DNA of 23,966 bases, taken from positions 1 through 23,966 of the IMG/VR virus record IMGVR_UViG_3300042309_000756; one strand, given 5' to 3'. Below, piece after piece: positions 1-23,966 of this stretch. Every line of letters begins with the position of its first letter. The stretch's first letter is position 1. Source of the stretch: a virus. The notes under the pieces were generated by a model, which was not told the DNA's origin, searched no databases, and saw nothing but the letters and a program-made list of their open reading frames with translations. The position numbers were made by a program, and so were the translations under genes.

Positions 1-177
1 CAAGAACGATTTGTTGATTTAGGACAAACACTCTATGTTGAGTGGTTGAAAACTTGTTCTAATATGCAAAGTGCTACTGAACAAGAACGACGAGAAATCT
101 TTAAGTTTTGTGCTGAACTTTCATTTGAAGCAGCAGAAGAGTTTGCTAAAGTATTCCGTCATCAAGAGGACAACTGA
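1..177 (+). CDS. Unrecognised protein, N-terminus outside window
   Basis: An open frame enters from the left edge and stops at TGA 175-177, giving the last 58 residues of a protein (ending FRHQEDN). The visible part is acidic and probably helical, with the stretch ATEQERREIFKFCAELSF. The next gene starts one base after this stop, so it belongs to the same transcription unit as the genes to its right. No family was recognised and the true start cannot be seen. Confidence 0.65.
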   Translation, partial: QERFVDLGQTLYVEWLKTCSNMQSATEQERREIFKFCAELSFEAAEEFAKVFRHQEDN

Positions 178-178
178 A

Positions 179-505
179 ATGACTATCAAAGCAACTGAAT
201 TTCTCAAACTCTTTACCAAAGCAAAACAACTTGATTTAAGTGTTGAGGTTTGTGAGGACAAAGATGGTGATTATGTAGTTCGTATCTACGAAATGTTCCG
301 TCCAGAAAACTTTGATGAAACAGTATTCATCAATCAACAAGGTGAAACTAACTGGGATAAGAGATGTTATAGTTTTGATTATATGATGGATGTTCTTGAT
401 GAAATGTTGGAAGAAAAACGACAAGAAGAAATCAAAGAACAAAAACGACAAGAACTTCTTGCTCGTTTGACTGATTTTGAAAAGGACTTGCTTGGAGTAA
501 AATGA
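179..505 (+). CDS. Small hypothetical phage protein (108 aa)
   Basis: The frame is open upstream to 71, but that part lies over the end of the preceding gene. ATG 179 (MTIKATEFLKLF), one base after the upstream stop, is therefore chosen. The middle is a mixed region with aromatic residues; about the last 35 residues are highly charged (EEKRQEEIKEQKRQELL) and probably coiled-coil. The C-terminus LTDFEKDLLGVK resembles that of the next gene (LTEDELKQLGVK). The stop overlaps the next start as ATGA. No family recognised. Confidence 0.75.
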   Translation: MTIKATEFLKLFTKAKQLDLSVEVCEDKDGDYVVRIYEMFRPENFDETVFINQQGETNWDKRCYSFDYMMDVLDEMLEEKRQEEIKEQKRQELLARLTDFEKDLLGVK

Positions 506-843
506 CTATCAAACGCATTCAAGTCAAAGAAACTCAACGATACTGGGGAGATTTTGAAGGTCCTCTTGATAGTATTATTGCTTCACTCCAGAGGGAATTG
601 GATGCTGGTTGGGAAGGTATTGTGATTGAATATGAACGAGATTATGGTGATTGTCACGACCAAGAAGTTCCTTATCTTTACAAGCATCGAGAAGAAACCG
701 ACAAAGAGTATGAGAAACGAGTAAAACAACTGGAGAAAGAAAAAGCAGAGAAGGCAAAAGCAAAGGAACGAAAACTTCAAAAACTCAAGAAAGACCTTGC
801 TAATCTAACTGAAGACGAACTCAAACAACTTGGAGTAAAATGA
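502..843 (+). CDS. Small hypothetical phage protein with charged C-terminal helix (113 aa)
   Basis: The start overlaps the previous stop (ATGA), with GGAG four bases upstream as ribosome binding site. Residues 1-60 hold an alpha/beta-like segment (QRYWGDFEGPLDSIIASLQREL, then WEGIVIEYERDYGD). Residues 70-113 are Lys/Glu-rich and probably coiled-coil. The start MTIK and the end LGVK are shared with the upstream gene, which suggests related or co-evolving neighbours. Translationally coupled to both sides. Function unknown. Confidence 0.75.
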   Translation: MTIKRIQVKETQRYWGDFEGPLDSIIASLQRELDAGWEGIVIEYERDYGDCHDQEVPYLYKHREETDKEYEKRVKQLEKEKAEKAKAKERKLQKLKKDLANLTEDELKQLGVK

Positions 844-1142
844 CTGAAATTGACCCTTCTGTAATTCTTAAAGATGGTGATTGCATTTACTATCGTGGTA
901 TAAAATACCAAAGAATAGAAAAACCAAAACCTATCACACTCTATGATATTATTGCTGACTGGTGGGATGAAATCTTTATTAACAACAATCCATCAGGGCA
1001 GAATATTGAAACACTAGTAGAGCAGATTGAAGAATGGTTGCCCAAAGAACAATCTGCTGCTGGTTCTCAAAATGTTTATGTTGAGTGTAGTGTAGAAGGT
1101 TTCAACGATTGTCTTACTAAAATCAAATGTAAATTACGATGA
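840..1142 (+). CDS. Small hypothetical phage protein (100 aa)
   Basis: Begins MTEIDPSVILKDGDCIYYRGIKYQRIEK. The N-terminal 30 residues look like a small beta-hairpin and the rest is mixed. The ATGA overlap with the upstream gene and the same GGAGTAAAATGA junction point to translational coupling. The stop also overlaps the next start. I see no catalytic motif or membrane segment. Confidence 0.72.
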   Translation: MTEIDPSVILKDGDCIYYRGIKYQRIEKPKPITLYDIIADWWDEIFINNNPSGQNIETLVEQIEEWLPKEQSAAGSQNVYVECSVEGFNDCLTKIKCKLR

Positions 1143-1540
1143 ATGAAGATATGCCGTGGGTCAATCTCACACAAGAAGAAGTAGAAGAACTTCGCAACAA
1201 AAAACACGAACTTACTGAATATGGTAAACAGAGGTTGAAAGAAATGCTAACTCACGAAGAAATGTTGGAAGAAGCAGAACGAAGAGAAAGAAGTAATACT
1301 GTGCTGCGAAGATATAATCACTTCTATAATGAAGAATGTTCTGGTCTGCCACACGGTACACCAATCACACCAGAACATATGCAAGCAATCACACTTGAAT
1401 GTATGGTGGACGCTCTTATTTGTGAGAATATGAATGTGGAGTATAATGTGATTGCAATTGATGATATCAAGGATTTGATTGCACGATTGTATCAACAGAG
1501 TGATGAGTTTCTTGCAAGAGTGAGGAAGAATAATGAGTAG
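1139..1540 (+). CDS. Small hypothetical phage protein (133 aa)
   Basis: Starts MNEDMPWVNLTQEEVEELRNKKHEL at an ATGA overlap. The N-terminal half is charged and helical (residues 10-55). The C-terminal half (ECMVDALICENMNVEYNVIAIDDIKDLIARLYQQSDEFLARV) has the pattern of two or three packed helices. Unrecognised. It sits in the middle of a run of seven tightly overlapping small genes, so it was most likely made from one mRNA with them. Confidence 0.72.
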   Translation: MNEDMPWVNLTQEEVEELRNKKHELTEYGKQRLKEMLTHEEMLEEAERRERSNTVLRRYNHFYNEECSGLPHGTPITPEHMQAITLECMVDALICENMNVEYNVIAIDDIKDLIARLYQQSDEFLARVRKNNE

Positions 1541-1718
1541 ATTTACTGAAAATCCTGATGAGATTGTACTACAAGACATTCAAATGTTTCATCTTGAAAG
1601 TATGAATGAAAGAACTCTATGGGTGGGAGTTTACACACAAAACAACAAAACATATCACTTGAATATTTCTGCTGATGGTGATAAACTGAGATACTATTGG
1701 AGTGATGAAACGCTGTGA
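1533..1718 (+). CDS. Small hypothetical protein (61 aa)
   Basis: Starts inside the end of the preceding gene (8-nt overlap), after the purine-rich GTGAGGAAG that can serve as ribosome binding site. The product, starting MSRFTENPDEIVLQDIQMF, has a likely antiparallel beta pattern (RTLWVGVYTQNNKTYHLNISADGDKLRYYWSD). No family recognised. The stop overlaps the following GTG start. Confidence 0.65.
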   Translation: MSRFTENPDEIVLQDIQMFHLESMNERTLWVGVYTQNNKTYHLNISADGDKLRYYWSDETL

Positions 1719-2068
1719 GATTTCAAGAACCAACAAAATGGGAACTCTTTCTTGATGGTTTCCACAACATCTTGTATATTCTTGACTGTTATAATGATGG
1801 TGATGAATGGGGATATGGTGAGTTCTGGGAGAGTTTGAGTATTGGTTGGTATAGAGAGTATATCTATCCTTATGATGACCCTTACAATCTAACTATCAGT
1901 CCAGAACGTAAGTTGAGATTAGCACAAGAACTACCAAAGATTACTCTATCAGTAGAGGATTATAATGAACTTGTAGAAAGATTAAATCAACCACAAGATC
2001 CTGCTGTAGTAGAAAGTATTAAAAAACTGATGAATCGTAAAGCACCTTGGGATGATAATGATGATTAG
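1715..2068 (+). CDS. Small hypothetical protein, GTG start (117 aa)
   Basis: Starts at GTG 1715 in a GTGA overlap with the upstream stop; no nearby ATG fits better. The protein is rich in aromatic and acidic residues (DCYNDGDEWGYGEFWESLS, then WYREYIYPYDDPYNL) and soluble. Function unknown. The last codons contain the start of the next gene. Confidence 0.7.
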   Translation: MRFQEPTKWELFLDGFHNILYILDCYNDGDEWGYGEFWESLSIGWYREYIYPYDDPYNLTISPERKLRLAQELPKITLSVEDYNELVERLNQPQDPAVVESIKKLMNRKAPWDDNDD

Positions 2069-2255
2069 AGGGGTTGTTATTTTTGCTGTAGGTCTCTTTG
2101 CAGTTTTATACTTTATTAACTGGATGTATTCTCAACCAACATTAAAGGATGAGAAGTTTAAAGTTGTAGATACTTACAAAGGTTGTGATGTAATAGAATA
2201 TGCTCCTACAAATGCAGCAAGATATCAATACTTTTTGCATTGTGGGGACAGTTGA
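2061..2255 (+). CDS. Small membrane-anchored protein (64 aa)
   Basis: An N-terminal hydrophobic segment (about residues 4-21, VVIFAVGLFAVLYFINWM) is followed by a short polar domain containing the paired-cysteine stretch VVDTYKGCDVIEYAPTNAARYQYFLHC. This tail pattern (DTYKGCDV, then RYxYFLxC) is one I associate with conserved tiny phage proteins of unknown function. In-frame ATGs occur at 2052, 2058 and 2061; 2061 overlaps least with the upstream gene, but 2052 is possible. Last gene of the first cassette; a hairpin follows. Confidence 0.68.
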   Translation: MIRGVVIFAVGLFAVLYFINWMYSQPTLKDEKFKVVDTYKGCDVIEYAPTNAARYQYFLHCGDS

Positions 2256-2260
2256 GGGAG

Positions 2261-2303
2261 TGGCACACTCCACCCCCATCTGGGGTGGTTTCACCCCTAT
2301 AAT
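2261..2303 (+). promoter_or_regulatory. Hairpin plus TATAAT promoter module A
   Basis: After the half-motif TGGCACACT there is a perfect 7-bp stem, CCACCCC (2270-2276) and GGGGTGG (2282-2288), with a 5-nt loop, then TATAAT at 2298-2303. No good -35 is visible. It lies between two cassettes, so it probably ends the upstream transcript and starts the next one. It belongs to the recurring module family of this window. Confidence 0.55.
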
Positions 2304-2324
2304 GAGTACATCCTCAAAAGGGCA

Positions 2325-2585
2325 ATGACTTCCAACCTTTCTAAAATCAAACCTAAACTTCGCACTGAAGGTGTTGTTTCTGGTAACTTCGGCAAGGCAA
2401 AAGTAAAGGCAGGATCTCCTTTGCGTGATATTGGTATGACAAATGCCAAGGTAGTTAAAATTAACACGCAGGATGATTACCTGGACCGACTGCATCGTGC
2501 CTATGTGGCAACTGATGATGTTAAACTGAAGAAGTTTATCTTCAATGAAATCAAAAAGATTATGATCCAACGAGGGACTTGGTGA
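2325..2585 (+). CDS. Small basic hypothetical protein (86 aa)
   Basis: First gene after promoter module A; ATG 2325 follows AAAGGGCA. The N-terminal half is Lys/Gly-rich and probably flexible (SKIKPKLRTEGVVSGNFGKAKVKAG). The C-terminal half is a likely helix pair (DDYLDRLHRAYVATDDVKLKKFIFNEIKKIM). Basic overall, so nucleic-acid binding is possible but not shown. The stop overlaps the following ATG (TGATG). Confidence 0.68.
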   Translation: MTSNLSKIKPKLRTEGVVSGNFGKAKVKAGSPLRDIGMTNAKVVKINTQDDYLDRLHRAYVATDDVKLKKFIFNEIKKIMIQRGTW

Positions 2586-2761
2586 TGACAGGAATACAAA
2601 TTGAATGTGAAATTCAAAAATCAGTTAAGCAACATTTACTTAACTGTATGAAACGTCCTGAATATATTAACTATCCTCACTGCGATCTAGTAGCAGACTA
2701 TACTAAAAAGATTGCAAAGATAGATGAATTTCTGGAAAAGTTCGATAAGTCTAATACATAA
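2585..2761 (+). CDS. Small hypothetical protein (58 aa)
   Basis: ATG 2585 shares its A with the previous stop. In-frame TTG 2579 and GTG 2582 exist but are less likely. Predicted helical with two cysteines in the N-terminal half (IQIECEIQKSVKQHLLNCMKR) and one in HCDLVADYTKKIAKIDEFLEKF. No family recognised. A hairpin follows shortly after the stop. Confidence 0.65.
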   Translation: MTGIQIECEIQKSVKQHLLNCMKRPEYINYPHCDLVADYTKKIAKIDEFLEKFDKSNT

Positions 2762-2768
2762 GTATAAC

Positions 2769-2797
2769 GATGGACGGTTTTTGAACTGTCCGTCATC
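2769..2797 (+). terminator. Stem-loop, probable terminator
   Basis: GATG, a bulged G, then ACGG pair with CCGTCATC (2790-2797) around a 12-nt loop, giving an 8-bp stem. There is no T-run after it, so its strength as a terminator is uncertain; its place between two cassettes supports the role. Confidence 0.5.
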
Positions 2798-2799
2798 AC

Positions 2800-2828
2800 T
2801 TGCTAAGGCACTCTAAAGGTGCTATACT
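2800..2828 (+). promoter_or_regulatory. Sigma70-type promoter B
   Basis: TTGCTA (2800-2805), a 17-nt spacer ending GGTGC, and TATACT (2823-2828). The -10 carries the extended TGC form. It stands 23 nt upstream of the gene at 2852. Confidence 0.6.
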
Positions 2829-2851
2829 TACAAAGTAAATCAATCGAGGTT

Positions 2852-2977
2852 ATGCCCGAAACTTATCAATTTACAGGTGATGCCACTACCTTTTTTGGTC
2901 TGGTTGGTGTTATCAGCACTGCTATTATTGTTTTTTCTGTTTTTCGTTCTTACTGGTCTAGTCCTTACCGCAAATGA
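2852..2977 (+). CDS. 41-residue single-span membrane protein
   Basis: ATG 2852 is preceded by GAGG at 2845-2848. The protein MPETYQFTGDATTFFGLVGV has a hydrophobic helix at about residues 14-31 and the polar tail FRSYWSSPYRK, so the tail is probably cytoplasmic. The length and layout recall the tiny single-helix subunits of thylakoid complexes, but I cannot match it to any of them and make no such claim. First gene after promoter B; the stop overlaps the next start (ATGA). Confidence 0.7.
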   Translation: MPETYQFTGDATTFFGLVGVISTAIIVFSVFRSYWSSPYRK

Positions 2978-3192
2978 ATTATACAAAACCTCTTTCCGAG
3001 TACGAAAAGGAACTCAAGGAAGCAAAGAAAAGGTTTGATAAACTCTCTAAGCAATATAAAAAATGCAGGAGTGCTTATCAAGCAGAAATGATGTATGATG
3101 ATCTCACAATCCTAAATGAGGACATTGCTGAACTTCAGATGATTGTGAAGGAATTGCGACAGCAGAAAAAACTAGCAGAACTCGAAGTCTGA
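2974..3192 (+). CDS. Coiled-coil protein (72 aa)
   Basis: Nearly the whole product is a charged helix with a heptad-like pattern (SEYEKELKEAKKRFDKLSKQ near the start, LNEDIAELQMIVKELRQQ near the end). Probably a dimeric coiled coil. ATGA overlap with the membrane protein upstream suggests the two are made together. Function unknown. Confidence 0.72.
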   Translation: MNYTKPLSEYEKELKEAKKRFDKLSKQYKKCRSAYQAEMMYDDLTILNEDIAELQMIVKELRQQKKLAELEV

Positions 3193-3195
3193 CAA

Positions 3196-3360
3196 ATGCT
3201 AACTTACCAACAAATTTCTTTAGACTTTGATATGATTGAAATGATTTGCAAATCCTGGATGGAACATTACAACTTCCTGCTTGGTCTTCCAGGTAATACT
3301 GAAGTTGAGAATTTCTTTTATCAGGAACAATTCGATCAATTCAAGTGGTATGATGTTTGA
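3196..3360 (+). CDS. Small hypothetical protein (54 aa)
   Basis: Starts three bases after the upstream stop, in the same unit. The sequence starting MLTYQQISLDFDMIEMICKS continues with WMEHYNFLLGLPGNTEVENFF. It shares the pattern FxLGLP with the gene at 3455 (FQLGLPDEDEI), so the two may be distant relatives. No function recognised. The stop is directly followed by promoter module J. Confidence 0.65.
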   Translation: MLTYQQISLDFDMIEMICKSWMEHYNFLLGLPGNTEVENFFYQEQFDQFKWYDV

Positions 3361-3368
3361 TACCACTT

Positions 3369-3390
3369 GTGCCACTAATCCTTCTGGCAC
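3369..3390 (+). terminator. GTGCCA/TGGCAC hairpin
   Basis: GTGCCA (3369-3374) pairs with TGGCAC (3385-3390) across a 10-nt loop. It is one member of the recurring hairpin family between cassettes. No T-run. Confidence 0.5.
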
Positions 3391-3397
3391 ATAACAC

Positions 3398-3426
3398 TTT
3401 ACAGACCCTACCACATCTGCTATGAT
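3398..3426 (+). promoter_or_regulatory. Sigma70 promoter J
   Basis: TTTACA (3398-3403), 17-nt spacer, TATGAT (3421-3426) with an extended TGC just before it. One of the best sigma70 promoters in the window; it serves the gene at 3455. Confidence 0.7.
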
Positions 3427-3454
3427 GTATTCATCAAGTCAAGGAGGTTTCAAG

Positions 3455-3598
3455 ATGATTGATACTTGTGTTCTTCACGATGATTACGAGGACTTTGCTA
3501 ATAAGTATCTCGGTATTGATTATGATGATTTTGTGACTTTTCAACTTGGTCTTCCTGATGAAGATGAAATTGAAATTGAGTATCCTGTGATTGCTTGA
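3455..3598 (+). CDS. Small acidic hypothetical protein (47 aa)
   Basis: Preceded by a strong ribosome binding site, AAGGAGG (3441-3447), and by promoter J, so likely well expressed early. The protein starts MIDTCVLHDDYEDFANKYLG and ends in an acidic run (LPDEDEIEIEYPVIA). It is strongly negative, which would suit a protein that binds or inhibits a host factor, but this is only a thought. No family recognised. Confidence 0.7.
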   Translation: MIDTCVLHDDYEDFANKYLGIDYDDFVTFQLGLPDEDEIEIEYPVIA

Positions 3599-3658
3599 TT
3601 TCTGGGAATGGATTTGCCCTAAAGTTATCCACCTTTTGTTCACTTGACTTTTTCTTGA

Positions 3659-3883
3659 ATGTCTGCTAAACTGATTGCTATTGCTTCTGAAATTGTTGAT
3701 ACCAACCCTGCTGGTGCTCAACTCATTGTTAATCTGACTAAAGCAGAAACTGGTGCTGAATTGATTGAAGCACTGGATAATTATGACTCCACTGTGCTTG
3801 AGAATTATACTCAACCTGTGGACCTTGAAGATGATGGTTATGTTTCCCTCACCGATGCTGATGGTACTATAACTTACGTCTGA
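3659..3883 (+). CDS. Small hypothetical protein (74 aa)
   Basis: ATG 3659 lies 60 nt after the previous stop with no clear ribosome binding site. The N-terminal half is helical and alanine-rich (LIAIASEIVDTNPAGAQLIV, then TKAETGAELIEALDNYD); the C-terminus is acidic and beta-like. This repeats a pattern seen in small phage proteins, but I cannot name it. About 90 nt separate it from the tRNA gene downstream. Confidence 0.68.
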   Translation: MSAKLIAIASEIVDTNPAGAQLIVNLTKAETGAELIEALDNYDSTVLENYTQPVDLEDDGYVSLTDADGTITYV

Positions 3884-3972
3884 TAGATAATCAGGGGCAT
3901 TAAAGGTCCAAACTTTAAGTAAGTCCCACACCCTCCATGCCTCTTAATAATGCACAAACAGGAGGGTCTCTT

Positions 3973-4046
<74 letters not shown>

Positions 4047-4067
4047 TTGTTCACTCTTATCTTTATT

Positions 4068-4235
4068 ATGAACACCGAAACTTCCTTTAATCTTTCTTAC
4101 GATTGCCGTCATTCTGAAACAAGGGATGTTGTTATGAGTTTGAATGTTTCATTTGAAAATGCCTCAGAAGAAGTAATCAAGCAAAGAATCAATACCTGGT
4201 TGAAAGCAATAGGATTTGATTTTGAGGTAAAATAA
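4068..4235 (+). CDS. Small hypothetical protein (55 aa)
   Basis: The frame is open back into the tRNA, but ATG 4068 (MNTETSFNLSYDCRHSETRD) is the first start outside it. The sequence looks like a beta strand, a second strand (VVMSLNVSFE), then a helix (SEEVIKQRINTWLKAIG) and an ending FEVK. No family recognised. Confidence 0.65.
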   Translation: MNTETSFNLSYDCRHSETRDVVMSLNVSFENASEEVIKQRINTWLKAIGFDFEVK

Positions 4236-4237
4236 AA

Positions 4238-4267
4238 TTAAAGTCTAGATACTAATGGAAGTATAAT
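4238..4267 (+). promoter_or_regulatory. Possible promoter before HNH gene
   Basis: TATAAT at 4262-4267, 20 nt before the HNH start, with a weak TTAAAG at 4238-4243 (18-nt spacer). Only the -10 is convincing. Confidence 0.4.
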
Positions 4268-4287
4268 CTCTCCACTGACAAATTCGT

Positions 4288-4764
4288 ATGGATTACTTAA
4301 ACATTGAACCAAACCAAACAATACTTGTTCTAAACGCATCCTACGAACCAATTAACTTTACTAATTGGAAAAGGGCAATCGTATTGCTTATGAAGAATAA
4401 AGCACAAGCACTCGGCAAGAGAGTTATTCGTTTGGTGAATTATATTAAGTTACCATATGAGAAATTGGCACAAAACAAACCATCACGGTCTATGATTTAC
4501 AAACGTGATGGACATAAGTGTCAGTATTGTGGTTCTACTAAAGAACTTACAATCGACCACATCATTCCTCGTTCCCGTGGGGGTGAGGATACTTGGGAAA
4601 ATCTAGTTGTTGCTTGTATGCCTTGTAATACTAGAAAAGGGGATAAGTTTCTTGAAGAAACTAATATGTCTCTTCGCACTATTCCAAGAAAACCAATAAA
4701 TAAAATGTTATTTGCTTTAGATAGAGCAAATGACCCAGAATGGAATGAGTATTCATATAATTGA
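4288..4764 (+). CDS. HNH endonuclease (158 aa)
   Basis: A free-standing HNH nuclease. It has an N-terminal region typical of the cyanobacterial/phage group (LVLNASYEPINFTNWKRAI, residues 13-31), a first zinc-knuckle pair C78-x2-C81 after YKRDGHK, the catalytic core IDHIIPRSRGG with D90-H91, N105 in WENLV, a second pair C110-x2-C113, and N114/K117. All residues expected for beta-beta-alpha-metal nuclease activity are present, so it is probably active in cutting or nicking DNA. Such genes in T4-like phages can act as homing endonucleases or in host DNA breakdown. It sits alone between two promoter modules and next to no visible intron. Confidence 0.9.
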   Translation: MDYLNIEPNQTILVLNASYEPINFTNWKRAIVLLMKNKAQALGKRVIRLVNYIKLPYEKLAQNKPSRSMIYKRDGHKCQYCGSTKELTIDHIIPRSRGGEDTWENLVVACMPCNTRKGDKFLEETNMSLRTIPRKPINKMLFALDRANDPEWNEYSYN

Positions 4765-4788
4765 TGTGACACTCGTACAACCGTCCAT

Positions 4789-4823
4789 AACACCTCTCCA
4801 AGCAACTGGGGAGGTGTTATACT
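4789..4823 (+). promoter_or_regulatory. Long hairpin overlapping a -10 box (module K)
   Basis: AACACCTCTCC (4789-4799) pairs with GGGGAGGTGTT (4808-4818) across an 8-nt loop: 11 bp with one G-T pair. The last T of the stem is the first base of TATACT (4818-4823). This can end the HNH transcript and also cover the spacer of the next promoter. Confidence 0.6.
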
Positions 4824-4846
4824 AAGTTCATCAACAAAGAGGGAGG

Positions 4847-4972
4847 ATGACTACCCCAAACTGGCAACACAATTCAGGAAAAGATAAGAATAGTAAAGGG
4901 ACTTGTAAGGGGAAACTCAAAGCAAGAAAGCAAGCACTTCAACACATCAAACGCAAACTGAAAGTAATCTAA
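4847..4972 (+). CDS. Small very basic protein (41 aa)
   Basis: Starts at ATG 4847 directly after GAGGGAGG. MTTPNWQHNSGKDKNSKGTC continues with a Lys/Arg-rich tail (GKLKARKQALQHIKRKLKVI). It is strongly positive and probably binds nucleic acid or an acidic partner. First gene of the cassette after module K. No family recognised. The next ATG shares a base with its stop. Confidence 0.68.
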   Translation: MTTPNWQHNSGKDKNSKGTCKGKLKARKQALQHIKRKLKVI

Positions 4973-5121
4973 TGAAAGAAGTCACTATTACTGTCAAACT
5001 TCTTCTTGAAGATGATCAACCATCTTGTGATTGGGTTTATGAAAGTATCTACGAACAACTCAATCACGATGCTGGTGAAGCAATTCTTGAATATAATGAT
5101 GATGAACCCAACGTAAAATGA
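4972..5121 (+). CDS. Small acidic protein (49 aa)
   Basis: Starts at taATG after the basic protein. MKEVTITVKLLLEDDQPSCD looks like a beta strand, then a helix (DWVYESIYEQLNHDAGEAILEYN) and the end DDEPNVK. Its start (a strand with alternating polar residues, then a long helix) is shared with the protein at 10359 (YKSVNLTIYFNADLDD, then VQDFIDRMTEKY), suggesting one small-fold family. Function unknown. Confidence 0.65.
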   Translation: MKEVTITVKLLLEDDQPSCDWVYESIYEQLNHDAGEAILEYNDDEPNVK

Positions 5122-5261
5122 AAATGAACTCTAAAACTATTGCTTACATTCTTCTTGGGGTTGTTGCGATTGTCAGTTGGAATGTATTTCTTATTCAACG
5201 TGACAATAAAATGTTTGATAGATATGAAAAGATGACAATATCAGAATCAATAAATGTTTAA
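5118..5261 (+). CDS. Small single-span membrane protein (47 aa)
   Basis: ATGA overlap with the upstream gene. Residues 8-26 (IAYILLGVVAIVSWNVFLI) form one membrane helix, followed by a polar tail (QRDNKMFDRYEKMTISESINV). It could start at ATG 5124 instead, two codons on. Function unknown. Confidence 0.68.
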   Translation: MKMNSKTIAYILLGVVAIVSWNVFLIQRDNKMFDRYEKMTISESINV

Positions 5262-5448
5262 CGGATTATTTTCAGAAGGTCTAGAGGTTTATTACAAACA
5301 GCAGTATGGAATCATCAGGTTTGTCTGTGATGAATACATTACTGTGTGTGTTCGCACTTTTCCAAGGGAAAGAGTTAAAGACGTTTGTATTGTAGTTCAT
5401 CCAGAAAATTACAAGTATGTTGAACTAATCAAGGAATCTACAAAGTGA
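5254..5448 (+). CDS. Small hypothetical protein (64 aa)
   Basis: Starts within the last codons of the membrane protein (8-nt overlap). MFNGLFSEGLEVYYKQQYGI continues into a beta-rich pattern (FVCDEYITVCVRTF, then DVCIVVHPENYKYVEL). The short strands and turn glycines resemble a small SH3-like barrel, which is a structural guess only. Last gene of this cassette; module C follows immediately. Confidence 0.68.
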   Translation: MFNGLFSEGLEVYYKQQYGIIRFVCDEYITVCVRTFPRERVKDVCIVVHPENYKYVELIKESTK

Positions 5449-5455
5449 TGCTGGT

Positions 5456-5513
5456 GTGCCACTTGTAGCACTGGCACTGTAAAGTCCCGCAGACCCCCCT
5501 GATGCCCTATAAT
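5456..5513 (+). promoter_or_regulatory. Hairpin and TATAAT promoter module C
   Basis: GTGCCA (5456-5461) and TGGCAC (5472-5477) can pair. Then come GTAAAGTCCC (5479-5488), a 10-nt variable part, CTGATGCCC and TATAAT (5508-5513). The same two blocks at the same spacing recur at 8575-8610. Confidence 0.6.
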
Positions 5514-5539
5514 ACAGGGACACAAGCAAAGGAAACCAC

Positions 5540-5785
5540 TTGGTAGACCTCAACACTGTTTTTAACTACACTGCTTCTCGTTGGGATTGGCAAGATGGCA
5601 ATGTAAATCAAATGTGGATTCAAGAGATTGAAGAATCTCCTGATTGCTACCGTTATGTTGCTGTTGCTTACAATCCTCGTAAGAATACGAGTATGGTGAT
5701 GAGTGAACCTCGTTGCTATGCTGATACCCTGAACTGGGTTCGTAGTTTCTGTGCTTCTTTCTGTATTCTTCCTGAGTATTGCTAA
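5540..5785 (+). CDS. Small hypothetical protein, TTG start (81 aa)
   Basis: No ATG exists near the start of the frame; TTG 5540 is preceded by AAAGGA at a fitting distance and stands 26 nt after the -10 of module C, so it is chosen. The protein is aromatic-rich (YTASRWDWQDGNVNQMWIQE, then CYRYVAVAYNPRKNTSMVM) with several cysteines near the C-terminus (SFCASFCILPEYC). Unrecognised. The next gene starts at the stop codon. Confidence 0.65.
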   Translation: MVDLNTVFNYTASRWDWQDGNVNQMWIQEIEESPDCYRYVAVAYNPRKNTSMVMSEPRCYADTLNWVRSFCASFCILPEYC

Positions 5786-5949
5786 TGGAAAACATCAAGG
5801 CATTTATTGTTCCTAATACTCACTATACTGTGATAGTTCAGGAATACAAACAAAACACACTACGAGATGATGCTTATTGGGTAACTAAACAAGTTAAAAC
5901 ATACAAAAAGGAAAAGGACGCACTTAAGTTTCTTTCCCGTTTTTCTTGA
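5785..5949 (+). CDS. Small hypothetical protein (54 aa)
   Basis: ATG 5785 shares a base with the upstream stop. MENIKAFIVPNTHYTVIVQE is probably two beta strands, followed by charged AYWVTKQVKTYKKEKDALKFLSRF. This arrangement (short strands, then KExDALKF near a helix) is common in small phage proteins that lack a known function. Basic overall. Confidence 0.65.
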   Translation: MENIKAFIVPNTHYTVIVQEYKQNTLRDDAYWVTKQVKTYKKEKDALKFLSRFS

Positions 5950-5983
5950 CTCATTGCATCAATCTCAACATCCTTAACTTATT

Positions 5984-6364
5984 ATGACTTTCACCTTCCC
6001 TCGTCTGTCTTCTGGCATCTACGAAGTCCAGAAGGATTCTAATACTGTTGGATTCATTCGTAAAGCATCTGCATCAAAGTGGATTGTTGTTGATGTTGTA
6101 GACACTCCTCAACACGTTACAAAGACCCTCAAAGATGCTAAAGATGCTTGTATCAACCTCATCATCTTTGATACAGTTGACAGCACTGTAGAAACTGAGT
6201 ATAATGAGTCTGTCCAAGATGAAAAGGTGAATGAGAACCTTAATAATACTCTAGAGGGTTCTTTGCACTGCTATAAGCAGATACCTGGAACTGATGAGTT
6301 TGAGGAAGTATGTCCTACTACTTTTGGGTTCTCTGTTCCTACTCTTGAACCGATTGAGTTCTAA
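5984..6364 (+). CDS. Hypothetical protein (126 aa)
   Basis: Starts MTFTFPRLSSGIYEVQKDSN at ATG 5984, 34 nt after the previous stop, without a clear ribosome binding site. Residues 10-60 (GIYEVQKDSNTVGFIRKASA, then WIVVDVVDTPQHVTKTLKDAKDACINL) read as four strands and a helix, similar to small domains that decorate phage proteins. The C-terminal 60 residues are acidic and probably less ordered. No catalytic motif. Confidence 0.7.
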   Translation: MTFTFPRLSSGIYEVQKDSNTVGFIRKASASKWIVVDVVDTPQHVTKTLKDAKDACINLIIFDTVDSTVETEYNESVQDEKVNENLNNTLEGSLHCYKQIPGTDEFEEVCPTTFGFSVPTLEPIEF

Positions 6365-6540
6365 TGCTTAAGTTCATTCTTCATACTATTTTTCAACAAA
6401 ACAAAATGCACGATTCAACTTTAGATCTTTTCTGTGATCACGATGATGATAGTATTGCTGATGAGTATGCAATGGAAATTGAAATGAAAGCAGCAATGCT
6501 TGAAGTGACCGTTGATTATTATATGATGGAGTTTATGTGA
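6364..6540 (+). CDS. Small acidic hypothetical protein (58 aa)
   Basis: ATG 6364 shares a base with the previous stop; ATG 6406 (MHDSTLDLF) is a second possible start. The product is acidic and methionine-rich (DLFCDHDDDSIADEYAMEIE, then MKAAMLEVTVDYYMMEFM). No family recognised. The stop overlaps the next ATG. Confidence 0.6.
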   Translation: MLKFILHTIFQQNKMHDSTLDLFCDHDDDSIADEYAMEIEMKAAMLEVTVDYYMMEFM

Positions 6541-6848
6541 TGCAGGAATGGGATTGTACTGTTCGTATGCCTTCCAATTATCTTCAACATATGATTGTGG
6601 AGGCATATAATTACAATGATGCCAGAAGTATTGCAGAATCAAGCACTGGAGGTAAGTTAATCAATGCAACTCCAAAGTATGGTGCAGAAATATCTGATGA
6701 CAATGATTCTAATTCTTCATCATCATTAGATGGAGCAGGAATACTATTTTTTCTTGTCATTGCATTTTGTATTGCTGCCTGGAAGTATATTCTACTCATT
6801 GGTGGTCTAGCACTTCTTCTATGGATTCTATGGAAGAACTGGAACTAA
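6540..6848 (+). CDS. Membrane protein with two C-terminal helices (102 aa)
   Basis: ATG 6540 is chosen over in-frame GTG 6537 because it forms TGATG with the upstream stop. Residues 1-50 form a soluble domain (WDCTVRMPSNYLQHMIVEAY, then YNDARSIAESSTGGKLINATP) that looks like a small sensor or scaffold fold. A Ser/Asp linker follows (52-64), then two hydrophobic helices (about 67-81 and 83-98, ILLIGGLALLLWILW). It probably sits in the host inner or thylakoid membrane with the N-terminal domain outside the bilayer. Confidence 0.72.
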   Translation: MQEWDCTVRMPSNYLQHMIVEAYNYNDARSIAESSTGGKLINATPKYGAEISDDNDSNSSSSLDGAGILFFLVIAFCIAAWKYILLIGGLALLLWILWKNWN

Positions 6849-6870
6849 ATAACTAGAGGCAATTCTACTT

Positions 6871-7140
6871 ATGAAGTACAGAATTGATGCCAGATATGTC
6901 TGGTATAATAAAGGAACAATGATTGTTCTGATGTATTTCATAAATCAAATTCCATTTACATTTGATGAACTTCCAGCAGATTCAATTTCCGATTTAGAGT
7001 TAATTGCTCTTGCTGACAAAGAACGTCGATTTGATCCAGAGGATTTATATAAAACTTCCTTTTATCTTATTGATGAAGAATGTCATCCAATGTTATTTGA
7101 ATTAGATTTAGAAAACCCTGAATTATTACCACCATCTTAA
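6871..7140 (+). CDS. Hypothetical protein (89 aa)
   Basis: ATG 6871, with AGAGG about 14 nt upstream. Starts MKYRIDARYVWYNKGTMIVL. Residues 20-60 contain a short hydrophobic strand region and the segment DSISDLELIALADKERRFDPEDLY; the C-terminus is acidic. The stop lies one base from the tRNA-Thr gene, so tRNA and mRNA are probably cut from one transcript. Confidence 0.68.
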   Translation: MKYRIDARYVWYNKGTMIVLMYFINQIPFTFDELPADSISDLELIALADKERRFDPEDLYKTSFYLIDEECHPMLFELDLENPELLPPS

Positions 7141-7141
7141 T

Positions 7142-7215
7142 GCCTGTGTAGCTCAGTTGGATAGAGCAACGGTTTTGTAAACCGTAGGTCGTCGGTTCAA
7201 GTCCGACCGTGGGCT
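7142..7215 (+). tRNA. trnT(ugu): tRNA-Thr (anticodon UGU)
   Basis: Acceptor GCCTGTG pairs with CGTGGGC (with G-T pairs), D stem GCTC/GAGC, anticodon stem ACGGT/ACCGT around TTTGTAA (anticodon TGT), T stem GTCGG/CCGAC around TTCAAGT. Discriminator T; no CCA encoded. It reads ACA. The several wobble pairs in the acceptor are typical of phage tRNAs. Confidence 0.93.
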
Positions 7216-7230
7216 TATAATTTATACTAT

Positions 7231-7287
7231 GTGCCACTTGTAGCACTGTCCATAACATTCCCATTTGCACCTTGTAGGTGCTATAAT
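7231..7287 (+). promoter_or_regulatory. Promoter module D before helicase gene
   Basis: Begins with GTGCCACTTGTAGCACTG (7231-7248), identical to the blocks at 5456 and 9653. GCACC (7267-7271) and GGTGC (7277-7281) form a perfect 5-bp stem with a 5-nt loop that ends directly at TATAAT (7282-7287). The extended TGC is inside the stem. It drives the helicase gene, whose ATG is 19 nt after the -10. Confidence 0.65.
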
Positions 7288-7305
7288 ACTTGTATTGATT
7301 TGATT

Positions 7306-8544
7306 ATGATGCTGAACCTTCTTCCTTATCAACAACGTGCCCTCAAGGCAGTTCAAAATGCTATCAGGGGTTCTGTTTATATTCCTACTGGTGGTGGTAA
7401 GACTGTTGTGATGATGGAAGATGCACGTCAACGTGTTCTAAATGCACTAGAACCGATGACGTTTGTTGTTGTCGCACCTCGTATTCTGCTTGCAAATCAA
7501 CTCTGTTCGGAGTTCGAAGAATATCTCAAAGACCAGAATGTTTCTTATCTGCACGTTCACAGTGGAGAAACTCATCATCAATCCTCTACACGTCCATCAG
7601 TCATTGCAGAATACAATGACACTGCAATCGGAAGTGGTAAACATCAATTCATCTTCACCACATATAATTCGATAGGTCGTGTGAATGAAGCAGATATTAA
7701 CATTGATGTTGTGTATTTTGATGAGGCACATCACTGTGTGAAACCATCTAACTTTGTGGGTATTGCTCACACTTCAGCAGTTGCAGATAATGCTTATTTC
7801 TTCACTGCAACTCCAAAGTTTAATAACAGCAAGGAGTCGATGAACAATACTGATGTTTATGGTAATAACATCATCAGTATTCCTGCACAAGAACTGATTG
7901 AGGCAGGTAGTATCATTCCTCCCAAAGTTGTGCCTTATGAAGCACAAACTATTCGTACCAAAGAAAATGCACCTTTTGTCGATGCTGAAAACATCATCGG
8001 TATTCTTTCGGAAATTGAAGAAGAAACCACTGCTAAAGTTCTTGTTGCTGCTCCTAGTACTAAAGTAATCTGGGCAATGTTTACTGAGAGTGATTTGCTG
8101 CAACAACTCAATGATATGGGTTATACAATTATGCACATCACTTCAAAGCACGGTGCTTATATTGACAAACAGAAAGTGTCCCGTGAAGTATTCTTCCAGA
8201 AGATGAATGAGTTTGGTGCTGACCCAGATAAGAAGTTCATTGTATTTCACTACAGTATCTTGTCTGAAGGTATGAATGTTCACGGTCTGACCCATTGCAT
8301 TATGCTTCGCAATCTTCCTCTGATTGAAATGGCACAGACTGTTGGACGTGTTATCCGTATGCACCGTGATGATCGACAAGCAATCGCAGATGGTAAGATG
8401 AAGGCAGGAGAGTTTGCTTTCTATAAGAAACCTTTTGGCACTATCACTATTCCTGTCAACAACAACTATGGTGATAAGATTGCTCGTCAACTTCAAACTG
8501 TCGTTGATACTATCTTTGTGAAGGGCGAAGTTCTTGTTGCATAA
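7306..8544 (+). CDS. Superfamily 2 DEAH-box helicase (412 aa)
   Basis: A DNA or RNA helicase/translocase with all core SF2 motifs: a Q-like start LLPYQQRAL (5-13), Walker A PTGGGKT (27-33), motif Ia VVAPRILLANQ (55-65), DEAH (139-142), motif III TATP (167-170), a motif V-like SEGMNVHG, and motif VI QTVGRVIR (344-351). This is the ResIII/UvsW-like layout, so a role in remodelling replication or recombination DNA is likely; UvsW itself is usually longer. The frame is open to GTG 7231, but that lies in the promoter module; ATG 7306 fits the -10 position, with ATG 7309 as alternative. Its arginine codons are almost all CGN. It is the only gene in its cassette. Confidence 0.92.
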   Translation: MMLNLLPYQQRALKAVQNAIRGSVYIPTGGGKTVVMMEDARQRVLNALEPMTFVVVAPRILLANQLCSEFEEYLKDQNVSYLHVHSGETHHQSSTRPSVIAEYNDTAIGSGKHQFIFTTYNSIGRVNEADINIDVVYFDEAHHCVKPSNFVGIAHTSAVADNAYFFTATPKFNNSKESMNNTDVYGNNIISIPAQELIEAGSIIPPKVVPYEAQTIRTKENAPFVDAENIIGILSEIEEETTAKVLVAAPSTKVIWAMFTESDLLQQLNDMGYTIMHITSKHGAYIDKQKVSREVFFQKMNEFGADPDKKFIVFHYSILSEGMNVHGLTHCIMLRNLPLIEMAQTVGRVIRMHRDDRQAIADGKMKAGEFAFYKKPFGTITIPVNNNYGDKIARQLQTVVDTIFVKGEVLVA

Positions 8545-8553
8545 ATCTCTATG

Positions 8554-8610
8554 CGCCAGTTGGACTGGTGGCACAGTAAAGTCCCTTTCTGCTCCCTGAT
8601 GCCCTATAAT
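8554..8610 (+). promoter_or_regulatory. Hairpin and TATAAT promoter module E
   Basis: CGCCAG (8554-8559) pairs with CTGGTG (8565-8570) after the helicase stop. Then GTAAAGTCCC, 10 variable bases, CTGATGCCC and TATAAT (8605-8610), the same layout as module C. The first ATG of the next frame (8609) overlaps the -10 itself. Confidence 0.6.
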
Positions 8611-8632
8611 GATGGAATCAAACAAAAGTCAG

Positions 8633-9130
8633 ATGACTCCAGAGCAAAAGTTTCAGCAACTCTTTGAAGAAATGTATCAACTTTGTGAGGAGCAAGGTTG
8701 GGGAGATCCTTTCAGTTATGCTCGTTCCCGTGAGATTCATCTTGCTAGTATTCTTGGTCACAAAGTAGCAGATACTTACTCTGGTGCTGATGCTATAGAT
8801 GATGATGGTGAATGTGAATATAAATCTACGATTGCCGAATCTATCAATGGAACGTATAATGGAATTAGTGTTCAAGATAGTTGGGAAGAGCAAGAACGTT
8901 ATTTGATTGAAGATAAACTTGGCAAGTATTCTAATCATTATATTGCCCGTTATGAAGGTGGAAAAGTCGCAGAGGTTTGGAAACTTTCTTCTGATGATAT
9001 TTTGATGATTCTTCTCCCCAAACTGAAAAAGGATTGGGGACGTAAAATTAACGGCAAACATAAAGATCCCCGACTCTCTGGTTCTCTGACAAAGAAAGAA
9101 ATCTATCAATACGGAACTAAAATTGTATGA
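8633..9130 (+). CDS. PD-(D/E)XK nuclease-like protein, possible restriction endonuclease (165 aa)
   Basis: The core reads as a type II restriction-like nuclease: a helix with E34 (ARSREIHLASILGH), then SGADAIDDDGECEYKST with D53 and E62-Y-K64 as the metal-binding D...ExK, then a region with VQDSWEEQERYLIEDKLGKY and a basic C-terminal part (PKLKKDWGRKINGKHKDPRL) suited to DNA contact. The open frame begins at ATG 8609/8612, but these are inside or at the edge of the -10, so ATG 8633 is chosen; the longer form would add eight residues. It overlaps the methyltransferase gene as ATGA, like a restriction-modification pair. The nuclease fold is inferred from motif pattern; it could instead be a nuclease for host DNA degradation. 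Confidence 0.6.
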   Translation: MTPEQKFQQLFEEMYQLCEEQGWGDPFSYARSREIHLASILGHKVADTYSGADAIDDDGECEYKSTIAESINGTYNGISVQDSWEEQERYLIEDKLGKYSNHYIARYEGGKVAEVWKLSSDDILMILLPKLKKDWGRKINGKHKDPRLSGSLTKKEIYQYGTKIV

Positions 9131-9651
9131 CTTTAGATAGTGGAAAACTAATGTATTCCGCAGGAAATAATGATGAATGTTATACTCCTGCTTATGGTGT
9201 TAAACCCATTCTCAAGTACATTACTAAAGATGCAAAAGTTTGGTGCCCATTTGATACTAAAGAGAGTGAGTTTGTAAAGCAAATTGGATCACAAAATCTT
9301 GTGATCTCAACTCACATTTCAACAGGACAAGATTTTTTAACTTACAATCCTGACTTTGATTGGGATGTAATTGTATCCAATCCACCATTCACAAACAAAC
9401 GTAAGTTCTTCGAGAGAGCATTGTCATTTGGCAAACCATTTGCACTCATTATGACTAACACTTGGTTGAATGATAGTGCTCCAAAACAGTTGTTTAAGGA
9501 TAAGGATCTTCAACTTCTTATGTTTGATAAAAGAATGAAGTTTAATAGTCCTGATGGGAGAGCAAACGATAAGATCACTTTTAGTAGCAGTTATTATTGT
9601 TGGAACTTTCTTCCTAAACAAATCATTATGGAAGAACTTAAAGTGAAGTGA
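9127..9651 (+). CDS. Adenine-specific DNA methyltransferase-like protein (174 aa)
   Basis: Belongs to a small phage group of N6-adenine methyltransferases. NDECYTPAYGVKPILKYI (15-32) is the usual start, VWCPFDTKESEF (38-49) takes the place of the SAM-binding motif I, GQDF (67-70) follows, and SNPPF (84-88) is the catalytic motif IV. The segment FALIMTNTWLNDSAPKQLF also matches what I recall of phage members of about this length, so the gene looks complete. There is no obvious target-recognition domain, so its specificity is unknown. It overlaps the nuclease-like gene (ATGA) and may protect phage DNA from it or from host enzymes. A strong terminator follows. Confidence 0.82.
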   Translation: MTLDSGKLMYSAGNNDECYTPAYGVKPILKYITKDAKVWCPFDTKESEFVKQIGSQNLVISTHISTGQDFLTYNPDFDWDVIVSNPPFTNKRKFFERALSFGKPFALIMTNTWLNDSAPKQLFKDKDLQLLMFDKRMKFNSPDGRANDKITFSSSYYCWNFLPKQIIMEELKVK

Positions 9652-9652
9652 G

Positions 9653-9674
9653 GTGCCACTTGTAGCACTGGCAC
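9653..9674 (+). terminator. GTGCCA/TGGCAC hairpin (module F)
   Basis: GTGCCA (9653-9658) pairs with TGGCAC (9669-9674). The block is the same as at 5456-5477. It directly precedes the canonical terminator. Confidence 0.5.
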
Positions 9675-9678
9675 TATA

Positions 9679-9703
9679 CCCCTTGCAGTGCAGGGGGTTT
9701 TTT
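9679..9703 (+). terminator. Rho-independent terminator
   Basis: CCCCTTGC (9679-9686) pairs with GCAGGGGG (9690-9697) around a 3-nt loop (8 bp, one G-T), followed by six T (9698-9703). The only textbook intrinsic terminator in the window; it ends the nuclease-methyltransferase unit. Confidence 0.85.
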
Positions 9704-9711
9704 GGTATCAT
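9683..9711 (+). promoter_or_regulatory. Weak promoter overlapping terminator
   Basis: TTGCAG (9683-9688), 17 nt, TATCAT (9706-9711). The -35 half lies inside the terminator stem. Poor consensus, but no other promoter is visible before the gene at 9735. Confidence 0.35.
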
Positions 9712-9734
9712 ACTTGTATGGATGAGGAACTCCA

Positions 9735-9899
9735 ATGACTTACACCCCAATTCAATCGAGTATTCCTTACTTGAAAGTTCCGGAAAACCGATTAAATCTT
9801 GCTGCTAATTGGTACAACAGACAGGAAGATCATCCATTGAACTTCCCCTGCTATTCTTATTGGATTCAACAATGTGAAAATGATGGCACTGACTATTGA
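9735..9899 (+). CDS. Small hypothetical protein (54 aa)
   Basis: ATG 9735 is preceded by GAGGA (9724-9728). MTYTPIQSSIPYLKVPENRL continues with NLAANWYNRQEDHPLNFPCY and an aromatic C-terminus (YSYWIQQCENDGTDY). First gene after the terminator-promoter junction. A six-codon ORF (9718-9738) ends over its start. No family recognised. Confidence 0.65.
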   Translation: MTYTPIQSSIPYLKVPENRLNLAANWYNRQEDHPLNFPCYSYWIQQCENDGTDY

Positions 9900-10080
9900 A
9901 ACTATGATTGATACTGTTTTGATGACTGAAGAATTGCTGAATGAAAAGCAATTAACTGCTCTTCGAGATATGCTTTATCACTACAAAGAGTTTCAAATGG
10001 AACTCTACAATTATCCTGAAGAGAATACACTCTTCACTCAATCACAACGAGAAATCTTCGACATTTTCGACATCGAATGA
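9880..10080 (+). CDS. Small helical protein (66 aa)
   Basis: Starts at ATG 9880 with a 20-nt overlap, or at ATG 9904 (MIDTVLMTEELLNEKQLTAL) four bases after the upstream stop; the sequence does not decide between them. The protein is likely all-helical (TEELLNEKQLTALRDMLYHY) with an acidic, aromatic end (REIFDIFDIE). ATGA overlap with the next gene. Function unknown. Confidence 0.62.
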   Translation: MMALTIETMIDTVLMTEELLNEKQLTALRDMLYHYKEFQMELYNYPEENTLFTQSQREIFDIFDIE

Positions 10081-10286
10081 CTTCAATTTCATTTACTTCT
10101 GGTGAATTGCTTGATATTATCAAGGCACTTGATTACTATGAGAATGATGCTTATTATAATCAAAAGGATGCACAACTTGCTGCTTATTATATGAGGATGG
10201 AAAATCAATTCCAATTAGTATTAGATAAACTCAAACATTTTACTCCTGAAAATCGTGTTGCTCATCTTGTTCTTGCTGCAAATTAA
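10077..10286 (+). CDS. Small helical protein, possibly shortened (69 aa)
   Basis: Starts MTSISFTSGELLDIIKALDY at an ATGA overlap; the rest is helical (AAYYMRMENQFQLVLDKLKH). After the TAA at 10284 the same frame stays open for 73 further codons and begins with a protein-like stretch (DKIANLNDSGYTFKELSNLM) before running into the gene at 10359. So this gene may once have been longer, or a TAA has arisen in it. The start (FTSGELLDIIKALDYYEND) resembles that of 13704 (FTPEELSVLQDILSFFDGN), and both may share one helical fold. Confidence 0.65.
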   Translation: MTSISFTSGELLDIIKALDYYENDAYYNQKDAQLAAYYMRMENQFQLVLDKLKHFTPENRVAHLVLAAN

Positions 10287-10358
10287 GATAAGATTGCCAA
10301 TCTGAATGATTCAGGTTATACTTTCAAAGAACTTTCTAATTTGATGGAACAACAAACT

Positions 10359-10508
10359 ATGACTCAGTATAAATCTGTGAATCTCACAATTTATTTCAAT
10401 GCTGATTTGGATGATGGTGAGGTGCAAGATTTTATTGACCGTATGACTGAGAAGTATAATCATCCAGATGATATTATCAGCAGTTATGAATACTGGTATG
10501 ATGAGTGA
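10359..10508 (+). CDS. Small acidic protein (49 aa)
   Basis: ATG 10359 (MTQYKSVNLTIYFNADLDDG) or in-frame ATG 10344. A beta strand, a helix (EVQDFIDRMTEKYNH) and an acidic aromatic end (SSYEYWYDE). Same size and layout as the protein at 4972. Last gene of the cassette; module G follows. Confidence 0.62.
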   Translation: MTQYKSVNLTIYFNADLDDGEVQDFIDRMTEKYNHPDDIISSYEYWYDE

Positions 10509-10523
10509 GTCTAGTATGAGACT

Positions 10524-10585
10524 GTGCCACCTGTAGAAGTGTCACACTAAATGAGCACAGATCCCAAAGTGTGGTATTGTATAAG
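10524..10585 (+). promoter_or_regulatory. Hairpin and promoter module G
   Basis: GTGCCAC (10524-10530), 8-nt loop, GTGTCAC (10539-10545) with one mismatch, then ACTAAATGAGCACAGATCCC, nearly the same as in module I. The -10 may be TATTGT (10575-10580) or TATAAG (10580-10585). Confidence 0.5.
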
Positions 10586-10603
10586 GGTGGTTGAGAGACC
10601 ACC
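10586..10603 (+). promoter_or_regulatory. 5' leader hairpin
   Basis: GGTGGT (10586-10591) pairs perfectly with ACCACC (10598-10603) around a 6-nt loop, just after the -10 of module G. It would be at or near the 5' end of the mRNA and might stabilise it. Confidence 0.45.
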
Positions 10604-10624
10604 TGTTCTTTATTCTCTACAACA

Positions 10625-10966
10625 ATGGAACTGACTAATTCTTTTCCTCCTGTCGATGCTTTTGTTGAGTTTAGCAACAAGAAACTCAAAGAGTTTAATT
10701 ATGTGAAGTTTGGTGAGAATGTGATTAAGTTTTCTGCTACTTCATATGCTGTTCTTGTTGGTGTAGTTTCATATGTTTGGACTGCATTTCAACTGTGGTG
10801 GGATGATAATGGTGAAACAGTGCAAGTGAATACTATTCGATTTGTTGTAAATGTAATTGACTTCATTGCTGCTGTTGTAATTACTATTCCCAAACTTTAT
10901 CGTTGGACACAACTGAATATCAACCGTCTGGTTGATTCTATGTTTTTTCAGGTTGCCCTTGCCTGA
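10625..10966 (+). CDS. Predicted membrane protein with two hydrophobic helices (113 aa)
   Basis: Only gene between modules G and H. An amphipathic N-terminal part (1-36) is followed by hydrophobic segments at about 38-58 (SYAVLVGVVSYVWTAFQLWW) and 73-88 (FVVNVIDFIAAVVITIP), separated by the acidic turn DDNGETVQVN. The helical-hairpin arrangement suggests insertion into a host membrane. It has its own promoter, so it may be made early and in quantity. No family recognised. Confidence 0.72.
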   Translation: MELTNSFPPVDAFVEFSNKKLKEFNYVKFGENVIKFSATSYAVLVGVVSYVWTAFQLWWDDNGETVQVNTIRFVVNVIDFIAAVVITIPKLYRWTQLNINRLVDSMFFQVALA

Positions 10967-10972
10967 TGCGAT

Positions 10973-11031
10973 GTGCCACCAATCCTAGTGGCACACTACA
11001 CCCCCCAAACCACCTCTGGTGGTGCTATAAT
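10973..11031 (+). promoter_or_regulatory. Two hairpins and TATAAT promoter, module H
   Basis: GTGCCAC (10973-10979), 8-nt loop, GTGGCAC (10988-10994): a perfect 7-bp stem. Then ACCACC (11009-11014), TCT, GGTGGT (11018-11023): a perfect 6-bp stem, GC, and TATAAT (11026-11031) with extended TGC. It is the most complete member of the module family and drives the ArdA-like gene. Confidence 0.68.
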
Positions 11032-11054
11032 TACGAAGTAATCAAGGTTAAGCA

Positions 11055-11462
11055 ATGACTGCCACTCAAGTTCAACTCAAAGAATCAACTCAAGATTTTA
11101 TCAATGAACTGACTGAAAATAACTATGCTGTTGATGACATCTACGAGTTCATCGAACAGTATGGTGAAGATAATTTCGTACAATTCTATGAGGAATATGT
11201 ACAGTGCGGTGAAGATTATTGTTATGAAGCAGTAGATGCTTTCATTGATACTTTCGACATTGATTGTATTCAATACTTCACTGATGCCTATTATGGTCAG
11301 TATGACAGTGAGGAACAGTTTGCAGAGCAATTTGTTGATGATTGCTATTCCAATCAACTGCAAGATCTTCCTATTGTGATTGATTGGTCTAAAACCTGGG
11401 AGTGCAATCTCCGATATGATTTTGATTTCACTGATGGTTTTGTATTTCACAAGAACTTCTGA
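11055..11462 (+). CDS. ardA: ArdA-like antirestriction protein (135 aa)
   Basis: ArdA proteins mimic DNA with a surface of acidic residues and block type I restriction enzymes. This product is very acidic throughout (VDDIYEFIEQYGEDNFVQFY and onward). The C-terminal part follows the ArdA pattern: YYGQYDSEEQFAEQFVDD (79-96), LPIVIDWSKTWECNL (105-119), then YDFDFTDGFVF (121-131). It is shorter than the usual length of about 165 residues, missing part of the N-terminal domain. First gene of a five-gene cassette under module H, so probably early, as expected for a defence against host restriction. Confidence 0.75.
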   Translation: MTATQVQLKESTQDFINELTENNYAVDDIYEFIEQYGEDNFVQFYEEYVQCGEDYCYEAVDAFIDTFDIDCIQYFTDAYYGQYDSEEQFAEQFVDDCYSNQLQDLPIVIDWSKTWECNLRYDFDFTDGFVFHKNF

Positions 11463-11611
11463 TGCGACTTTATCTTAACGACAACCAAATTAAATTGATT
11501 CTCTATTGCTTGGAACAACAAGCATATGAGTTCAATGAAAAGGAAAAGGAGGATTATACTGGAATCCTCCACTCTGTTGAAATTGCTCACGCATACGATT
11601 ACGATTCCTGA
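11462..11611 (+). CDS. Small helical protein (49 aa)
   Basis: ATG shares the last base of the ardA stop (TGATG). MRLYLNDNQIKLILYCLEQQ continues with a charged helix (EFNEKEKEDYTGILHSVEIA). The start LNDNQIKLILYCLEQ followed by a helix resembles other tiny phage proteins with a helical hairpin. Co-translated with ArdA, so it could assist it, but nothing shows this directly. Confidence 0.66.
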   Translation: MRLYLNDNQIKLILYCLEQQAYEFNEKEKEDYTGILHSVEIAHAYDYDS

Positions 11612-11862
11612 TGAAACTTCAATCTAAAGATGGCAACATGGTGGTAGATTTCTATCCCATCAAAACACCATTTGGTAATGTATCTGATGAGTGGTTTATT
11701 AAAATCCTCACTTTTATGGGTAAAACTCAATCCAAGAAGTTTCTCAATCGAGTTGAGATGAATCTTGAGATTGAAGAATACCTCAACAACATTCCTATCC
11801 CTTATGAGGTTGTAGATTTCAATACTATTCCTCAACTTGCTAATCCATTTGCTACTGTCTGA
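11611..11862 (+). CDS. Hypothetical protein (83 aa)
   Basis: TGATG junction with the upstream gene. Starts MKLQSKDGNMVVDFYPIKTP. A mixed alpha/beta pattern (DEWFIKILTFMGKTQSKKFL, then MNLEIEEYLNNIPIPYEVVD) without catalytic motifs. Third gene of the ArdA cassette. Unrecognised. Confidence 0.68.
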   Translation: MKLQSKDGNMVVDFYPIKTPFGNVSDEWFIKILTFMGKTQSKKFLNRVEMNLEIEEYLNNIPIPYEVVDFNTIPQLANPFATV

Positions 11863-11864
11863 CA

Positions 11865-12071
11865 ATGCTACTTCAACTCACTGATATTGAATTTGATTTT
11901 GTTGATTCATCTGGAGAACTTCCTTATGATGAACAGGTTGCTGTTTCTAAATCTGTGATTGGAGAAGTATTTGAGGTTGATGATGAGAATGAACTAGCAG
12001 ATGTAATATCTGATGAAACTGGGTGGTGTATTAAATCACTCGATTATGTTGTAATTGCTGAATCTAACTGA
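11865..12071 (+). CDS. Small acidic protein (68 aa)
   Basis: Two bases after the upstream stop. MLLQLTDIEFDFVDSSGELP is followed by EQVAVSKSVIGEVFEVDDEN and ETGWCIKSLDYVVIAESN. The sequence has many acidic residues and reads as strand-helix-strand. No family recognised. Part of the ArdA cassette. Confidence 0.66.
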   Translation: MLLQLTDIEFDFVDSSGELPYDEQVAVSKSVIGEVFEVDDENELADVISDETGWCIKSLDYVVIAESN

Positions 12072-12073
12072 CA

Positions 12074-12256
12074 ATGGAAACTCAAACTCGCAACGAATTG
12101 GTTGAAGCATATGTGGATCGTGTGCTTGATAATATGTCAACCAAAGATTTGATTCGAATTGTAGGAGATCAACTAGAAGAAAATCTTTCTGCATATACTG
12201 ATGCGGAACTCATTGCGGAAATTGATGAGTATTATCCTGATCTGTTGGAAACATGA
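12074..12256 (+). CDS. Small acidic helical protein (60 aa)
   Basis: Two bases after the previous stop. METQTRNELVEAYVDRVLDN continues with MSTKDLIRIVGDQLEENLSA and ends in an acidic stretch (IAEIDEYYPDLLET). The pattern of three helices with LVEAYVDRVLDNMSTKDLIRI is familiar from small phage proteins of unknown role. Last gene of the ArdA cassette. Confidence 0.68.
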   Translation: METQTRNELVEAYVDRVLDNMSTKDLIRIVGDQLEENLSAYTDAELIAEIDEYYPDLLET

Positions 12257-12290
12257 TCTAACACGATCTCATCGAGACCAATGATGCGAT

Positions 12291-12375
12291 GTGCCACTTG
12301 TTTTTGTGGCACACTAAATGAGCACAGACCCCAAAAGGTGCTATATTAAGAGGGTGGAAGGGGTCAGACCCACCC
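12291..12375 (+). promoter_or_regulatory. Hairpin, promoter and leader hairpin, module I
   Basis: GTGCCAC (12291-12297), 8-nt loop, GTGGCAC (12306-12312), then ACTAAATGAGCACAGACCCC as in module G, AGGTGC and TATATT (12342-12347). GGGTGG (12352-12357) can pair with CCACCC (12370-12375) at the 5' end of the expected mRNA. Confidence 0.6.
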
Positions 12376-12402
12376 ACAAATGTTCAACTTACTCAATTTA
12401 CG

Positions 12403-12549
12403 ATGACTGTTTCTTTCTCTAAAGATCTGATGATTGGTATGCTCCGCAAGGGTGATACTGGAAATCAAATTCTGGACATTCTTGATGTGATTGCACCTGA
12501 TCAAACTGAAGTTGAAGATAATTCTGTTACTGATGTTCCTACAGTCTGA
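12403..12549 (+). CDS. Small hypothetical protein (48 aa)
   Basis: ATG 12403 lies at the end of an eight-codon ORF (12380-12406, MFNLLNLR) and overlaps its stop as ATGA. MTVSFSKDLMIGMLRKGDTG continues with NQILDILDVIAPDQTEVED. This looks like a short helical domain with an acidic tail. First main gene after module I. Unrecognised. Confidence 0.62.
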   Translation: MTVSFSKDLMIGMLRKGDTGNQILDILDVIAPDQTEVEDNSVTDVPTV

Positions 12550-12639
12550 TTAAATAGTAACGATAGAGGGCAAGTCCCTGTTATGTCCTGATGAGGCATA
12601 TCACACTTGCTCCATCAACCTAATTCTTTTTTTTTCGCA

Positions 12640-12825
12640 ATGTTTGTTTCTTGTCCTGTTTCATTTGATTTGATTGATGCGGAATGGTACGATGATATTG
12701 ATGAAGCAAAAGAAGATGCACTTGATTGGAGTGTAGAATTGTCTGGTGAGAATGTGATTGTTTATGAGGCAATCAACAATGAAGGAGATTATTCCTTCAA
12801 CAAACTTTATTCCATCTGTGCCTGA
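12640..12825 (+). CDS. Small hypothetical protein (61 aa)
   Basis: ATG 12640 follows a run of T and has no clear ribosome binding site; the frame is open to TTG 12607. MFVSCPVSFDLIDAEWYDDI continues with DEAKEDALDWSVELSGENVI, then VYEAINNEGDYSFNKLYSI. The middle (DIDEAKEDALDWS) is typical of a helix in small beta-alpha-beta proteins. The 90 nt upstream hold no clear promoter. Confidence 0.65.
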   Translation: MFVSCPVSFDLIDAEWYDDIDEAKEDALDWSVELSGENVIVYEAINNEGDYSFNKLYSICA

Positions 12826-12832
12826 TACTGAA

Positions 12833-13081
12833 ATGTTTGATCAACTTCAATTTCAATCACACGGTCTGAAAGATTGTGTACAAGCAAAGTATCAATTCTC
12901 AAATGATTGGAGTATTTCTGTTGTTGCCGGACCTGCCGGAAGTGGATTATACGGAAATCTAGAAGATGAGACTTATGAAGTTGCAATCTTCCGACCGAAT
13001 GGAAATATGACTGAAGATGTGATTGGATGGAATACGAAACAGGAAGTATCTGCAATGATGCGAGTATTGTCTCAACTGTAG
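12833..13081 (+). CDS. Hypothetical protein (82 aa)
   Basis: ATG 12833, seven bases after the upstream stop; the open frame extends back to 12758 over that gene, but those starts are not used. MFDQLQFQSHGLKDCVQAKY is followed by SNDWSISVVAGPAGSGLYGN and then YEVAIFRPNGNMT. The second half reads as a beta sheet and a helix (TKQEVSAMMRVLSQL). I see no catalytic motif. AGPAGSGLYG resembles a P-loop at first sight but lacks GKT/S. Confidence 0.7.
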   Translation: MFDQLQFQSHGLKDCVQAKYQFSNDWSISVVAGPAGSGLYGNLEDETYEVAIFRPNGNMTEDVIGWNTKQEVSAMMRVLSQL

Positions 13082-13083
13082 TC

Positions 13084-13106
13084 CAGCATACCCATCAGGG
13101 ATGCTG
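13084..13106 (+). terminator. Stem-loop, probable terminator
   Basis: CAGCAT, a bulged A, CCC, loop ATCA, GGG, ATGCTG: a 9-bp stem. It has no T-run, but it begins three bases after a stop and precedes a strong promoter. Confidence 0.55.
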
Positions 13107-13130
13107 ATAGGTAGAAGAACCGTAAACCCC

Positions 13131-13159
13131 TTGACAACCATCCAGATCCGTGCTATGAT
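13131..13159 (+). promoter_or_regulatory. Strong sigma70 promoter L
   Basis: TTGACA (13131-13136), 17-nt spacer ending CCGTGC, TATGAT (13154-13159): a perfect -35, 5 of 6 at -10 and an extended TGC. It drives the last accessory cassette (13184-14141). Confidence 0.8.
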
Positions 13160-13183
13160 GAACGAAGTTCAGAGGATGAGACC

Positions 13184-13357
13184 TTGACCACACAGCAACG
13201 AATGGAGAAACAATTTTTCATTCATTTCATTGATCTTATCAACGAGGTGCAAGGTAAATCTAAACTTCCTTCACAAATCAATTCAACTCGTAAGTCTGCC
13301 TGGGTCAAACAAACTCAAAATCCCAGACAAAAGAAAGATGCACTGTCCCGAGTTTGA
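13184..13357 (+). CDS. Small basic protein, probable TTG start (57 aa)
   Basis: TTG 13184 has AGAGGA (13171-13176) seven bases upstream; ATG 13202 is the alternative. The protein is basic (TQQRMEKQFFIHFIDLINEV, then KLPSQINSTRKSAWVKQTQN) with one short hydrophobic helix and a basic tail (PRQKKDALSRV), so it may bind nucleic acid. First gene behind the strong promoter L. Confidence 0.62.
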   Translation: MTTQQRMEKQFFIHFIDLINEVQGKSKLPSQINSTRKSAWVKQTQNPRQKKDALSRV

Positions 13358-13394
13358 TTTTTAGTTTTTCACTCTTCATACAAACAATCAACTG

Positions 13395-13556
13395 ATGCTC
13401 ATCAAAACCACTTTCGACATTCAAACAAAACAACCTGTGTATGCTGTTTGTAATGCACATCATCAATGTGGTATGATTACAACTAACATTCTCAATGCTA
13501 TTAAAGCAGGACAATGTAAAGACTTCAATCAAGTTCAAACTTTAATCAATTCCTGA
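13395..13556 (+). CDS. Small hypothetical protein (53 aa)
   Basis: ATG 13395. MLIKTTFDIQTKQPVYAVCN continues with AHHQCGMITTNILNAIKAGQ and a C-terminal segment (CKDFNQVQTLINS). C19 and C25 flank HH, which could hold a metal, but the number of ligands is low. The stop overlaps the next ATG (TGATG). Confidence 0.62.
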   Translation: MLIKTTFDIQTKQPVYAVCNAHHQCGMITTNILNAIKAGQCKDFNQVQTLINS

Positions 13557-13711
13557 TGTATAATCAAATTCAAATCACTTATCAAGTTCCTTATAATAAC
13601 TGTGAGTGGAGATTTCAATCTTTCCCTACAGTCAAAGAAGCACAATCAATGATTGACTTCTATATTTCTTGTGGATCACCTGCTAAGTTTGTTGATGACA
13701 ACGATGACTGA
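13556..13711 (+). CDS. Small hypothetical protein (51 aa)
   Basis: TGATG junction. MYNQIQITYQVPYNNCEWRF is followed by QSFPTVKEAQSMIDFYISCG. Two strands and a helix (TVKEAQSMIDFYI) are likely, ending in an acidic tail (FVDDNDD). The layout resembles the product of 5785 (two strands, then a charged helix). Function unknown. Confidence 0.62.
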   Translation: MYNQIQITYQVPYNNCEWRFQSFPTVKEAQSMIDFYISCGSPAKFVDDNDD

Positions 13712-13847
13712 ATTGATTTTCCGTTTCACACCTGAAGAATTGTCTGTTCTACAAGATATTCTTTCTTTCTTTGATGGTAATGATTATGAAGATGATTTGG
13801 ATGTAGATAATTATGAGTCTTTATTCAATAAGGTAATGTCTAACTGA
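13704..13847 (+). CDS. Small acidic helical protein (47 aa)
   Basis: The frame is open back to 13653, but ATG 13704 (MTELIFRFTPEELSVLQDIL) fits the usual 8-nt overlap with the upstream stop. The start FTPEELSVLQDIL, then acidic DYEDDLDVDNYESLFNKV, resembles the gene at 10077, so both may be diverged copies. Confidence 0.62.
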   Translation: MTELIFRFTPEELSVLQDILSFFDGNDYEDDLDVDNYESLFNKVMSN

Positions 13848-13848
13848 T

Positions 13849-13932
13849 ATGAAAAAGAAAACTAAAATCGAACTGCTATCTAAAGCAATTAACGGTAAAG
13901 AACTACTCATTATTCTGAATTCATTCAAATGA
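13849..13932 (+). CDS. Tiny basic peptide (27 aa)
   Basis: ATG 13849 lies just after the previous stop and TGA 13930-13932 overlaps the next ATG. MKKKTKIELLSKAINGKELL is followed by IILNSFK. The linked starts and stops on both sides suggest it is translated, but a 27-codon frame is weak evidence alone. Confidence 0.45.
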   Translation: MKKKTKIELLSKAINGKELLIILNSFK

Positions 13933-14141
13933 AATCAAACAAAGTATTTCAAATTGAATTGTGTAAAGAGGATGCACAAAGAATACTTAATTCACTTGAA
14001 TTACTGAAACGACAGACTAAACAACAAGTTAATGATTGTAAGGATGATGAAACAAAGACTATTGCTTGGTTAGAATGGTCTTACATCAGTGAGTTACATT
14101 ATGATCTTGATTGTAAGTTTAGATTAGACACCTGGAATTGA
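13929..14141 (+). CDS. Small helical protein (70 aa)
   Basis: ATGA overlap with the peptide upstream. MKSNKVFQIELCKEDAQRIL is followed by a long helix (NSLELLKRQTKQQVNDCKDD) and an aromatic-acidic region (AWLEWSYISELHYDLDCKF). Likely a helical hairpin. Last gene before the origin-like region, so transcription from promoter L may run into that region. Confidence 0.68.
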   Translation: MKSNKVFQIELCKEDAQRILNSLELLKRQTKQQVNDCKDDETKTIAWLEWSYISELHYDLDCKFRLDTWN

Positions 14142-14143
14142 TA

Positions 14144-14374
14144 CCCCTATATCGTCCATTTCAGTCTTGATTGATTATAGTTTTCCACAGGGTTGCGGAA
14201 AAGATTGTTTTGATTTCCACATTTTTTTATTGTTAAATTTATTATGATGCGTGAATTGTATGTTTGTGTTGTTTGATTGTTAATGTCTTCTCTTATTGTT
14301 ATCTTAGCGAACACAATAACATATAAACAGTGATTTGTCAAGGGTTCACAGGACACCCCCTATATCGTCCATTT
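14144..14374. repeat. 18-nt direct repeat pair
   Basis: CCCCTATATCGTCCATTT occurs at 14144-14161 and again at 14357-14374, 213 bp apart, framing the first DnaA-box pair. A partial third copy of the inner part (TCGTCCAT) occurs near 14710. Possibly protein-binding iterons. Confidence 0.75.
14181..14221. repeat. DnaA-box palindrome 1 plus single box
   Basis: TTTTCCACA (14181-14189), GGGT, then TGCGGAAAA (14194-14202): two head-to-head boxes, the second with one mismatch. A further ATTTCCACA lies at 14213-14221, next to the T-rich tract. Confidence 0.65.
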
Positions 14375-14427
14375 TCACGTTTACAATACAACAGTCGTTT
14401 CGTGATACTGTAAATCACTGAGAGGCA

Positions 14428-14447
14428 TCTACAATCGTCTACAATCG
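14428..14447. repeat. Tandem 10-nt repeat
   Basis: TCTACAATCG is present twice in direct succession (14428-14437 and 14438-14447). Short, but surrounded by other TCGT-containing motifs. Confidence 0.55.
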
Positions 14448-14573
14448 TGTTTAATTTCGTATTAGGTATATCTGATCGTTTCGTTGTATTCTCGTGCCTT
14501 CCGGGGGATTTTTAATCGTTCGGTGTTAATCAATTCGTTATATGTGCCACTATGTGATACTAACAGTCACTCA

Positions 14574-14649
14574 TAGTTTTCCACAGGGTTGTGGAAAAAG
14601 TACAATAGTTTTCCACAGGGTTGTGGAAAAAGTGTTAAAGTTTTCCACA
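14574..14649. repeat. Tandem array of DnaA-box palindromes (32-bp period)
   Basis: Boxes TTTTCCACA start at 14577, 14609 and 14641, exactly 32 bp apart. The first two are each followed by GGGT and the inverted box TGTGGAAAA (ending 14598 and 14630); the third has only the first half. TTTTCCACA is the cyanobacterial form of the DnaA box. This makes five perfect boxes in 73 bp, with 32 bp close to three helical turns, so all bound proteins would face the same side. Confidence 0.75.
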
Positions 14650-14660
14650 GGTTATTATAC

Positions 14661-14689
14661 TTGACAGTCTTTGATTGTTCGTGTATAAT
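14661..14689 (+). promoter_or_regulatory. Perfect-consensus sigma70 promoter
   Basis: TTGACA (14661-14666), 17-nt spacer, TATAAT (14684-14689): 12 of 12 consensus positions at the optimal spacing, 11 bp after the last DnaA box. It would transcribe across the AT-rich region toward 14823. It may make a gene transcript, a replication primer or both, and could be repressed by bound DnaA. Confidence 0.85.
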
Positions 14690-14822
14690 TATAGGCAGTG
14701 ATTCCGATTCGTCCATCGACAGTTATATCGGGGGTTGTTGTATTATATTATATTGTAATGCGGTTATAAAAAAAGGGTCCTATCCAACCTACAGATGTGA
14801 CAAATCGAGTGAGTGATATCAA

Positions 14823-14999
14823 ATGCTAAAAAAAATTTTTTGGGGTCAAAAAATGCCTGTAAGGTTGCTCTATGAGAGGGGGTGGGGAACAAGTATAAGT
14901 CCTTTAGATGAGATCGAATATATTGTAAGTTGTCTGAGAGAAACCTTAAATATATTAAAATCCCATATTCGTAAAAAAAATTCCCAGGGTAAAAAATGA
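14823..14999 (+). CDS. Small hypothetical protein (58 aa)
   Basis: ATG 14823 or in-frame ATG 14853 (MPVRLLYERGWG); the first ten codons overlie an A8T6 tract (14828-14841), so the later start is possible. The body reads RLLYERGWGTSISPLDEIEY, then VSCLRETLNILKSHIRKKNS. It is probably a helical basic protein. ATGA overlap with the next gene supports it. First gene after the origin-like region. Confidence 0.6.
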   Translation: MLKKIFWGQKMPVRLLYERGWGTSISPLDEIEYIVSCLRETLNILKSHIRKKNSQGKK

Positions 15000-15166
15000 C
15001 GTATAGGTTAATTGCAAGGGACAGGGTATTTTGTGAGGGAACTTTGAATGAATGTCAAAAGACACTCACAGACATTTCCCAGATGATTAGTGCAGGATTA
15101 TCTACAGATTTCCAAGTAGAAGAGTTTGTGATACTAAAAAATAAATATCTAAAAAACGAACAATGA
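14996..15166 (+). CDS. Small hypothetical protein (56 aa)
   Basis: ATGA overlap on both sides. MTYRLIARDRVFCEGTLNEC is followed by QKTLTDISQMISAGLSTDFQ and VEEFVILKNKYLKNEQ. A strand, a helix and a strand are likely. The late promoter for the next gene lies in its last codons. Unrecognised. Confidence 0.65.
   Translation: MTYRLIARDRVFCEGTLNECQKTLTDISQMISAGLSTDFQVEEFVILKNKYLKNEQ
15140..15147 (+). promoter_or_regulatory. T4-type late promoter motif
   Basis: AATAAATA, matching the cyanophage late consensus NATAAATA, 16 nt before the start of the gene at 15163. Confidence 0.6.
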
Positions 15167-15378
15167 AGACTTTCCAAGAATTTTTAGATGAGGCAGGGGA
15201 TTGGTGGCATCCAGATCCTAAGAAGGATCGTAGGATCAGTGGACCTGCAAATAAGATGAGAGCAAAAGAAGATCGTGGAGAGGATACATCAGTACAGAAG
15301 AAACCAGATTATAGTAAAAGATTAATGCCAGGTGAGACATATCTACAATTTGCGAATCGTAAGAAGGCAGGAAAATGA
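15163..15378 (+). CDS. Probable internal head protein with capsid-targeting sequence (71 aa)
   Basis: The N-terminus MKTFQEFLDEA closely matches the capsid-targeting sequence of T4 internal proteins (MKTYQEFIAEA). In T4 this peptide brings proteins into the prohead, and the gp21 protease cuts after the glutamate of (L/I)xE. Here L8-D9-E10 followed by A11 fits that cut site, leaving a 61-residue mature protein. The rest is basic and hydrophilic (GDWWHPDPKKDRRISGPANK, then LMPGETYLQFANRKK), suited to lying with packaged DNA and entering the host on infection. Preceded by a late-promoter motif; ATGA overlaps both neighbours. Targeting is inferred from the motif. Confidence 0.72.
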   Translation: MKTFQEFLDEAGDWWHPDPKKDRRISGPANKMRAKEDRGEDTSVQKKPDYSKRLMPGETYLQFANRKKAGK

Positions 15379-15683
15379 ATTGGTTTGAGTATTGGATTGG
15401 TCATTGTTGGATGAGTGGGTGGCAATCTATCAGAGGGGCATATAGAATATGGTCTGATTTAATGACAGACAATTATAAGGATTATGCACTCCTTCCTAGT
15501 GATGACCCTTACACAGAATGTCTAGAATGGTTCTGGGTGTCACTTGGTGAGGACAATACTTATCCCAGGGAGTTTCTGGAATATCTGATACAACTGGCAA
15601 AAGATGTGGAAAGTGGTAAGGAAAAAACTATTCCTGTGGATGAGGATTTCTTTGATAGACTGAAAGAATCTCTTGAATTGTGA
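15375..15683 (+). CDS. Hypothetical protein (102 aa)
   Basis: ATGA overlap with the internal-protein gene. Rich in Trp at the N-terminus (MNWFEYWIGHCWMSGWQSIR) and acidic toward the end (DVESGKEKTIPVDEDFFDRL). Probably helical. I cannot name it. It ends the first late group; about 130 nt follow before the next gene. Confidence 0.7.
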   Translation: MNWFEYWIGHCWMSGWQSIRGAYRIWSDLMTDNYKDYALLPSDDPYTECLEWFWVSLGEDNTYPREFLEYLIQLAKDVESGKEKTIPVDEDFFDRLKESLEL

Positions 15684-15752
15684 GTGTCTTTGTGCCGGTT
15701 TCTCTAGCACTCTTATGACGCTCGTAATCTCTAGCAATGGTGATTGACGTGG

Positions 15753-15760
15753 GATAAATA
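15753..15760 (+). promoter_or_regulatory. T4-type late promoter motif
   Basis: GATAAATA in the gap before the glycosyltransferase gene, 51 nt upstream of its ATG. Matches NATAAATA. Confidence 0.65.
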
Positions 15761-15811
15761 ATGGGGTATCATATGAAGTGGTACTACGTAGTTACTCATT
15801 GAAGTATTAAC

Positions 15812-16570
15812 ATGGCAAAAGGATTTACTGTAAAGGCAAAACCTCCAGAGCAAGAAGAAGAATCCCTTTTTAATCTAGAGGAATGTAAAGAAAGAATTAA
15901 GGGTAAAACAATTGTATTTTGTTTACCAGGAAGAGGAGTTTCATATCGGTTTTTGAAGAGTTTTGTTCAACTTTGTTTTGATTTAGTACAATCAGGTGCG
16001 AGCATTCAAATTAGTCAAGACTATAGTTCAATGGTGAACTTTGCTCGTTGTAAGTGTCTTGGTGCAAATGTTCTTGCAGGACCAGATCAACTTCCTTGGC
16101 AAGGTAAACTTCAGTATGATTATCAACTCTGGATTGATAGTGATATTGTATTCAATACTGATGCCTTCTGGGCACTGGTACAGATGGATAAGGACATTGC
16201 TTGTGGTTGGTATGCAACAGAAGATGGAAGAACCACTTCAGTTGCTCATTGGTTGGATGAAGACGACTTCAAGAACAATGGTGGTGTCATGAATCATGAG
16301 ATGGTTGATACGATCTCAAATCGTAAAAAACCATTCACTGTTGATTATACTGGATTTGGTTGGGTACTAATTAAGAAAGGTGTATTTGAACATCCTGAAA
16401 TGAAGTATCCTTGGTTTGCTCCTCAGATGCAAGTCTTTGATTCTGGTGAGGTTCAAGATATGTGTGGTGAAGATGTATCATTCTGTCTTGATGCAATTCG
16501 TAAATGTGACTTTGAAATTTGGTGTCATCCAAAAATTAGAGTAGGACATGAAAAAACAAGAATTATTTGA
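15812..16570 (+). CDS. GT-A fold glycosyltransferase (252 aa)
   Basis: Transfers a sugar from a nucleotide donor, with acceptor unknown (DNA bases, virion protein or host polysaccharide). After a charged linker (1-28) come KTIVFCLPGRGVSY (32-45), an alpha/beta half with NFARCKCLGANVL (76-88), and the metal-binding DxD as LWIDSDIVF (D109-S-D111). Further on, TGFGWVLIKKGVFE (180-193), the catalytic-type GED (219-221) and a final H246 in VGHEKT match this group of phage and bacterial GT-A enzymes. The size is normal. A late promoter motif precedes it, so a role in decorating virions is plausible. The next gene begins inside its end. Confidence 0.82.
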   Translation: MAKGFTVKAKPPEQEEESLFNLEECKERIKGKTIVFCLPGRGVSYRFLKSFVQLCFDLVQSGASIQISQDYSSMVNFARCKCLGANVLAGPDQLPWQGKLQYDYQLWIDSDIVFNTDAFWALVQMDKDIACGWYATEDGRTTSVAHWLDEDDFKNNGGVMNHEMVDTISNRKKPFTVDYTGFGWVLIKKGVFEHPEMKYPWFAPQMQVFDSGEVQDMCGEDVSFCLDAIRKCDFEIWCHPKIRVGHEKTRII

Positions 16571-16721
16571 TATTCTTTGTAATGGTAGAGTGATCTATAA
16601 AGATCTCTCTGAAGAGGATCTAATGGATGCAATGGATGACCTGTCTCAACAATTTTATGAGACAGGGGTTCCCAAACCAGAGGATCTTATGGTAGAATGT
16701 AAAAGTATTGAGGTAGAATGA
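16548..16721 (+). CDS. Small acidic protein (57 aa)
   Basis: Starts inside the last codons of the glycosyltransferase gene (23-nt overlap). MKKQELFDILCNGRVIYKDL is followed by SEEDLMDAMDDLSQQFYETG, a likely helical hairpin with an acidic C-terminus. The overlap suggests coupled translation. Unrecognised. Confidence 0.65.
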   Translation: MKKQELFDILCNGRVIYKDLSEEDLMDAMDDLSQQFYETGVPKPEDLMVECKSIEVE

Positions 16722-16724
16722 ATT

Positions 16725-16868
16725 ATGGCAAAACGTCCTTCATTGAATGGTAAAGTAATCATTGAGAGCAAACCAAAAAAGACTCGTCAAGGTTGTTCTC
16801 AAAATACAAAACTTTCTGCTTCATCTCGTAATGGAGCAAAGAAACGTTATCGAGGTCAAGGCAACTAA
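16725..16868 (+). CDS. Small basic conserved phage protein (47 aa)
   Basis: MAKRPSLNGKVIIESKPKKT continues with RQGCSQNTKLSASSRNGAKK and ends RYRGQGN. It is strongly basic with little hydrophobic core. I recall very similar short proteins (MAKRPSL..., ending YRGQG) near the baseplate genes of T4-like cyanophages, but their function is not known to me. The next ATG shares a base with its stop. Confidence 0.7.
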   Translation: MAKRPSLNGKVIIESKPKKTRQGCSQNTKLSASSRNGAKKRYRGQGN

Positions 16869-17086
16869 TGCTTCAACTTGATCCACAAATCCCAGTCCTG
16901 ACCCCAAAAGGTCCAGGCTGGGCATTTTTTTTAATTGATCGTTCTCAAGAACACGACCTTGAATGGGTTGTCTTCCTAGATAATGGTGGATACTGTTGGA
17001 CCTTTAAAAATTCAGATATTAGAATTCAAAAAAACTTAACTCTTCATAGAAAAGATATTTCCGATTTCGGGATAGCAACCCCGTAA
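16868..17086 (+). CDS. Conserved cyanophage protein (72 aa)
   Basis: MLQLDPQIPVLTPKGPGWAF is followed by FLIDRSQEHDLEWVVFLDNG, then GYCWTFKNSDIRIQKNLTLH. The pattern IPVxTPKGxGxAxFLID, WVVFxDxxGxCWTFxNxDIR is a signature I recall from T4-like cyanophages; it reads as a small beta barrel. Function unknown. Joined to the basic protein by taATG. Confidence 0.75.
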   Translation: MLQLDPQIPVLTPKGPGWAFFLIDRSQEHDLEWVVFLDNGGYCWTFKNSDIRIQKNLTLHRKDISDFGIATP

Positions 17087-17092
17087 AAAGTT

Positions 17093-17111
17093 CTAATTCA
17101 CATCGAATTAG
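17093..17111 (+). promoter_or_regulatory. Hairpin over ribosome binding site
   Basis: CTAATTC (17093-17099), ACATC, GAATTAG (17105-17111): a perfect 7-bp stem. Its end overlaps AGGA (17110-17113), the likely ribosome binding site of the gene at 17120. It could reduce its translation or act as a weak terminator. Confidence 0.45.
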
Positions 17112-17119
17112 GAAGCAAA

Positions 17120-17362
17120 ATGTCTAACTTACCAGTAGATCGAAACGAAGATTATATGTACCAAATGTGGGGTACAACAAAACTGACTACAGATTATAAT
17201 GCACTCAATGAAAAAAGAGTTCTTCAAGAAATTGTAAATGATGACATTGGGAAGAAACATCATTTGAAAGAACAAACTGATCTTCACCAGAGAATTCGTA
17301 ATGATGAAGATTACGATGATTGGGAGTATGGAACTGAACCTTCTTATGGTAAACCACAATAA
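17120..17362 (+). CDS. Hypothetical protein upstream of gp25 (80 aa)
   Basis: ATG 17120 follows AGGAAGCAAA. MSNLPVDRNEDYMYQMWGTT continues with KLTTDYNALNEKRVLQEIVN and a hydrophilic tail ending in EYGTEPSYGKPQ. Charged, mostly helical, no hydrophobic core. Its place directly before the baseplate wedge genes suggests a virion or assembly role. Its stop overlaps the late promoter motif. Confidence 0.7.
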   Translation: MSNLPVDRNEDYMYQMWGTTKLTTDYNALNEKRVLQEIVNDDIGKKHHLKEQTDLHQRIRNDEDYDDWEYGTEPSYGKPQ

Positions 17363-17365
17363 ATA
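17358..17365 (+). promoter_or_regulatory. T4-type late promoter motif
   Basis: AATAAATA, 24 nt before the GTG start of the gp25 gene. The TAA inside it is also the stop of the preceding gene. Confidence 0.65.
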
Positions 17366-17389
17366 TAAGTATTATATTCCTAATATAAA

Positions 17390-17797
17390 GTGCCAGTAGA
17401 ATCTGCAGTATCAAGATATTTTAAAGATATCAGTTTGTCTTTTAAAAGACATCCTGTAACCAATGATATTGCTGTGATTACAAATGAAGATGCAATTAAA
17501 AGATCTGTCATCAATCTAGTTCGTACTAGAATTGGTGAGAGATTTTTTAATTCTCTTCTGGGATCAAATGTGGAATCAATGTTATTTGAACTTGCAGATT
17601 CTGGAATTGTCGATCCAATCACAGAAGAGATTAGTACTACAATTAATAACTTCGAACCACGAGTTAATTTAAGGCAAGTAAATGTTGATTTAAGGGCAGA
17701 CCAAAATGAGATGGAGGTTTTCATCATTTATGATATTGTTGGACTTGCTGTTCCTACACAAAATATAACCTTCGTATTACAACCAACAAGATACTAA
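17390..17797 (+). CDS. gp25: Baseplate wedge protein gp25 (135 aa)
   Basis: Homologue of T4 gp25, which with gp6 and gp53 forms the inner wedge core around the baseplate hub and helps start the sheath. Family features: DISLSFKRHPVTNDIAVITN near the start, DAIKRSVINLVRTRIGERFF (34-53) and the end region NEMEVFIIYDIVGLAVPTQN. Length is close to T4 gp25 (132). The start is GTG 17390 (MPVESAVSRYF); no ATG is available. Arginine is mostly AGA. Followed by gp6 as taATG, the T4 order. Confidence 0.92.
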   Translation: MPVESAVSRYFKDISLSFKRHPVTNDIAVITNEDAIKRSVINLVRTRIGERFFNSLLGSNVESMLFELADSGIVDPITEEISTTINNFEPRVNLRQVNVDLRADQNEMEVFIIYDIVGLAVPTQNITFVLQPTRY

Positions 17798-19671
17798 TGG
17801 CATTTACTCAATTTACAAATCTAGACTTTGATCTAGTCAAAACATCCATTAAAGATTATCTTAGGTCAAATAGCACCTTTACAGATTTTGACTTTGAAGG
17901 TTCTAATTTATCTGTCCTGATTGATATTCTTGCCTACAACACTTATATTACTGCATACAACAGTAATATGGTAGCAAATGAATCCTTCTTGGATAGTGCC
18001 ACACTTCGAGAGAATGTAGTTTCTTTGGCAAGAAACATTGGATTTGTGCCTTTATCTAGAAGAGCAGCAAAGGCAAATGTCTCAATGTTAGCATCTGGAC
18101 TAGAAAATACTGATTTAAAGACTGCTACACTCAAGGCAGGAATTGTTTGTACTGGAAATCAGAGAAATACTTCATACATTTTCTCAATTCCTGAAGATAT
18201 TACGGTTGGTATTGATGATGGGGAAGCATTTTTAAGTGAAATTGACATCTATCAGGGCACATTTTTAACAAAAACCTTCACAGTTGATAATTCTCAACCA
18301 AATCAGAAGTATATTTTACCAAATCCATACATTGATACCTCAACAATTCGTGTAAAAGTTGCGGTAAATGGTACAACAGAGCAATATTCTTACGTAGATA
18401 ACATAATTGGCATCAATTCTCAATCACAAATCTTCTTGGTTCAGGAAATTTCTGACGAAAAGTATGAAATTTTCTTTGGAGATGGTATTTTTGGCAAAAA
18501 ACCTGAGAATGGAAGTGTCATTACAGTAAGTTATATCACTACAGATGGAAAAGATGGCAATGGTGCCTCAAATTTCACATTCTCGGGCACACTAGTTGGG
18601 GAAGATTCATCAAATTTAAGTGGAAATGTCGGTTCAGTCATCACGAATTCGGCAGCAGAGAACGGAGATAACATCCAACCTACTGAATCTGTACGTTATT
18701 ATGCTCCAAGACTGTATGCATCGCAGTATAGAGCAGTAACAGCAAATGATTACGAGGCACTTTTACCTTCTATATTCCCAAATGTAGAATCTGTGACTGC
18801 TTATGGGGGAGAAGAACTCACTCCACCAGAATATGGAACAGTATATTTGGCAGTTAAACCAAAAAATTCTGATTATTTGTCAGAATTTACAAAACAATCA
18901 ATCTTAAATTCATTAAAACAATATAGTGTAGCAGGAATTAACGTCAGATTTACTGATATCAATGTACTATACGTAGAATTGGATTCTACAGTTTATTATA
19001 ATTCAAATTTAGTGAATTCTGTTAGTGATCTGGAATCGCAAGTTTATACATCACTAGATTCTTACTCAAATTCTTCAGATTTGAATAGATTTGGTGGAAG
19101 ATTTAAGTATAGTAAGGCATTGAGATCAATAGATGCTACAAATGATGCTATTACGTCAAACATTACTAGAGTTATAATTAGAAGAAATATTGGTATTATC
19201 AAGAACCCAACTAATTATGAAATTTGCTTTGAAAATAGATTTAATGTTTCACCAAGTGGATACAATATAAGATCTACTGGGTTTAAAATTCAAGGAAATT
19301 CTAAGACACTTTATATTTCAGACACTCCAAAGTCTGATTTAAAAACTGGAACTTTATTCTTATTCTCTATCGAAAATAATAAGGTTGTTATTGAGACAAC
19401 TTCTGTTGGTACAGTAGATTATATGACTGGTGAAATACGTATAGATAATATAAATGTAAGTTCTACATCTGTTGAAAATGACATTATTCAAATTGAGGCA
19501 ACTCCTTACTCCAACGATATTATTGCTAGAAAATCAGTATATTTAAAACTTGATGTTGGAAGTAGCAAAATTTCACTTGTGAAGGACATCATTTCATCTG
19601 GTGAGAATTCGTCTGGAAGTAGATTTAACCCCGAATCAAGTTATACAACAGAGTCAAAAATAAGAAACTAA
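17797..19671 (+). CDS. gp6: Baseplate wedge protein gp6 (624 aa)
   Basis: Homologue of T4 gp6 (660 residues), the dimer-forming core of the wedge that makes the continuous inner ring of the baseplate. The N-terminal part MAFTQFTNLDFDLVKTSIKD with IDILAYNTYITAYNSNMVAN (46-65) is typical of gp6/J-type baseplate proteins, as is the following SLARNIGFVPLSRRAAKANV. A middle region (VRYYAPRLYASQYRAVTAND, then YEALLPSIFPNVESVTAYGG) also matches. Joined to gp25 by taATG and followed at once by the large tail gene. Confidence 0.92.
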   Translation: MAFTQFTNLDFDLVKTSIKDYLRSNSTFTDFDFEGSNLSVLIDILAYNTYITAYNSNMVANESFLDSATLRENVVSLARNIGFVPLSRRAAKANVSMLASGLENTDLKTATLKAGIVCTGNQRNTSYIFSIPEDITVGIDDGEAFLSEIDIYQGTFLTKTFTVDNSQPNQKYILPNPYIDTSTIRVKVAVNGTTEQYSYVDNIIGINSQSQIFLVQEISDEKYEIFFGDGIFGKKPENGSVITVSYITTDGKDGNGASNFTFSGTLVGEDSSNLSGNVGSVITNSAAENGDNIQPTESVRYYAPRLYASQYRAVTANDYEALLPSIFPNVESVTAYGGEELTPPEYGTVYLAVKPKNSDYLSEFTKQSILNSLKQYSVAGINVRFTDINVLYVELDSTVYYNSNLVNSVSDLESQVYTSLDSYSNSSDLNRFGGRFKYSKALRSIDATNDAITSNITRVIIRRNIGIIKNPTNYEICFENRFNVSPSGYNIRSTGFKIQGNSKTLYISDTPKSDLKTGTLFLFSIENNKVVIETTSVGTVDYMTGEIRIDNINVSSTSVENDIIQIEATPYSNDIIARKSVYLKLDVGSSKISLVKDIISSGENSSGSRFNPESSYTTESKIRN

Positions 19672-19672
19672 A

Positions 19673-22600
19673 ATGAATCAAGATAAAAAAGTAGTCAAAA
19701 TTAGTGATGTAGTTGAGAATCAAATTCCAGAATTTATTCTTACCGAAAATCCAAATTTAGTCGAGTTCTTACAACAATATTATATTTCTCAAGAATATCA
19801 AGGTGCTACTATAGACCTTGTTGAGAATTTAGTAGACTATAAAAATTTTGACAGTTTTGATTCTACAAACTTAATTAAATCAACTGTAACAACTCAAGAA
19901 GTTTCTTATTTTGATGATGTCATCAATGTAGATTCCACACACGGTTGGCCTAGTCAATATGGTCTTCTCAAGATTGACGATGAGATCATTACATATACTG
20001 GAATTGAGGAGAATTATTTAACTGGAATTTGTACGATATCAGTTGGATCTAACATTGCTTATGTGTCTGGAGTAGATCCTAGTCTATACATTGGACGACC
20101 TTTTAATATACCATCCATAAACAAAACTCTAACTATAGTATTGGTAGATTCCACATCTGTTACTTTATCGGAGATTGTTTTAGAGAGCACATCTTCCTTT
20201 GGATATTCCAACACCAATAATTATGCATTTAATGTTAATAGTCCTCAATTCACTGGATGTATCCGAGGATTTAGTGGAGTAGAATCTCTTTCCGATCCAA
20301 CATCACCAGAATATTTAAAGTTCTCTTCTTCAGAGGTAAACGAGCACGAAAATAATTCAGTAGTTTATAATTTAAGTAACTTATTTTTATTAGAATTCTT
20401 CAAAAAAATTAAGTATCAATTTTCTCCTGGGTTCGAGGAGTTTGATTTCGACCCCAGAATTGATGCTCCCAATTTTATTAGTAAGGTAAAAAACTTCTAT
20501 CAGACCAAAGGAACAGACGAAGCATTTAAAATTCTGTTTAAGGTTCTGTACGGTGAAGAGATTGATATCATCAAGCCAAAAGACTTCCTATTTACTCCAT
20601 CAGACGATCAATGGATAGTAGTAGAGAGATTTATTGGAGAAGCAGTTAGTGGTGATCCTTTAAAACTAAACGGACAGACTTTATATCAGGATCAGGATAC
20701 TTTCGTAGGTGATTTACCTGCTAATGGTTCAATCTATAAAGTAAGTTCAGCATCCTTAGATGGTTATCAATATTATAATATTGATATTTTCTCCGGGTAT
20801 TCAAATAACTTAAATCCAAAAGGATCTATTTTTGGAGAGTTTAAAATTACTCCAAAAACATATTGTACCGAAAATGTATTGGCAGGTAGTACAACTATTC
20901 CTGTAGTTTCTACAATAGGATTTCCAAAATCAGGATTTTTAGTTTTTGGAGATCTATTAATTTATTATCAAGATAAGACAAATACTGAATTTTTAGATTG
21001 TAGTAGTATCACAGAAGACATTAGTTCTTCTTCTGCGATATATGCTGAAAATTTTGTGTATTCTTATGAAAATGGTGATTCTGACAAGTTGGTAAAGATT
21101 AGATTATTAAATACTGTTTCTCAAATTGACACTTCTAATACTATCCTTGCAACTAAAAATGATTTATTAAAAATTGATAATATTGGTGAAATTAAAGAAA
21201 ATAAATTTACCAAGTCATTAGTTTATAATATCCCATCAATTATTACCGTAGGAAAGGTATATTCATCCATTCCTTCTGGTAAATTTGGAGTTAATAAAAA
21301 TTCAGGTCAAGTAAAGACCCAATATAAACATTATTTGAGAAATGGAGATATTGTAGAAGTTTATAGTAAAACTTTAAATCAAAAATTATATGATGCTGAA
21401 GTTAGTAATGTCACCGAAAAGGGATTTACTCTTAATGGCACTTCGCAATTGTCTATCGGACACAGCATTAAGTTGTTTAGAAAGGTATTCAAATCATCTT
21501 CTTCCAACTATCCGGAAGTAAATCAAAAGTTTTCTATCAACATTCAAAATTCTTATGAAGACTCTGATAACTATTATTTGACCTCTAACGGGTTCAATTT
21601 AGGAAATATTAATCCTTACAAGAGAGAGTACACTCTTGCTCTAGAAACCCCTTCTGCTGGCATCTCCACATCAATTTTAGGAAGTCATCAACTCTATGAT
21701 GGAGAACTCGTCACTGTTTCAAATTATACCATTCAAGTGGTTCCAGGAACAGTTGGTTTTAGAAATAATGTTGGGATATACACAGGTCTGTCTTTATATG
21801 CAAAGAGGATTGATTCCGACGAAATTAAATTAGCATTTACAAAACAAGATTTGTATGATGAAAATTATATTAATTTTGCAGAAACTATCTCAGAATACAG
21901 CACAGATTTAACTGGATATGTAAAAACTATTAAATTAACACTATCCAAGTTATATGGAAATCAATTTACTAGTTCTAAATTATTCAAGAAAATTCCAAAG
22001 GATTTAACCTATTCTCAAGAAAAAACTTCTACTCCATCTGGTTCAATTGGAGTTTTTGTGAATGGAATTGAAATACAAAACTATAAATCATTTGATAAAG
22101 TTTATAGTGGAGAAATAACATCTATTGATATTTTAGATGGTGGAGATAACTATAGTTTATCAAATCCCCCACAATTTGATATAGATTATGGTAATGATAC
22201 CACTACTATCTTAACTCCAAATTTAGTTGGAAATATCAAATCCGTCTCTGTTCTTGATCCTGGGTTTGATTATCTAGAGACCCCAATAGTAAAAATAAAG
22301 GGTGGAGGAAACGATTCAGTTAGAACTGAAGTAAAGTTAAAGAAAATACAAAAAGAAATTTCATTCAACTCCCAAGATCCAAATGTTGTTATTACAACTG
22401 ATCCAATCAATAAATTCGTATTTGAAGATGCCCACAGATTAGTTGTGGGAGATGCAGTAACTTATGAATCATTTGATAATACTCCTATTACTAACTTACA
22501 AAATAATGGAATTTATTATATTTTTGACGTTGGAGCAGGAACTTCATTTAAACTAGCAGCAAATAAGTTAGATGCATTTGCTGGAATTGGGACAATTAAT

Positions 22601-23966
22601 ATCGGTTCTGGAGGTAAGGGTCTTCATAGATTTACTTCAGTGAAGACTGTTAGTGTTATTGATTCGGTAAATGTAATAGATTTGGAGACTGAATTCAAAT
22701 ACAAAAAACTTCCACTAATCAAAGAAAATGTCAATCATTATGATGATATACTTGAGTTTGAAAATCACGGATTTTTAGATGGTGACGAAGTTGAATATTC
22801 ATATACTGGAACTTCAATATTAAGTACTGCAAGTTACTATTATGTGATTAAGATTGATGATAATAAATTTAAGTTATCTTCAACTAAAGATTTATCATCT
22901 CCAGTAAATATCAGTTCATCAAATACATCTAGCGTACATTATTTCTCATATTCTCCCATTAGAGCAGAGGTTGAAGGTAGAATTACTAAAGTTGGAGTTT
23001 CTGAAATAGGTTATTCAGCAGATCTTTTACCAATTGTCACTGGATCCATAGAGAATGTTAATGTCTGCAATTCGAAGACATATAGCAGCACTATATTAAA
23101 TTTTGAGAAACCACCAAGAATTCAAGTTAAAAAGGGAAGATATGCCTCAATAAAACCAATCATAATCAATGGAAAGATTGTGAAGGTCTTAATTCAAAAT
23201 CCAGGTGAAAACTACTTCAATAATATCAGCATTCAAGTTATTGGATCTGGAACTGGAGCAGAATTGCAACCCATTATAACAAACGGTGAAATTACAGACG
23301 TTAAGATTTTAAGTAATGGAATTGGATACGATCAATATACAAGACTTTTAATTAAGTCAGATGGGTCTGGAGCATCATTGAAGGCAAATATAACTCAATT
23401 AAATCTAAATGAAGTTTCAAAATATTCAAGTTCTATTTTAAATAGAGGACTTTTAGTAGGTCAAAAGCAAAATGCAAATAGAAATACTATAGGAGTATAT
23501 TACTTAACTCCAACTCTTACTACAGAATTCGGAATTACAAGTGATGCTCATTCAAAAATTATTGGTTGGGCTTATGATGGATGTCCTATCTATGGTCCAT
23601 ACGCATATGAAAATGTGGATGGTACTGGAAATATTATCAGAATGACTAGTAGTTATAGAAAAGTTAAGATTTCTCCATCAATCTCAAATTCAAGCACTTT
23701 AGATTGTGCCGAAGACTATGTTTATAGAGGAGGGAGGGGAACACTTGACGAATTTAATGGAAGATATTGTGTAACCCCAGAATATCCAAATGGGGTATAT
23801 GCATATTTTGCAACCTCAACATTCCCCTATTTTATTGGTCCAAACTATAGATACTCACCTGTTATTGATAACTTTGACCCACAACACACTCAAGACCTCA
23901 ATATAGGAGATTTGGGCATCTTCAAACATACTTTCCCATATTATGTTGAGGATAAAGATAATTACT
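19673..23966 (+). CDS. Large baseplate/tail structural protein with YHYH domain, C-terminus outside window (over 1430 aa)
   Basis: Open from ATG 19673 to the window end. The place of T4 gene 7 after gp6 makes a baseplate wedge role likely, but the sequence is the long cyanophage type. Residues about 1-300 form a conserved head: VDSTHGWPSQYGLLKIDDEI, later FFKKIKYQFSPGFEEFDFDP and FYQTKGTDEAFKILFKVLYG (from 275). The middle has repeats of the kind VLDGGDNY, VLDPGFDY, IQNPGENY, LSNGIGY followed by P-x-(V/I)-x-I and Gly-rich turns. Near 1297 lies a YHYH-type domain: IGWAYDGCPIYGPYAYE, then LDEFNGRYCVTPEYPNGVYA. Such domains are found in bacterial and phage surface proteins. The true length is unknown. 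Confidence 0.85.
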   Translation, partial: MNQDKKVVKISDVVENQIPEFILTENPNLVEFLQQYYISQEYQGATIDLVENLVDYKNFDSFDSTNLIKSTVTTQEVSYFDDVINVDSTHGWPSQYGLLKIDDEIITYTGIEENYLTGICTISVGSNIAYVSGVDPSLYIGRPFNIPSINKTLTIVLVDSTSVTLSEIVLESTSSFGYSNTNNYAFNVNSPQFTGCIRGFSGVESLSDPTSPEYLKFSSSEVNEHENNSVVYNLSNLFLLEFFKKIKYQFSPGFEEFDFDPRIDAPNFISKVKNFYQTKGTDEAFKILFKVLYGEEIDIIKPKDFLFTPSDDQWIVVERFIGEAVSGDPLKLNGQTLYQDQDTFVGDLPANGSIYKVSSASLDGYQYYNIDIFSGYSNNLNPKGSIFGEFKITPKTYCTENVLAGSTTIPVVSTIGFPKSGFLVFGDLLIYYQDKTNTEFLDCSSITEDISSSSAIYAENFVYSYENGDSDKLVKIRLLNTVSQIDTSNTILATKNDLLKIDNIGEIKENKFTKSLVYNIPSIITVGKVYSSIPSGKFGVNKNSGQVKTQYKHYLRNGDIVEVYSKTLNQKLYDAEVSNVTEKGFTLNGTSQLSIGHSIKLFRKVFKSSSSNYPEVNQKFSINIQNSYEDSDNYYLTSNGFNLGNINPYKREYTLALETPSAGISTSILGSHQLYDGELVTVSNYTIQVVPGTVGFRNNVGIYTGLSLYAKRIDSDEIKLAFTKQDLYDENYINFAETISEYSTDLTGYVKTIKLTLSKLYGNQFTSSKLFKKIPKDLTYSQEKTSTPSGSIGVFVNGIEIQNYKSFDKVYSGEITSIDILDGGDNYSLSNPPQFDIDYGNDTTTILTPNLVGNIKSVSVLDPGFDYLETPIVKIKGGGNDSVRTEVKLKKIQKEISFNSQDPNVVITTDPINKFVFEDAHRLVVGDAVTYESFDNTPITNLQNNGIYYIFDVGAGTSFKLAANKLDAFAGIGTINIGSGGKGLHRFTSVKTVSVIDSVNVIDLETEFKYKKLPLIKENVNHYDDILEFENHGFLDGDEVEYSYTGTSILSTASYYYVIKIDDNKFKLSSTKDLSSPVNISSSNTSSVHYFSYSPIRAEVEGRITKVGVSEIGYSADLLPIVTGSIENVNVCNSKTYSSTILNFEKPPRIQVKKGRYASIKPIIINGKIVKVLIQNPGENYFNNISIQVIGSGTGAELQPIITNGEITDVKILSNGIGYDQYTRLLIKSDGSGASLKANITQLNLNEVSKYSSSILNRGLLVGQKQNANRNTIGVYYLTPTLTTEFGITSDAHSKIIGWAYDGCPIYGPYAYENVDGTGNIIRMTSSYRKVKISPSISNSSTLDCAEDYVYRGGRGTLDEFNGRYCVTPEYPNGVYAYFATSTFPYFIGPNYRYSPVIDNFDPQHTQDLNIGDLGIFKHTFPYYVEDKDNY

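Follow-up and report, generated by a model that had tools for sequence, protein, structure and literature searches.

A conserved array of DnaA boxes upstream of gene 25 as a candidate replication origin of T4-like cyanophages

Plasmid and phage origins can carry the DnaA boxes of their host, as do P1 oriR, pSC101 and others; P1 and pSC101 also have an initiator of their own and iterons, and neither is T4-like. Outside origins, datA is a chromosomal locus at which DnaA is titrated with the assistance of IHF. In some cyanobacteria DnaA is reportedly dispensable. The published cyanobacterial DnaA box is the 9-mer TTTTCCACA (PMC4674748, PMC2275245), which is the box of Synechococcus, Anabaena and Cyanothece, and in vitro DnaA domain IV binds paired TTTTCCACA boxes, apparently cooperatively (PMC4674748).

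Replication of phage T4 starts from R-loops and D-loops (recombination), and a review of T4 replication makes no mention of DnaA (PMC3016281). The initial annotation of the locus described here, which had T4 starting by R-loops and recombination without DnaA, agrees with that account. The same review describes T4 oriF and oriG as a promoter with a downstream unwinding element and R-loop priming, and oriE apparently uses an early-mode promoter (PMC3016281). For the Pseudomonas phage PseuGes_254, an origin with host DnaA boxes has been proposed from a single Ori-Finder prediction (PMC11512268). Among T4-like cyanophages, a single theta origin was predicted for Syn9, as Weigele 2007 is cited in PMC2984593. 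Beyond that prediction, we found no mapped replication origin for any T4-like cyanophage in the literature searched, which lay mostly outside subscription papers and held no published account of a DnaA-box cluster in cyanophages. What would be new in the locus reported below is thus a DnaA-box element, as read from its sequence, in phages for which no use of such an element is known.

The DnaA-box array in the window

The window, meaning the whole stretch of 23,966 bp that was analysed, is assigned to a T4-like cyanophage (Kyanoviridae) by its gene 25–gene 6 baseplate module and by its nearest relatives, which are Kyanoviridae. The most similar gene 25 sequences among phage records are those of T4-like cyanophages. 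The element lies about 2.6–3.2 kb upstream of gene 25, in the sole plus-strand stretch of at least 250 bp that has no open reading frame (ORF) of at least 45 amino acids, the area of a 3'-open gene excepted; with that exception, its description as the only long non-coding stretch holds. A scan of the window placed eight TTTTCCACA-type boxes within 14181–14649, six of them perfect, starting at 14181(+), 14577(+), 14590(-), 14609(+), 14622(-) and 14641(+), and two with one mismatch, at 14194(-) (TTTTCCGCA) and 14213(+) (ATTTCCACA). All eight had been reported in the initial annotation, as had a consensus promoter, which we place at 14661–14689, and both reports proved correct. The features of the locus and its anchors are as follows.

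14142–14822, no strand: intergenic region with the whole element, between the stop of the ORF at 13929–14141 and the start of the ORF at 14823–14999
14144–14161, plus strand: 18-bp direct repeat CCCCTATATCGTCCATTT, copy 1 (perfect repeat)
14181–14202, no strand: left inverted DnaA-box pair, TTTTCCACA at 14181–14189(+) and TTTTCCGCA at 14194–14202(-), with a 4-nt gap and 1 mismatch to the pair pattern
14213–14221, plus strand: variant DnaA box ATTTCCACA
14255–14283, minus strand: second leftward promoter-like site, TTAACA-17-TACAAT
14313–14341, minus strand: leftward sigma70-type promoter, TTGACA-17-TATTGT, with TG ahead of the -10; counterpart in most near relatives
14357–14374, plus strand: 18-bp direct repeat CCCCTATATCGTCCATTT, copy 2 (perfect repeat)
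14577–14598, no strand: inverted DnaA-box pair 1 of a 32-bp tandem (14577–14585 plus, 14590–14598 minus)
14609–14630, no strand: inverted DnaA-box pair 2 of the 32-bp tandem (14609–14617 plus, 14622–14630 minus)
14641–14649, plus strand: perfect DnaA box, third half-unit of the 32-bp tandem
14661–14689, plus strand: rightward sigma70-type promoter, perfect, TTGACA-17-TATAAT, starting 12 bp past the last box
14823–14999, plus strand: first downstream ORF, 58 amino acids, without Pfam match, kept only in near relatives and P-TIM68
17390–17797, plus strand: gene 25 (baseplate wedge), synteny anchor
17797–19671, plus strand: gene 6 (baseplate wedge), second anchor

Clustering of this kind is not expected by chance. 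In 400 dinucleotide shuffles the window held a mean of 0.69 exact boxes and a maximum of 4, against the 6 observed, and no 500 bp of shuffled sequence held more than 2, against 6. There is no further perfect TTTTCCACA in the remainder of the 23,966 bp. With one mismatch allowed, the 16 boxes in the window are not above chance (13.85 expected), and thus the signal lies in the perfect, clustered boxes. Inverted pairs of the form TTTTCCACA-N4-TGTGGAAAA take in 6 of the 8 boxes, one pair being imperfect, and leave only the boxes at 14213 and 14641 unpaired. Among the loci compared, the CCCCTATATCGTCCATTT repeat is common to L053, L021/L168 and L112 only.

With up to two mismatches allowed, the element has four times the promoter density of the DNA outside it (2.96 versus 0.71 per kb), and the rightward promoter has the sigma70 -35 of the early type, unlike the MotA-type middle promoter of T4 oriF/oriG-type origins. 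The AT-rich tracts that had been noted proved weak: by duplex stability, 14200–14290 ranks only in the least stable 6–23% of the window, the DNA around 14740, downstream of the promoter, reaches only the least stable 14%, and no strong unwinding element was seen in the window. Elsewhere in the window, an abiF RNA family match (RF03085, 50.9 bits) at 3931–3967(+) lies just upstream of a tRNA gene (3973–4046), and adjoining genes at 8609–9651(+), which match PvuII endonuclease (weakly) and a DNA methyltransferase (phrog_799), are possibly a phage-borne restriction-modification pair.

Conservation among cyanophages and the boxes of their hosts

The exact inverted pair occurs at no fewer than 119 loci (at least 119) in IMG/VR, compared to 3 for a composition-matched control palindrome. 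With the proteins of complete Kyanoviridae as reference, 99 of the 119 loci had at least two Kyanoviridae-like proteins among the matches listed. To avoid selection on the motif itself, we used gene 25 as an anchor, which gave 80 IMG/VR loci. In these near relatives, the density of perfect boxes was 2.34 per kb in the bin 4–3 kb upstream of the anchor and 1.34 per kb in the 3–2 kb bin, 162 boxes in these two 1-kb bins together, and every other 1-kb bin had at most 0.31 per kb.

We also sought the highest-scoring 600-bp box window genome-wide in complete genomes of 12 Kyanoviridae from distant genera, which are related and so are not independent cases. In 10 of the 12 it fell 1.6–7.7 kb upstream of gene 25 (positions in kb: Syn9 -6.1, DSL-LC03 -7.7, S-RIM32 -5.5, P-TIM68 -2.1, S-PM2 -7.6, S-RIM12 -4.8, DSL-LC02 -4.8, S-SZBM1 -7.3, ACG-2014d -5.9 and Syn19 -1.6); the whole-genome window scan found no cluster in S-CAM9 and S-RSM4. 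ACG-2014g, S-CAM8 and S-CAM1 likewise have perfect boxes paired closely upstream of gene 25, and the long gap of S-BM3 holds a single perfect box. No exact-box cluster was found in ACG-2014f, P-SSM2 or P-HM1, nor in the non-cyanophage RB49. A cluster may hold up to 8 perfect boxes, and many isolates keep just two or three exact ones. Most of the related viruses that we examined thus have a similar array at the corresponding place on the gene map; across genera the spacing and surroundings change, and the position and the box sequence stay. The count in related cyanophages that had been suggested at the outset thus revealed a cluster kept at one genomic position, and the boxes are not equally frequent elsewhere, in the window or in these relatives, which favours the DnaA idea. 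In the S-PM2 record (AJ630128), the box group at 19177–19333 overlaps annotated tRNA-Asn and tRNA-Leu genes; several neighbouring tRNAs overlap coding sequences, and the tRNA coordinates of this record look doubtful.

Boxes are helically phased. In the gene-25-anchored set and the isolates, 81 of the 92 neighbour spacings of at most 60 bp are 11–14 or 19–24 bp, which corresponds to roughly one or two turns of the helix. A fixed order is seen in one clade (box(+), 78–79 bp, box(-), 21–22 bp, box(-), 11–12 bp, box(-), and on), in which a leftward promoter block that hardly varies separates the left boxes from the array. In loci L134–L169, for example L143, the near-invariant GTGATCTTGGCC...TATCACA...TGTCAA contains the leftward promoter, and conservation of the first transcribed bases of this block suggests a short RNA or an additional binding site. 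Other related loci retain the boxes but alter their orientation and spacing (same-strand, 11–12 and 20–22 bp), which indicates that hairpin pairing is not the conserved feature. A structured RNA was ruled out, given that the region has no Rfam match and that relatives keep the boxes and lose the pairing.

Promoters accompany the boxes. A strong rightward promoter follows about 10–170 bp past the last box in most loci, most near relatives have a leftward one within the array or next to it, and the order of boxes and then a strong rightward promoter recurs in other genera (Syn9, S-RIM12, ACG-2014d, Syn19 and P-TIM68). The first gene downstream is kept within clades and differs between genera; the 58-amino-acid ORF has one more match, in S-PM2, 5.8 kb away from the S-PM2 cluster. 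This variation rules out control of one conserved gene and implies that what is conserved is a cis-acting DNA element.

In one near relative (L130), whose sequence has 94.6% identity with the window rightward of 14786, the left boxes are degenerate and the place of the right array, about 3.3 kb upstream of gene 25 in this relative, is taken by a GIY-YIG-like ORF. The array is therefore not universally needed, and its replacement is tolerated. The GIY-YIG-like frame is of homing endonuclease type, and homing may have targeted the origin-like site. When window positions 13938–14822 are compared with this relative, the alignment to the left of the element extends over just 187 bp, at 76% identity; on this alignment, the element coincides with a recombination boundary.

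The likely host family was picked by psbA similarity, and we infer that the family sampled is the Cyanobiaceae (26 dnaN loci, 101 genomes). A family without boxes was dropped as a host control, as its centre genome has no psbA match and it probably comprises non-photosynthetic cyanobacterial relatives. The 26 dnaN loci hold 22 perfect boxes, all within 600 bp upstream of dnaN (median one, maximum five), with spacings of 20–22 and 12–13 bp prominent. These boxes, the published ones (PMC4674748, PMC2275245) and the conserved position of the cluster support the initial identification of TTTTCCACA as the cyanobacterial DnaA box. The 101 host-family genomes have single boxes and lack the N4 inverted pair throughout; the phage arrangement is thus its own, and a copy of the host oriC is ruled out. 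One dnaN locus (L514, genome G323) has five exact boxes with spacings of 12, 22, 70 and 12 bp in some order, close to the phage pattern, and its lineage is a candidate host. The DnaA C-terminal (DNA-binding) domain is encoded in none of 22 phage records, which rules out a phage-encoded DnaA in these and means that any DnaA acting here would be that of the host.

Possible roles of the array

On balance, we lean towards reading the array as a cis-acting DnaA-binding element that most likely serves T4-like cyanophages as an origin of replication or as their main early origin. This reading is preferred because it best fits the fixed locus, the phased boxes and the divergent promoters. As in oriC-type origins, several host-consensus DnaA boxes stand in one non-coding region, and they are helically phased as in the host oriC. 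The initial annotation had looked to a change of skew as a sign of an origin, and here the result counts against one: none of the 10 genomes carrying the cluster has a GC-skew switch at it, and GC and AT skew, whether raw, coding-strand only or detrended, show no switch, in a test that is weak for an origin since nearly all genes are on one strand and T4-type replication turns recombination-driven. The missing switch, together with the modest AT-richness and the genomes that lack boxes, argues against a universal, sole origin.

If the array is an origin, host DnaA would bind the phased TTTTCCACA boxes cooperatively, as their identity and spacing suggest. The DnaA complex and divergent early transcription by host RNA polymerase, started at the leftward and rightward promoters, would then open the DNA, and the T4-type phage replisome would load at the array. 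DnaA-aided melting may add to, or replace, the transcript-primed R-loop start known from T4. More tentatively, and with somewhat more doubt than belief, we propose that T4-type cyanophages in general have a host-DnaA-dependent origin that is early, DnaA-melted, promoter-flanked and upstream of gene 25, supplements or replaces R-loop origins and is kept across many genera.

Alternatively, the array could be a decoy comparable to datA, which soaks up host DnaA and stops initiation on the host chromosome without being a start site. This is credible if unlikely. The phage clusters often exceed the host oriC in perfect boxes, with up to eight where the loci near host dnaN have a median of one and at most five, the sites would multiply with phage copy number, and neither a strong unwinding element nor a skew switch was seen. 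Counter to this, the many isolates with only two or three exact boxes would be poor at titration, and a decoy gives no reason for one map position or for coupling to divergent promoters. That coupling could instead mean that DnaA acts as a transcription factor on divergent early promoters, matching early transcription to the replication state of the host, with no origin role. Such regulation would account for the strong rightward promoter so soon past the last box in most loci and for the leftward one at the array in most near relatives. We regard it as distinctly unlikely, given that the first downstream gene varies between genera, that the leftward promoter reads against the genes to its left, and that the box number and multi-box phasing go beyond the needs of a simple operator.

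A last alternative, and a very improbable one, is that the likeness to the DnaA box arose by convergence and that the inverted pairs are bound by a protein of the phage or act as hairpins in DNA or RNA. In its favour, the pair TTTTCCACA-N4-TGTGGAAAA could form a 9-bp hairpin and is absent from the 101 host-family genomes; yet relatives keep the boxes and change their orientation and spacing, the nine bases are those of the host DnaA box with the same helical phasing, and no Rfam family was found in the region. As far as its sequence can tell, the array is probably the site, or the means, by which these viruses exploit the replication starter of their host, as T4 is not known to do.

T4-like cyanophages are among the most abundant viruses in the ocean. 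A short, conserved element that is addressed to a host protein and has a fixed position on the map tells precisely where to look. It would make the host initiator part of how phage replication begins, or of how host replication is shut off, which lies outside the T4 model, and would supply a simple sequence mark for origins in contigs of uncultured cyanophages.

Comparison with known systems

The array resembles the cyanobacterial oriC (S. elongatus, Anabaena and Cyanothece; beside dnaN) in having several boxes of the same 9-mer, TTTTCCACA, in non-coding DNA with 12–13 and 20–22-bp phasing. In contrast to that oriC, it belongs to a lytic phage and is not beside dnaN, its boxes are tighter and more perfect, and it has the N4 inverted pair and no GC-skew minimum. 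With the T4 origins oriF/ori(uvsY), oriG and oriE it shares a non-coding element, an outward-reading promoter and a T4-type genome. The T4 map also places ori(uvsY) close to gene 25, and in RB49 uvsY adjoins gene 25. Unlike oriF and oriG, the array has DnaA boxes, and DnaA is absent from the T4 review (PMC3016281).

Like P1 oriR and pSC101, the phage genome is a foreign replicon that carries host DnaA boxes. Like datA, the array is a DnaA-box cluster outside the chromosome origin, and it differs in being non-chromosomal. The prediction for Syn9, one main origin in a T4-like cyanophage, is similar to what we propose for the array, and the box group of Syn9 lies 5.7 kb upstream of its gene 25.
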